A stretch of DNA of 51,853 nucleotides from Phormidium sp. FACHB-1136 (GTDB lineage Bacteria; Cyanobacteriota; Cyanobacteriia; Phormidesmidales; Phormidesmidaceae). Below are positions 1 through 51,853 of this stretch, in pieces. The notes under the pieces were generated by a model that saw only the letters and a list, made by a program, of their open reading frames with translations, searched no databases and had not been told where the DNA came from. Positions within the stretch are counted from its first letter, which is position 1, and every line of letters begins with the position of its first letter. Position numbers and translations under genes: made by a program. The stretch covers positions 1-51,853 of the forward strand of contig NZ_JACJRS010000038.1 in NCBI RefSeq assembly GCF_014697375.1, given 5' to 3'.

Positions 1-69
1 GAGCCAACTTTGATTCAATCCCATCCCAACTACCAGACCCTCCTGAACTACGGGGTTATCGCCGCATAG
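1..69 (+). CDS. Possible C-terminal end of an unidentified protein, cut by the window edge
   Basis: Frame 1 is open from the first base and stops at TAG 67-69, giving 22 residues ending in NYGVIAA. This could be the tail of a gene that begins outside the window, but so short an open frame could also arise by chance. No family can be recognised. Confidence 0.3.
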   Translation, partial: EPTLIQSHPNYQTLLNYGVIAA

Positions 70-240
70 ACTGGGATCACAGCCTCCTAAATCTGTCCGG
101 AGTGTTGTCAAGCACTGGCTTTGCGTGTGATGGCGAACAAACTTGAGCGTGGCGAAATGATGTAAATCTCCTAGGCTCGATGCAACCATGCTTCAATGTG
201 CAATCGTCGCATCTCAGCCGTTAAAAGATATGACACGGGC

Positions 241-258
241 AAGGGGATTAAGCCCCTT
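241..258. terminator. Small hairpin downstream of acr3
   Basis: AAGGGG and CCCCTT form a perfect 6-bp stem around a six-base loop, 40 bases beyond the acr3 stop. There is no clear T-run on either side, so a terminator role is only suggested by position between two converging reading directions. Confidence 0.3.
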
Positions 259-298
259 ATTCGTAGGCTGTAGATACACCTCATCCATGGGAGAACCG

Positions 299-1459
299 CT
301 ATATGCCTGGGGGAAGACAGCGGGGATCTCGGAGATTGGCTTTTTCGGGGTCGCGGGGGAACCAGAATGCGGTTCTCTTGCAAAATTCCACCAACATCAG
401 CATTACGGGCACCTCAATTAACACGCCGACCACCGTAGCTAGGGCTGCGCCAGAGCTGAGCCCAAACAGTGTGACGGCGGTGGCAATGGCGACTTCAAAA
501 TGGTTGCTGGCCCCAATCAAGGCGGCGGGGGCAGCGTCTTCGTAGACCATACCCAGGCTTTGGGCGGCTACATAGGTGAGGCCAAAAATGACGTTGGTTT
601 GAATGAACAGCGGTACCGCAATCATCAGGATGTGCAGGGGATTGCGCACAATCAAATCACCCTTGAAGGCAAACAACAGCATCAGGGTAGTCAGCAGGGC
701 AATGACGGAAATTGGGCTGAGATATTTCAGAAACACGTTTTCAAAATAGGCTTGGCCCTTGTGGCGCAAAATCCAGGTGCGGGAAACGGCCCCCGCCAGC
801 AGCGGCAGTCCTACGTAAATTAGCACCGATAGCACAATGGTTTGCCAGGGTACGGCCAGATGATTGGCGGCTAGCAGCCACCGCCCTAGGGGGGCATAGA
901 GAAACAGCATGGCCAGGGAGTTCACGGCCACCATCACCAGCGTGTGTCCTTGGTTGCTAAAGGACAGATATCCCCACATCAACACCATGGCGGTGCAGGG
1001 GGCAATGCCGAGTAAAATACATCCGGTTATGTAGGAATCGGCCAGGGCAATTTCTGTGCCGCGAATCAGTTCTGTTTCTGAAAGAAAAGGTCGAAATAAT
1101 CCTCCCAGAAGAACCTGCGCAAATAGCACCATGGTAAAGGGCTTGATCAGCCAATTAACCACCAGAGTTAACATTACAGGTTTAGGGGTACGGGCGGCTT
1201 TTTTGGCTTGGGAAAAGTCAATTTTCACCATGATGGGATACATCATGAAAAAGAGGCAGATGGCAATGGGAATTGACACCTGATAAATACTCATGGCATC
1301 CAACGTCACCGCGACCCCAGGAAACAACCGCCCCAGAAGAATCCCGGCCACAATACAAAGAAACACCCACAGGGTGAGGTACCGCTCAAAGCGGTTGAGC
1401 CTCCCTCCCGCCTGGACGGCCTTGGGGCTAGGGTTGGGTTGAGCATCCATACAGGGCAT
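299..1459 (-). CDS. acr3: ACR3-family arsenite efflux transporter
   Basis: 386-residue polytopic inner-membrane protein that should export arsenite using the membrane potential. It shows about ten hydrophobic segments and the ACR3 signature around [13 protein letters not shown], whose cysteine is the conserved residue of this family, plus the later [11 protein letters not shown] segment. Length is normal for ACR3. It lies 57 bases downstream of an ArsR repressor on the same strand, so the two probably form an arsR-acr3 operon induced by arsenite or antimonite. The first residues ([10 protein letters not shown]) are poorly conserved, so the start could be the second ATG. No arsC or arsH is seen in the window. 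The ArsB family is ruled out by the motif. Confidence 0.93.
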
Positions 1460-1516
1460 CCCTGAAACAACAACACTTGATAAGCCCTCTCCATCATTTC
1501 AAAGTTTCTTGATTTG

Positions 1517-1846
1517 TCAATCCACCTTGGGTGGGCAGGGGCGGGCGGGCAGCATGGGACTAAAGCGGCGAAATTCGGCGAGATACTGTTCTAGGGCTAC
1601 GAATTGGGGCAAGTTGAGGCTGTAGTAAATCCAGCGACCTTCCTGGCGAGAGCGGACTAACTCGGCTGTTTTTAATGCTTTGAGGTGAAACGACAGCTTG
1701 GACTGGGCGACCCCCATTTGGTCACATAGATCGCAGACACAGAGTTCCTGACTGCGCAGCCGATCCACGATATCTAGGCGCAGGGGATCGGCTAGGGCTT
1801 TGAACCCTAAAACAATTAAGCTTGATGTATTTGATATCTCTAGCAT
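1517..1846 (-). CDS. arsR: ArsR/SmtB-family arsenite-responsive repressor
   Basis: 109-residue winged-helix DNA-binding protein. The segment ELCVCDLC (about residues 34-41) is the classic As(III)-binding alpha-3 motif in which vicinal cysteines sense arsenite, followed by the recognition helix KLSFHLKALKTAELV and the wing RQEGRWIYYSL. The family represses its own operon and leaves DNA when metalloid binds. Its place directly ahead of acr3 fits that role. The tail contains a further cysteine (ARPCPPK). The operator was not pinned down; the 83-base gap upstream to the MEKHLA gene must hold the promoter unless transcription reads through from that gene. Confidence 0.93.
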   Translation of the reverse strand: MLEISNTSSLIVLGFKALADPLRLDIVDRLRSQELCVCDLCDQMGVAQSKLSFHLKALKTAELVRSRQEGRWIYYSLNLPQFVALEQYLAEFRRFSPMLPARPCPPKVD

Positions 1847-1929
1847 CCCGTCCCTTGGGGTTTTCTGGCTATGGTGGGTTCGCGTTAGGCGACGTATCCG
1901 TTGGCAGGGCTTGGATGCGTTCGCTGGGG

Positions 1930-2436
1930 CTAATGCATCGTACCAGCTTCATTTTCGCCATCGAGATACTGCCAGTGGTGAAACAGGGCGGCTTGGCCGT
2001 AGGGAGTGCCTGTCTCATCGTTTACCGTCCAAACGATGGCGTTTTGGATGGTGAATCGTCGCCCAGATTGGGCAATCCGTACCCCGGCATAGTCGCTAAT
2101 GTAGCCCTGTTGAGCGACTTCTGCCAACAGCCTAGCCCGTTCTTCCTGGTTGGGGGGCTCCGCCGACAGCCGCGAGGGCAGGGTGGTGAAGGCTGGCCAA
2201 GACCACTCAAACAAGCGTTGGGCGGCGAGGTTCGCGTAGTTAAAAATGGGGTCGGCCTCGGTGCCATGGGAGACCAGCACAAAGGGCGCTTCGTATAGGG
2301 CTTGGGCTGCCACTACCTTGGATAGGGCGGGATGGATGAGGTCTTCCCCCAGCAGGCGACGGAAGCTATGGCGAAGACGCTCCGTATGGCCGACTAAATA
2401 GTGGTTAGCCGGATTGGGAGCCTGGGTCTTTTCCAC
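1930..2436 (-). CDS. MEKHLA-domain protein (PAS-like sensor fold)
   Basis: 168 residues matching the MEKHLA family found in cyanobacteria and at the C-terminus of plant HD-ZIP III factors: FVLVSHGTEADPIFNYANLAAQRLFEWSW, then a glycine-rich PAS-like core ending FHHW. The family is related to PAS domains and is thought to sense redox or light signals, but no biochemical role is settled. It is on the same strand as arsR, 83 bases upstream, so co-transcription is possible. A run CTCCTC (sense GAGGAG) just before the ATG is a good ribosome site. The sense-strand start is ATG at 2436. Confidence 0.82.
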   Translation of the reverse strand: MEKTQAPNPANHYLVGHTERLRHSFRRLLGEDLIHPALSKVVAAQALYEAPFVLVSHGTEADPIFNYANLAAQRLFEWSWPAFTTLPSRLSAEPPNQEERARLLAEVAQQGYISDYAGVRIAQSGRRFTIQNAIVWTVNDETGTPYGQAALFHHWQYLDGENEAGTMH

Positions 2437-2725
2437 GATATTTCTCCTCCTGTATTGCCTAATTCTATCGGAAATGTACAGGACACTAGAGGGTCGTTTT
2501 CTTCAGCTTTGCCCCTATTGAAGTCTTGGATAAAGTCATACCTTTCAGCCTTGATATCGAGTCAGATGGGTGATTATCCTGAAAGGAAGATAGGAGCAAA
2601 CATAGGGTTGTCGTAATTTAGCAGACGCTTGTTTGGTCGAGAATATCATTGGATTCTAGATTTTTTGATTCTAGGATCTTTGAGATATTGATCTCCTTCT
2701 ACGGTTGTTCCATGGGTGCCGGATC

Positions 2726-3055
2726 ATGTCAGAAAGAGTGGGTGCGATGGAGAGCGCTACGACGCATTTTGGGGCTACCCCAACGGTTTGCGAGGGTAGT
2801 GGCTATGAGGATCGCCTGTACAATGTGGTGGCTTATCTCAAGCAAGTTCGGTTGGGTCAAGGGTTAAGTATTACCGATGTGGCCCAACGCAGTGCCCTTC
2901 CTCCCAGTTTGATCCAGGCGATGGAGGGCGGCGAATTCCAGAACTTACCGGAGACCTTACCCAAGGGAATCTGCCTTCAGCGCTATGCCGATGCCCTTGG
3001 GCTGAAGGGGGCTGAGATCGCCTGTGGGTTCTCGCGACGGGCCAGTGCCCGCTAG
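2726..3055 (+). CDS. Small helix-turn-helix protein, RodZ-N-terminus-like
   Basis: About 109 residues. Residues from YNVVAYLKQVRLGQGLSITDVAQRSALPPSLIQAMEGGEFQNLPE to the RYADALGL segment form a five-helix HTH of the HTH_25 type seen at the N-terminus of RodZ. Here it is alone: no membrane helix follows, so this is not full RodZ. The reading frame also opens from a TTG at 2705; ATG 2726 or ATG 2747 are more credible starts, and the second has a purine-rich stretch ahead of it. It sits 70 bases before a metal-transporter permease, with a 13-bp tandem repeat between them. A role as a regulator of that gene is possible but unproven. Confidence 0.7.
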   Translation: MSERVGAMESATTHFGATPTVCEGSGYEDRLYNVVAYLKQVRLGQGLSITDVAQRSALPPSLIQAMEGGEFQNLPETLPKGICLQRYADALGLKGAEIACGFSRRASAR

Positions 3056-3071
3056 GCCGGGGGGGAAATCC

Positions 3072-3097
3072 GTCGCCTAAGATAGTCGCCTAAGATA
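3072..3097. repeat. Perfect 13-bp tandem direct repeat upstream of the metal permease
   Basis: GTCGCCTAAGATA occurs twice with no spacer (3072-3084 and 3085-3097), 28 bases ahead of ATG 3126. Tandem sites of this size before a metal-transport gene can be operators, but no known consensus is matched. Confidence 0.75.
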
Positions 3098-3125
3098 GCG
3101 ATGGATGCTTTTGCGACGGTGCGCC

Positions 3126-3977
3126 ATGGATGGGTTGCTTGCCCCTCTCAGTTACGACTTTATGCGCCAAGCCCTGGTGGCGAGTGTGCTGGTGGGAATT
3201 CTGTGTCCTGTGGCGGGGACGTATTTAATTGTGCAGCGCATGGCTATGTTGGGGGATGTGGTAGCCCATGGCGTGTTGCCCGGTTTGGCGATGGCCCAAG
3301 TGTTGCGCCTGCCAACCCTGTTGGGGGCTTTTGCTATGGGGCTATGCAGTACAGCGGTCATCACCTGGATTCGTAGCCAGTCGCGGATTAAGGCCGACAC
3401 CGCCATGGCGATCACCTTTTCCACCTTCTTTTCCCTAGGCATTACGCTGCTGACGGTGCTCAACACCCCCATCAGTCTAGAGGGCGTACTATTTGGCGAT
3501 ATTCTCAGCATTACTCGCCAAGATCTGGGCCAAATTGCCATCATTACCCTACTCGTGCTATCCGGGGTGAAGGTTTTCTATAAAGAACTACTCTTTTTTA
3601 CCTTCGATCCCCTGGGGGCCGAAGCGCTAGGGCTGCCCGTCCAAGCCATCAACCTGGGGTTAACGGCGGCGATTACCCTAGCCATCATTGCCGGAATTAA
3701 AACCGTAGGCGTGATTTTGGTGGTAGCGCTGATGGTTGGCCCCGCAGCTACCGCCTACCTCCTAGTGAAGGAACTGCACTGGATGATGGTTTGGGGCGCG
3801 GGGTTTGGGGTGCTGTTTGGAATTATCGGCCTGTACGCTAGCTACTACCTAGATCTTCCCTCCGGCCCCGCCATTGGACTAACGGTTTTTTTAGGGTTTC
3901 TTTTGGCCTTGTTATTCAGCCCTCGCCAAGGCATTCTCACCCGCAGCCTACGCGCCCGGAACCGCGAGGACTCCTAG
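3126..3977 (+). CDS. Metal ABC transporter permease (ZnuB/MntB family)
   Basis: 283-residue inner-membrane permease of the ABC-3 family for Zn, Mn or Fe import. It has about eight hydrophobic segments, the family segments RMAMLGDVVAHGVLPG near the N-terminus and GIKTVGVILVVALMVGPAATAYLL near residue 190-215, which is the coupling region. Start ATG 3126 is preferred because MDGLLAPLSYDFMRQALV aligns with the usual N-terminus; an in-frame upstream codon at 3105 would add seven residues. The ATPase and substrate-binding protein that should partner it are not adjacent in the window, so substrate cannot be assigned. The next gene is on the opposite strand. Confidence 0.88.
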   Translation: MDGLLAPLSYDFMRQALVASVLVGILCPVAGTYLIVQRMAMLGDVVAHGVLPGLAMAQVLRLPTLLGAFAMGLCSTAVITWIRSQSRIKADTAMAITFSTFFSLGITLLTVLNTPISLEGVLFGDILSITRQDLGQIAIITLLVLSGVKVFYKELLFFTFDPLGAEALGLPVQAINLGLTAAITLAIIAGIKTVGVILVVALMVGPAATAYLLVKELHWMMVWGAGFGVLFGIIGLYASYYLDLPSGPAIGLTVFLGFLLALLFSPRQGILTRSLRARNREDS

Positions 3978-4114
3978 GGTAACCGTGGAAACGCCGAGGG
4001 TTAGCGCCCTTCTGGGATGACCTCGATCTCCACAAGTGCTCACAGATTAGCTTTCCCCTGGCAAATTTCTACCCCCGGATCAACGTTGGTTCCCTGAAAT
4101 ATCACTTGCACCAT

Positions 4115-4582
4115 TCAGCTCATTCCCAGATTAATGATTTCTCCCTTAAAACCTTCACCCGTGGAAACTGCTGGCTGATTACCAGAAAGTTTTCCTGTTG
4201 TTGCTGGACTTGCGTTTTGGCTAATGTAGGGTAACTCCATTTTTCGTGCCCGGAGGGAGTACAGCAAGCCCCCAAAAGCACCAAAGATAAGGATTGATAT
4301 AATAGCCCGTATGTCTTGAGTTAAATTCTCTGAAAAGCCAGTAAAATATATGATTACAATAGGCTTGCCATCTCGATAGGTCAAGAAAAGAGTGAAGGCA
4401 AAACTTAGTAGTAATCCGAGGAGAAAACAAAAAAGATAAGACCAGATACGACTAAAGTGTTGCTGTTTACCACCTGCCTGATCGCGAATTTCTTTGCTAG
4501 ACTGCCCTCCAGCTTGGCCTTGCGTTTCTGTTGATGGGGGGCGCTGAGGATCTGGATTCGCTGCGGAGTTAGTGACAGCCAT
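4115..4582 (-). CDS. Hypothetical protein with two membrane helices
   Basis: 155 residues, family not recognised. The first 40 are hydrophilic and rich in Q, G, S and P. Two hydrophobic segments follow: about residues 47-68 (YLFCFLLGLLLSFAFTLFL) and 92-110 (IISILIFGAFGGLLYSL), the second ended by RARK, which suggests a cytoplasmic side. The tail is polar. The nucleotide composition is less GC-rich than flanking genes. It lies 31 bases downstream of the thioesterase gene on the same strand and could be co-transcribed. Confidence 0.6.
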   Translation of the reverse strand: MAVTNSAANPDPQRPPSTETQGQAGGQSSKEIRDQAGGKQQHFSRIWSYLFCFLLGLLLSFAFTLFLTYRDGKPIVIIYFTGFSENLTQDIRAIISILIFGAFGGLLYSLRARKMELPYISQNASPATTGKLSGNQPAVSTGEGFKGEIINLGMS

Positions 4583-4613
4583 TGGGGATTCCTTTTATGA
4601 GTAGAGCACAGCA

Positions 4614-5027
4614 TCATCCTAGGGCCGCTTGTAGGTGATCGGGCAATCGACGCAGTACCCGCCGACTGGTGAGATCCACCGTGGCTAGGGTGACAGTGCC
4701 CTCTAGACAAAGTTCTTGGGTGACGGAGTTCAGCACTTCGTATTGCCATACCAGACGCACACCCTTAAAGGGATCCGTCCGGGCCTGAATCAGCGCCTCA
4801 TCCCCCAGCCGCAGGGATTGGCGATAGCGCAGGGCCATATCCACCACGGGCAAATCTACCCCGGCCTTGATCCAGTCGGCAAAGGTGAGGTTGTGCTGTT
4901 GCAGGTAGGCCACCCGCGCCTCCTCTAGCCACGCGATATAGGTGCCGTGCCAGACGATGCCAGCATAGTCGGTGTGATGGGGATGAACGACCACGCGGTA
5001 CTCAAACCAGGGAGGCGAATCGGTCAT
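4614..5027 (-). CDS. Hotdog-fold acyl-CoA thioesterase, probably DHNA-CoA hydrolase type
   Basis: 137 residues of the 4-hydroxybenzoyl-CoA thioesterase family. HTDYAGIVWHGTYIAWLEEAR (written here by its key residues H18-T-D, W-H-G-T-Y, E-E-A-R) contains the catalytic aspartate and the hotdog helix. The nearest characterised cyanobacterial relative I recall is Synechocystis Slr0204, which releases 1,4-dihydroxy-2-naphthoate for phylloquinone synthesis. That function is likely here but other acyl-CoA substrates cannot be excluded. Length is typical. Start ATG at 5027 is followed closely by the conserved YRV strand, so little N-terminal ambiguity exists. Confidence 0.82.
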   Translation of the reverse strand: MTDSPPWFEYRVVVHPHHTDYAGIVWHGTYIAWLEEARVAYLQQHNLTFADWIKAGVDLPVVDMALRYRQSLRLGDEALIQARTDPFKGVRLVWQYEVLNSVTQELCLEGTVTLATVDLTSRRVLRRLPDHLQAALG

Positions 5028-5355
5028 AGGTTATTTGGAACAGGCCAACAGAGACAGGATAGAGCAGGGATCAGGGTAATCGCTGGTTGACGGACGAAAC
5101 TTGCCAGAACCCAGATCCGTCTCAGGGGCAGGAAACCTGACCTCTACATTAATCTACGACCCATTGGCCCGTCCGTGACCCCGTTGATCAGCCCGTCAAT
5201 ACAAATTATGAATGGTCGCCGAGTAGGTTCAAGGCCCATGCCTATGATGGTTGAGGTAGAGGACGCGCAAGGCGTGATTCTGCCTGCCATTACGGTGGTT
5301 TACCCGCGTTTTGGCGGATCACGACTTTTATTCGGCAGTTTGAGACGAGGATCCC
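5028..5355. other. Intergenic region between divergent thioesterase and usp genes
   Basis: About 330 bases that must hold the promoters of both divergent genes. An open frame starting at 5175 runs into the usp gene in a different frame and looks spurious. No NtcA-type box, repeat or RNA gene was seen. Confidence 0.5.
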
Positions 5356-6210
5356 ATGATAGAAAAAATTCTTTTGGCCGACTCTGGCACCGGGAATACC
5401 GAAGCCATGATGAAGGTGCTGATGGATATTCCCCTCATCCAGCGGGCGGCGGTGACGGTACTCCATGTAGTGCCCTCCCAGGTATCTGCCGAAACCATGG
5501 CTAGCAAGTGGGAGGAAGGGGGACGCACCCTGGCTACGGCGATTCAGAACCTCAACCTCGATCCGGGCAAAGTGACGGCGGTGCTGCGGGAAGGCGATCC
5601 CAAAGATGTCGTGGTGCAGGTGGCCGACGAAACCGACGCCAGCCTGATTGTGATGGGATCGCGGGGGCTGCAAGGGCTGAAGGCCATCCTGGAAAATTCC
5701 GTCAGTCAGTATGTGTTTCAACTGGCCTCCCGGCCCATGCTGCTGGTGAAGGACGACCTCTACACTATTCGCCCCATCAAGCGGGTGCTGGTGGCCATGG
5801 ACAAATCCGACTCGGCCAAGGAAGGGCTAAACATCGCCCTCACCCTGCTACGCGACATCAAGGGCGGCGAACTCACCCTAGTTCACTCGGTTTCTAGCCT
5901 GAAGGCCAAACCCTTTGATATCACCACCATTGATGCCAACGAAGACCCTGTGCTTTTGGCGGCAGCGGAAGAGGCCCGCAAGTATGGCGTCCCCTACAAA
6001 CTAGCGGCCCCCGAAGGCAAGGCCGGACAGCGCATCTGCCAATTGGCGGAAGACCGCAACATCGACCTGCTGATTCTCGGTTCCCCTGACCGTCGGCCCA
6101 CCATCGCCAAGGGCTTGCCCGACCTGGATAAGGTGCTGGGCGAATCGCTGACCGACTATGTGCGGGTCTACGCCCCTTGTCCCGTGCTAATCACCCGGAT
6201 GCAGGGCTAG
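5356..6210 (+). CDS. Tandem-domain universal stress protein
   Basis: 284 residues made of two Usp domains, about 1-140 and 143-284. Each begins with a beta strand (KILLADSG and RVLVAMDKSD) and ends in the family pattern (LIVMGSRGLQGLKAI...PMLLV and LLILGSPDRRP...CPVLI). The first copy keeps a G-x-x-G...S-V-S ATP-site-like series, with asparagine where glycine is usual (ILENSVS); the second copy is more altered. Such proteins bind nucleotides and support stress survival; a specific role cannot be read. It is followed by a strong terminator hairpin, so it is probably a single-gene unit. Confidence 0.9.
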   Translation: MIEKILLADSGTGNTEAMMKVLMDIPLIQRAAVTVLHVVPSQVSAETMASKWEEGGRTLATAIQNLNLDPGKVTAVLREGDPKDVVVQVADETDASLIVMGSRGLQGLKAILENSVSQYVFQLASRPMLLVKDDLYTIRPIKRVLVAMDKSDSAKEGLNIALTLLRDIKGGELTLVHSVSSLKAKPFDITTIDANEDPVLLAAAEEARKYGVPYKLAAPEGKAGQRICQLAEDRNIDLLILGSPDRRPTIAKGLPDLDKVLGESLTDYVRVYAPCPVLITRMQG

Positions 6211-6219
6211 GCTGAGATT

Positions 6220-6285
6220 AGATCCCAGGGTTCTTCAATGGGTAGCCCACCAATAGCGGCATCCCCAGCCAGAACCCTGGGATCT
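6220..6285. repeat. Perfect 15-bp inverted repeat after usp
   Basis: AGATCCCAGGGTTCT (6220-6234) is exactly complementary to AGAACCCTGGGATCT (6271-6285), with 36 bases between. It begins 10 bases after the usp stop. It could be an mRNA 3' stabilising stem or a small mobile-repeat relic. Confidence 0.85.
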
Positions 6286-6311
6286 GGGGCAAACACCGCA
6301 AGTAGCCCGCT

Positions 6312-6343
6312 AGCAGGGGTCTCCGAGGAGGCCCCTGCTTTGC
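6312..6343 (+). terminator. Rho-independent-like terminator of usp
   Basis: AGCAGGGG pairs with CCCCTGCT, continuing inward through a T-G wobble to CTCC/GGAG, giving a stem of about 13 pairs with a two-base apex. A short TTTG follows. It separates usp from the nrt promoter. Confidence 0.7.
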
Positions 6344-6421
6344 GTTGGGCAGAGAATTTTCCCCGGATTATGCAAAATCTACATGCAAATCATGCATGAA
6401 AAGTATCGCCCAGGGCAAAAC

Positions 6422-6463
6422 GTAACGAAACATACAAAATACCCAGGGAAGTTTGAATAATTT
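6422..6463 (+). promoter_or_regulatory. NtcA-activated promoter of the nrt genes
   Basis: GTA (6422-6424), eight bases, TAC (6433-6435) is a perfect NtcA box. Exactly 22 bases later lies TAATTT (6458-6463), which fits the -10 form TAN3T. This is the canonical arrangement for a class II NtcA promoter, used under nitrogen limitation. A start near 6470 would leave an untranslated leader of about 370 bases before nrtA. Confidence 0.88.
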
Positions 6464-6841
6464 GTTAACAAACATAACCAAGCTATTTTTCAAGGTCTAA
6501 TTCTGCCGAGATTTTGTTCAGCCGCTAGAAGCCAATTTATGTTTGAGAGGGTCACGCTTAATTGAGTTCAGATTGGCTTGTCTGCGTTCAGTGGAAATAG
6601 ATTGTTACAGTCGCTCACGCCTTTTCTTTGAGGCTAAGTTATCAACCCATCGGATGTGCAAATAACGCCTGAAAACGGATCTGTCGATTCTAATTTTGGG
6701 CTCTGTATTTGCTTCTACTGCTGGGTTGATATCTGGAAGTTGTGTTGTCGATTGCCGATTTATTTTTGTCAATTACGTCAGTTTTCCCCGTTGATAGGGT
6801 GGTTTTGCCCCAGGTTATTAGGATTTTCTCAAGGATCAACC
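6464..6841 (+). other. Long nrtA leader, function unknown
   Basis: About 370 bases between the predicted start point and nrtA ATG. It is AT-rich compared with the genes and has GTTCAG three times (near 6513, 6566 and 6587). I compared it by eye with the glutamine riboswitch pattern and did not find it. The frame is open ahead of nrtA from a GTG at 6656, but the upstream residues do not look like nrtA. Confidence 0.5.
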
Positions 6842-8170
6842 ATGACTCGTCTCAATCGTCGTAAGTTTTTGTTCACCGCTAGCACCGCCGCCGCTGGCAC
6901 CGTTTTCCTTCATGCCTGTAGCCAAGGGGGTTCCAACACCGCCGCCGATGCGGGCGCTGATGCGGGTTCCTCAACTGCTCCCGCCGCTGGGCCTGTGGAA
7001 GGGCTAGAAACCACCACCGCCAAGCTCGGCTTCATTGCCCTAACGGATTCTGCGCCGCTAATCATCGCTAAGGTGAAGGGCTTTTTCGACAAGTACGGCA
7101 TGACCGACGTGTCCGTCGAAAAGCAAGCCTCCTGGGGCACCACCCGCGACAACATCGTGCTGGGTTCCGGCGGCGGCGGCATTGATGGGGCACACATCCT
7201 CACCCCCATGCCCTACCTGATTTCCCAGGGCATCGTTACCGATGGCAACAAGGTACCGATGTACATCCTGTCTCGGCTGAACGTCAACGGCCAAGGCATT
7301 TCCCTACCCAATGAGTATGCCAGCCTGAATGTGGGGGTAGATAGCAGTCCTCTGAAGGCCGAGTTTGCGAGGCTCAAGGCTGGCGGCAAGGAACTGAAGG
7401 CAGCCATGACCTTCCCCGGCGGTACCCACGATATGTGGATTCGCTACTGGCTGGCGGCGGGTGGCATTGACCCCGACACCGAAATTTCCACCATTGTGGT
7501 GCCCCCGGCCCAGATGGTAGCCAACGCCAAGGTGGGCAATATGGATGCCTTCTGCGTGGGCGAACCCTGGCCCCTACAAACCGTGAACCAGGATATTGGC
7601 TTCAACGCCCTCACCACCGGGGAAATGTGGAAAGACCACCCCGAAAAAGCCTTTGCCATGCGGGCCGAGTGGGTAGACGCCAACCCTAACGCCACCAAGG
7701 CGCTGCTGATGGCCGTTTTGGAGGCCGCTATGTGGTGCGACCAGCCGGAAAACAAAGAGGAAATGTGCCGCATTCTCTCCGAGCGGGCCTGGTTTAACGT
7801 GCCCTTTGAAGACATCATCGACCGATCTATGGGCAAATTTGACTTTGGCAATGGCCGGGTAGAAGAACTGCCTGACCTAATGCAGAAATACTGGGCCGAC
7901 AACGCCTCCTACCCCTACAAGAGCCACGATCTCTGGTTCCTAGTCGAAAATATTCGCTGGGGTCTGCTGCCCAAGGATACCGATGTCAATGCTTGGGTGG
8001 ATGCCGTTAACAGGGAAGACCTCTGGCGCGAAGCGGCTACCGCCATCGGCCAGGAGTCGGCCATTCCCGCCAGCACCTCTCGCGGTGTAGAAACCTTCTT
8101 CGATGGCGTTACCTTCGACCCCGAAAATCCCCAAGCTTACCTCGATAGCCTCAAGATCAAAAAGGTCTAG
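6842..8170 (+). CDS. nrtA: Nitrate/nitrite ABC transporter substrate-binding lipoprotein
   Basis: 442 residues, exported and lipid-anchored: RRKFLFTASTAAAGTVFL is a twin-arginine-like signal ending in lipobox LHAC with Cys26 as the likely acylated residue. ATG 6842 is chosen because the signal begins there; the open frame upstream is not conserved-looking. The family binds nitrate (NrtA) or bicarbonate (CmpA). Counting from this start, His196, Gly240 and Lys269 fall at the residue numbers I recall as nitrate contacts in Synechocystis NrtA, where CmpA is recalled to have glutamate in place of the lysine. With the NtcA promoter, this favours nitrate. First gene of nrtABCD. Confidence 0.93.
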   Translation: MTRLNRRKFLFTASTAAAGTVFLHACSQGGSNTAADAGADAGSSTAPAAGPVEGLETTTAKLGFIALTDSAPLIIAKVKGFFDKYGMTDVSVEKQASWGTTRDNIVLGSGGGGIDGAHILTPMPYLISQGIVTDGNKVPMYILSRLNVNGQGISLPNEYASLNVGVDSSPLKAEFARLKAGGKELKAAMTFPGGTHDMWIRYWLAAGGIDPDTEISTIVVPPAQMVANAKVGNMDAFCVGEPWPLQTVNQDIGFNALTTGEMWKDHPEKAFAMRAEWVDANPNATKALLMAVLEAAMWCDQPENKEEMCRILSERAWFNVPFEDIIDRSMGKFDFGNGRVEELPDLMQKYWADNASYPYKSHDLWFLVENIRWGLLPKDTDVNAWVDAVNREDLWREAATAIGQESAIPASTSRGVETFFDGVTFDPENPQAYLDSLKIKKV

Positions 8171-8197
8171 TTCTGAACCTGGCCACCACACCCCGGA

Positions 8198-8276
8198 GAT
8201 CCCCCTAAATCCCCCTTAGGAAGGGGGACTTTGACCGCCCTCTACTCCCCCTTCCCAAGGGGGGCTGGGGGGGATC
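8198..8276. repeat. Two-hairpin GC-rich repeat, type A copy 1
   Basis: Begins GATCCCCCTAAATCCCCCTT, contains GGGGGACTTTGA in the centre and ends GGGGGGGATC. Two C-run/G-run hairpins flank the central ACTTTGA, and the outer arms also pair. It lies between nrtA and nrtB, so it could set their relative expression. Other copies are at 13332-13407 and 44681-44756. Confidence 0.92.
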
Positions 8277-8317
8277 CCACCCAAATCAAGCCGCAACCTC
8301 GCCACTGGAGATCACCG

Positions 8318-9163
8318 ATGACCGCACCCCTTGATATTCGTCCGACCCGATCAGGCTTTAATGTGGCCCGTTTGGGCCAACAGGCACTCAATTGGCTAAA
8401 GGGTCTGATTCCCCCCACGGTGGCCATTTTGATTTTTCTGGCCATTTGGCAAGTGCTGACCATGGGGCCTAGCGCCACCCTGCCGACCCCTATCCGCACA
8501 GTTCAAGATACCTGGGAACTGATTATCAATCCCTTTTTTGACTATGGCGGCACCGATAAGGGCTTGTTTTGGCAGGTGTTCACCAGTCTGCAACGGGTAG
8601 CCATCGGATTTTCCTTGGCGGCGGTAGCGGGTGTAGCCCTTGGCATTTTGGTGGGAACCAGTCCACTGATGTATAGCGCCCTTGACCCCATTTTCCAAAT
8701 TTTGAGAACGGTGCCTCCTCTGGCTTGGTTGCCCATTTCCTTGGCGGCCCTTCAGCAGGCAGGGCCAGCTTCTATCTTCGTGATTTTTATTACCGCCATT
8801 TGGCCCATCATCATCAACACCACCGAAGGTGTTCGCCAAATTCCCCAGGACTATAACAACGTTGCCAAAGTTCTAAAACTCTCCAAGCCCACCTACTTCT
8901 TCAAGATTCTGTTTCCCGCCACGGTGCCCTATATTTTCACCGGGCTTCGCATCGGGATTGGCCTGTCTTGGCTGGCCATCGTAGCGGCAGAAATGTTGAT
9001 TGGTGGCGTCGGCATCGGCTTCTTTATCTGGGATTCCTGGAACAGTTCCCGCATCAGCGACATTATCATCGCCATTGTCTACGTCGGTGTTGTGGGTCTG
9101 CTGCTGGATCGGTTGATTGTCTTTATCGGCACTTTAGTTCTACCTGAAGAACAGAAGAAATAG
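8318..9163 (+). CDS. nrtB: Nitrate ABC transporter permease
   Basis: 281 residues of the BPD_transp_1 family. Six hydrophobic segments are visible, with the cytoplasmic EAA loop in the region TEGVRQIPQDYNNVAKVLKLS that couples to the ATPases. ATG 8318 is used: GGAG lies 7 bases upstream, while the open frame from TTG 8231 reads through the repeat element and is not protein-like. It should form the channel, probably as a dimer, contacted by one NrtC and one NrtD ATPase. It follows nrtA after 147 bases. Confidence 0.94.
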   Translation: MTAPLDIRPTRSGFNVARLGQQALNWLKGLIPPTVAILIFLAIWQVLTMGPSATLPTPIRTVQDTWELIINPFFDYGGTDKGLFWQVFTSLQRVAIGFSLAAVAGVALGILVGTSPLMYSALDPIFQILRTVPPLAWLPISLAALQQAGPASIFVIFITAIWPIIINTTEGVRQIPQDYNNVAKVLKLSKPTYFFKILFPATVPYIFTGLRIGIGLSWLAIVAAEMLIGGVGIGFFIWDSWNSSRISDIIIAIVYVGVVGLLLDRLIVFIGTLVLPEEQKK

Positions 9164-9175
9164 CCTCCTCACCTA

Positions 9176-9212
9176 GCCCTCACCCCCAGCCCCTCTCCCA
9201 TGGGGAGAGGGG
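9176..9212. repeat. Solo hairpin repeat, type B half
   Basis: GCCCTCACCCCCAGCCCCTC followed by TCCCATGGGGAGAGGGG forms one hairpin. It matches one arm of the full two-hairpin elements at 22763-22858 and 32873-32967. It sits just after nrtB in a 290-base gap before nrtC; the rest of that gap shows no gene, only a fragment resembling the GCAATGCACC repeat near 9325-9345. Confidence 0.8.
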
Positions 9213-9453
9213 AACTGTAAGGGAAATCCTAGGGTTCTTTGACTTAATCCAAGACGGTAACAAATCATCCAAACAAGAACCCTAAAGTCTGGTTTAAATA
9301 GAGCATCTCGCAGGGTGTATTAGCCAAGCAATGCACCACCAAATTAACTACGCTACACCACATAGCTTTGTTGGATTCTGCCATCGCGCCACCCAACCTA
9401 CACCAATTCAATCTTGCCTCCCCAGTCCCAAATCCCCAATCTCCTAAAGAACC

Positions 9454-11448
9454 ATGGCTGTTTTTGTTGAAGTTGACCACGTTGATCGCGTCTTTAACCT
9501 GCCCAATGGTGGGGAATATATTGCCCTAAAAAATATTGATCTGCATATTCATAAAGGGGAATTTGTTTCCCTGGTGGGCCACTCTGGCTGCGGCAAGTCG
9601 ACCCTGCTGAACATTCTGTCCGGCTTAGATCAACCCAGTGCTGGCGGCATTGTTCTAGAGGGGCGGCAGGTGACGGAACCTGGTCCAGACCGCATGGTGG
9701 TGTTCCAAAATTACTCTCTCCTGCCCTGGCTAACGGTGCGCCAAAACATCGAGCTAGCGGTGGATCAGGTGATGGGGCACCATCCCAAGGCGGTGCGCAA
9801 GCGGATGGTGGATCACCACATTGAGATGGTGGGTTTGCAAAAGGCGGCAGAGAAGCGACCGGGGCAAATTTCCGGCGGGATGAAGCAGCGGGTGGCCATT
9901 GCCCGTGCCCTGGCGATTCGGCCTAAGCTGCTGCTGCTGGATGAACCCTTTGGGGCGCTGGATGCCCTGACAAGAGGCGGCTTGCAGGAACAGCTCATGC
10001 AGATTTGCCAAGAGCACGAGGTGACCTGTGTGATGGTAACCCACGATGTGGACGAGGCGCTGCTGCTGAGCGACCGCATTGTACTGATGACCAACGGCCC
10101 CGAAGCCCACGTCGGCCAGATTGTGGATGTGCCCTTCCCCCGCCCCCGCGAGCGCATGGAAGTAGTGAAGCACCCCAACTACTACAGCCTGCGCAACGAG
10201 ATTGTTTACTTCCTGAACCAACAAAAGCGGGCCAAGCTGCAACGGAGCAAGCCCGTGGTGGCGGTTCCAGCCAACGGCCTAGAGAAGGTGAATCTAGAAC
10301 TGGGCTTTATCCCCCTGGTGGACTGTGCGCCGCTGATTGTGGCCAAGGAAAAGGGCCTGTTTGAAGCCAACGGCCTCAGCCAAGTGACCCTCAACCGGGA
10401 GCCAAGCTGGAATGCCATTGCCGATGGCGTCACCAGCGGTCGGCTAGATGCCTCGATGATGGTGGCCGGGATGCCCCTGGGCATTACCCTGGGCTACGGC
10501 AACCAGCGCCCCACTCCGATGGTGAGTGCCCTCACCCTCAGCCGCAACGGCAATGCCATTACCTTCAGCAAGCGGCTTTACGACCAGGGCGTGCGTTCCC
10601 TGGCCGATTTCAAAGCGGCCCTCGACCGTCGGCCCGACCAAGTCCACACCCTGGCGGCGGTGCATCCTACCTCCATGCACAACCTGCTGCTGCGCTACTG
10701 GCTGGCGGCTGGCGGCATCGACCCCGACCGCGACGTGAGCGTGACGGTGATTCCTCCGGCCCAGATGGCCTCGAACCTGAAGTCGGGTACCATCGACGGC
10801 TATTGTGTGGGCGAACCCTGGAATGCCCGTGCCGTGGCTGAGGGCCAAGGCGTGGTGATGGCCGTCGACAACGACATCTGGCCAGGACATATTGAAAAGG
10901 TGCTGGGCGTCACGGAAGCCTGGGCTAACCAATATCCCAAAACCCACGTTGCCCTAGTGAAGGCGCTGCTAGAAGCCTGCGAATACTGCGACGACCGCCG
11001 CAACCGGGAAGAAATCGCCGAAATGCTGGCCCGTCCAGAATACGTCGGTGCCGATGAAACCCTGATTCGCCAAGGCTTTGTTGACCCCTACGACCGGGGC
11101 GACGGCAGCGAACCGCAGCAAGTCCTCAACTACATCCAGTTCTTTACGGGCAAAACCAACTTCCCCGATGTTACCGAGGCGGTGTGGATGATGACTCAAA
11201 TGGCCCGCTGGGGCATCACCCCCTTCCCCCGCAACTGGCTAGAAATTGCTGAACGGGTGAAGCGCTCCGACATCTTTGGCCAAGCCGCCCGCGAACTGGG
11301 TCTGCTCGATATTGGCCGCGACCGCCACGCCATCACCCTCTTCGACGGCATCTCCTTCGACCCCGACCATCCCCTCGACTACCTCAAGCAATTCCCCATC
11401 AAACGCGACCTCCGCATCGAGGAAATGCCAATGGAAAGCCGCCGATAA
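9454..11448 (+). CDS. nrtC: Nitrate transporter ATPase fused to an NrtA-like domain
   Basis: 664 residues in two parts. Residues 1-250 are an ABC ATPase: Walker [10 protein letters not shown] (42-50), signature [15 protein letters not shown], Walker [13 protein letters not shown] and the switch histidine in MVTHDVDEA. Residues from about 280 are an NrtA-like binding domain ([32 protein letters not shown]) without signal peptide, so it stays in the cytoplasm. In this family it is the regulatory part through which ammonium inhibits nitrate uptake. Length is typical of NrtC. The homologous CmpC has the same architecture, so specificity rests on NrtA and the promoter. Confidence 0.94.
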
Positions 11449-11523
11449 TTTGGGCATCTAAATCCCCCGTACGGGCGCACGGCGGTGCGCCCCAACCCAA
11501 CCCCTAATCCCCAATTCTTGACC

Positions 11524-12363
11524 ATGCAAGTGCTAAACTCCCTCACCCAATCCCCCACCGATTCCCTCACCCAGGAACCGTTTCTCGTCATTGACAACCT
11601 CTCGAAGGTCTACCCCACCCCGACCGGAGAATACGTGGTGCTCGATGGCATCAACCTAACGGTGCAGGAGGGGGAATTTGTCTGCGTCATCGGCCACTCC
11701 GGCTGCGGCAAATCTACCCTGCTGGATATGGTGGCGGGTTTTCGGCAACCCACCGAAGGCCAGGTACGCCTAGAAACCCAGCCGATCCAAGAACCCGGCC
11801 CCGACCGCATGGTGGTATTCCAAAACTATTCCCTGCTGCCCTGGCTGACGGCCTACGAAAACATTTATCTGGGCGTGGATTCCGTCTTCCCCAACAAGCC
11901 AGAAAAGGTGAAGAAGCGCATCGTCATGGAGCATCTGGCCCTGGTTGGCCTAGAGGAAGCCGCCCACAAAAAACCCGGTGCCCTCTCCGGCGGCATGAAG
12001 CAGCGGGTCTGCATTGCCCGTGCCCTGGCCCTGCGGCCCAAGGTGCTGATTTTGGACGAACCCTTCGGTGCCCTCGACCCCATCACCCGCGAGGAACTTC
12101 AGGAAGAGCTACTCAAAATTTGGCAAGACCACAAAATCACTGTGTTGATGATCACCCACGACATCGATGAAGCCCTGTTTTTGGCCGACCGGGTGGTGAT
12201 GATGACCAACGGCCCCGCCGCCCAAATTGGCGAAATTATGACCGTGCCCTTCGCCCGCCCCCGCGACCGCAGCCGCATCATGGAAGACCCCCGCTTCTAC
12301 GAACTCCGCAACGAAGCTCTCGACTTCCTCTACCACCGCTACGCCCACGACGACACCGAATAA
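11524..12363 (+). CDS. nrtD: Nitrate transporter ATPase
   Basis: 279-residue ABC ATPase with Walker [10 protein letters not shown] (57-65), signature [15 protein letters not shown], Walker [12 protein letters not shown] and the histidine of MITHDIDEA. It partners NrtC on NrtB. ATG 11524 is chosen because the upstream in-frame codons from 11485 are proline-rich and unlike the family. It is 75 bases after nrtC and is the last gene of the cluster. A hairpin follows, then thf1 converges from the other strand. No nirA or narB follows, unlike many cyanobacterial nitrate operons. Confidence 0.94.
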   Translation: MQVLNSLTQSPTDSLTQEPFLVIDNLSKVYPTPTGEYVVLDGINLTVQEGEFVCVIGHSGCGKSTLLDMVAGFRQPTEGQVRLETQPIQEPGPDRMVVFQNYSLLPWLTAYENIYLGVDSVFPNKPEKVKKRIVMEHLALVGLEEAAHKKPGALSGGMKQRVCIARALALRPKVLILDEPFGALDPITREELQEELLKIWQDHKITVLMITHDIDEALFLADRVVMMTNGPAAQIGEIMTVPFARPRDRSRIMEDPRFYELRNEALDFLYHRYAHDDTE

Positions 12364-12396
12364 GCGAAGGCATCCATCAAGAGTCAACCTCCACCT

Positions 12397-12426
12397 CAGC
12401 CGATCTCCTTGCGGGGAAATCGGCTG
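12397..12426. terminator. Hairpin between converging nrtD and thf1
   Basis: CAGCCGAT (12397-12404) pairs with ATCGGCTG (12419-12426). It lies between two convergent stops, so it may act for both strands, but it lacks a T-run. Confidence 0.5.
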
Positions 12427-12447
12427 GGGTTACCCGTGAAGGGCGCA

Positions 12448-13197
12448 CTAACCTGCGTTCTCGCCACCCTCGGCGGGGGTAGGAACAGCTTCCACCACCT
12501 CGGCGGCTTCGGCTTCGGCGGCTTTCTGGCGGTCTTCGCGCTTTTTGCGTTCGGCGGCCAGCATGTCCTTCATCACTTCCTGGGCCTGGGCGAACTTCTC
12601 GATGTTGCTGCGGTAGAGTTCCAAATCCTTGGAGAGCTTATCCGCCGAGAAGTTGAGCTTGCCCGTAAGATCCCTCAGTAGGGCCTCAAAGGATTCCTTG
12701 TTTTTGAGCAGGTCTTCCCCAGCGACGGCTTCGATTAGGGTGTAGAGGCCAATGCCAAAGGGACGGCTGTACTTGAATTTTTCCTTGGTGGCCACGGTGC
12801 CGAGGGTGCCGCGCAGTCCGCCGCTGTGGGCCGCTTCCGCCAGGTTGTCAAACTGGGCTTTGAGGTCGTCGAGGGATTGCCCCGCTACGGCGGCTTTCAT
12901 GGCTTCGGCATCGCCCCGGTACTGTTCGGGGGAGCTTTGTACCGAACGACAGAGGGCATTAAAAATAGACGCCTTATCGCTTTCGGGTTCGTAGCCTTCC
13001 ATGAAGCGATCAAAGGTGGTAACGATACCCAGGGCGTAGAGGGGATCGTAGGCGAAATCGGCGTTGACCGAGAGCAGGAGCATTTCCACCAAAAGCTCGT
13101 CCACCACACGACGGTAAATGGAGTTGATGGGGCGGGTGTGGTGAGCGTAGAACTCCCGCTTGGCGTCAGAAACCGTGCGTACAGGTGCGTTATTCAC
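12448..13197 (-). CDS. thf1: Thylakoid formation protein Thf1/Psb29
   Basis: 249 residues. VRTVSDAKREFYAHHTRPINSIYRRVVDELLVE at the N-terminus is diagnostic of Psb29/Thf1, an all-helical protein that works with FtsH proteases in photosystem II repair and thylakoid formation in cyanobacteria and chloroplasts. The C-terminal 60 residues form a charged coiled coil (AAERKKREDRQKAAEAEAAEVV) followed by a flexible Pro/Glu tail, as usual for the family. It is expressed toward nrtD and is followed upstream by a 300-base gap with repeats. Confidence 0.94.
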   Translation of the reverse strand: MNNAPVRTVSDAKREFYAHHTRPINSIYRRVVDELLVEMLLLSVNADFAYDPLYALGIVTTFDRFMEGYEPESDKASIFNALCRSVQSSPEQYRGDAEAMKAAVAGQSLDDLKAQFDNLAEAAHSGGLRGTLGTVATKEKFKYSRPFGIGLYTLIEAVAGEDLLKNKESFEALLRDLTGKLNFSADKLSKDLELYRSNIEKFAQAQEVMKDMLAAERKKREDRQKAAEAEAAEVVEAVPTPAEGGENAG

Positions 13198-13331
13198 AGC
13201 CGAATGTCAAAAAATACAATGATCCCATTGTCCCGTGTGACTGTGCCTTTGCCAACCCAGGGAGACCGTACTCGGCCCCAAGCAGCCCTATACTCTTACC
13301 CTCAATCTCTTTACTATCGTCATACCTGGTC

Positions 13332-13407
13332 GATCCCCCTAAATCCCCCTTAAAAAGGGGGACTTTGAATCCAGTTCCCCCCTTCATAAGGGGGGCTAGG
13401 GGGGATC
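13332..13407. repeat. Two-hairpin GC-rich repeat, type A copy 2
   Basis: Same layout as the copy at 8198-8276: GATCCCCCTAAATCCCCCTT start, central GGGGGACTTTGA, TCCAGTTCCCCCCTTC then an AAGGGGGGC arm and GGGGGGATC end. Loop bases differ (TAAAA) while stems are kept, which suggests selection or recent spread. Confidence 0.92.
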
Positions 13408-13456
13408 ACCCCTAGGAACTAAGCAGAGAATAGAGACGTGTGTATGAGCAGTAGCC

Positions 13457-13504
13457 TCCCTGGGAGAGGGGCTGGGGGTGTAGCTTGCTTCCCGCAGGGT
13501 GGGA
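13457..13504. repeat. Hybrid repeat: type B half plus AGCTTGCTTCCCG tail
   Basis: TCCCTGGGAGAGGGGCTGGG is a type B half-hairpin, followed by TAGCTTGCTTCCCGCAGGGT. The same join (CTGGGGGTGTAGCTTGCTTC) occurs at about 28438-28457, so this is a reproducible composite unit. Confidence 0.75.
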
Positions 13505-13509
13505 TTCCT

Positions 13510-14166
13510 CTAACCCTTGGCCATGCGGGCTTTCATGCGATCCCGGAAGGCGGCGATCATTTCCTCGGTGGGTTGGGTGGCTTGCCATGCGGGGCGGGCG
13601 ACGAGGCGGGCCGTCCAGGCTTGCAGGGTGGGGTAGTTGGCCATGGGCAGACCCATTTTCTCGAACCAGGGGGAGAAGGTACCCGCCACAATATCGGCCA
13701 GGGTGAGCTGGTCGCCACCGAAGAAGTCGCCCTCGCCCAGTTTGTCGGCGTAGAACTTGAGGACGCCGTCGATTTTTTGCTTGGCCTGCTCCACCGCTTC
13801 GGGGGATTCCGTCCCAAAGCCCATCATTTCCTTAAACAGGGGCGTCATGGCGGGGTTGAGTTCGTTCAGGGTCACCATTTCCACCATGCGGGTGTTGGCC
13901 AGGGCGATGGGGTCGCTGGGCAGCAGGGCCGGGGTGGGATACTTGGCTTCGAGGTAGTCCAAAATGGCGAAGGATTCAATCACCGAAAAACCGTCATCCA
14001 CCAGCACCGGGATGTGGTGAAAGGGGTTCAGAGCCAGGAATTCCGGCTTGAATTGGTCACCGCCGAGGTTCATCTCCACCGCCTCAAAGGTCAAACCCTT
14101 TTCGAGCAGGGCCACCCAAACCCGGCGAGAATTGACAGACAGCGGCGTGTGGTAGAAGGTCAGCAT
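13510..14166 (-). CDS. Glutathione S-transferase family protein
   Basis: 218 residues with the two GST domains. Residues 1-80 have the thioredoxin fold: MLTFYHTPLSVNSRRVWVAL with Ser10 or Asn12 near the glutathione thiol, the cis-proline in HHIPVLVDD and the glutathione-contact pair in SVIESFAILDYLE. The C-terminal helical domain includes LTLADIVAGTFSPW, the usual N-capping motif. The substrate is unknown; detoxification of electrophiles or peroxides is the general role. It is divergent from the CobA-HemD gene with 116 bases between. Confidence 0.9.
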   Translation of the reverse strand: MLTFYHTPLSVNSRRVWVALLEKGLTFEAVEMNLGGDQFKPEFLALNPFHHIPVLVDDGFSVIESFAILDYLEAKYPTPALLPSDPIALANTRMVEMVTLNELNPAMTPLFKEMMGFGTESPEAVEQAKQKIDGVLKFYADKLGEGDFFGGDQLTLADIVAGTFSPWFEKMGLPMANYPTLQAWTARLVARPAWQATQPTEEMIAAFRDRMKARMAKG

Positions 14167-14282
14167 GGTTGCAGCTCGTAATGGGGACGGGGGACGGTCG
14201 GCAAAACTGCCGAGTAGACGTAACGTTCCTCGGTAGGATGAAGGGGGCTACCCTAGCCCATCCTACGACGAATGTTTGACCG

Positions 14283-15836
14283 ATGACCCAGCCGGGAACC
14301 GTTTACATTGTGGGCGCTGGCCCAGGCCGCATGGATTACCTCACCCTGCGGGGGCACGACCTGTTGCAGCGGGCCGATTGCCTGGTGCATGACGCCTTGG
14401 TGGATGCCGATCTGCTGACGCTGTTGCCTCCCCATTGCCAGGTGCTTGAGGTGGGTAAGCGGGGCGGCCAACCCAGCACCCCCCAGGCCGACATTGACGC
14501 GCTTTTGGTGCGGCTCTGTCAGGCGGGTCATCAAGTGGTGCGGCTGAAGAGCGGCGATCCGTTTATCTTTGGGCGAACAACCTCGGAAATTCAGGCGCTG
14601 CGGGAGGCAAGCTGTCCCTTTGAGGTGGTGCCCGGTATTTCCTCGGCCTTGGCGGCTCCGCTGTTGGCGGGGATTCCCTTGACCGATCCGGTGTGGAGCC
14701 ACGGTTTTGGGGTTGTCACCGCCCACGATCCCGACCTGCTCGATTGGCCTGCCCTCGCCGCCCTCCATACCCTGGTGGTGTTGATGGGCAGTCAGCACCT
14801 CGACGAAATTGTTCACCGCCTGCAAAACAACGGCTGCCGAGGCGATATGCCCGTGGCCATCATTCGCTGGGGCGGCCATGAGCAACAGCAGGTCTGGGAG
14901 GGCACTCTGCTCAGCATTCGCCAGGTGGTGAGAGGCCAAACCCTTTCCCCCTGCGTGATGGTCTTCGGCGAAGTGGTCAAACTCCGCCCCTACCTGACTT
15001 CCCCCATCCCCCCGTCCCCCCCTCTCTCCCTCGCTCAATCTTCCCTTCACCAAAAGACCATCCTCATCACCCGTGCCGCTGGCCAAAACAGCCAGTTTGC
15101 CGACCTTCTTACGGCCCAAGGTGCCCAGGTAATCGAGCTTCCTGCCCTAGAAATTCGGCCTCCGGCGAGTTGGGACGCCGTGGATCAGTCCATTGAGCAG
15201 ATAGATACCTTTAACTGGCTGATTCTCACCTCGGCCAATGCGGTGAATTTTTTCCTAGATCGACTGCTGGAACTGGGGCGAGATCTGCGGGCGCTGAAGG
15301 CCCTGAAAATTGCCGTGGTGGGCACCAAAACCGCCGCCGTCCTCAAACAGCGGGGACTGTTGCCCGACTTTGTGCCGCCGGATTTTGTGGCGGATTCCTT
15401 GGTCAGCGATTTCCCTGCGAACGTGGCCGGACAGCGGATTCTCTTTCCACGGGTGGAGAGCGGCGGGCGCGAGATCCTGGTGAAGGAATTTTCCGCCGCT
15501 GGGGCCGAGGTGGTGGAGGTAGCGGCCTACGAATCAGGCTGTCCTCTAGTGCCGGATGCAGCGGCAATCCAAGCGATTCGTCAGCATCAGATTGATGTGA
15601 TTACCTTCGCCAGTTCCAAAACGGTGGTGCATACAGCCCAGCTTTTGGAGCAGGGGCTTGGCCCCGATTGGCGGCAATATTTAGAAGGCATGGCGGTGGC
15701 CTCCATTGGCCCCAAAACCTCGGATACCTGCCGGGATCGACTGGGCCGAGTAGACCTTGAACCCGCCGAATACACTTTGGATGCCCTAACGGAGGCGATT
15801 GTGGCATGGGCCAGCGCAGCATCAACCAACCCATGA
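14283..15836 (+). CDS. cobA-hemD: Uroporphyrinogen-III methyltransferase / uroporphyrinogen-III synthase fusion
   Basis: 517 residues in two enzymes. Residues 1-245 are a SAM-dependent uroporphyrinogen methylase: VYIVGAGPGRMDYLT, VRLKSGDPFIFGR and EVVPGISSALAAPLLAGIPLT are the SUMT motifs that give precorrin-2 for siroheme and cobalamin. After a proline/serine linker (about 246-262), residues 263-517 are uroporphyrinogen III synthase (ILITRAAGQNSQFADLL, FNWLILTSANAV, ASIGPKTSDTC). Having both on one chain would place the branch point of tetrapyrrole synthesis under one gene. Siroheme is the cofactor of ferredoxin-nitrite reductase, which connects this gene to the nearby nitrate importer. It overlaps coaE by 4 bases (ATGA). 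Confidence 0.93.
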   Translation: MTQPGTVYIVGAGPGRMDYLTLRGHDLLQRADCLVHDALVDADLLTLLPPHCQVLEVGKRGGQPSTPQADIDALLVRLCQAGHQVVRLKSGDPFIFGRTTSEIQALREASCPFEVVPGISSALAAPLLAGIPLTDPVWSHGFGVVTAHDPDLLDWPALAALHTLVVLMGSQHLDEIVHRLQNNGCRGDMPVAIIRWGGHEQQQVWEGTLLSIRQVVRGQTLSPCVMVFGEVVKLRPYLTSPIPPSPPLSLAQSSLHQKTILITRAAGQNSQFADLLTAQGAQVIELPALEIRPPASWDAVDQSIEQIDTFNWLILTSANAVNFFLDRLLELGRDLRALKALKIAVVGTKTAAVLKQRGLLPDFVPPDFVADSLVSDFPANVAGQRILFPRVESGGREILVKEFSAAGAEVVEVAAYESGCPLVPDAAAIQAIRQHQIDVITFASSKTVVHTAQLLEQGLGPDWRQYLEGMAVASIGPKTSDTCRDRLGRVDLEPAEYTLDALTEAIVAWASAASTNP

Positions 15837-16429
15837 CCCACCAGCGGATTATCGGCCTAACCGGGGGCATCGCCACGGGCAAATCCACCGTGTCTCGGTA
15901 TCTCCAGGAAGCCCACCAGATCCCGGTGCTGGATGCCGATGTCTATGCACGACAGGCGGTGGAGGTGGGTTCCCCGGTGTTGGGGGCGATTGTGGCTCGC
16001 TACGGTGCGGCGATGCTTGAGACGGATGGCTCTCTGAATCGCGGCAGGTTGGGGGAGGTGGTGTTTAACGATGCCCAGGAAAAAGCGTGGCTAGAGCAGC
16101 AGATTCATCCTGTGGTGCGCCAATGTTTTCAGTCAGCTATGGCGGATTTGGCCGATGCGCCCATTGTGGCTCAGGCTATCCCCCTGTTGTTTGAGGCAGG
16201 TTTAACGGATCAAGTCACAGAAATTTGGGTCGTGGCCTGCATCCATGACCAGCAGCGCCAGCGGTTGATGGAGCGCAATGGTTTGACCGTGGCACAGGCC
16301 GAGTCCCGAATTGCCAGCCAGATGCCCCTAGCCGAAAAAATTGCCCTAGCCGATAGGGTGCTGGATAATTCTGGCGACTTGGAAACCCTATTCCGCCAGG
16401 TGGATCAGGCGTTGGAGCAAGGCGGCTAA
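15833..16429 (+). CDS. coaE: Dephospho-CoA kinase
   Basis: 198 residues catalysing the last step of coenzyme A synthesis. GLTGGIATGKST (residues 8-19) is the P-loop, VLDADVYARQAVE the substrate-binding acid, and AIPLLFEAGLTD the conserved lid region. ATG 15833 overlaps the stop of cobA-hemD (ATGA), a sign of translational coupling. The 3' end overlaps the convergent methylase-like gene by 42 bases, so both reading frames share sequence there. Length is normal. Confidence 0.93.
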   Translation: MTHQRIIGLTGGIATGKSTVSRYLQEAHQIPVLDADVYARQAVEVGSPVLGAIVARYGAAMLETDGSLNRGRLGEVVFNDAQEKAWLEQQIHPVVRQCFQSAMADLADAPIVAQAIPLLFEAGLTDQVTEIWVVACIHDQQRQRLMERNGLTVAQAESRIASQMPLAEKIALADRVLDNSGDLETLFRQVDQALEQGG

Positions 16430-18931
16430 GCCCTCGGCGGTGGGGGCTTTGGTGCGGGTGTAGGCACTGTAGGGGGAGCCTTGGGTGCGGCCCTGCTTTT
16501 TCAACCACAGCAGGCTGATGGTGGTGCGAGGGGGTAATTCTGGCCAAAGGTGATTGTGGTTCGAGACATCCACCACGCCGCCCAGGTTGGTTTCGGCCTC
16601 TAGCCAGTGGCGCAGGGGGGCACTGTTGCCCATGGCCCAAAAGGGATCCATCACCACCGCACACCGTCCACCGGGACGCAGAAGTTGCAGGCTGCGTTCT
16701 AAAAACAGGCGCGACCAGTACAGGCGGGCTTGGGTTTGGCCCGGTGCGGGTTGGGTGCTGTGGGGATAGTGGCCAGATCGTCGAAAATACTGACTGGGCA
16801 GGGCAAACTGGCCGCGATAGTTGGCCCAGGCTTGGGTGAGGTCGGGATCGATGGTAAGCACCTGTTTGTGGTTGTTCAAAAAGGTGGATGGCGTCACGCC
16901 CTTGGCTTCAAATAGGTCGGCTTGGGCCTCTAAAAAGTCGGCCTCGGTGGGCTGCACCACCCCGCCCGGAAAGTGGCTCACAATCAAGTCAAAGCCGCCC
17001 CGTTCTTGAATCAGCCGATCAAAGGAAAAGCCCCAATGGAACGGGTTTGTGGCCGTCACGTCGGCCAAGGTGAGGGGACGGGTGTGGCGATGGCCGTCGG
17101 CATCGTACTGAAGGACGCGAATTCCCAGTTGTTGACAGGCTTCCTGCCAGAATAATTCCGTGAGTTTGTCCTGGGTGGTTTGGTTGAGGTCTTCCAGGCG
17201 GTCGCGCAAAAAGTCAGCCTGGGCATAGATGGGCACGCTACCGCTTTCCCCCAGTAGTTCCATCTGGCTGCGGTAATGCTCTACCCGCACCTGCCGTTCG
17301 GCCAAAATCGCCTGATAGGTGTTGGCCATCAAGGGCTGCAACAGGTTGCCCTGTAAGGGAAGATCGGCGGCATCAGATCCCTCCCCCGCTGCCCCCCGAC
17401 GGCTTTTAATGACTGACTGGTCAAACCGTTCCGCATCTACCGACACCAGCCCCATCAGTGCATTGCCCACGCCCAAGGTAAGGCTGAGGTCGGGCAAGCT
17501 GGCCAACTCCTGGGCGCTGTGGGTGTGTTGGATGCCCACCAACAACATTTGCAGACGAGCCATGTCTACGGCCTCAGGCCAGTGATCCACACCGTACAAG
17601 CCGTGGCTGGCAAGGCGGCGATAGAGGCTGAGGGCGCGGCGATCTGGCTTGCGTGGCTCTGGGGAGGGCACCCAGTCGGGCAGGGCCACCTTGGCATCGA
17701 GGCTGGCAATGGCGGCTAAACCCTGGGCCACATACAGCCAGTCCTGCAAGGCCACCCGCAGATAGCGCCCAGAGCCACAGGCGGGGTCGAGTAAACTGAT
17801 GTGGCCCCATCGTTCCAACAGGGTACTAGCGGCGGCGGCGGGCACCGTCAGCAGCAGATCCGCCAGGGAACCATAGCGCTGCCCAGTCCCTTGGGTCGCC
17901 AAGTCCAGGGCTAGGGCGTTGATGGTGCGATCTCCCACCCCCCTCAGCAAGGGAACTGGGGTGGCCAGGGCGTCTCCCCCGTGGGCGTTGACAGCCATCT
18001 CCAGGATTTCCGGTAGCCAATCCCCTAGGGCCGTGGCGGGGGCCATCAACAGATCGCCTAACCACTCCAGGGCGGGCTCAAAGGCAGCGTCGGCTAGGAA
18101 CCGTTGACCCCAGCGCTGGTCGAGTTCCGTGGCACCAAAGGGATGGCGCGGCAAAAAGGGGAGCGGGCCAAGGCGATCAGGCAACGATGGGGGCCATTCT
18201 TCGCTGGGCAGCGCCAAGCCATGGGTGGCAAGAGGTTGCAGAATATCGACAAAAAAGCGATCCGCCCCCCGCTGCTGGCTTTGGCCAAACTGGTTGTGCA
18301 GATACCATTCATCGCCGCCCAGATAGCCAAGCTGCTGAAGCGACGCCACCGCCATCAACCGCAGCATGAGAAGGAGGGCAAACCGCTGCCGTTCGGCCAC
18401 CGTACCCCAGTCGGCCAAGGCTTGGGTAAGGCTGTGCCAAGCTCGCTGAAACCCCTGGTAACGGTCGGCGGTGATGGGCAGATCATCGCTATTCAGTGCC
18501 GATCCTAGGTAAGGGAAGCGATCCTGATGCGCCCAGTGCAGCCGCCGCAGTCGATTGGCCCAAGCCCGATCCCCCTGACCTCGGATTACCACCCGAAACC
18601 GCCAGGGTGAGTCGCTCTGGGGATGGGTGCGCCAAGCCCACAGGCTACGCTGACCATCGGTAGCCCTGACAACCACCAGGGGATCCGCCACTGTTGAGGT
18701 GAGGCGTTGCAGTCGAGAGGCTAGCCCCCGTCGGCTTTCGGCCCCATCCCCCAAAAGATCCGCCATCCCCAAGATGACCGTTGCTGTCCCCCGCCGCGCC
18801 AACGTCAGCGCTACCGTCGAGGACGCATCGGGCCAAGCATCAGAGACAGCCTCCCAGCCCAAATCCTGCAAAAAGAGGGTTTCAAGGGCTAGATTGTCGA
18901 GGCTTTTCTGGAGTCCATCCATCCCCTCCAC
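16388..18931 (-). CDS. Eco57I/type IIL-like DNA methyltransferase homologue with a degenerate catalytic motif
   Basis: 847 residues. LLDPACGSGRYL (380-391) is a clear SAM-binding motif I of N6-adenine methylases, and the layout HWGFSFDRLIQERGGFDLIV (632-651) is what precedes NPPY in Eco57I/MmeI-like enzymes. At that place the sequence reads SHFPGG (652-657) in place of NPPY, so the target-base asparagine and the Pro-Pro pair are missing. LLRPGGRCAVVMDPFWAM (750-767) fits a later methylase motif. The first 350 residues are not recognised and no PD-(D/E)XK motif was seen. No specificity or nuclease partner is adjacent. It may be inactive, bind DNA only, or have changed function. The start could be the second Met (18922). 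Confidence 0.75.
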   Translation of the reverse strand: MEGMDGLQKSLDNLALETLFLQDLGWEAVSDAWPDASSTVALTLARRGTATVILGMADLLGDGAESRRGLASRLQRLTSTVADPLVVVRATDGQRSLWAWRTHPQSDSPWRFRVVIRGQGDRAWANRLRRLHWAHQDRFPYLGSALNSDDLPITADRYQGFQRAWHSLTQALADWGTVAERQRFALLLMLRLMAVASLQQLGYLGGDEWYLHNQFGQSQQRGADRFFVDILQPLATHGLALPSEEWPPSLPDRLGPLPFLPRHPFGATELDQRWGQRFLADAAFEPALEWLGDLLMAPATALGDWLPEILEMAVNAHGGDALATPVPLLRGVGDRTINALALDLATQGTGQRYGSLADLLLTVPAAAASTLLERWGHISLLDPACGSGRYLRVALQDWLYVAQGLAAIASLDAKVALPDWVPSPEPRKPDRRALSLYRRLASHGLYGVDHWPEAVDMARLQMLLVGIQHTHSAQELASLPDLSLTLGVGNALMGLVSVDAERFDQSVIKSRRGAAGEGSDAADLPLQGNLLQPLMANTYQAILAERQVRVEHYRSQMELLGESGSVPIYAQADFLRDRLEDLNQTTQDKLTELFWQEACQQLGIRVLQYDADGHRHTRPLTLADVTATNPFHWGFSFDRLIQERGGFDLIVSHFPGGVVQPTEADFLEAQADLFEAKGVTPSTFLNNHKQVLTIDPDLTQAWANYRGQFALPSQYFRRSGHYPHSTQPAPGQTQARLYWSRLFLERSLQLLRPGGRCAVVMDPFWAMGNSAPLRHWLEAETNLGGVVDVSNHNHLWPELPPRTTISLLWLKKQGRTQGSPYSAYTRTKAPTAEGLAALLQRLIHLAE

Positions 18932-18937
18932 CCGTTC

Positions 18938-19390
18938 CTAGGCGGCGGGGGGCTGGTAGTGGGTTTGGGCATAGTCGCGGAAGCGGTTGAGGTCAGACTG
19001 AAGGGTGGCTTCCACCAATCGCCCCAAAAACAGCCCGTCCATCCATTTAATAATCGAAGGAATGGCGTAGGACACCGTGAGCTTGACGCTGGATTGACCT
19101 TCCTTGCGGTCGTAGAACCGAATTGCGCCCTTGTTGGGCAGACCGTCAATGGCTTCCCACTGAATAATTTGGTGGGTGACGAGGTTGGTAATTTTGGAAC
19201 GCCAGGTGAACTCCAGCCCTCGCGAGGCCAGTTTCCATTCCGACAGTTCCGGGTCTTCGGGCGGAATGCGGACAGAATCAATCCATTTCATCCACTTCGG
19301 CATTTGTTCGAGATCGCACCAGAGATCCCAGGAAGTCTCTACCGGAACATTCACATCCACAATTACGCTGTGGTCAAGCCATTCACTCAT
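18938..19390 (-). CDS. SRPBCC (START-like cyclase/dehydrase) family protein
   Basis: 150 residues of the polyketide-cyclase-like SRPBCC fold: SVIVDVNVPVETSWDLWCDLEQMPKWMKWIDSVR (its conserved W-D-L and P-x-W residues are visible) and the long C-terminal helix LQSDLNRFRDYAQTHY. These proteins form a hydrophobic cavity for lipids, pigments or aromatic ligands; the ligand here is unknown. It is 6 bases upstream of the methylase-like gene on the same strand, so the two are probably in one transcript, although no functional link is obvious. Confidence 0.85.
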   Translation of the reverse strand: MSEWLDHSVIVDVNVPVETSWDLWCDLEQMPKWMKWIDSVRIPPEDPELSEWKLASRGLEFTWRSKITNLVTHQIIQWEAIDGLPNKGAIRFYDRKEGQSSVKLTVSYAIPSIIKWMDGLFLGRLVEATLQSDLNRFRDYAQTHYQPPAA

Positions 19391-19565
19391 GGGGGCTACC
19401 TGCCATCAATCCGCTATTACCAGAATACAAGGGTTCCCCAAGTTTGCACGGATGCGCGATGCGGGGGACTACGGGAAATCTTGGGGGTAAATAAGGGGCC
19501 ACCTTTCCTGAAGGCATGATGATTAAGCCGTTTCAGGGGATAAAATCCGCCTATTTCGGAGCTTT

Positions 19566-22500
19566 TTAGGGTGCTTTGCCTGATATCCATTTAGGCATCA
19601 GCCATTTGCCAAATTTGGCGTAGAGGGCGGGAATCACCAGCAGGGTCAACGCGGTGGAGGTGAACAGGCCACCCAGCACGACGATGGCCAAGGGTTGGAG
19701 GATTTCATTCCCGGCACCGCTGGCCAGGGCTAGGGGCAGCATCCCCAGGGCTGAGGTGAGGGCGGTCATCAGAATGGCGTTGACCCGGTCGAGGGAGCCG
19801 CCGATGATCACGGTTTTGAGGGGCATTCCCTGGGCAAAGCGGTGGTTGTAGTTGTCCACGAGTAATAGACCATTCCGTACCGCCACGCCGAATAGGGTAA
19901 TGAAGCCAATCAGCGAGGCGATGGACATCACGCCCCCGGTGAGCAAAATCGAGGCAATGCCCCCCACCAGGGCCAAGGGCAGGTTGATCATAATGGCGAC
20001 GGTAGCCGGGAGGGATTTCACGGAGAAGAACATCAGCACCGTAATCACAATCGCCGCCAACAGGCTGTAGACCAAAAGGCTACGGCTGGCCCGTTGTTCC
20101 GACTCGAACTGGCCCCCGTACTGAATGAAGTAGCCGCTGGGTAGAGTCACGTTTTGCCGAATCTGGGTCTGAATATCTCCCACCACGCTGCCCAAATCGC
20201 GCTCGGCCACGTTGGCGGAAACCACAATCAGCCGCGATACGTCTTCCCGGTTCACCACGTTGGCCCCCATGCCGTAATCGACCGTGGCCACATCGCCCAG
20301 GGAAATCATGTCGCCCGTGGGGGTGGCAATGGGGATGGCGCGAATGGCGTCTAGATTATTACGAGCTGCTTCTGGCAAAGACACCACCACGTTAACGAGC
20401 TGCTGATTTTCCGGCACTTGGGAGACAATCCGCCCGTTCAGCGCCGTTTCTACCACCTCAGAAATCGCCGCCATGCTCAGGCCGTAGCGGGCGGCGGCGG
20501 TGCGGTCGTACTGAATCTGCACCTGGCGAATGGGCAGTTGCGGCTCTAACTGAAGGTCTACCACGCCTGCAATCGGTTCGATGGTGTCGCGCACCTGTTC
20601 GCCCAGGCGGCGCAGTTCTGCCAAATCGGGGCCAAAGATTTTGATGGCGATGGCGCTGCGCACCCCCGACAGCACCTCATCCATGCGGTGGGAGATGAAC
20701 CCACCCACGTTGGGGGCTACTCCCGGCAGGGCCAAGAAGGCTTGCCGTAATTCCTGAATGCTGGCCTCCCGGTCTTCGAGGGCTAGGTCGCTGAGTTCGA
20801 TATCCACATGGGCCATGTTCACCCCGGCCCCATCAGCATCGCCAGGGGTACGGCCCGCCCGCACCTGTACCCACTTATAGAGGGGATTGTCCTGGAGCGA
20901 GTTGGCCAACGCGATCCCTGCCCCTTGGGTGATATCCAGCGAAACGCCCGGAAACAGCACCATGGAATTGACCAGGGAGGTTTCCTGGAATTCCGGCAAA
21001 AACACCCGTCCCAAGGAGGGCACCACCGCCATCGCCCCCACCAGCAACGCCAGCGCCAAGGCCAAGATGACCTGGGGTGCCCGAAGGGCTAGGTTCAGCA
21101 GGGGACGGTAAAGCCGTTCTGCCATCCGGGATACGAACGTACCTTCCTGGGGCAAGGTCTGATTCGCCAGCAGAATCGCGCACAGGGCCGGGGAGAGGGT
21201 CATCGCCACCAGGGTGGAAGCCATGATAGACAGCAGATAGGCCAAACCCATGGGCGCAAAGATCCGCCCTTCCACCCCGGTGAGGCTAAAGATGGGGGCA
21301 AACACCACGACGATGATCACCGTGGAGAAAATCACCGCCAGCCGCACCTCCACCGAGGTGTCGTAGACCACCTGGAAGGGGTGCTTTGGGTTGCCCTGGG
21401 CCTGGTTGGCGCGTAGCCCCCGATAGCAGTTTTCCATGTCCACAATCGAGTCGTCCACCACCGAGCCAATGGCCACCACCAAACCACCGAGGGTCATGGT
21501 GTTGATGCCGAGGCCAAAGGCGTTCATGAACATCAGACCAATCAGCAGCGACAGGGGAATGGCGCTGAGGGTGATGATGGCGGTGCGCCAGTTCATCAAA
21601 AACAGCAGCATGATGATGGAGACGATAACAATGCCCTGAATGAGCGAACCGCTGACGTTACCAATGGCCGAATCGATAAAGTTCGCCTGCCGGAAGGTGC
21701 GAACCATCTGCACATCGGCGGGAAAGGTGGGCCGCAAATCGGCGATCACCGCCTCCACGGCACGGGTGACGGTGGGGGTATCCACATCGGGCTGCTTGGT
21801 GATCATTAGCACCACGGCAGGCTGGCCGTTAAAGCTGGCATCGCCTCGCTTCAGGGCCGCTCCGGTCTGCACCTCGGCCACCTCTTGCAGCAAAATCGGC
21901 TCACCATTCTCGACCTTCACCACCGACTGCTGAAGATCCTCGATGGTCTGGATTTGCCCCAACCCACGAATCAGCAACTCCTGACCGCCGCCAATCAAAA
22001 AGCCCCCCGGTGCGTTGGCATTCGCCCCACGGGCCGCAGCGGTGACTTCGTTCAGGGCCACATTGCGCTGCCGCAGTTGGTCGGGGTCAACCAACACCTG
22101 CTCCTGCCGCTCCTCGCCGCCGTAGACCGTCACCTGCGTCACCCCCGGCACCGACAAAATCTGCTGGCTGAGGGTAGTCTCCACCAAACGACGCAGATCC
22201 ATCATCGAGGTTTGGCCCTGACCGCTCTGGCTATCGAGGGTGAAGGCGTACATCAAAATCGTGCCCAAGGGCGAGGCTAGGGGCGAAAGTTCCGGCTGGT
22301 GGGCACCCGCTGGCAACTGGCCACTCACCTGTTGCAGCCGCTCGGTGACGGACTGCCGCGCCTGGGCAATGTCGGCCTCTTGGTCAAACACCACACTCAC
22401 CATCGACAGCCCCACCTTGGAGGAAGATCGCACGGTGGTCACTCCCGGCAGACCATTCACCACGCTTTCGATGGGCACGGTGATTTGGGTCTCCACCTCC

Positions 22501-22688
22501 TCCGGGGCAAGGCCAGGGGCTTCGGTGTGGATGTCCACCTGGGGCGGCGCAAATTCGGGGAATACATCCATCGGCATCTGGGACACGGTGAACACGCCCC
22601 AGATCGTTACGACAATGGCCACCGCCACAATAAACCACCGCTGGGCAATGGAATTTTTGAGCGTCTGATTGAGCAGGGAATTCAACAT
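19566..22688 (-). CDS. RND efflux pump, heavy-metal (CusA/CzcA) family
   Basis: 1040 residues from ATG 22688, the better start than the GTG 57 bases earlier, because LNSLLNQTLKNSIAQRW is the usual N-terminus before TM1. Twelve membrane segments and two large periplasmic loops are evident. TM4 carries AIGSVVDDSIVDMENC, with acidic residues typical of the heavy-metal subgroup proton relay. Such pumps export Cu, Ag, Zn, Co, Cd or Ni from the periplasm or cytoplasm through an adaptor and outer-membrane channel. Only a shortened adaptor gene is adjacent and no TolC-like gene is present. A full type B repeat separates it from that adaptor gene. Confidence 0.9.
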   Translation of the reverse strand: MLNSLLNQTLKNSIAQRWFIVAVAIVVTIWGVFTVSQMPMDVFPEFAPPQVDIHTEAPGLAPEEVETQITVPIESVVNGLPGVTTVRSSSKVGLSMVSVVFDQEADIAQARQSVTERLQQVSGQLPAGAHQPELSPLASPLGTILMYAFTLDSQSGQGQTSMMDLRRLVETTLSQQILSVPGVTQVTVYGGEERQEQVLVDPDQLRQRNVALNEVTAAARGANANAPGGFLIGGGQELLIRGLGQIQTIEDLQQSVVKVENGEPILLQEVAEVQTGAALKRGDASFNGQPAVVLMITKQPDVDTPTVTRAVEAVIADLRPTFPADVQMVRTFRQANFIDSAIGNVSGSLIQGIVIVSIIMLLFLMNWRTAIITLSAIPLSLLIGLMFMNAFGLGINTMTLGGLVVAIGSVVDDSIVDMENCYRGLRANQAQGNPKHPFQVVYDTSVEVRLAVIFSTVIIVVVFAPIFSLTGVEGRIFAPMGLAYLLSIMASTLVAMTLSPALCAILLANQTLPQEGTFVSRMAERLYRPLLNLALRAPQVILALALALLVGAMAVVPSLGRVFLPEFQETSLVNSMVLFPGVSLDITQGAGIALANSLQDNPLYKWVQVRAGRTPGDADGAGVNMAHVDIELSDLALEDREASIQELRQAFLALPGVAPNVGGFISHRMDEVLSGVRSAIAIKIFGPDLAELRRLGEQVRDTIEPIAGVVDLQLEPQLPIRQVQIQYDRTAAARYGLSMAAISEVVETALNGRIVSQVPENQQLVNVVVSLPEAARNNLDAIRAIPIATPTGDMISLGDVATVDYGMGANVVNREDVSRLIVVSANVAERDLGSVVGDIQTQIRQNVTLPSGYFIQYGGQFESEQRASRSLLVYSLLAAIVITVLMFFSVKSLPATVAIMINLPLALVGGIASILLTGGVMSIASLIGFITLFGVAVRNGLLLVDNYNHRFAQGMPLKTVIIGGSLDRVNAILMTALTSALGMLPLALASGAGNEILQPLAIVVLGGLFTSTALTLLVIPALYAKFGKWLMPKWISGKAP

Positions 22689-22762
22689 TTTGGTCGGGTC
22701 TACAAAGAAATTTTGACGATTGAAAAGAGGTAGGGATGGGCGCACTGCTTGGATGCCAAGCC

Positions 22763-22858
22763 GCCCTCACCCTAAATCCCTCTCCCTTGAGGAGAGGGAC
22801 TTTGAAGATAGTTTCTGGCTCCCCTCTCCTCCCTGGGAGAGGGGCTGGGGGTGAGGGC
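22763..22858. repeat. Full two-hairpin repeat, type B copy 1
   Basis: GCCCTCACCCTAAATCCCTC, hairpin TCTCCC/GGAGAG, central GGGACTTTGAAGATAG, second hairpin CCCCTCTCC/GGGAGAGGGG and end GGGGGTGAGGGC. The outer arms pair. It has the same plan as type A (TAAATCCC and ACTTTGA are shared). It lies between the RND pump and its adaptor. Confidence 0.92.
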
Positions 22859-22903
22859 TAGGAACCTAGGCCCAAGGACATTTCCCGACGGCTCGAATGT
22901 CCC

Positions 22904-23572
22904 CTACTTATCGGAATAAGTGCCCTCGGAGAATCGGCTTTTTTTCTTGCGGCTGCTCAAAACGGCCATCGTCCCAGTGCCCACAGCGGCCACCGCCCCT
23001 AAACCGACCAATAGCCCCACCGGAAATCCCCCAGAGGTCTCTGCTGCTTGGGCAACTTCACTGGTCGGAGTAGCGGTTTCGCTGGTTTCCATCGGGGCTT
23101 CGCTGGTCGCCGGAGCCTCGGTTGCCACGGGGGCCGTTTCGGCAGCGGGTTCAGCCTCAGCGGCCTGGGTTTTGCGCGACTCTGCATAGAGGGTGAGGCT
23201 GCCCTGCGTCACCAACTGTTCGCCCACCGATAGCCCTTCGGTGACGGCAATCAAATCGCCCTGGGTGCTGCCAATGGTCACATCCACGGGTTCGTAGAAA
23301 TTCTCGTACTGCACAAACACCAACTGCCGCCCGTTGTCATCCACCAGGGCCGTAATGGGAATCAGCACCGCCCCGCTACCGTCTGCCGCCGCCTCAATGG
23401 GGTTGACCTGAATGCCCATCAGAGAGTCGGTTTCGGCGTTGACCTGCACTCGGTTGACGCCGCCCTCGGCCTGAAATTCATCGCCGTGGCCAACGTGGGC
23501 GACGGTATGGGGCGCGTGGAGCATCACTCCCAAAGTCAACAGGGCAGAACTGAGTAATAAAGCGGGTTTCAT
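22904..23572 (-). CDS. Short periplasmic adaptor-like protein with a C-terminal membrane anchor
   Basis: 222 residues. An N-terminal signal peptide (MKPALLLSSALLTLGVML) is followed by HVGHGDEF, a possible metal-binding patch. Residues 40-135 resemble the C-terminal barrel of RND adaptors (AVLIPITALVDDNGRQLVFV, then VGEQLVTQGSLTLYAESR). The lipoyl and coiled-coil hairpin domains of a normal 400-500 residue adaptor are absent. Residues 136-180 are a Thr/Pro/Glu/Ala linker, then a helix (FPVGLLVGLGAVAAVGTGTM) and a basic tail RKKKSR, so it is probably anchored in the inner membrane. GGAGG lies 5 bases before ATG. It precedes the RND gene and is divergent from the DUF433 gene. Confidence 0.8.
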   Translation of the reverse strand: MKPALLLSSALLTLGVMLHAPHTVAHVGHGDEFQAEGGVNRVQVNAETDSLMGIQVNPIEAAADGSGAVLIPITALVDDNGRQLVFVQYENFYEPVDVTIGSTQGDLIAVTEGLSVGEQLVTQGSLTLYAESRKTQAAEAEPAAETAPVATEAPATSEAPMETSETATPTSEVAQAAETSGGFPVGLLVGLGAVAAVGTGTMAVLSSRKKKSRFSEGTYSDK

Positions 23573-23748
23573 TGGACCTCCTCACGGCAACTTGCACAAA
23601 AGCTCTGACAGGATGCCATGGGAGAGATGAAAACCGAGTGAAATGGTGCCGTGAAAGCCGGAGCAATTGCCAGGAGGGAAAAAGACAGACTGATTCAAGC
23701 CCTCGCCGTACAATGAACGTAAGCCAAGCCAAAGGGCAACCCCCTGCC

Positions 23749-24090
23749 ATGAGTCCACAACTTCAGTTCCAAACTACGGCTCCCCCTTTCCGCTGGGACG
23801 AGGTTGGGGGAATTCGCATCGGCCAAAGTCGGGTGACGTTGGATAGCCTCCTAGCCTCCTATCACAATGGTTTCACCCCCGAAGAAATTGCTGTTCAGTA
23901 TCCGGTGCTAAACCTAGCCGATATCTATGGGGCCATTGCCTACTATTTATCCCATCCCCAACAGATAGATGCCTACCTGGAACAGCGACAAAAAGCCGCT
24001 CAGCAACGCAGACAACAGCTTACTCAAGCTAATAATCTCAGCGATTTAAAACAGCGCTTGCTGAACCGCTCTCAAGCTCAACGAGACTGA
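23749..24090 (+). CDS. DUF433 antitoxin-like protein
   Basis: 113 residues from ATG 23749 (ATG 23713 is also possible). Core IRIGQSRVTLDSLLASYHNGFTPEEIAVQYPVLNLADIYGAIAYYLSHP is the DUF433 winged-helix domain common in cyanobacterial VapB-like antitoxins. The usual partner, a DUF5615 PIN-like toxin, should follow but does not: hicB comes next after 54 bases. The C-terminal 40 residues are a Gln/Arg-rich helix. A second DUF433 gene at 48467 does have its partner. This copy is thus an orphan antitoxin or has lost its toxin. Confidence 0.82.
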   Translation: MSPQLQFQTTAPPFRWDEVGGIRIGQSRVTLDSLLASYHNGFTPEEIAVQYPVLNLADIYGAIAYYLSHPQQIDAYLEQRQKAAQQRRQQLTQANNLSDLKQRLLNRSQAQRD

Positions 24091-24144
24091 GACAGTGCGA
24101 TTACTGATAAATGTATGGATCAGACATTTCGTGAAGGGTAAGAC

Positions 24145-24357
24145 ATGATACCTAAAGAATTCTATGTAGTGATTGAACGTGATGAGGATGGTCTCTATGT
24201 TGGGGAAGTCCCTCAACTCAAGGCTTGCTACAGCCAGGGCGAAACCATTGACGAACTAATGATTAACATCCGAGAAGTCATTGAAATGTGCTTAGAAGAA
24301 CTAGAAGAAGTAGAGACTACAACTGAGTTTGTCGGCGTCCAAAGGCTGATTGTCTAA
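24145..24357 (+). CDS. hicB: HicB-family antitoxin
   Basis: 70 residues with the HicB fold: YVVIERDEDGLYVGEVPQLKACYSQGETIDELMINIREVIEMCLEE. There is no DNA-binding tail, so it is the short form. GAAGGGTAAGAC before the ATG gives a good ribosome site. The stop codon overlaps the start of hicA by one base (TAATG), so translation is coupled. The antitoxin gene comes first, the reverse of the E. coli hicAB order but common in other bacteria. Confidence 0.88.
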   Translation: MIPKEFYVVIERDEDGLYVGEVPQLKACYSQGETIDELMINIREVIEMCLEELEEVETTTEFVGVQRLIV

Positions 24358-24584
24358 TGCCAAAGCTTCCTAGTGTAACGGCACAAGGACTCATTGCTGC
24401 CCTAGAAAAAATAGACTTTTTGGTTATCCGCCAAAAGGGAAGCCATGTGCGGATGAAACATGAGGACGGCAGAGTCGTGACGATTCCCGTTCATGCTGGC
24501 AAGGATATCGGCAAAGGTTTGCTGCTAAAAATCTTGCGAGATGCTGACCTTTCAAAAGAAGATTTGATTGACCTGCTGAAGTAG
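24357..24584 (+). CDS. hicA: HicA-family mRNA interferase toxin
   Basis: 75 residues with the dsRBD-like HicA fold: LIAALEKIDFLVIRQKGSHVRMKHEDGRVVTIPVHAGKDIGKGLLLKILRDA. His of GSHVRM is the catalytic histidine that cuts mRNA. Length is typical and the gene looks intact. HicB, translated just before it, should neutralise it. It ends 89 bases before the response regulator gene. Confidence 0.9.
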   Translation: MPKLPSVTAQGLIAALEKIDFLVIRQKGSHVRMKHEDGRVVTIPVHAGKDIGKGLLLKILRDADLSKEDLIDLLK

Positions 24585-24673
24585 GCTGCTTCTAGGCGCT
24601 ACGGAGTCGATGAAATTCAGGTGAAATGGCGGCTCTTTCTGTAGAATCAACCTCGTGGTGAGGGTTGGGCGCA

Positions 24674-25369
24674 ATGCGAGTGTTGCTGGTGGAAGACGAG
24701 GAAGACCTGGGGCAGGCGATCAAGCAAGTCCTCATTGGCGAGAAGTATGTGGTGGATTGGGTGACGGATGGCGATCAAGCCTGGTATTGCCTAGAGCAGC
24801 AATGGGCTGACTATACGGTGGCGATTTTTGACTGGCTGTTGCCGAAGCTATCGGGGTTGGAATTGTGTCAGCGGTTGCGGGCGCAGCAGAACCCCTTGCC
24901 TGTGTTGATGCTGACGGCCTTGGGGCAGCCGGAAAACCGGGTGGCGGGGCTGGATGCGGGGGCAGATGATTATTTGGTGAAACCCTTTGTGATGGCGGAA
25001 TTGTTGGCGCGGCTACGGGCATTGCAGCGGCGGTCACCTCAGCTTCAGCCTCAAACTTTGGCGGTGGGGCGCTTTACTTTGGATGACGCCAATTCTACGC
25101 TTTGGGTGATGCAGGATGGGCAACCGAGTCAGTCCATTCCCCTAACGCTGAAGGAGTTTCAGGTGTTGGCCTACCTAATGCAGAACGGCGACCGAATTAT
25201 CCCTGGTAGCAAACTGCGTACCCAACTGTGGGATATGGATGACGAACCCGTTAGCAATGTGGTGGCGGCTCACATTCGTCTCTTACGGCGCAAACTGGCT
25301 AACTACGGCTGCGATTGCCCGATTGAAACCATTCCAGGCCAGGGATATCGGTTTAATTCGTCAACGTAA
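24674..25369 (+). CDS. OmpR-family response regulator, RppA/NrsR-like
   Basis: 231 residues from ATG 24674 (an in-frame TTG lies 9 bases earlier). Receiver domain 1-115: VLLVEDEEDLG acid pocket, Asp53 in IFDWLLPKLSGLELC as phosphoacceptor, MLTAL and LVKPF. DNA-binding domain from about 130: PLTLKEFQVLAYLMQNGDRIIPGSKL...VVAAHIRLLRRKLANYG...TIPGQGYRF. The N-terminal sequence resembles Synechocystis RppA/NrsR, which controls the nrs nickel-efflux genes and photosystem genes. Metal control of the nearby RND pump is an inference. It is 4 bases from the sensor kinase gene. Confidence 0.9.
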   Translation: MRVLLVEDEEDLGQAIKQVLIGEKYVVDWVTDGDQAWYCLEQQWADYTVAIFDWLLPKLSGLELCQRLRAQQNPLPVLMLTALGQPENRVAGLDAGADDYLVKPFVMAELLARLRALQRRSPQLQPQTLAVGRFTLDDANSTLWVMQDGQPSQSIPLTLKEFQVLAYLMQNGDRIIPGSKLRTQLWDMDDEPVSNVVAAHIRLLRRKLANYGCDCPIETIPGQGYRFNSST

Positions 25370-25373
25370 CTCT

Positions 25374-26798
25374 ATGGATAGCCAATCATTGTTTCGTCGG
25401 AGTCGTGCCCGTTTGGCCCTGTGGTATGCCGGGGTGATGGCGGTGATTTTGGGGCTGTCGGGGTTTGGCATTTATCGGGTGTTGCTGCAAGCCAATTGGG
25501 TGGCTCTAGAGCGGGAAATTGAATCGATTGCGGGCACCCTTCACGACAGCCTAGAACCGCTGCTGCTGCCTGCGGAAAATCCTACGGAGTTGTTGCAGCA
25601 AATTTTCCCAGATCTGTGCATCGCTGGACAGGTTTGTAGCTCAACAACAACCCTAATTCAGCGCCACACCATCGGCATTAGCGACCGCCGCAGCTACTAC
25701 ATTCGTCTGTACGACCACCACGGCACCCTGTTGGCCTATTCGCCCAACCATCCCCTACCGCTGCCCCTAGATCTCAATCCCGCCCCTTGGCAAACCCTCC
25801 AGGCCGACGCTGGCCCCCGTTATCGGCAGTTCACTACCATTTTGCACGCCGCCCACAGCCACCCAAACTCCAGCGAAGTTCACAGCCATGGTTCCTGGGG
25901 CTATCTGCAAATTGGCCGCACCCTCGCCCCGTTTGATACCGAAGTGCAGCGGCTGCGGTGGATTTTGGCGGTGGGGTTGCCCGTAGCCTTGGGCGTCGTT
26001 GCCCTGTCTAGCTGGGGGCTGGCGGGGTTGGCGATGCGGCCTTTGTACCAGGCCTACCAGCAACAGCAGCAGTTTACCGCCGATGTGGCCCACGAACTGC
26101 GGTCGCCCCTGGCCAGTCTGTTGGCTACCGTGGAGGCCATTCTACGGTTGCCCCCCGATCAGCCGCAGGAGATTTCTCCCATGCTGCACACTGTAGAGCG
26201 GCAGGGACGCCGTCTCAGTCAACTGATCGCCGATCTGCTCTTGCTCTCGGTGCTAGAACAGAACACGACCCTCCCAACCCTCCAGCCCTGTTGCTTAAAC
26301 GACATCGTTGCCGACCTCACCGAGGAACTGGCTGAGTTGGCGAGTGCGACGGATATTCACCTCGGTTGCCAGATTCCCGACGAACCCATCTACGTCATGG
26401 GAGATGAGTCGCAACTGTACCGTTTGGTGTCGAATGTGATGGTCAACGCCATTCACTACACGCCGCCCGGAGGCTCAGTAGTGGTGAGGCTTGCTACCCA
26501 CGACCACACAGCCACCCTTACGGTGAAGGATACCGGGATTGGCATTCCTGCCCAAGAGCAAGCCCATATTTTTGAACGTTTTTATCGGGTAGATAGTGAT
26601 CGTTCCCGCAAAACAGGCGGCACCGGGCTGGGCCTCGCCATTGCCCAGGCGATTGTGCAACGCCACCAGGGAACCCTTGGGGTGGACAGTCAGCCAGGAC
26701 AAGGGAGCTTATTCACCCTTTCCCTTGCTTGTTTGAATGGCCGACTGCCCCTTGGACATGGAAATAGCGAAAGGGGCTCAAAAAAAACAGGTGGGTAA
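25374..26798 (+). CDS. Sensor histidine kinase, RppB/NrsS-like
   Basis: 474 residues from ATG 25374. TM1 (about 12-34) and TM2 (about 203-225) enclose a periplasmic sensor domain with several histidines (HDHHGT-type stretch and ILHAAHSHPNSSEVHSHGS), which could bind metal. Then HisKA with FTADVAHELRSPLASL, and the ATPase domain with N-box NVMVNAIHYT, DTGIGIP and GTGLGLAIAQ. It should phosphorylate the response regulator just upstream. The perfect NtcA box for amt overlaps its stop codon. The short in-frame extension upstream of 25374 lies inside the regulator gene and is rejected. Confidence 0.9.
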   Translation: MDSQSLFRRSRARLALWYAGVMAVILGLSGFGIYRVLLQANWVALEREIESIAGTLHDSLEPLLLPAENPTELLQQIFPDLCIAGQVCSSTTTLIQRHTIGISDRRSYYIRLYDHHGTLLAYSPNHPLPLPLDLNPAPWQTLQADAGPRYRQFTTILHAAHSHPNSSEVHSHGSWGYLQIGRTLAPFDTEVQRLRWILAVGLPVALGVVALSSWGLAGLAMRPLYQAYQQQQQFTADVAHELRSPLASLLATVEAILRLPPDQPQEISPMLHTVERQGRRLSQLIADLLLLSVLEQNTTLPTLQPCCLNDIVADLTEELAELASATDIHLGCQIPDEPIYVMGDESQLYRLVSNVMVNAIHYTPPGGSVVVRLATHDHTATLTVKDTGIGIPAQEQAHIFERFYRVDSDRSRKTGGTGLGLAIAQAIVQRHQGTLGVDSQPGQGSLFTLSLACLNGRLPLGHGNSERGSKKTGG

Positions 26799-26841
26799 TG
26801 GGATATACCGCTACTTCAGAATTTCCCGCAGTTGCTATAGT
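26795..26841 (+). promoter_or_regulatory. NtcA box upstream of the ammonium transporter
   Basis: GTA (26795-26797), eight bases, TAC (26806-26808) is a perfect NtcA box; its GTA shares bases with the kinase stop TAA. TATAGT (26836-26841) fits TAN3T but lies 27 bases downstream, longer than the usual 22-23. NtcA control of amt is expected from other cyanobacteria. Confidence 0.75.
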
Positions 26842-26882
26842 CCTTAAGGATTTGGCATTGGCATTGGAGATCAAAAAATCCC

Positions 26883-28370
26883 ATGGTACAGCAGCGTAGT
26901 GGTGTGTCGCGTCCTCTTATCAGGAGTGTTATCAGCCGTCGAAAGCGATGGATAATGGCCCTCCCCTGGGCACTGGGATTAGGGTTTGGCGGCGCATTGG
27001 CCCTCAGTCCCTCGGTGTTCGCCCAGGTAGAATCCCCGGTTATGGTGACCACTACTGCCCTCACCCCCGAATCCCTTCAGGTGGCGTTGGATACCCTATG
27101 GGTATTGGTGGCGGGATTTTTAGTATTTTTCATGAATGCCGGGTTCTGCATGTTAGAAACCGGGTTCTGCCGCAGCAAAAATGCCGTCAACCTCCTGGCC
27201 AAAAACCTGATTGTCTTCGGTCTATCCACCCTGGCCTTTTGGGTGCTGGGCTTTGGGCTAATGTTTGGCGATGGCAATGGGATTTCTGGCTATTCCGGCT
27301 TTTTCCTCAGTGGATCCGACAACAGCCCCGCCACCGGAGACGCCTACCAAGGAGTCTACGACTCCCTCAGTTGGGCTGGGGTCCCTCTGAAGGCCAAGTT
27401 TTTCTTTCAACTCGCCTTTGCCGGAACCGCCGCCACCATCGTCTCTGGTGCCGTGGCTGAGCGCATTAAGTTCCTCGCCTTCTTTGTGTTTAGCCTGCTG
27501 CTGGTAGGCATTTCCTACCCCATTACGGGTCACTGGATTTGGGGTGGCGGCTTCCTAGCGGAACTGGGATTCTACGACTTTGCCGGATCCACCGTAGTGC
27601 ATTCCGTCGGCGGTTGGGCGGCGTTGATTGGGGCGATCCTACTTGGCCCTCGGATCGGACGTTACCAACAGCGGCCCATCGCCATGCCGGGACACAACCT
27701 CAGCCTTTCCGCCCTGGGCTGTTTGATTCTGTGGCTGGGCTGGTTTGGGTTCAATCCCGGTTCCACCATGGCCGCCGATCCCTTTGCCATCAGCCACATT
27801 GTGGTTACCACCAACCTCGCTGGAGCCATGGGTGCCCTGGCCGCCACTGTCACCTCCTGGATCTACCTTGACAAACCCGACCTCTCGATGATTATCAACG
27901 GCGTATTGGCGGGGCTGGTGGGCATCACCGCCTCCTGCGCCTATGTCAGCGTTGGCAGCGCCGCCTTGATTGGCCTGTTGGCAGGGGTAATAGTGGTGTT
28001 TTCAGTCACGTTTGTTGACCGCCTCAAAATTGATGACCCTGTAGGGGCAATTTCCGTCCACCTTGTTTGCGGCGTGTGGGGTACCCTAGCCGTAGGACTA
28101 TTCAGTGTTGGCCCCGGCATCTACCCCTGGTACGGCACCGACGGTAGCCCCCTGACGGGCCTGTTTATGGGTGGCGGACTGACTCAAATCTTCATCCAAC
28201 TGCTGGGCATTGTGGCCGTTGCCGCGTTTACCGCGCTGTTTAGCCTCGTAAGCTGGCTCATTATCAAAGTCACCATCGGCATCCGAGTCTCCGCCACCGA
28301 GGAACAAACGGGCCTCGACCTGGGCGAACACGCCATGGAAGCCTACCCCGAATTTGAGATTACCCACTAG
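26883..28370 (+). CDS. amt: Ammonium transporter (Amt family)
   Basis: 495 residues: an N-terminal segment with a signal-like helix ending SPSVFAQ, then eleven membrane helices of Amt. Key segments are [17 protein letters not shown], the first channel histidine in [16 protein letters not shown] and the second in [15 protein letters not shown]; these twin histidines conduct ammonium. [17 protein letters not shown] is the other family signature. It takes up scarce ammonium or recovers leaked ammonia. The N-terminus before residue 45 is long, and an internal ATG at residue 25 (MALPWALGL) is an alternative start. The gene stands alone after the sensor kinase and is followed by a repeat. Confidence 0.95.
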
Positions 28371-28400
28371 CAAGCCTCAGTAGATCGAAAAGTCCATGCA

Positions 28401-28471
28401 GCCCCCACCCCCAGATCCTCTCCGACATTAGGAGATGGCTGGGGGTGTAGCTTGCTTCCCGAAGGGTGGGC
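28401..28471. repeat. Composite type B / AGCTTGCTTCCCG repeat
   Basis: CCCCCACCCCCAGATCCTCT pairs loosely with GGAGATGGCTGGGGGTG, followed by TAGCTTGCTTCCCGAAGGGT. The second half matches 13475-13501. It fills the gap between amt and the convergent Uma2 gene. Confidence 0.7.
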
Positions 28472-29058
28472 TAGATCACAGCCTCAGGAATTTCAGGCTC
28501 AGGAAAAGTCACATCCTCATAGAGATCCGCAATCTCCCCGTCCCAATTCACGCTGGTCAGAACAACTCGATCCCCTTCGCCGTAGGGATACAGCACCCAC
28601 AGCCCCTCGGCATTGCGGCGAAACACCTCTACCTGCTGCCGTGTTTGGGAAATCAGCACGTACTCTTCCATGCTCTCCAAATGGCGGTAATCAGCAAACT
28701 TGTTGCCCCGGTCAAAGGCTTCGGTACTCTCAGACAAGACTTCTACAATCAGGCAGGGATGCTGCTTGTAGGTGCTGAGGGCTGTATCTCGCTCGTCGCA
28801 CGTCACCATCACATCAGGATAGTAGAAGCGATTGCGCTCCTCAATGCGGGCTTTCATATCTAGGGCATAGGCCCGACAGCCTCGATCGCGCAGATGTCCT
28901 CGCAACAGTGCCCACAGGTTAAGTGCTAGGGTGACATGGGCATCGGTGCCCCCGGCCATGGCGTAAACGTCCCCATCCCGATACTCGTGCTTGATGGGGC
29001 TGTCGGCTTCGGCAGCGAGGTAGGCTTCTGGGGAAACGTAGTTGAAGGCGGCAACCAT
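28471..29058 (-). CDS. Uma2-family putative endonuclease (DUF820)
   Basis: 195 residues of the PD-(D/E)XK-like Uma2 family, which is greatly expanded in cyanobacteria. SPIKHEYRDGDVYAMAGGTDAH, then YYPDVMVTCD with the metal-binding aspartate and CLIVEVLSEST with the following glutamate, are the family core. The biological role is unknown. It has no obvious partner. Its stop lies at the border of the composite repeat. Confidence 0.88.
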   Translation of the reverse strand: MVAAFNYVSPEAYLAAEADSPIKHEYRDGDVYAMAGGTDAHVTLALNLWALLRGHLRDRGCRAYALDMKARIEERNRFYYPDVMVTCDERDTALSTYKQHPCLIVEVLSESTEAFDRGNKFADYRHLESMEEYVLISQTRQQVEVFRRNAEGLWVLYPYGEGDRVVLTSVNWDGEIADLYEDVTFPEPEIPEAVI

Positions 29059-29185
29059 AGTGCTACGGGTCTTCTGACGCTGGATTCCTGGTTTTGGTCA
29101 GCGAACCCTAAATCCTGGTGGATGACCTCTGGTTGGGGAGGGCGAGGGAATCTCGCCTCTACTGTGCAATTTAGCGGAGATCCAT

Positions 29186-30181
29186 CTAGCGGAACATGCT
29201 GCTGACGGAGCTTTCCTCGTGGATGCGCCAGATGGCTTCACCGAGGAGGTTGGCCATGGAGAGGACGGTGAGCTGCTCAAACTGGCGGGCGGTGGTCATG
29301 GGAATGGTGTTGGTGACAATCACTTCCTCAAACAAACCGCTGGAGAGCCGCTCCACCGCCGGAGGCGAAAAGACGGGGTGGGTGGCGCAGGCATAAACCT
29401 GGCGTGCCCCTTCCTTCTTCAAGAGTCTGGCCCCTTCGCAGATGGTGCCTGCGGTGTCGATCATGTCGTCTACCAGCACCGCCGTTTTGCCATGCACATC
29501 GCCAATCACGTTCATGACTTCCGCCACGTTGTGGGCTTGGCGGCGTTTGTCGATGATAGCGAGAGGCGCGTCGTTGAGCTTTTTGGCAAAGGCACGGGCA
29601 CGGGCTACACCGCCCACATCCGGAGACACCACTACCAAATCCTCTAGCTTTTTGCTGGCGATGTAGTCAATCAGTACCGGGGTGCCGTAGACATGGTCGC
29701 AGGGAATATCAAAATAGCCCTGAATTTGGGCCGAGTGCAGGTCAATGGCAAGCACCCGACTGGCCCCCGCCTTAGCCACTAGGTTAGCCACCAGCTTGGC
29801 GGTGATGGATTCGCGTCCGGCGGTTTTGCGGTCGGCCCTAGCATAACCGTAGTAGGGCACCACCGCTGTAATTTGACGGGCTGAGGCTCGACGGCAGGCA
29901 TCCACCATAATCAGCAGTTCCATCAGGTGATCGTTCACCGGATGGCAGGTGGGCTGGATTAAGTAGACATCGCAGCCCCGAATGGATTCTTGAATTTGAA
30001 TGTAGAGTTCACCGTCGGCGAACCGCTTACGCACCATCGGCCCTAGGTCGGTACCGAGATAGCGGGCCACTTCACGGGCAAGTTCGACGTTGGCGGAACC
30101 GGAAAAGAGCTTTAGACGATTGTTGTCGCTAAAGGCGGGAAGCGACGGCATCTGTACCGGTAGGGTGGCAGAACGAATCAC
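29186..30181 (-). CDS. prs: Ribose-phosphate pyrophosphokinase (PRPP synthetase)
   Basis: 331 residues making PRPP from ribose 5-phosphate and ATP for nucleotide, His and Trp synthesis. Motifs: RFADGELYIQIQESIRGCDVYLIQPTCHPVNDHLMELL (ATP site; key residues R-F-x-D-G-E), YGYARADRKTAGRESITAKLVANL (flexible loop) and VLVDDMIDTAGTI (PRPP loop). Length matches the cyanobacterial class I enzyme with a short N-terminal extension. It is transcribed away from DUF3067. The 300 bases upstream hold its promoter. Confidence 0.95.
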   Translation of the reverse strand: MIRSATLPVQMPSLPAFSDNNRLKLFSGSANVELAREVARYLGTDLGPMVRKRFADGELYIQIQESIRGCDVYLIQPTCHPVNDHLMELLIMVDACRRASARQITAVVPYYGYARADRKTAGRESITAKLVANLVAKAGASRVLAIDLHSAQIQGYFDIPCDHVYGTPVLIDYIASKKLEDLVVVSPDVGGVARARAFAKKLNDAPLAIIDKRRQAHNVAEVMNVIGDVHGKTAVLVDDMIDTAGTICEGARLLKKEGARQVYACATHPVFSPPAVERLSSGLFEEVIVTNTIPMTTARQFEQLTVLSMANLLGEAIWRIHEESSVSSMFR

Positions 30182-30483
30182 AGCAGGCCCCTCTGAGCAT
30201 GTTCACCTAGGAAATCCTAACATTCCCAAATCAAAACCTTCTGAGCATTTATCCTCATTTCAAGGACGAATGTAATCGGGAAACTACGTGATCCTGGGCG
30301 GGGCAGCGGTAGCCCCAGCGGTGAAACCCTGACCCCAGAAGCTTGCAATCAAGGAGCCAAAATGACCTGTCCGCCAGCGATTATCCCGGTTTGGGATGTT
30401 ATCGCCCGTTGACAGATGGTCAGAATCCTAGGCTTCCATCCTCCCAGAGCGTGCCCTACAACCGATGCACCGGAGGGGAAACC
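30182..30483. other. Intergenic region upstream of prs with a GC-rich hairpin
   Basis: About 300 bases. GGGGC (30300-30304) pairs with GCCCC (30312-30316), and CTGGG just before can extend pairing to CCCAG. No tRNA-like arms or known small RNA were recognised. The prs promoter must be in the right part of this gap read on the minus strand. Confidence 0.4.
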
Positions 30484-30801
30484 CTAGAACTCATCGGCCA
30501 ACCATTCCAACGCCCGATCCCCTAGGGCCAAGGGAATACTCACCGCCTTACCCAAACGTGGCTTTTCACGGGTTTCGGCGATCCAAGTTTGCACGTAGGC
30601 GCTTTGCCCCCACTCATTCAGGTACAGCGCCACCTGGTTGAGGTGGGCCAAATAGTCTTCCTCGCTGAGGGGAAAGGAGGCTTGCTCTAGGTAGCGCCAC
30701 ATCACCTGGAGGAAGATTTTGCCCTGGGTGCGGCGCAGTTGAAGGTCGTAGGAGTAGCCCCACTTGTCCACCAATAGGGTGTGTAAATCCTGTCCGGTCA
30801 T
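30484..30801 (-). CDS. DUF3067 family protein
   Basis: 105 residues from ATG 30801, which has AGGAGGCGCG directly upstream; a start 39 bases earlier would leave that site inside the gene. MTGQDLHTLLVDKWGYSYDLQLRRTQGKIFLQVMWRYLEQ and the ending RPRLGKAVSIPLALGDRALEWL are the DUF3067 pattern (key residues W-G-x-S-Y-D, R-R-T-Q-G-K). The family is found in cyanobacteria and plastid-bearing organisms and, as I recall, often sits beside petC. That suggests a link to cytochrome b6f or thylakoid assembly, not shown directly. It is divergent from petC. Confidence 0.88.
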   Translation of the reverse strand: MTGQDLHTLLVDKWGYSYDLQLRRTQGKIFLQVMWRYLEQASFPLSEEDYLAHLNQVALYLNEWGQSAYVQTWIAETREKPRLGKAVSIPLALGDRALEWLADEF

Positions 30802-30812
30802 CGCGCCTCCTA

Positions 30813-31245
30813 GGGTTGCCGCCCGTCCTGCTTGATACATTTCTTTACGATACGGTGTCGGAATTAACCTTGATCTTAAGGGGCCAAAAATAGGTGTAAT
30901 GGGCTAAAAACGAGGATTTATCAGATAAACCACGCTTTCAAAACCGCATTTTCCCGCTAGATACGCATTTTAAGCCCTGATAAATGGCATAATCCAATTT
31001 TCTTCCATCAAGGCGGAAGGCAATCTCTCCCCCTCGGCGGGCCATCGTTGAACGCCACGAATCTGAGAACATCATGGTGCAATAATACGATTGGTTAAGT
31101 TCTAGGCTTCCGTGGGAGTGGTTTTGCGCTCTGTCGGCCCAGGCGATGGCGCTGTAACGGCGCGGTTTTGGTCGGCGGTGGCACAGCCTAGGGAGCGTGG
31201 ATAGCTGCTGATAATACATTTGAACGGGTACACCAGTCTTAAATT
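30813..31245. other. Intergenic region between DUF3067 and petC
   Basis: About 430 bases carrying divergent promoters. A 93-residue open frame on the minus strand (30938-31219) is Ser/Arg/Tyr-rich, has no family look and probably is not a gene. No repeat or RNA gene was seen. Confidence 0.45.
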
Positions 31246-31788
31246 ATGACTCAAGTTTCTGGAACCTCCGATGTCCCCGATTTGGGGCGTCGCCAATTTA
31301 TGAACCTGCTGACCTTCGGGGCGGCTACGGGAACTGTCCTGGGCATGCTCTACCCGGTGGTCAAATATTTTGTCCCGCCCTCTAGCGGCGGCGGCGGCGG
31401 TGGGGTCACGGCCAAAAACGAACTGGGTAACGACGTGATCGCCAGTTCATTCTTGGCGGCCCACAACCCCGGTGATCGCGTCCTGGTACAAGGGCTGAAG
31501 GGCGACCCCACCTACCTGGTGGTCAAAGACAATGGCAGCCTAGAAAGCTACGGCATCAACTCCATCTGCACCCACCTGGGCTGCGTGGTGCCCTGGAACG
31601 CCAGCGAAAACAAGTTTATGTGCCCCTGCCACGGCTCCCAGTACGATGCCACGGGTAAGGTGGTGCGCGGCCCTGCGCCCCTGTCTCTGGCCTTGGCCCA
31701 TGCCGATGTCACCGAAGACGACAAGGTTTCCCTCACCAACTGGACGGAAACCGACTTCCGCACTGGCGAAGGTCCCTGGTGGGCCTAG
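31246..31788 (+). CDS. petC: Cytochrome b6f Rieske iron-sulfur protein
   Basis: 180 residues. [31 protein letters not shown] is the twin-arginine-type uncleaved membrane anchor, followed by a flexible Gly hinge (SSGGGGGGV). The [2Fe-2S] cluster ligands are Cys and His in CTHLGC and CPCHGS, here about residues 108-113 and 126-131. It carries electrons from plastoquinol to cytochrome f in the thylakoid lumen. petA follows after 25 bases, the standard cyanobacterial petCA operon. Confidence 0.97.
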
Positions 31789-31813
31789 GGTCAACCGTCC
31801 CTAGCCGGTCTCC

Positions 31814-32812
31814 ATGACACACTCCATAGCTATGACACATACACCCATGACTGCATTCATCTCATCGGTGCGTCGTTGGCGGCCAGTTGCCGTTGCCTTT
31901 GCCACCGTTCTTCTCGTCTTGGGCGGGGTGCTGGTTCAGCCCCAACCCGCCGCCGCCTACCCCTTCTGGGCACAGGAAAACTACGCCAACCCCCGCGAAG
32001 CCACGGGCCGCATCGTGTGCGCCAACTGCCACCTAGCCGCCAAGCCCACTAAGGTAGAAGTGCCCCAGGCGGTGCTGCCCGACACCGTTTTTCCCCTCAA
32101 GGTAGAAATTCCCTACGACCTAAATACTCAGCAGGTGCTGGGTGATGGCAGCAAGGGTGGCCTCAACGTCGGTGCCGTGGTGGTGCTGCCCGAGGGCTTT
32201 AAGCTTGCCCCAGCGGATCGCATCCCTGAGGACCTGGCCGAAGAAGTGGGTAGCACCTACTTCATGCCCTACAGCGACACCCAGGAAAACATTCTCATCG
32301 TTGGGCCTCTGCCCGGTGAGCAGTATCAGGAAATTGTCTTCCCGATTCTCTCCCCCGACCCCGCCACCAACAAAGCGGTGTCCTTTGGTAAGTACCAAAT
32401 CCACGTTGGCGGCAACCGTGGCCGTGGCCAGGTTTACCCCACCGGGCAAAACAGCAACAACTACGCCGTTAACGCCTCTGCCTCCGGTAGCGTGGCTGCC
32501 ATTGAAGCCCAGGCTGGCGGTGGCTATGCCGTCTCCATCCTCACCGCTGAGGGCGACACCGTGGTAGACAGCATTCCCGCTGGCCCCGAACTTCTCGTTT
32601 CCGAGGGCGACACCGTGGAAGCTGGCAAGCCCCTGACCACCAACCCCAACGTGGGCGGCTTCGGCCAAATGGACACCGAAATTGTGCTGCAAAGCCCCAA
32701 TCGCATTAAAGGTTTGATCGCCTTTGTGGCCGCCGTCATGCTGACCCAAATCATGCTGGTGCTGAAGAAGAAGCAGGTCGAGCGCGTCCAAGCCGCCGAA
32801 CTCAGCTTCTAA
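31814..32812 (+). CDS. petA: Apocytochrome f
   Basis: 332 residues as listed, with in-frame ATGs also at 31832 and 31847; the middle one gives a presequence closest to the usual length. The signal ends in QPAAA, and mature YPFWAQENY supplies the N-terminal tyrosine heme ligand. CANCH is the heme attachment site. The large lumenal domain is followed by one membrane helix ([20 protein letters not shown]) and the basic stromal tail [15 protein letters not shown], both typical. It accepts electrons from PetC and passes them to plastocyanin or cytochrome c6. A terminator follows directly. Confidence 0.97.
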
Positions 32813-32834
32813 GGCCCATTCACCATGAATCACT

Positions 32835-32858
32835 GGGGTGCTCCGGCACCCCTTTTTT
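32835..32858 (+). terminator. Rho-independent terminator of petCA
   Basis: GGGGTGC (32835-32841), loop TCCG, GCACCCC (32846-32852), then TTTTTT (32853-32858). A compact perfect stem with a T-run 23 bases after the petA stop. Confidence 0.92.
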
Positions 32859-32872
32859 ATTGGACTAACTCA

Positions 32873-32967
32873 GCCCTCACCCCCAGCCCCTCTCCTTCCT
32901 GGGAGAGGGAAGCAAAACCTCTTCAAAGTCCCTCTCCCAGCTTGGGAGGGGGGTTTAGGGTGAGGGC
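32873..32967. repeat. Full two-hairpin repeat, type B copy 2 (inverted)
   Basis: Same element as 22763-22858 in the opposite orientation: GCCCTCACCCCCAGCCCCTC, hairpin, central CTTCAAAGTCCC, hairpin, GGGTTTAGGGTGAGGGC. It occupies the start of the 349-base gap between petA and typA; the remainder (32968-33161) shows only the AT-richer typA promoter region. Confidence 0.92.
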
Positions 32968-33161
32968 CAAGGGAATTTAGCGATCTACCAAGCCTGTTTA
33001 TCGGCGTTTGTTGATGGAAATCGTGACGAGGCTCTGTGCATTACGCTACAATTGTTAAGAGTTTTTGCATATTCGGAACTTATCTTGAGCCTCTGGTTAG
33101 CGGGCGCTCCGGCTGAGTTTCGTTGCCCGTTGTTGACCAAGCTATTCCTTTCATTTCCTCT

Positions 33162-34952
33162 ATGACTCTTCCTATCCGCAACGTCGCGATCATTGCCCAC
33201 GTTGACCACGGTAAAACCACCCTGGTTGATGCGCTGCTGAAGCAATCTGGTATTTTCCGCGAGGGGGAAGAGGTTCCAGACTGCGTTATGGACTCCAACG
33301 ACCTGGAACGGGAGCGCGGCATCACGATTCTGTCTAAAAACACCGCCGTTCGCTACCAAGACACCCTAATTAATATCGTAGACACCCCTGGCCACGCCGA
33401 CTTTGGTGGCGAGGTAGAGCGCGTTTTGGGGATGGTTGACGGCTGTATTTTGATTGTGGACGCCAACGAAGGCCCCATGCCCCAGACCCGCTTTGTGCTG
33501 AAAAAAGCCCTGGAAAAGGGTCTGCGTCCCATCGTCGTTATCAACAAAATTGACCGCCCCCAGGCCGAACCCCACGGAGCTGTAGATAAGGTGCTGGATC
33601 TGTTCCTAGAGCTAGGAGCCGACGACGACCAGTGCGAGTTTCCCTACCTCTTTGCTTCCGGCATGGCAGGTTTTGCCAAGCTGAAGCTGGAAGACGAGAG
33701 CGTCGACATGCAGCCCCTGTTCAACTCCATCCTTGATCATGTGCCGCCCCCGGTGGGCGATGTGGACAAGCCCCTTCAGATCCAGGTGACGACCCTCGAC
33801 TATTCCGAATACCTGGGCCGCATTGTGATTGGGAAAATCCATAACGGCACCATTACCGCCGGACAGCAGGCGGCGCTGATTAAGGAAGACGGCAGCATGG
33901 TGAAGTCCAAAATCTCCAAACTGCTGGGTTTTGAAGGACTGCGCCGGATTGAAATTGAGCAGGCTTCCGCTGGCCAAATCGTGGCGTTGGCAGGCTTTGC
34001 CGATGCCAATATTGGCGAAACCATTACCTGTCCCAACAACCCCCAAGCCCTGCCGCTAATTAAGGTAGACGAACCCACCCTGCAAATGACCTTCGTGGTC
34101 AACGATTCCCCCTTTGCGGGGCAGGAGGGAAGCTTTGTTACTTCCCGGCAACTGCGGGATCGCCTGATGCGGGAACTGGAAACCAACGTGGCCCTGCGGG
34201 TGGAACCCACCGACTCTCCGGATCGCTTTGCGGTCTCCGGTCGGGGGGAACTGCACCTGGGCATTTTGATCGAAACCATGCGCCGGGAAGGCTACGAGTT
34301 CCAGGTCTCCCAACCCCAGGTGATCTACCGGGAAGTGAACGGTCAACCCTGCGAACCCTACGAACTGCTGATTTTGGACGTGCCCGAAGAGGGCGTGGGC
34401 GGCTGTATGGAGCGCCTGGGCCAACGGCGGGCCGAAATGCAGGACATGCGGGTGATGGGCGATGGCCGCGCCACCCTGGAGTTTGTGATTCCGGCACGGG
34501 GACTGGTTGGCTTTCGCGGAGAGTTTATGCGCCTGACCCGTGGGGAAGGCATTATGAACCACAGTTTCCTTGACTATCGGCCCCTCTGTGGCGATATCGA
34601 GGCCCGCCGCAACGGGGTGTTGATCGCCTTTGAGGAAGGCGTGGCCACCTTCTACGCCCTCAAGAACGCTGAGGATCGTGGCGTGTTCTTCATTACCCCC
34701 GGCACTAAGGTGTACAAGGGTATGATTGTGGGCGAGCACAACCGCAACCAGGATCTTGAGCTGAATATCTGCAAAACCAAACAGCTCACCAACCATCGGG
34801 CCGCTAGCGGCGACGAACTGGTACAGCTCCAAAGCCCCATCGACATGAGCCTGGAGCGAGCGCTAGAATACATTGGCCCTGAGGAACTGGTGGAAATCAC
34901 CCCCGAATCCATCCGACTGCGGAAGGTGTCGAAGAAACTGGTGAAGCGCTAA
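33162..34952 (+). CDS. typA: Translational GTPase TypA/BipA
   Basis: 596 residues from ATG 33162, where the family N-terminus [20 protein letters not shown] begins; a TTG 39 bases earlier is unlikely. G1 [11 protein letters not shown]2 RERGITI, G3 [14 protein letters not shown] and G4 NKIDRP are complete. Domains II, III, V and the TypA-specific C-terminal domain ([33 protein letters not shown]) follow. It binds ribosomes and supports assembly and stress or cold growth. It stands alone between repeats and an inositol-phosphatase gene. Confidence 0.97.
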
Positions 34953-35137
34953 ATAACAGCGGTTGTATACCCCAAGGATAGACCTTGATTCCTGCCCTAG
35001 GGATCGGGTCTGCCCTCTGAGGGGGGAGATTGGGGTATTGAGCATCGAGCCAGCCTTGCTTCCTGCTCTGAAAGTTGGGCTGGCCTGAAGGCCCCCGATG
35101 CCTCACCTGCCCATTCGTTCCACGATCATGACCCATC

Positions 35138-36001
35138 ATGACCCTTAACCCTTCCGATTGTTACGCCATTCGCCACCTGATGACGGTGTGTGGTGACTAT
35201 GCCCGTCAGCAGGCTCAGATCGGCTTTCAGGTGTTTGAAAAAGGGGTTGATGACTATGTGACCACGGTGGATCGGGCGTTGGATCAGAAGCTGCTGACTG
35301 GGTTGCGGGCGCTCTTCCCGAAGGATGGCATTATTACCGAGGAAAATCGGGCGACGGTGCGCCAGTTTCAATCGACCCAGGGGCGGCTATGGTTGATCGA
35401 CCCCATCGACGGCACCGATGACTTTATCCACGGGCGGGCCGACTATGCGGTGATGGTGGGTCACCTGGTGGATGGTCAGCCCCAGGCGGGATGGATCTAT
35501 GCCCCGGCCCATGGTCGCCTCTATTGGGGAAATCCAGCGCAGGGGTTGTTTTGGCAGGAAGGGGAAGGTTCGCCACAGTCCTTGCCCCCCGTCAATCCGC
35601 CCCTTGTGCCTGGTCAGGGCTGGAATTTGGTGATTGGCGATAAGGATGAGCGGCGGTTTGGGGCAGCGTTGATGGCCCAGTTACCGGGGGTGAATTTTGT
35701 CCGGCTCGGCAGTTTCGGCCTTAAGGTGTTGCAGGTGATTACCGGGCAGGCGGGGCTGTATATCTATCTGAATGGTCGAGTGAAACTGTGGGATACCGTT
35801 GGCCCTCTGGCCTTGGCCCAAGCCGCTGGGCTGGTTTGTTGCGACCTAGAAGGCAAGCCCCTGGGCTTCACCGAACCCCAGGTAGACCCAGACACCGTGA
35901 TACATCGTCAGCCCATTGTGGTGGGTTGGCCCCAGTATGTTGACCAGTTTCGGCCCGCCATTCAGCGGGTGGTGACCGCCACCGTTGCTTCGCTCGCCTA
36001 G
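35138..36001 (+). CDS. Inositol monophosphatase / bisphosphate nucleotidase family protein
   Basis: 287 residues of the lithium-sensitive phosphatase fold. Metal ligands are visible: Glu in IITEENR, LIDPIDGTDDFIHG (D-P-I-D-G-T) and the later LWDTVGPLALAQAAG containing W-D. Substrate could be inositol phosphate, fructose bisphosphate or PAP (CysQ-like); the sequence alone does not decide. The segment between 140 and 175 is variable. A short purine-poor leader precedes ATG 35138, and an ATG in the same sequence (ATGACCCATC) eleven bases earlier is out of frame. Confidence 0.85.
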   Translation: MTLNPSDCYAIRHLMTVCGDYARQQAQIGFQVFEKGVDDYVTTVDRALDQKLLTGLRALFPKDGIITEENRATVRQFQSTQGRLWLIDPIDGTDDFIHGRADYAVMVGHLVDGQPQAGWIYAPAHGRLYWGNPAQGLFWQEGEGSPQSLPPVNPPLVPGQGWNLVIGDKDERRFGAALMAQLPGVNFVRLGSFGLKVLQVITGQAGLYIYLNGRVKLWDTVGPLALAQAAGLVCCDLEGKPLGFTEPQVDPDTVIHRQPIVVGWPQYVDQFRPAIQRVVTATVASLA

Positions 36002-36212
36002 ATCCCCTGGGAGATGCTAGCGCCTGCTAATTGGCGACCCTCTAGGATGGTTCTGTCCACCGGGATCTGCCCACCCAACAATGGATAACCGCAGGATCGG
36101 ATTAGCAACCTGTCAGGGCACAATAGGGATAGCATCTTGGGCCATGCCTCGGCTATAGCCCATGGGGATTGCCCCATTCCAGCCCATGATCTTTCCTTTA
36201 CGCTTGTCTGCT

Positions 36213-36896
36213 ATGCAGCCCGATACTTTCACCGAGCTTTATCCCCTCTTTAGTGCCGCCAGCCCCGAAACCGTGGAATGGCTGCTCTCCGTGGCTACCC
36301 ACCACGAATATCCCGCCAATCGGGCCGTGGTGATGGAGGACGCCTGGGGCAATGCCGTCTATTTCATCGAGGCGGGCTGGGTGAAGGTGCGTCGCCATGT
36401 GGATGATCGGTTTATTACCCTGGCGGTGTTGGGCAAAGGGGATTTCTTTGGGGAAATGGCGATTTTAGACGAATCCCCCCGTTCTACGGACGTGGTCGCC
36501 ATGACCGCTGTAACACTGATGAGCATCTCGGCCCAGCGCTTTATCCAAACTCTGTTTAAAGACTCCCAACTGCATCACCGTCTGCTGCAACTGATGGTGC
36601 AACGACTGCGCCAAACCAATCTGCGCCTGCAACTGCGCCAACAGCCCCCTGCGGTGAAATTGGCCAACACCCTGGTTTCCCTCCAGGAAGCCTATGGCCA
36701 ACCCGTAGAGGCTGGGGTTGAGATCCTGAACATGACGCCCCAGGATCTGGCGGATTTGTCAGACATCACCGCCGAAGAAGCCAACAAAATTATGGCCAAG
36801 TTAACGGAAAAAGGTTGGGTGATCTCTGATCCCAATCGGGCCGTCCTTACCCTTACCTCCCCCAAACAACTGGCCCACCTCGCGGGTCGCCTGTAA
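36213..36896 (+). CDS. Crp/Fnr-family transcriptional regulator
   Basis: 227 residues from ATG 36213; in-frame ATGs at 36162 and 36186 would add 17 or 9 residues. Residues 10-120 are a cyclic-nucleotide-binding beta roll with FITLAVLGKGDFFGEMAILDESPRSTDVVAMT; the phosphate-cassette residues G-E-M-A...R-S are present, so a nucleotide ligand is possible. A long helix (LLQLMVQRLRQTNLRLQLR) and winged helix (MTPQDLADLSDITAEEANKIMAKLTEKGWVI) follow. The target genes are unknown. It converges on the P-type ATPase gene. Confidence 0.88.
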   Translation: MQPDTFTELYPLFSAASPETVEWLLSVATHHEYPANRAVVMEDAWGNAVYFIEAGWVKVRRHVDDRFITLAVLGKGDFFGEMAILDESPRSTDVVAMTAVTLMSISAQRFIQTLFKDSQLHHRLLQLMVQRLRQTNLRLQLRQQPPAVKLANTLVSLQEAYGQPVEAGVEILNMTPQDLADLSDITAEEANKIMAKLTEKGWVISDPNRAVLTLTSPKQLAHLAGRL

Positions 36897-36990
36897 TGGC
36901 CCAGTCGTCCAACTCACCCATCCGTCGATGGCTATACCTCCCGTCCTTTTGTTCGCCTACTCCAATAGGGACATGGGCCAGGACTGGGCC

Positions 36991-39801
36991 TCAGTTCTGG
37001 GGATTGAGGCGGTTGGCGATGAGCGCTACCACCAGCATCGGCAGTGCCACGCCCAGGCAAATCAGCCCCTGCGTGAGGTTGAGGGGGGCGGTTTTAAACA
37101 GGATATTCATAAATTCAACTTGGCTAAAGATAACCTGAAACACCACCGCCACTAGGATACCGTAGCCGATGGCCGTGGCATCTCCTAGGGGCACTGTCAT
37201 CCCTTGCAGTCGTGCCGATAGGGAAGCCCAAAACTGGGTCATGCTGAGCAGGTAGATAATCCGTCCGGCGACGAGGGCTTGGATGGCCATGGTGCGGGCC
37301 AGGGCCAAGAGGTGTTGATCCGCGTCATTGCCATTGAGATCGGTGGAAATCCAGCCCAGATCAACCCCGTTGCGGCGCACCCACTCAAACATGCCGAAGA
37401 TCAAAATCCAGTTGAAGACGGAAATCAGGGCGATCCGGTGCAGCAACGGTTTAGACAATAGCGGCTGGTTGGGGTTGCGGGGGGGACGGTTCATCAAATT
37501 AAAGGACTTAGGCTCGAAGGCAAGGGGCACGGTCATGGCGATGGAGTTGACCATATTTAGCCACAGCACTTGCAATGAAAGGATGGGCAGCACGTCGCCC
37601 CGGCCAATCAGCACGCTGAGCAGAATGGTCATGGATTCGCCGCCGTTGACGGGCAGGATGAAGGCGATGGCTTTCATCAGGTTGCGAAAGACGTTGCGTC
37701 CTTCCTCCACCGCTGCTTTGATGGAGGCAAAGTTGTCGTCGGTCAGAATCATATCGGCGGCTTCCTTGGCCACCTCGGTGCCCGCCTTGCCCATGGCAAT
37801 GCCGATGTCCGCCTGCTTCAGGGCGGGGGCATCGTTCACCCCATCTCCGGTCATCGCGACGATGTGGCCCTTGGCTTGCAGGGCTTCCACCAGGCGCAAT
37901 TTCTGCTCTGGGGCTACTCGCGCAAACACGGAGCCATTCTGGACGGCGTTGGTCAGTTCGGTGGCGTCAAACGTGGCCAGTTCCTTCCCGGTGTAGGCGA
38001 TCACCTCCTCGGTGGTACTCAAGCCCATGCGGTCGGCAATGGCGGCGGCGGTGACTTTGTGATCCCCGGTGATCATCTTCACCTCGATTCCGGCGGTTTG
38101 ACAGGCTTCCACGGCGCGGATGGCCTCGGAACGGGGCGGGTCGATCATGCCCTGCAAGCCTAGGAAGACCATCTCGGTTTTGAGGTCGTCGTGGTCGAAG
38201 TGGTGACCGTGGAACGCTTTCCCCCCAAAGGCCAGCACCCGTAGCCCCCGTGAGGCCATGCGTTCCGCCTGGAGGAACACATGATCCCGGTTGATCGGCT
38301 GGGCGGTGCCGTCCCCCATCCGCACCGCATCGCAGCGATCCACCACCGCTTCCACAGACCCCTTGATCAATAGCCACTGCCCCTCGCCGTCCTGCTGGTG
38401 CAGGGTGGCCATGTACTGAAATTCTGACTCGAAGGGGATGCTGTCAATGCGAGGATAGCTGGCGTTGAGTTCCTTGCGGTCAAACCCGGCCTTTCGTGCC
38501 GCCACCAGCAAGGCTCCCTCGGTGGGATCGCCCACCACACTCCAGTCGTGGTCTTTGTGTTCCAGTTCTGAATCATTGCAGAGCATTCCCGCCTGCAAAC
38601 ACTGGCGCAGAGGCAGGGACAAGGCATCCGGCGGCACGGGGTTGTCTTCGCCATCGCGCAGTTCGCCGTGGGGGGCATAGCCCACGCCTGTTATGTCGTA
38701 GTGATGACCACCCGCGTAGAGGGTTTGGACGGTCATCTGGTTTTCGGTCAGGGTTCCGGTTTTGTCGGAACAGATCACCGTGGCGCTGCCCAGGGTTTCC
38801 ACGGCGGGCAACTTGCGCACAATGGCATTGCGCTTGGCCATGCGCGACACCCCAATGGCCAGGGTAATCGTCACCACGGCGGGCAAGCCTTCGGGAATGG
38901 CGCTCACCGCCAGGGCCACGGCGGCCTCAAACATCTCTAGCGGCGAATTGCCCCAGCCCAGCCCCACCGCAAAGGTGACTGCCGCCACGGTGAGAATGAC
39001 GTACAGCAGGGTTTTGCTGAAGCGGTCAAACTTGCGGGTCAGGGGCGTGACCAGGTTGGTGCTCTCCTGCATCAGCTTGGAGATGCGCCCGGTTTCGGTA
39101 CTCAGCCCGGTGGCGACGACGATGCCTTCTCCCTGGCCAAAGGTGACAAAGCTCCCCGCATAGGCCATGTTGTGACGGTCGGCAAGGCTGGTATCCGCAG
39201 GCAGGCTGTCCAGATCCGGCTGCTTTTCCACGGCAACGGATTCCCCGGTTAGGGCAGATTCGTTAATTTGCAGGGTGCGCCCCCGCAGCAGCCGCAAATC
39301 GGCGGGCACCTTGTCACCAGAGTTCAGCAGCACCACATCCCCCGGCACCAAATCGCGGGAGGACACCTGCTGGGTCTGGCCATCTCGGCGCACCATGGCC
39401 TCGGTTTCCACCGCCGCCGCCAGGGCCGCAATGGCGCTTTCTGCTTTGGATTCCTGGACAAAGCCAATGATGGCATTGATCACCGTCACGCCCCAGATCA
39501 CCCCGGCATTCGTCCAAGACCCCAGCAGCGCCTTGATCAACCCCGCCATCAGCAAAATGTAGAGCAAGGGCTGATTGAACTGGAGTAGGAACAAAAGGAT
39601 CGGATGCTTGCCCTGTTTGCCCTTAATTTCGTTGGGGCCGTAGCGATCTAACCGAGCATGGCTTTCCTTCTTTGCAAGACCCTGATCGGGATGGACCCCC
39701 AACTGCTGGGTTACGACCTGGGCTGACACATGGTGCCACGCCAACTCCTCTGCACTGGGCCGAGGGGAAGGGGGCTGGGACGGGGAAAGGGACTGTGCCA
39801 T
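36991..39801 (-). CDS. P-type (P2) cation-transporting ATPase
   Basis: 936 residues. TGES (185-188), PEGLP (303-307), phosphorylation Asp346 in CSDKTGTLTEN, and TGDGVNDAPALK are all present, so the enzyme should be active. The N-terminal 90 residues contain a P2-type amphipathic segment (GLAKKESHARLDRYGPNEI). TM5 has N719 and E722 (LPVNGGESM) as in calcium pumps, but TM6 reads LNMVNSIAM (748-756), with Asn752 and Ser753 where SERCA has Thr799-Asp800. Calcium specificity is therefore doubtful; Na, K or another cation is possible. It carries an unusual tandem repeat in its leader. Confidence 0.92.
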   Translation of the reverse strand: MAQSLSPSQPPSPRPSAEELAWHHVSAQVVTQQLGVHPDQGLAKKESHARLDRYGPNEIKGKQGKHPILLFLLQFNQPLLYILLMAGLIKALLGSWTNAGVIWGVTVINAIIGFVQESKAESAIAALAAAVETEAMVRRDGQTQQVSSRDLVPGDVVLLNSGDKVPADLRLLRGRTLQINESALTGESVAVEKQPDLDSLPADTSLADRHNMAYAGSFVTFGQGEGIVVATGLSTETGRISKLMQESTNLVTPLTRKFDRFSKTLLYVILTVAAVTFAVGLGWGNSPLEMFEAAVALAVSAIPEGLPAVVTITLAIGVSRMAKRNAIVRKLPAVETLGSATVICSDKTGTLTENQMTVQTLYAGGHHYDITGVGYAPHGELRDGEDNPVPPDALSLPLRQCLQAGMLCNDSELEHKDHDWSVVGDPTEGALLVAARKAGFDRKELNASYPRIDSIPFESEFQYMATLHQQDGEGQWLLIKGSVEAVVDRCDAVRMGDGTAQPINRDHVFLQAERMASRGLRVLAFGGKAFHGHHFDHDDLKTEMVFLGLQGMIDPPRSEAIRAVEACQTAGIEVKMITGDHKVTAAAIADRMGLSTTEEVIAYTGKELATFDATELTNAVQNGSVFARVAPEQKLRLVEALQAKGHIVAMTGDGVNDAPALKQADIGIAMGKAGTEVAKEAADMILTDDNFASIKAAVEEGRNVFRNLMKAIAFILPVNGGESMTILLSVLIGRGDVLPILSLQVLWLNMVNSIAMTVPLAFEPKSFNLMNRPPRNPNQPLLSKPLLHRIALISVFNWILIFGMFEWVRRNGVDLGWISTDLNGNDADQHLLALARTMAIQALVAGRIIYLLSMTQFWASLSARLQGMTVPLGDATAIGYGILVAVVFQVIFSQVEFMNILFKTAPLNLTQGLICLGVALPMLVVALIANRLNPQN

Positions 39802-40200
39802 AGCACATCTTCCTTGATGAACAAAACAGGCTTGATACCCAAAACAGGCTTGATGCCCAAAACAGGGTGATGCCCAACGACCATCCTAGGCAACACCTCA
39901 AGTCCAGTCAGCACCAGAGTGGGCATCGTAGATCGGGGGGAGACCGGAGACCAGTCACCGATACTGCCAAGTGGGCTGTTTTACCTAGAGTGCGTTGTCG
40001 TGCGGATCCAACCTGGCCTTTAGACATTACCGGATCGGTCGCTTAGGCTACCTCTATAGTAAGGAAGAATTTTTGTACCGTCTCCGGGCTCCTTTTCCGA
40101 TCCGCTCTGGGAATCCGTAGGCAACCCATCTCAAACTCAGACGGGGCATCGGGATTCATGGCAACAGAAAACCTGATAGGCCATCCTCTCTGTTCCTGGG
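39802..40200. other. Intergenic region upstream of the P-type ATPase
   Basis: About 400 bases: the ATPase promoter and leader, and the end of the ftsE-like transcript. The tandem repeat at 39823-39875 is the only structured part seen. No terminator for the ftsE-like gene was found. Confidence 0.5.
39823..39875 (-). repeat. Three-copy 18-bp tandem repeat in the ATPase leader
   Basis: AAAACAGGCTTGATACCC, AAAACAGGCTTGATGCCC and AAAACAGGGTGATGCCC (the last lacks one base) follow each other directly. Read in the gene direction the units are GGGCATCAAGCCTGTTTT-like, ending 21 bases before the ATG, with a fourth decayed unit GTTCATCAAGGAAG carrying the ribosome site. Confidence 0.88.
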
Positions 40201-41100
40201 TTAACGCACTAGGTGGTGAAGGCGACCGTTTCGGATTTGCACCACGGGATGGTTGGAGATCCGCACCAACTGCTCATCGTGGGTGGTGACGATGACGGTG
40301 ATGCCGATGGAGTTGAGCTTTTTGAGAATTTTGATTACCTGGAGGGAGTTGTCGGCATCCAGATTTCCGGTGGGTTCATCAGCCAGCAACAGGGGCGGCG
40401 TGTTGACCACGGCACGGGCAATGCTGACCCGCTGCTGTTCGCCCCCTGAGAGTTCGTCTGGGAAACACTGGGCCTTATTTTGAAGCCCCACCATTTTTAG
40501 GGCAGGCCACAGGCGGCGATGCACTTCCTTGCGGGTAAACCCCTGCGCCCACAGGACAAAAGCGACATTTTCAGCCACGGTGCGGCGAGGAATCAGTTTG
40601 TAATCTTGAAACACCACCCCAATACGACGGCGCATCATCGCCAGTTTGTTGCCCCGCAGTTTGGCGATGGGTTCGTTGGCGACGAGGATGTCTCCGCTCG
40701 TGGGCCGCTCATAGCCGTAGAGCAGCTTGAGTAGGGTGGATTTGCCCGAACCCGACGGCCCGGTCACAAACAAAAAGTCGCCCTGGTTCACGGTCAGACT
40801 CACGTCGGTGAGGGCGGTGCTGCCGTTGGGGTAAAATTTCCCCACCTGGTTGAGGGTGACGATGGCCGCAGCGGGAGCCTTGGTGTCACCCTGGGCGGTG
40901 GCAGACTGGGAGGGGGCGTTGGATTTAGGCGTAGTAGGGCGTGAGGTCACAGGGGTAGGCGACTGGGATGGCGCGGGCAGGTCTTGGGCGGAGGAGTCAG
41001 GAATGACCAGGTTGAAGCGATCTTGCAGGTGTGCCCGCACCGATGCGGGCAGTTGGCTCAGACGAGGGTCATCCGTGGAGCGAGGGACAACGGAGGTCAT
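40201..41100 (-). CDS. ftsE: FtsE-like ABC ATPase with an N-terminal extension
   Basis: 299 residues. The last 220 are an FtsE-type ATPase: [13 protein letters not shown]-like start, Walker [10 protein letters not shown] (114-122), Q-loop VFQDYKLI, signature [15 protein letters not shown], Walker [13 protein letters not shown] and TTHDEQLV. The first 80 residues are an unusual Pro/Ser/Thr-rich extension with one predicted helix ([21 protein letters not shown]). FtsE normally pairs with FtsX to activate cell-wall hydrolases in division; no ftsX lies in the window. Start ATG 41100 could be later if the extension is not translated, but the frame is well coded. Confidence 0.85.
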
Positions 41101-41299
41101 GGGGAACAGGTCCTAACTGGATACGACAGGGAGAGTGAGGCTCTAGCACCCTTACCGGAGTCGGCATGGGGTTCATCGCGTGGCTGTTGGGTGGCTATTG
41201 TACTGGAAAGCCTTGGATTGGTTAATCACTGATTGGCTTTCTCAATCGTTTGTCATCGCCGACTAGGGGCTCAAGGGGGCCACGCCAGCCGCCCATTCC

Positions 41300-41467
41300 C
41301 TAGGTCAACGAAATGACAATCATCCCTACCACAATCACCAACACCAGCCAGGTCAGGGCGTCAATTTTGACCTCGCCCCCACCCCCATCGGCGCGGGTCG
41401 CATAAATGATCACCCCCACCACCATAAAAATCACCACCAAGTCCAACCCGGTAAACACAGCATCCAC
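41300..41467 (-). CDS. Small membrane protein with two predicted helices (55 residues), unknown
   Basis: An open frame of 55 codons starts at GTG 41467, with an in-frame TAG 15 bases upstream that fixes the N-terminus near there, and ends TAG at 41300-41302. The protein has two hydrophobic stretches, LDLVVIFMVVGVIIY and WLVLVIVVGMIVISL, joined by a turn ATRADGGGGEVKIDAL. Composition is highly membrane-like throughout, which is unusual for a chance frame. It lies between ftsE and ttcA on the minus strand. No known photosystem or NDH small subunit was recognised. Start codon and expression are unproven. Confidence 0.6.
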   Translation of the reverse strand: MDAVFTGLDLVVIFMVVGVIIYATRADGGGGEVKIDALTWLVLVIVVGMIVISLT

Positions 41468-41617
41468 CCGTGAGGAACAACCCTATTGCCTTTAGGATAG
41501 TGGGCTACCAAGAAAATGGCGCAGTGCCGATGGTGCGGTTCATCTTGGTAGGATAGATGGGCACATTCTCATGGGGCCAGGGCCACGGTTGGCGCGGCAT
41601 GGCATAAGGCATCGTCT

Positions 41618-42538
41618 ATGGTTGGCGTACAGCACCCCACCTCCAACAGCTTTAAGAAACTCCAGGGCTTTTTGCGGGCTAGGGTGGGGCAGGCCATCCG
41701 AGACTACCGCATGATTGAGGAGGGCGACCGGGTGATGGTGTGCCTCTCCGGCGGTAAGGATTCCCACACGTTGCTGGATATTTTGCGCCACCTCCAGCGC
41801 AGTGCGCCCATTCAGTTTGAGCTTTTCGCCGTCAACCTCGACCAAAAACAACCCGGTTTTCCGGCCCACGTCTTGCCAGAGTATTTTGAGGCCGTTGGCG
41901 TTCCCTACCGCATTGTGGAGCAAGACACCTACAGCACCGTGAAGCGGGTCATCCCTGAGGGCAAAACCATGTGTGGGCTCTGCTCTCGACTGCGACGGGG
42001 CATTCTCTACCGAGTTGCCGCTGAGGAAGGAGCCACCAAAATTGCCCTCGGCCATCACCGGGACGACCTGATCGAAACCCTGTTCCTCAATATGTTCCAC
42101 GGTGGCACCCTAAAGGCCATGCCGCCCAAGTTGCTCACCGATGATCGCCGCCATGTGGTGATTCGACCCCTCGCCTACTGCCCAGAACGAGATATCGCCC
42201 GCTATGCCCGCTATCGCCAGTTCCCCATCATTCCCTGCACCCTCTGTGGATCCCAGGCCAACCTGCAACGAGCACAGATTAAACAGATGATCCAAGACTG
42301 GGAGAAACAATGGCCGGGACGTACCGACAGCCTCTTTCGCAGCTTACAGAACGTCGCCCCCTCCCAACTGGCCGACCCCAACCTGTTTAATTTCCACGAT
42401 CTAGAGAAACGACGCCTCTTCCCCAGCGAGGTCGTCAACGACGATGACGACCAGGGAAACGACCAGGGGATAGCCCTAGAGGAAGAGTTTAACCCCACCG
42501 CCCACTTGGCCATTGCCCCCTCATGGATCAATCCCTAG
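41618..42538 (+). CDS. ttcA: tRNA 2-thiocytidine synthetase TtcA
   Basis: 306 residues. PP-loop SGGKDS (44-49) binds ATP; Cys119 and Cys122 in MCGLCSR are the conserved pair that, with a further cysteine in PCTLCGS, forms the iron-sulfur/sulfur-carrying site. [19 protein letters not shown] is the TtcA subfamily motif. It would thiolate cytidine 32 of certain tRNAs. The C-terminal 50 residues are acidic ([11 protein letters not shown]) and variable. It begins with ATG 41618 and stands alone. Confidence 0.92.
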
Positions 42539-42756
42539 GTGAGCGAAGGGCTTATAGCCATTTTCTAGTGGTTGATGGCTAATGACGCGATGATAAACTC
42601 GTCGATGTTGAACATGGTTTTGTCTTCATGAAACCGCTAGACTCCTTGATAGCTCTAGCCTTGGGAGACAAAACCTTCTCTTTGAAATTAGTTGCACATC
42701 GGGTTAGCAGTGGTTGCCCCAATTTACCTCAAAGGAGACTGCGCCCCGCTAGAGGA

Positions 42757-43458
42757 CTATAACGGTAACGGCATCTCAGCGGGGACACCTAGGCCCATGA
42801 AGTCAATCAACTGCCGCACCAGTTCCGGTTTAGTCACCGCTAGGATGGTAGAGCCGCTTTCGATGACGGAACTGCCGTTGGGAATGCTCAGGGCTTCGTG
42901 GGGGTGGGCCTGGTAGCCGATGATGAGGGTGCCCATCGGGAAACGGGAATCCTGGGCAATTTCGGCGACGCTACGCCCCACAATGGAGCAGGCGTTGGGA
43001 ATGGAGAGCTTCAGCACCTCAATTTGGCCCTGCTCGAAGTGCATCATGGCATCCACCTGGGGATATTCGATGGCATTGATCATGCGGTTGATGGCCAGCT
43101 CAACGGTGCTCATGATGTGGGTAGCCCCAGCAAGGCGGTAGGGTTCCGCAAAGTCACGATCACTCATTCGCACAATAATCTGCGGTACCCCATAGTGCTT
43201 GCACAGGGTCACCAGGGCCAAGTTGAGGGCATCTTCCTGGAGGGTGCCGATGACGACCCCAGCTTTGCGAATCCCAGCTTCTAGGAGCACGGTGGTGTTC
43301 ACAGCGCTGCCCTCAAAGGCCATCACACCAATCTTTTCGCGGGCCTGCTGACACACCAAGGGGTTACTATCTACCACGGCAATCGTATGGCCCATCGTCA
43401 ACAGCGTTTTAGCCAGTTCCGTGCCCATCCGTCCCATGCCAGCGATCACGATATACAT
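42757..43458 (-). CDS. TrkA/KtrA-type NAD-binding regulatory subunit
   Basis: 233 residues. RCK_N: MYIVIAGMGRMGTELAKTLLTMGHTIAVVDSNP, a Rossmann GxGxxG followed by the acidic end of beta-2, then VMAFEGSAVNTTVLLEAGI. RCK_C from about 145: LKLSIPNACSIVGRSVAEI...GTLIIGY. Such proteins gate potassium channels or Trk/Ktr transporters through NAD(H) or ATP. The membrane subunit is not next to it. An ATG at 43458 is preceded by AGGAGG in the sense direction, a strong ribosome site. Confidence 0.9.
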   Translation of the reverse strand: MYIVIAGMGRMGTELAKTLLTMGHTIAVVDSNPLVCQQAREKIGVMAFEGSAVNTTVLLEAGIRKAGVVIGTLQEDALNLALVTLCKHYGVPQIIVRMSDRDFAEPYRLAGATHIMSTVELAINRMINAIEYPQVDAMMHFEQGQIEVLKLSIPNACSIVGRSVAEIAQDSRFPMGTLIIGYQAHPHEALSIPNGSSVIESGSTILAVTKPELVRQLIDFMGLGVPAEMPLPL

Positions 43459-43550
43459 GCTTCCTCCTACCCTTGCGCCTATCCTAGCCGAGGTTTTGGC
43501 CCAGCAGACCTTTGGCTGAAGCGATCTTGGAATCCAGTCCTAGGCTGTTC

Positions 43551-43856
43551 CTAGGAATCAGTCCCAAGGGGATCGTCTTGGGTAATCGCCCCATCAAACC
43601 GCTCGGCCAACGCCAGAAACTCCTGCCCCCACCCACTGCTGAGGCTCACCTCCTGCATCGGCCCAGTAGGGGCAAAGAGGATACCCATCGACAGATTTGG
43701 GTATCCCCCCGACCGCAACGCCGCGATGATGGCATTCAGTTCCGCCAGCGCATCGTCCTGGTCAATCCACGACGACCACGAAAAGTCATTATCGGGATGG
43801 GCCACTAGCGCCCTAGCGTCCTCAAAAACGGCGATGAGTTGATCAACCTTCGGCAT
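43551..43856 (-). CDS. Hypothetical protein
   Basis: 101 residues from ATG 43856 (an in-frame start 21 bases earlier is possible). No family recognised. It is acidic and soluble, with segments LIAVFEDARALVAHPDNDFSW and LAELNAIIAALRSGG likely helical and GILFAPTGPMQEVSL likely strand, so a small alpha/beta fold. Codon use matches the neighbours. It lies 92 bases upstream of the trkA-like gene on the same strand and could share its transcript. Confidence 0.55.
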   Translation of the reverse strand: MPKVDQLIAVFEDARALVAHPDNDFSWSSWIDQDDALAELNAIIAALRSGGYPNLSMGILFAPTGPMQEVSLSSGWGQEFLALAERFDGAITQDDPLGTDS

Positions 43857-44201
43857 TATCGTCAACCTAGGGGGCATGGCGAGCTGATATCAGGCGTAAC
43901 GTACCCATTGCGCGAAACTCATGACGTGAACAAGCCTCGCCCATTGCAACTATCTCTACACAATCGGCAACAGTTCGTTGCATAGATAAAAATTTTACAA
44001 ATCTATAGAGAATTTTCGATTTCGTTGAATCGCGGCCAGGGATCGCCACAGACCCAGAACCTAATCAACGAGCCTGTCAGGCTGATGGCTCGGTCGAAAC
44101 CTCTAGGTAGTGCATGGCTTCGCGGATGCACCCTACGCGATGGGCCAAAGATTTTGCATTGGGTAAGACCACCGCGCACCCAAATACCGTAGGGGTCAGG
44201 T

Positions 44202-44231
44202 CTTCTGCCCCTCCTCCTTCTGCCCCTCCTG
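44202..44231. repeat. 15-bp tandem direct repeat
   Basis: CTTCTGCCCCTCCTC (44202-44216) and CTTCTGCCCCTCCTG (44217-44231) are adjacent, differing only in the last base. Confidence 0.8.
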
Positions 44232-44680
44232 CCTCTTTGACGGATCTGGATCTTGGCCAGGTTTGTCAGGCCGCCACGTAGAACTGAGGAATTCCCGACG
44301 GCCATGGTCTAGGTGGGAATATTCTGCGCTAAAAGATTTAAGGATCGTTATTTTGTTATTGTTCTAATTTAATTTTAATAACAACACAAATTTAACTGAT
44401 AGAGTTTATCAAGCTTTGAATAGGATTTTGAATCATTGGAAGCTGATAGAAGGCTATTTAAGCCGTTAAGGTCTGATTTCCGCCCCTAGTTGTTCTCAGC
44501 ACCCCTTCTCAAGGCTCTGGGGCTGTGCACATAATCCAAACAGCCGAAACACCCTGGGCTGCGTCAGACCCCATTGACTCAGACCAAGTTTGAAAACAGA
44601 TCCCCTGGGGGTGCCTTGCCGTGGCGGGTCGCCTATCCCCACACCGCAAAGCGCCCCTGGGTGAACTGTTGCCTAGATTT

Positions 44681-44756
44681 GATCCCCCTAAATCCCCCTT
44701 GGGAAGGGGGACTTTGACTCCAGTTCCCCCCTTCCCAAGGGGGGGCAGGGGGGATC
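44681..44756. repeat. Two-hairpin GC-rich repeat, type A copy 3
   Basis: Begins GATCCCCCTAAATCCCCCTT, centre GGGGGACTTTGACTCCAGTT, end GGGGGGATC. It ends 38 bases before the chlL start, so it lies in the chlL leader if the promoter is upstream. Confidence 0.92.
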
Positions 44757-44794
44757 CCACTTCTCGTTTGCCCTACCTACATCGCGTCATCCCT

Positions 44795-45676
44795 ATGGAC
44801 AACCAGACACTCAAGCTCGCTGTTTATGGAAAAGGGGGCATTGGCAAGTCCACCACCAGTTGCAACATTTCGGTAGCCCTGGCTAAGCGGGGGCGCAAGG
44901 TGTTGCAAATCGGCTGCGACCCCAAGCACGACAGCACCTTTACCCTCACCGGGTTTCTGATTCCCACCATCATCGACACGCTGCAAGAAAAGTCTTTCCA
45001 CTACGAAGACGTGTGGGCGGACGACGTGATCTACAAGGGCTATGGCGGCGTGCATTGCGTCGAAGCGGGTGGCCCTCCGGCGGGGGCGGGCTGCGGCGGC
45101 TATGTGGTGGGCGAAACCGTGAAGCTGTTGAAGGAACTGAACGCCTTCGACGAGTTTGACGTGATTTTGTTTGACGTGTTGGGCGACGTGGTCTGCGGCG
45201 GGTTTGCCGCCCCCCTGAATTACTCCGACTACTGCATGATCGTCACCGACAACGGCTTTGATGCCCTGTTTGCCGCCAATCGCATCGCCGCTTCGGTGCG
45301 CGAAAAGGCCCGTACCCATCCCCTGCGGCTAGCGGGGCTAATCGGCAACCGTACCTCCAAGCGCGATTTGATCGACAAGTACGTCGAGCACGTCCCCATG
45401 CCCGTGCTGGAAATTCTGCCGCTGATTGAGGACATCCGCATTTCCCGCGTCAAGGGCAAGACGGTGTTTGAAATGGCGGAAACCGATCCCTCATTGGAAC
45501 CCGTCTGCCAGTACTACCTCAACATCGCCGACCAGATTTTGGCCCGTCCCGAAGGCGTGGTACCCACCGAAACTCCCGACCGCGACCTATTCAGCCTGCT
45601 ATCGGACTTCTACCTCAACCCGCCCGCCGATGCCCCCAAACAGGACGTGGAGGAGATGGATCTGATGATGGTTTGA
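44795..45676 (+). CDS. chlL: Light-independent protochlorophyllide reductase, iron protein
   Basis: 293 residues from ATG 44795, where the family N-terminus [20 protein letters not shown] starts; the open frame before it is repeat sequence. It is the nitrogenase-Fe-protein-like dimer that passes electrons to ChlN-ChlB to make chlorophyllide in darkness. GKGGIGKST is the P-loop, [11 protein letters not shown] follows, and the [4Fe-4S] cysteines lie in GAGCGGY and DVVCGGF. The C-terminal 30 residues ([19 protein letters not shown]) are variable. It heads a chlL-DUF5331-DUF5331-chlN group; chlB is not in the window. Confidence 0.97.
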
Positions 45677-45690
45677 CCCCCCAGCCCCTC

Positions 45691-45767
45691 GTAGGGTGCA
45701 TTCGCGCCAGCAATGCACCATCCGCGCGATATCTGGGGCGGTGCATTGCTTCGCGAATGCACCCTAC
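45691..45767. repeat. 77-bp nested inverted-repeat element
   Basis: GTAGGGTGCATTCGCG (45691-45706) and CGCGAATGCACCCTAC (45752-45767) are perfect complements. Inside, GCAATGCACC (45710-45719) pairs with GGTGCATTGC (45740-45749). The element could form a long cruciform. Fragments of the same family are near 9325 and 44112. Confidence 0.9.
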
Positions 45768-45785
45768 GGTTTTCCTCCTTCCGGC

Positions 45786-45823
45786 TCCCCTCTCCCCATG
45801 GGAGAGGGGCTGGGGGTGAGGGC
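45786..45823. repeat. Solo hairpin repeat, type B half
   Basis: CCCCTCTCCCCATGGGAGAG then GGGCTGGGGGTGAGGGC, the same half-element as at 9176-9212. It lies between chlL and the first DUF5331 gene. Confidence 0.8.
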
Positions 45824-45939
45824 TTCCGGGGCCGAGGGCTTCTCCCCGCTGCAAAGATCTCACCGGATAAAGTTCTGATTCGGGAGGGCTGCATTATCAT
45901 CGGTACGCAGCCATTCAAATTAGCAAACGAGGCAGGATT

Positions 45940-46287
45940 ATGGCCTTTTTTGAGAACTTTACCCAGGTCATCCGCCAGAAATGGTTGGACTATGTGCAAG
46001 CCAATCGCGGCTGGTTGACCATCCAAATGCAGCAAACCTCTGTCCGTACGCCCGATGGGGGCCGACGACCGTCCTCTTTCCTCATTTTAGGGGTGGTCAA
46101 TGCCCTAGAGCCAAAGCTCTCGAACCTGATGGTGCCCTTCTATCAGCTCAACTCTGACGAAGACGCCCTGGTGCAGGTGTTGGGTCTGAACTTTGACCCA
46201 GAGATGATTTTGGACAACGGCGAAGAGCCCACCACCATCGACGCCAACGAGGATCATCCCCTATTGTCCGATGGCACTGATTTATAG
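45940..46287 (+). CDS. DUF5331 family protein, first copy
   Basis: 115 residues, soluble. Pattern F-x-x-F-T-Q-V-I-R-Q-K-W-L-D-Y, then RRPSSFLILGVVNALEP and LVQVLGLNFDPE is shared with the next gene, so they are paralogues. I recall this family as typically encoded between chlL and chlN in cyanobacteria, which suggests a role in or beside dark protochlorophyllide reductase. The C-terminus is acidic and short. The gene lies 264 bases after chlL, with repeats between. Confidence 0.8.
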   Translation: MAFFENFTQVIRQKWLDYVQANRGWLTIQMQQTSVRTPDGGRRPSSFLILGVVNALEPKLSNLMVPFYQLNSDEDALVQVLGLNFDPEMILDNGEEPTTIDANEDHPLLSDGTDL

Positions 46288-46414
46288 CGAGTCTTCCTGA
46301 TCAATCCCTGGTTAATCCCGGATCAATCACGGCTACATCACTGACCCCCGGTACGGTTTTCTGGTTTAATCCATCTCTGGACTAGAGATTGGCGAACCCC
46401 GCCCACGAGGATCT

Positions 46415-48338
<1,924 letters not shown>

Positions 48339-48354
48339 GCTAGCGGCTAAACCA

Positions 48355-48385
48355 GAAGCCGGGTTTCTTCGAGAAATCCGGCTTC
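48355..48385 (+). terminator. Terminator hairpin after chlN
   Basis: GAAGCCGGGTTTCT (48355-48368), loop TCG, AGAAATCCGGCTTC (48372-48385), one G-T wobble in 14 pairs, then TTTGTTAT. It starts 17 bases after the chlN stop. Confidence 0.85.
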
Positions 48386-48466
48386 TTTGTTATGTAAGGA
48401 GATGAAAGCCCAGATTTGTAAATAGGCTTGTTACGATAGCAGGTAGTTGTGATCGCCTCTCCTACC

Positions 48467-48796
48467 ATGATTGATGCTCAAAGTCTGATACCGACTGAGT
48501 ATCCCCACATTGTCCTCGGTCAAGATAACGTCCCTTTGATTGCGGGGACGACGATGAAGGTGGTCGAGCTGGTGATAGCTCAACAAACCTATGGTTGGAC
48601 TCCAGAAGAAATTCAAATCAACCATCGCCACTTGAACATGGGGCAAATTTATGCAGCCCTGGCCTACTATTGGGATCACCGTGAAGCCCTGGATGCCGAT
48701 ATTCAGCGACGAGAAGCCTATGTGGCCCAGCTAGAGCAGCAGGCTGAAGAGTCACCCTTTGTTGCTCGTCTTAAGGCCCAGGGATTGTTGCCATGA
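48467..48796 (+). CDS. DUF433 antitoxin
   Basis: 109 residues from ATG 48467 (a GTG 18 bases earlier is in frame). VLGQDNVPLIAGTTMKVVELVIAQQTYGWTPEEIQINHRHLNMGQIYAALAYYWDH is DUF433 (key: G-T-x-V, H-L-N-x-x-Q-I-Y-x-A-L-A-Y-Y). It overlaps the next gene by four bases (ATGA), the hallmark of a coupled antitoxin-toxin pair. Confidence 0.9.
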   Translation: MIDAQSLIPTEYPHIVLGQDNVPLIAGTTMKVVELVIAQQTYGWTPEEIQINHRHLNMGQIYAALAYYWDHREALDADIQRREAYVAQLEQQAEESPFVARLKAQGLLP

Positions 48797-49140
48797 GTCT
48801 GGCTTTCTACATGGATGAAAACGTTCATGGGGCAATTACAAACGGGTTGCGCCAGCGGCAAGTTGATGTTTTAACGGTTCAAGAAGATCACCGCAGCGGA
48901 ATTGCTGATCCTGAAGTTTTAGATCGAGCAACTGAGTTGCATCGAGTGCTGTTTTCCCAAGATGATGACCTGCTGGTTGAGGCAAAACATCGGCAAATGT
49001 TAGCTATTCCTTTCCCTGGCGTTGTGTTTGCCCGACAATCAAAAGTCTCGATTGGCACCTGTATTAGAGATCTTGAGCTGATCGCAAAACTGGGCGTGAC
49101 CGAAGAATTTTTGAACCGAGTACAGTTTTTGCCTTTGTAA
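48793..49140 (+). CDS. DUF5615 PIN-like toxin
   Basis: 115 residues with the PIN-like DUF5615 fold: FYMDENVHGAITNGLRQRQVDVLTVQED (first acidic residue in M-D-E-N) and VLFSQDDDLLVEAKHRQM (second acidic cluster Q-D-D-D). These are expected metal-binding residues of a ribonuclease. It is translated from an ATG overlapping the antitoxin stop. Together with the DUF433 gene it forms a VapBC-like module. Confidence 0.9.
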   Translation: MSLAFYMDENVHGAITNGLRQRQVDVLTVQEDHRSGIADPEVLDRATELHRVLFSQDDDLLVEAKHRQMLAIPFPGVVFARQSKVSIGTCIRDLELIAKLGVTEEFLNRVQFLPL

Positions 49141-49212
49141 ACGAAGGTTCCCGAGGGAAGTTACCTTTAAGTACGCTCAAAACTCTTCTATTAACGCAAT
49201 ATCAATAGGCTT

Positions 49213-49821
49213 TTATTGGCTAGCCATGCAGATCTGTCTAACCGTCAAACTGAGACTAGGAAAAGTGGGAGATCGCAGCAAATCGTCCCCGTGGAGCACC
49301 TGTTTTTGATAGCGATCACCCTCCAACACACACAGCGTTACCGTGGGCTGTTTGGGGGTGCCAATGTAGTCGCGCCCTCCTAGCCCCAGGTAGCCCACAA
49401 TCCAGTATTCGGGCACCCCCAGCAGGGCATAGTCTTCGGTTTTGCGGGCATAGTCGTTTTGCCAGTTGGTGCTCACCACTTCCACCACCAGCTTGATCGA
49501 TGCCCCCCGACAAATGACGGGTTCCTGCTGCCACAGCGGTTCCTGGGCGAGCTGGGCCTGATCCAGTACCACCACATCGGGCCGAAAGGCAGTTTCGGTG
49601 CCCAGCAGTTTAATCAGGCAGCGGTAGGGAATCACGTAGGGCGCGTTTTGCTGATCAATGGCGACATTGAGCTTTCGCCCCACAAAGCCTGCAACCTGCT
49701 CATGGATGCCTGTGGGTTCTACGTTGGTTAGCTCTCCACCGATGAGTTCGTATTGGGGGTTGTCGCCATAGTGATCAATGAAGTCACGGACGGTCAGGAG
49801 CTTGGGCTGAAGTTGAACCAT
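49213..49821 (-). CDS. Uma2-family putative endonuclease (DUF820)
   Basis: 202 residues. YELIGGELTNVEPTGIHEQVAGFV, FRPDVVVLDQAQL and IKLVVEVVSTNWQNDYARKTEDYALLGVPEYWIV are the Uma2 core, with the Asp and Glu of the nuclease-like site and the conserved Y-x-x-x-G-V-x-E-Y-W. It is a different subgroup from the copy at 28471 and has the longer form. It lies between the DUF433/DUF5615 pair and the AT-rich operon. Confidence 0.88.
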   Translation of the reverse strand: MVQLQPKLLTVRDFIDHYGDNPQYELIGGELTNVEPTGIHEQVAGFVGRKLNVAIDQQNAPYVIPYRCLIKLLGTETAFRPDVVVLDQAQLAQEPLWQQEPVICRGASIKLVVEVVSTNWQNDYARKTEDYALLGVPEYWIVGYLGLGGRDYIGTPKQPTVTLCVLEGDRYQKQVLHGDDLLRSPTFPSLSLTVRQICMASQ

Positions 49822-49857
49822 AGGAAGCTCTGAAGCTAACTCAAAAACGTCCAGAAA

Positions 49858-50598
49858 TTACTTGCCTTCAATTCTTCTAGCCTCCTGGATAGTGGAATCA
49901 ATGACATGAAATTTGTCAAGATGCTGTTCTATAAAAAACTGTCCTTTATTTGCCAGAAGAGTCATATTCTCATTCAGTAACTTAAGATCAGCATTCAACT
50001 CAAGAAGAAAATTATGAGCCGTAGTGATTATATTCGCAAGTCTTTGATCTACGGCCTTGGTTAAAATATCTCTCGCTCTTGAGTTTTCAGGGAAATCTCG
50101 CTCAATTCTTTTTAGATCTTCAGCAGCATCATTAAGAGCACTATCTTGAAGCTCCTTATATTTAATAGTTCTCTCATAAACAAGGGTTTGTGCCCTATGT
50201 CGAAAATCGATTTGCATATCGTTAATAGAGTTAATTACCTGAACATTCAGGTTAGCCAGCTCTTTCTGATACTTTATAATAGCGTCAGAAACAGCTGTCA
50301 TTCTTGCGAATTCTCTATCTTTTTTGCATTGTTCAATCTCCATTAAAATTCTTGTTACTTCTGTCTCTTTCTTGATCTCAAGCTCATTTTCTTTTTCTTT
50401 TTTATATTGTTCAATCTCCATTAAAATTCTTGTTACTTCTGTCTCTTTCTTGATCTCAAGCTCATTTTCTTTTTTCCTCGCTTCCATTTCTCTGCGATGT
50501 GCTGACTTTTTCAATGGTTCGCCAGCCCAGTCAGTCACCAGCTTAATTGGTGCGTAAACAATATCATCTAGCTTGTCAAACATCTTAAACATATTCAT
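49858..50598 (-). CDS. Coiled-coil protein of unknown function, last gene of the AT-rich operon
   Basis: 246 residues, family not recognised. A short N-terminal segment (IVYAPIKLVTDWAGEPLKK) precedes a long charged coiled coil. Within it a 26-residue unit starting E44-N-E-L-E-I-K-K and repeating at E70 is duplicated nearly exactly. Residues 95-246 are further helices without cysteines. Base composition is much more AT-rich than the rest of the window. The start ATG 50598 directly abuts the stop of the upstream gene, so translation is coupled. It may be an adaptor or filament protein. Confidence 0.65.
   Translation of the reverse strand: MNMFKMFDKLDDIVYAPIKLVTDWAGEPLKKSAHRREMEARKKENELEIKKETEVTRILMEIEQYKKEKENELEIKKETEVTRILMEIEQCKKDREFARMTAVSDAIIKYQKELANLNVQVINSINDMQIDFRHRAQTLVYERTIKYKELQDSALNDAAEDLKRIERDFPENSRARDILTKAVDQRLANIITTAHNFLLELNADLKLLNENMTLLANKGQFFIEQHLDKFHVIDSTIQEARRIEGK
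50331..50474 (-). repeat. 78-bp tandem duplication inside the coiled-coil gene
   Basis: The sequence starting GTTCAATCTCCATTAAAATT occurs at 50331 and again at 50409. About 66 consecutive bases are identical including third codon positions. This implies a recent event or gene conversion, and adds 26 residues in frame. Confidence 0.92.
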
Positions 50599-51078
50599 TT
50601 AGCTACCTGCCTTAAGAGAAGCGATCTTTCGTTGAAATAATGCTCTGTCTTTTTTCTGCCAGTAAAGTAATTTTTGATAATTTTTCTCTGAGTTTTTACT
50701 CAAATCTAAAAGGCTTGTTAAAGCTATTTTTTTGTCTTCAAGAATACTGAGGATAAAATCTCGACTCTCGCTCGTCAGCATCGGGCTGCTGAATTTAATG
50801 TGATCTTGCACAAGAGTAAGAATTAGACTTATGAATGTCTCTCTAGAAGCTTCTGGGATATCAGAAGAATCCTCATGCAAAGATTGAAACAAGGGGAAAT
50901 GTTGATTTATCCAATCAATGAAAAATTCCTCAATGGATAACTCCATCAAAAAGCTTTCATTTTCAAACTCGAACATAGGGCCAAAAATGGCTTCGTCTTC
51001 ATGCAAAAAAGATGAAACAAGTGCTTCTCGGCACTGTTTCAGGCATTTGAGAGTTAGTAGCGTTTCTTCTTGAATCAT
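50599..51078 (-). CDS. Unknown helical protein, middle gene of the AT-rich operon
   Basis: 159 residues, family not recognised. The first half is acidic (EDEAIFGPMFEFENESFLMEL) and includes the aromatic segment IEEFFIDWINQHFPLF; the second half is mainly helical and basic at the end (WQKKDRALFQRKIASL). It overlaps the upstream gene by four bases (ATGA) and abuts the next. It has AT-rich codon use like both neighbours, so all three were probably acquired together. Confidence 0.62.
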   Translation of the reverse strand: MIQEETLLTLKCLKQCREALVSSFLHEDEAIFGPMFEFENESFLMELSIEEFFIDWINQHFPLFQSLHEDSSDIPEASRETFISLILTLVQDHIKFSSPMLTSESRDFILSILEDKKIALTSLLDLSKNSEKNYQKLLYWQKKDRALFQRKIASLKAGS

Positions 51079-51578
51079 CCATCACTCTCCTGTGAGGAAT
51101 TCGCTACGGATTGAATTCCACTTCTAGCCTCTTTTTTGATTTCGCCCAGCATACTTAAAACATTTTCCTCAATCAAACTCGTTGACATATCAATACTTTT
51201 TGTGTAGCTTTCTACAAGCTCCTTGATCCACATGGAAGCAACATTAGGATCTACTTGAGTCGAGGATAGCGTCTCAGAGACTTCTTTGAGTGATTCAGCA
51301 AAAAACTTGGTTCTTTCTTTCCTCAATTCTTCCTGCAAGTTATTTGCAAATTTTATTTCTTCTTTGTATTCCTGAATTAATTCTAAATAGTTCTTTTCAT
51401 ATTCATAAAGAATTGCCAATCTTTCTCTTGTTGCACTTAAATTTCCTGCAACTTTTAAGATAATTGCCTGAACAAAAACTTCTTTTGTTCCATCATCTAT
51501 ATTTAACTTTGATGCAAGATCTAACAAATCGGACTTGAGATTGCCTAAATTCAAATTCGTTTTAACCGGATCTGACAT
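51075..51578 (-). CDS. Unknown helical protein, first gene of the AT-rich operon
   Basis: 167 residues, family not recognised. Almost entirely helix-forming, with a coiled-coil-like central region (YEYEKNYLELIQEYKEEIKFANNLQEELRKER, hydrophobics spaced at three and four). No membrane segment or cysteine. AAGGAG lies 8 bases before ATG 51578, the strongest ribosome site of the three genes, so this is the operon head. The promoter must lie in the 76 bases to the transposase remnant or within it. Confidence 0.65.
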   Translation of the reverse strand: MSDPVKTNLNLGNLKSDLLDLASKLNIDDGTKEVFVQAIILKVAGNLSATRERLAILYEYEKNYLELIQEYKEEIKFANNLQEELRKERTKFFAESLKEVSETLSSTQVDPNVASMWIKELVESYTKSIDMSTSLIEENVLSMLGEIKKEARSGIQSVANSSQESDG

Positions 51579-51654
51579 CGTGTACTCCTTCGTGAAAGAA
51601 TATTTTTTGGGGGCTTGGCTGCCTATTTCTTTATCGCGAGTCCTAAGATACTCT

Positions 51655-51853
51655 TCAATCGCGGAAGATAAATTCGATTTGAAACCGCGCCGCGTAGCCT
51701 TGATAGATCACCAGGGGGTCACCGTCGATATCCGTGGAGAACAAGACGACATAGCTCCGTCGCCCGCCTTGCTCCTTGAGCAGATAGGCCAAGCGGATGG
51801 GGTGCTTGAGGCTGACTGACCAAACCACAGCGGTGTAGAGGGACACCCCCTCC
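51655..51853 (-). pseudogene. Broken transposase (IS4/IS701-like), open at the window edge
   Basis: The frame is open to the right edge and ends TGA at 51655. RSYVVLFSTDIDGDPLVIYQGYAARFQIEFIFRD is a typical transposase catalytic-domain segment with the Y-x-x-R-F-x-I-E-x-x-F-R-D motif (E as third acid). The protein should continue with A/S-K-Q after FRD but instead stops, and the following bases do not resume the family in any obvious frame. So the copy is truncated at about 51655, exactly where the AT-rich operon region begins. The rest lies outside the window. Confidence 0.75.

Follow-up and report, generated by a model that had tools for sequence, protein, structure and literature searches.

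The window analysed here, a whole contig of 51,853 nucleotides from the 260-contig draft genome of Phormidium sp. FACHB-1136 (G000), carries near one end three minus-strand genes, designated A, B, and C. These genes and their associated features are as follows.

51075..51578, minus strand: gene A, 167 aa, head gene of the trio and encoding its most conserved protein (open reading frame)
50599..51078, minus strand: gene B, 159 aa, predicted to be all-helical, fast-evolving (open reading frame; AlphaFold2 model)
49858..50598, minus strand: gene C, 246 aa, with an amphipathic N-terminal segment and a predicted long helical stalk and return helix (open reading frame; AlphaFold2 model)
50509..50598, minus strand: C codons 1-30, the amphipathic N-terminus (hydrophobicity comparison with homologues)
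50311..50474, minus strand: 78-bp tandem repeat in the C stalk, 2.1 copies, 95% matches (repeat search)
51585..51590, minus strand: AAGGAG ribosome-binding site, 6 nt 5' of the A ATG (sequence)
51655..51853, minus strand: remnant of an IS701/IS4-type transposase, with an early 3' end and running into the contig end (transposase model matches)

A and B meet in an ATGA overlap and the gap between B and C is zero, in agreement with the three-gene operon of overlapping or abutting genes that an earlier note had read from this DNA at the same coordinates. The strong ribosome site that the note assigned to the head gene is likewise present. The GC content of A, B, and C was 0.345, 0.360, and 0.354, respectively (0.353 for the whole trio), and their GC3 was 0.31, 0.35, and 0.32, compared to 0.582 (sd 0.021) and 0.694 (sd 0.042) for the other window open reading frames of at least 200 aa (n=28). 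None of 482 trio-length windows elsewhere in the 51.8 kb was as AT-rich as the trio, the minimum GC being 0.511. Codon use is thus AT-rich and unlike the rest of the window, as had been claimed, and since a GC3 of 0.31-0.35 stands against a mean of 0.694, the bias is more than an effect of Lys/Glu-rich proteins.

The open reading frame upstream of A matched transposase models of IS701 (E 1.2e-7) and IS4 (E 4.3e-5). It stops 87 positions before the end of the IS701 model and is interrupted on its 5' side by the end of the contig, confirming a truncated transposase beside the trio. One copy each of A and C is present in the genome, and a Uma2 gene follows C. Pfam models of DUF433 (26.2 bits), DUF5615 (40.7 bits), and Uma2 (100 bits) bore out all three identities that had been given to the DUF433/DUF5615 pair and the Uma2 gene. 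The stretch from chlN to Uma2 was matched in part by all 26 genomes of the genus. Similarity spans chlN to the DUF433/DUF5615 pair in G393, G394, and G406, with A absent in all three, and Uma2 adjoins chlN in G399 and G390, with A absent in both. Three relatives reach the Uma2 boundary (L071, L072, and L074, the last by a 97-base piece only), and in each of them similarity ends at most 4 bases from the Uma2 start and is followed by different genes. Given this linkage to chlN in relatives without the trio, and the ending of similarity at the start of Uma2, the DUF433, DUF5615, and Uma2 genes are, on sequence comparison, native to the lineage, and the site past Uma2 is variable. They are therefore not borders of an imported island, and the earlier reading of these genes as an island border and as the sign of a conflict cassette is not supported. 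A was present in 2 of the 26 genomes of the window's genus (G000 and G388), and B in the same two among 57 relatives. In G399, two large genes of 865 and 442 aa (L071:4141-8117) occupy the site beyond Uma2 instead of the trio.

Twenty-four loci were found through A, in 23 genomes and one IMG/VR contig. C adjoins A/B in 22 of these, and the two exceptions (L031 and L043) run to contig ends. A gene lies in the B position at all 24 loci and scores at least 38 bits at 21 of them; at the Bacteroidales loci L048-L050 it scores only 10.9-13 bits, about the 11.2 bits of a wrong gene there, so that B was assigned by position at these three. (The first gene of L048 was labelled B automatically, which is a mislabel, its score as A being 137 bits; in L051, A is split across two frames.) Among the 22 complete loci, 18 have the order A-B-C and 4 the order A-C-B, and an Azospirillum plasmid has C-A-B. 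Over 22 sets, the distance matrices were correlated at 0.74 for A-B, 0.80 for A-C, and 0.86 for B-C (0 of 5000 permutations for each pair), a correlation that can also reflect shared host ancestry. The GC content of the trio was below that of its flanks at 26 of 26 loci, at L037 by only 0.009; the Azospirillum copy itself is not AT-rich (0.54 versus 0.61 in the flank). The tree of C mixes phyla, grouping, for example, Leptolyngbya with marine gammaproteobacteria (support 95/90). A, B, and C are a horizontally moving three-gene unit. The earlier note had called the operon foreign and mobile and had set against this the outcome that the genes would occur separately and with native composition. 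That outcome failed, because the genes recur jointly and with GC under that of the flanks at all 26 loci.

Scanning 84,980 species genomes for A by peptide pattern yielded 23 loci, which is a lower bound, and a scan of the same kind with window C gave none. The complete trio was found in four phyla (Cyanobacteriota, Pseudomonadota, Campylobacterota, and Bacteroidota). Two further phyla show A and B followed by a contig end, Chloroflexota in an Anaerolineae MAG and Thermodesulfobacteriota in a Desulfobacterales MAG. The unit is rare: among random genomes, 1 of 398 was positive in the phylum to which Methylotuvimicrobium belongs and 1 of 326 in the phylum of a Bacteroidales MAG, the sole positive in each case being the seed. 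No match to window C, window A, or Shewanella A was found in 50,697 phage records, and IMG/VR yielded one trio contig, the same in three of five scans, with the other two scans empty.

Plasmids proved a further source. C matched 17 and A matched 19 of 72,556 plasmid records, the carriers being ColE1-type plasmids of E. coli and Salmonella and one Azospirillum plasmid, with A alone on two Klebsiella plasmids. Window B had no plasmid match, and Shewanella B found the same E. coli and Salmonella plasmids at ~55% identity. Trio DNA was present in 15 of 5,426 complete E. coli assemblies, with all 23 places lying on plasmids. The two Klebsiella plasmids (L026 and L027) belong to one strain and carry short A remnants only; one of them has a ColE1-type backbone, and the other is a large plasmid with such a backbone in it. 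For plasmids related to the small E. coli carriers, the available text of one paper describes a colicin 10 operon in the non-conserved region where pTB182A-2 has the trio (PMC9413875).

The proteins were compared with Pfam, NCBIfam, PADLOC, and PHROG. B had no match in any of the four, and the best match of A or C per library had an E of 0.0066-0.38, short of the curated thresholds in those libraries that set them; the statement that the proteins belong to no nameable family holds for these scans. Matches to DUF3826, Cor1, V-SNARE, CCDC84, Csm2, and atpA were weak, helix-driven, and at chance level, and were discarded. In PADLOC, the window proteins matched only Csm2 (E 0.38) and no DISARM core protein (DrmA, DrmB, DrmC, DrmD, DrmMI/II). 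The defence systems described in PADLOC 2023, a set that stops short of later systems, gave no convincing profile match to the window, E. coli, or Azospirillum proteins. A partial match of E. coli A to a type I methyltransferase (PADLOC E 1.1e-4, 18.7 bits, 129 of 857 model positions) was taken as helix similarity. No catalytic domain was recognisable in A, B, or C, and the tripartite alpha pore-forming toxins and Xax/Pax had no Pfam match among the window, E. coli, Azospirillum, and L022 proteins. Seventeen other genomes of the phylum gave weak matches to A (E 3.3e-4 to 8.8e-3), and there was one to C (E 3.5e-4), all attributed to chance coiled-coil similarity. Public plasmid records call A either hypothetical or a "nickel transporter" (for example, NZ_CP069580.1), and the latter name was taken into a published plasmid paper, as its available text indicates (PMC9413875). 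We rejected this name, as no such NCBIfam match was obtained with E. coli, Azospirillum, Shewanella, or methanotroph A.

Structural searches were equally unproductive. In PDB profile searches A had no match, and the sole matches of C (E 0.078) and B (E 0.037) were designed helical proteins. The fold search with B gave nothing usable (E 2.5 or worse in PDB, 0.45 or worse among viral structures), and neither did that with C (PDB E 0.66 or worse). A chain of the T7 tail complex can be superposed on the C hairpin (110 columns, 2.5 A), although with an E of 2.9, and PaxB appears in the weak fold list of B at Z 5.1, which is below the meaningful level for helical proteins. Neither B nor C had a significant fold match, and the T7 chain, Vipp1, and PaxB are not taken to be relatives. 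The literature searched, largely without subscription papers, held no account of a function for the trio. The three genes are therefore unnamed in the family libraries scanned and the papers searched, yet they are not orphan genes.

The description of the products as unrecognised, helix-rich proteins agrees with the AlphaFold2 models of B and C, both of which are helical, and with the absence of a family match for A, B, and C in the scans above. In the model of C, helices extend over residues 8-168 and 173-245 (pLDDT 78, with a low pTM of 0.38), and C is thus predicted to consist of a helix of ~160 residues and a return helix. In 20 of 23 homologues the stalk, from P28 to K93, is 54, 65, 76, or 98 residues long, each of these lengths being 10 modulo 11; the three exceptions are 50, 94, and 123, so that by distinct lengths 4 of 7 fit. 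The body is nearly fixed, with K93-Q151 being 58 residues in 23 of 23, and Q151-G219 being 68 in 20 and 67 in 3. The body and the return helix have periodicities of 99.0 and 98.5 degrees, respectively, near the 11/3 value of 98.2. The power there is 5.4 and 7.0, compared to at most 2.0 and 1.9 in shuffles and to 0.8 and 2.4 at the heptad angle. Long helices often show periodicity of the 11/3 type. No hendecad peak is present in the stalk, where the maximum lies at 109.5 degrees and barely above shuffles. The N-terminus of C is amphipathic in most homologues and glycine-rich and hydrophobic in those of four methanotrophs (L042, L044, L045, and L046), with a top 19-residue mean hydrophobicity of 0.56-0.70 in these four and 0.22-0.52 in the other 19, a modest value. 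The 78-bp tandem repeat of window C was not found in the copy of its nearest relative (L030).

B is poorly conserved, with 13-47% identity to the window copy, and its AlphaFold2 model consists of five helices (pLDDT 86.8, pTM 0.69). In an alignment of 24 A sequences, 25 columns are invariant, and 15 of these are charged or aromatic. The A proteins of the same four methanotrophs carry an extra N-terminal domain of approximately the first 105 codons, which showed what we took to be a GIY-YIG-like pattern. The two copies tested had no Pfam match at E up to 1 and no NCBIfam match was found, and the assignment was dropped. One copy of this extension was used in tblastn against plasmids and had no match.

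The neighbourhoods of the trio in relatives were then considered. At most loci no defence gene was recognised within the at most three neighbours scanned per side. An McrB-like AAA protein with a restriction-enzyme match lies upstream of the trio in L029, a DNA cytosine methyltransferase lies ~3.3 kb upstream in Shewanella (L036), and a RecD-like helicase lies near the Azospirillum trio (L025). In Sulfurovum (L034, 300-4100), the trio is divergent from a Phage_int_SAM_4 recombinase with GTTAGGT between them, and repeated hairpin-forming stretches follow successive genes. This adjacent recombinase, the motif, and the repeated hairpins, as judged by eye and with no attC model, make it probable that the Sulfurovum trio is an integron cassette. 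L052 has a DUF968 gene 5' of the trio. Upstream of the trio in L046 (5667-7188) are two proteins with hydrophobic Ala/Gly-rich stretches and no Pfam family. The earlier note had placed the operon in a defence neighbourhood, which applies to some relatives, with class-1 DISARM at three loci and the Shewanella methyltransferase, and not to the window itself.

The three DISARM loci belong to related cyanobacteria (L029, L030/L057, and L032), in which the trio lies directly 5' of drmD and on the same strand. In L057 it is followed by drmD, a 680-aa gene with no PADLOC match, drmMI, small genes, drmA, and drmB, an operon of class-1 DISARM. Such a co-directional arrangement is what would be expected if A, B, and C were accessory genes of DISARM, an explanation we nonetheless consider very improbable and did not retain. 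A search of 373 cyanobacterial genomes gave 30 other drmD hits in 26 of them, none with A, B, or C nearby (25 with ~1.4 kb or more upstream, 5 shorter or partial), the trio has no profile match to DISARM proteins, and in the window C is followed by Uma2, with the two drmD genes of that genome on other contigs (C112 and C65). Moreover, DrmD matched only 3 of 117 trio neighbours in PADLOC, as did DrmMI, among the 25 commonest of 139 families, which stem from the DISARM genes; on this basis the counts are no measure of defence enrichment. The three loci with DISARM lie in close relatives, and one event may account for all of them. The closer of the two drmD genes in the window's genome, whose contig ends 352 bases upstream and which is one of the five shortened hits, is 88% identical to the drmD of a trio-linked relative.

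Other functions can be envisaged. The trio might serve the plasmid or element that carries it, through addiction, entry exclusion, or bacteriocin-like competition, and it is indeed the only annotated cargo of pTB182A-2, a 5.4-kb ColE1-type plasmid, besides replication and mobilisation genes. A LexA-like CTG-N10-CAG site 115 bases before A in Pseudoalteromonas (L035) would also fit, but this may be chance, as the same crude pattern found no site at the other five of six loci checked, the E. coli plasmid included. As toxin-antitoxin and colicin families had no match in Pfam, NCBIfam, PADLOC, or PHROG, and chromosomal copies adjoin DISARM, we regard service to the carrier as unlikely. The small plasmids, the single IMG/VR contig, and the probable integron cassette would equally suit a counter-defence role in which the trio shields incoming elements from host restriction or silencing; this seems to us improbable, considering that anti-restriction families were unmatched in the same four libraries and that some chromosomal copies sit with DISARM.

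A different explanation starts from C itself. PspA and Vipp1, which are ESCRT-III-like, combine an amphipathic N-terminus with a long helical hairpin, features that C resembles, and C could by analogy coat or stabilise stressed membranes with A and B as partners. The weak fold matches of C repeatedly include Vipp1 and PspA chains (E 1.8-3.7) alongside other helical hairpins, and AIG1/septin-type GTPases, with weak LeoA/LeoBC matches, adjoin the trio at L031 (1545-3020, with a second GTPase-like gene after the first) and L044 (9772-10842). However, all fold matches of C are at E 0.66 or worse, the PspA_IM30 profile of Pfam gave no match at E up to 1, C is part of a three-gene unit, and the scarcity and mobility of that unit are unlike those of housekeeping stress genes, which makes membrane protection of this type doubtful. 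The stalk shape of C also recalls the ATP synthase b subunit, a membrane-anchored stalk with 11-residue periodicity. The likeness lies in the 11/3-type periodicity of the C body and the 11-residue steps in stalk length, and no homology was found.

A unit that stays whole over wide distances, is rare and low in GC, and occurs on plasmids, a virus-collection contig, a probable integron, and in defence islands behaves like known accessory conflict systems. We therefore think it a serious possibility, just short of an even chance, that A, B, and C form an obligate three-component mobile conflict system, probably one of defence against phages or other elements, with C as a membrane stalk. Two considerations place defence ahead of the other readings: several chromosomal copies lie beside DISARM or a methyltransferase, and the combination of a conserved core with a fast-evolving partner in a multi-part system would suit the sensing of invaders. 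More tentatively, the trio may constitute an undescribed, enzyme-free tripartite immune complex made up of a hendecad-type membrane stalk (C), a conserved core (A), and a fast-evolving sensor (B), distributed as a minimal cassette over four phyla or more by plasmids, other mobile elements, and defence islands.

The shape and N-terminus of C, as modelled, suggest how such a defence complex could work. The amphipathic or glycine-rich N-terminus would bind the inner membrane, and the helices of C would form an arm extending from it. A and B would dock onto the distal hairpin of near-fixed length, with A as the conserved core of the complex and B, its fastest-evolving part, as the probable sensor or specificity part. 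An invader, once recognised, might then trigger a switch of the complex at the membrane, with permeabilisation of the membrane or a block to DNA entry as possible outcomes. The party defended could be the carrier cell or a resident element, against phages or other elements.

A homologous trio, in the same order A-B-C and at low GC (~35%), has been published on the Salmonella plasmid pSe-Kan and in E. coli as three open reading frames; the available text of that paper notes them only as unknown and does not deal with the phylum spread, unity, or structure of the trio (PMC9282650). With no recognised enzyme domain, the trio would be missed by family-based searches for defence systems. As the trio is present on 5.4-kb plasmids of E. 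coli, it can be tested directly in laboratory strains. Three genes that are kept together in four phyla, yet in very few genomes, must serve a joint function. If that function is defence, the trio would add an enzyme-free, membrane-stalk type to the defence systems of bacteria; if the trio instead serves the plasmid, it would explain cargo that is listed as unknown or as "nickel transport" in the available texts of the two plasmid papers (PMC9282650, PMC9413875).
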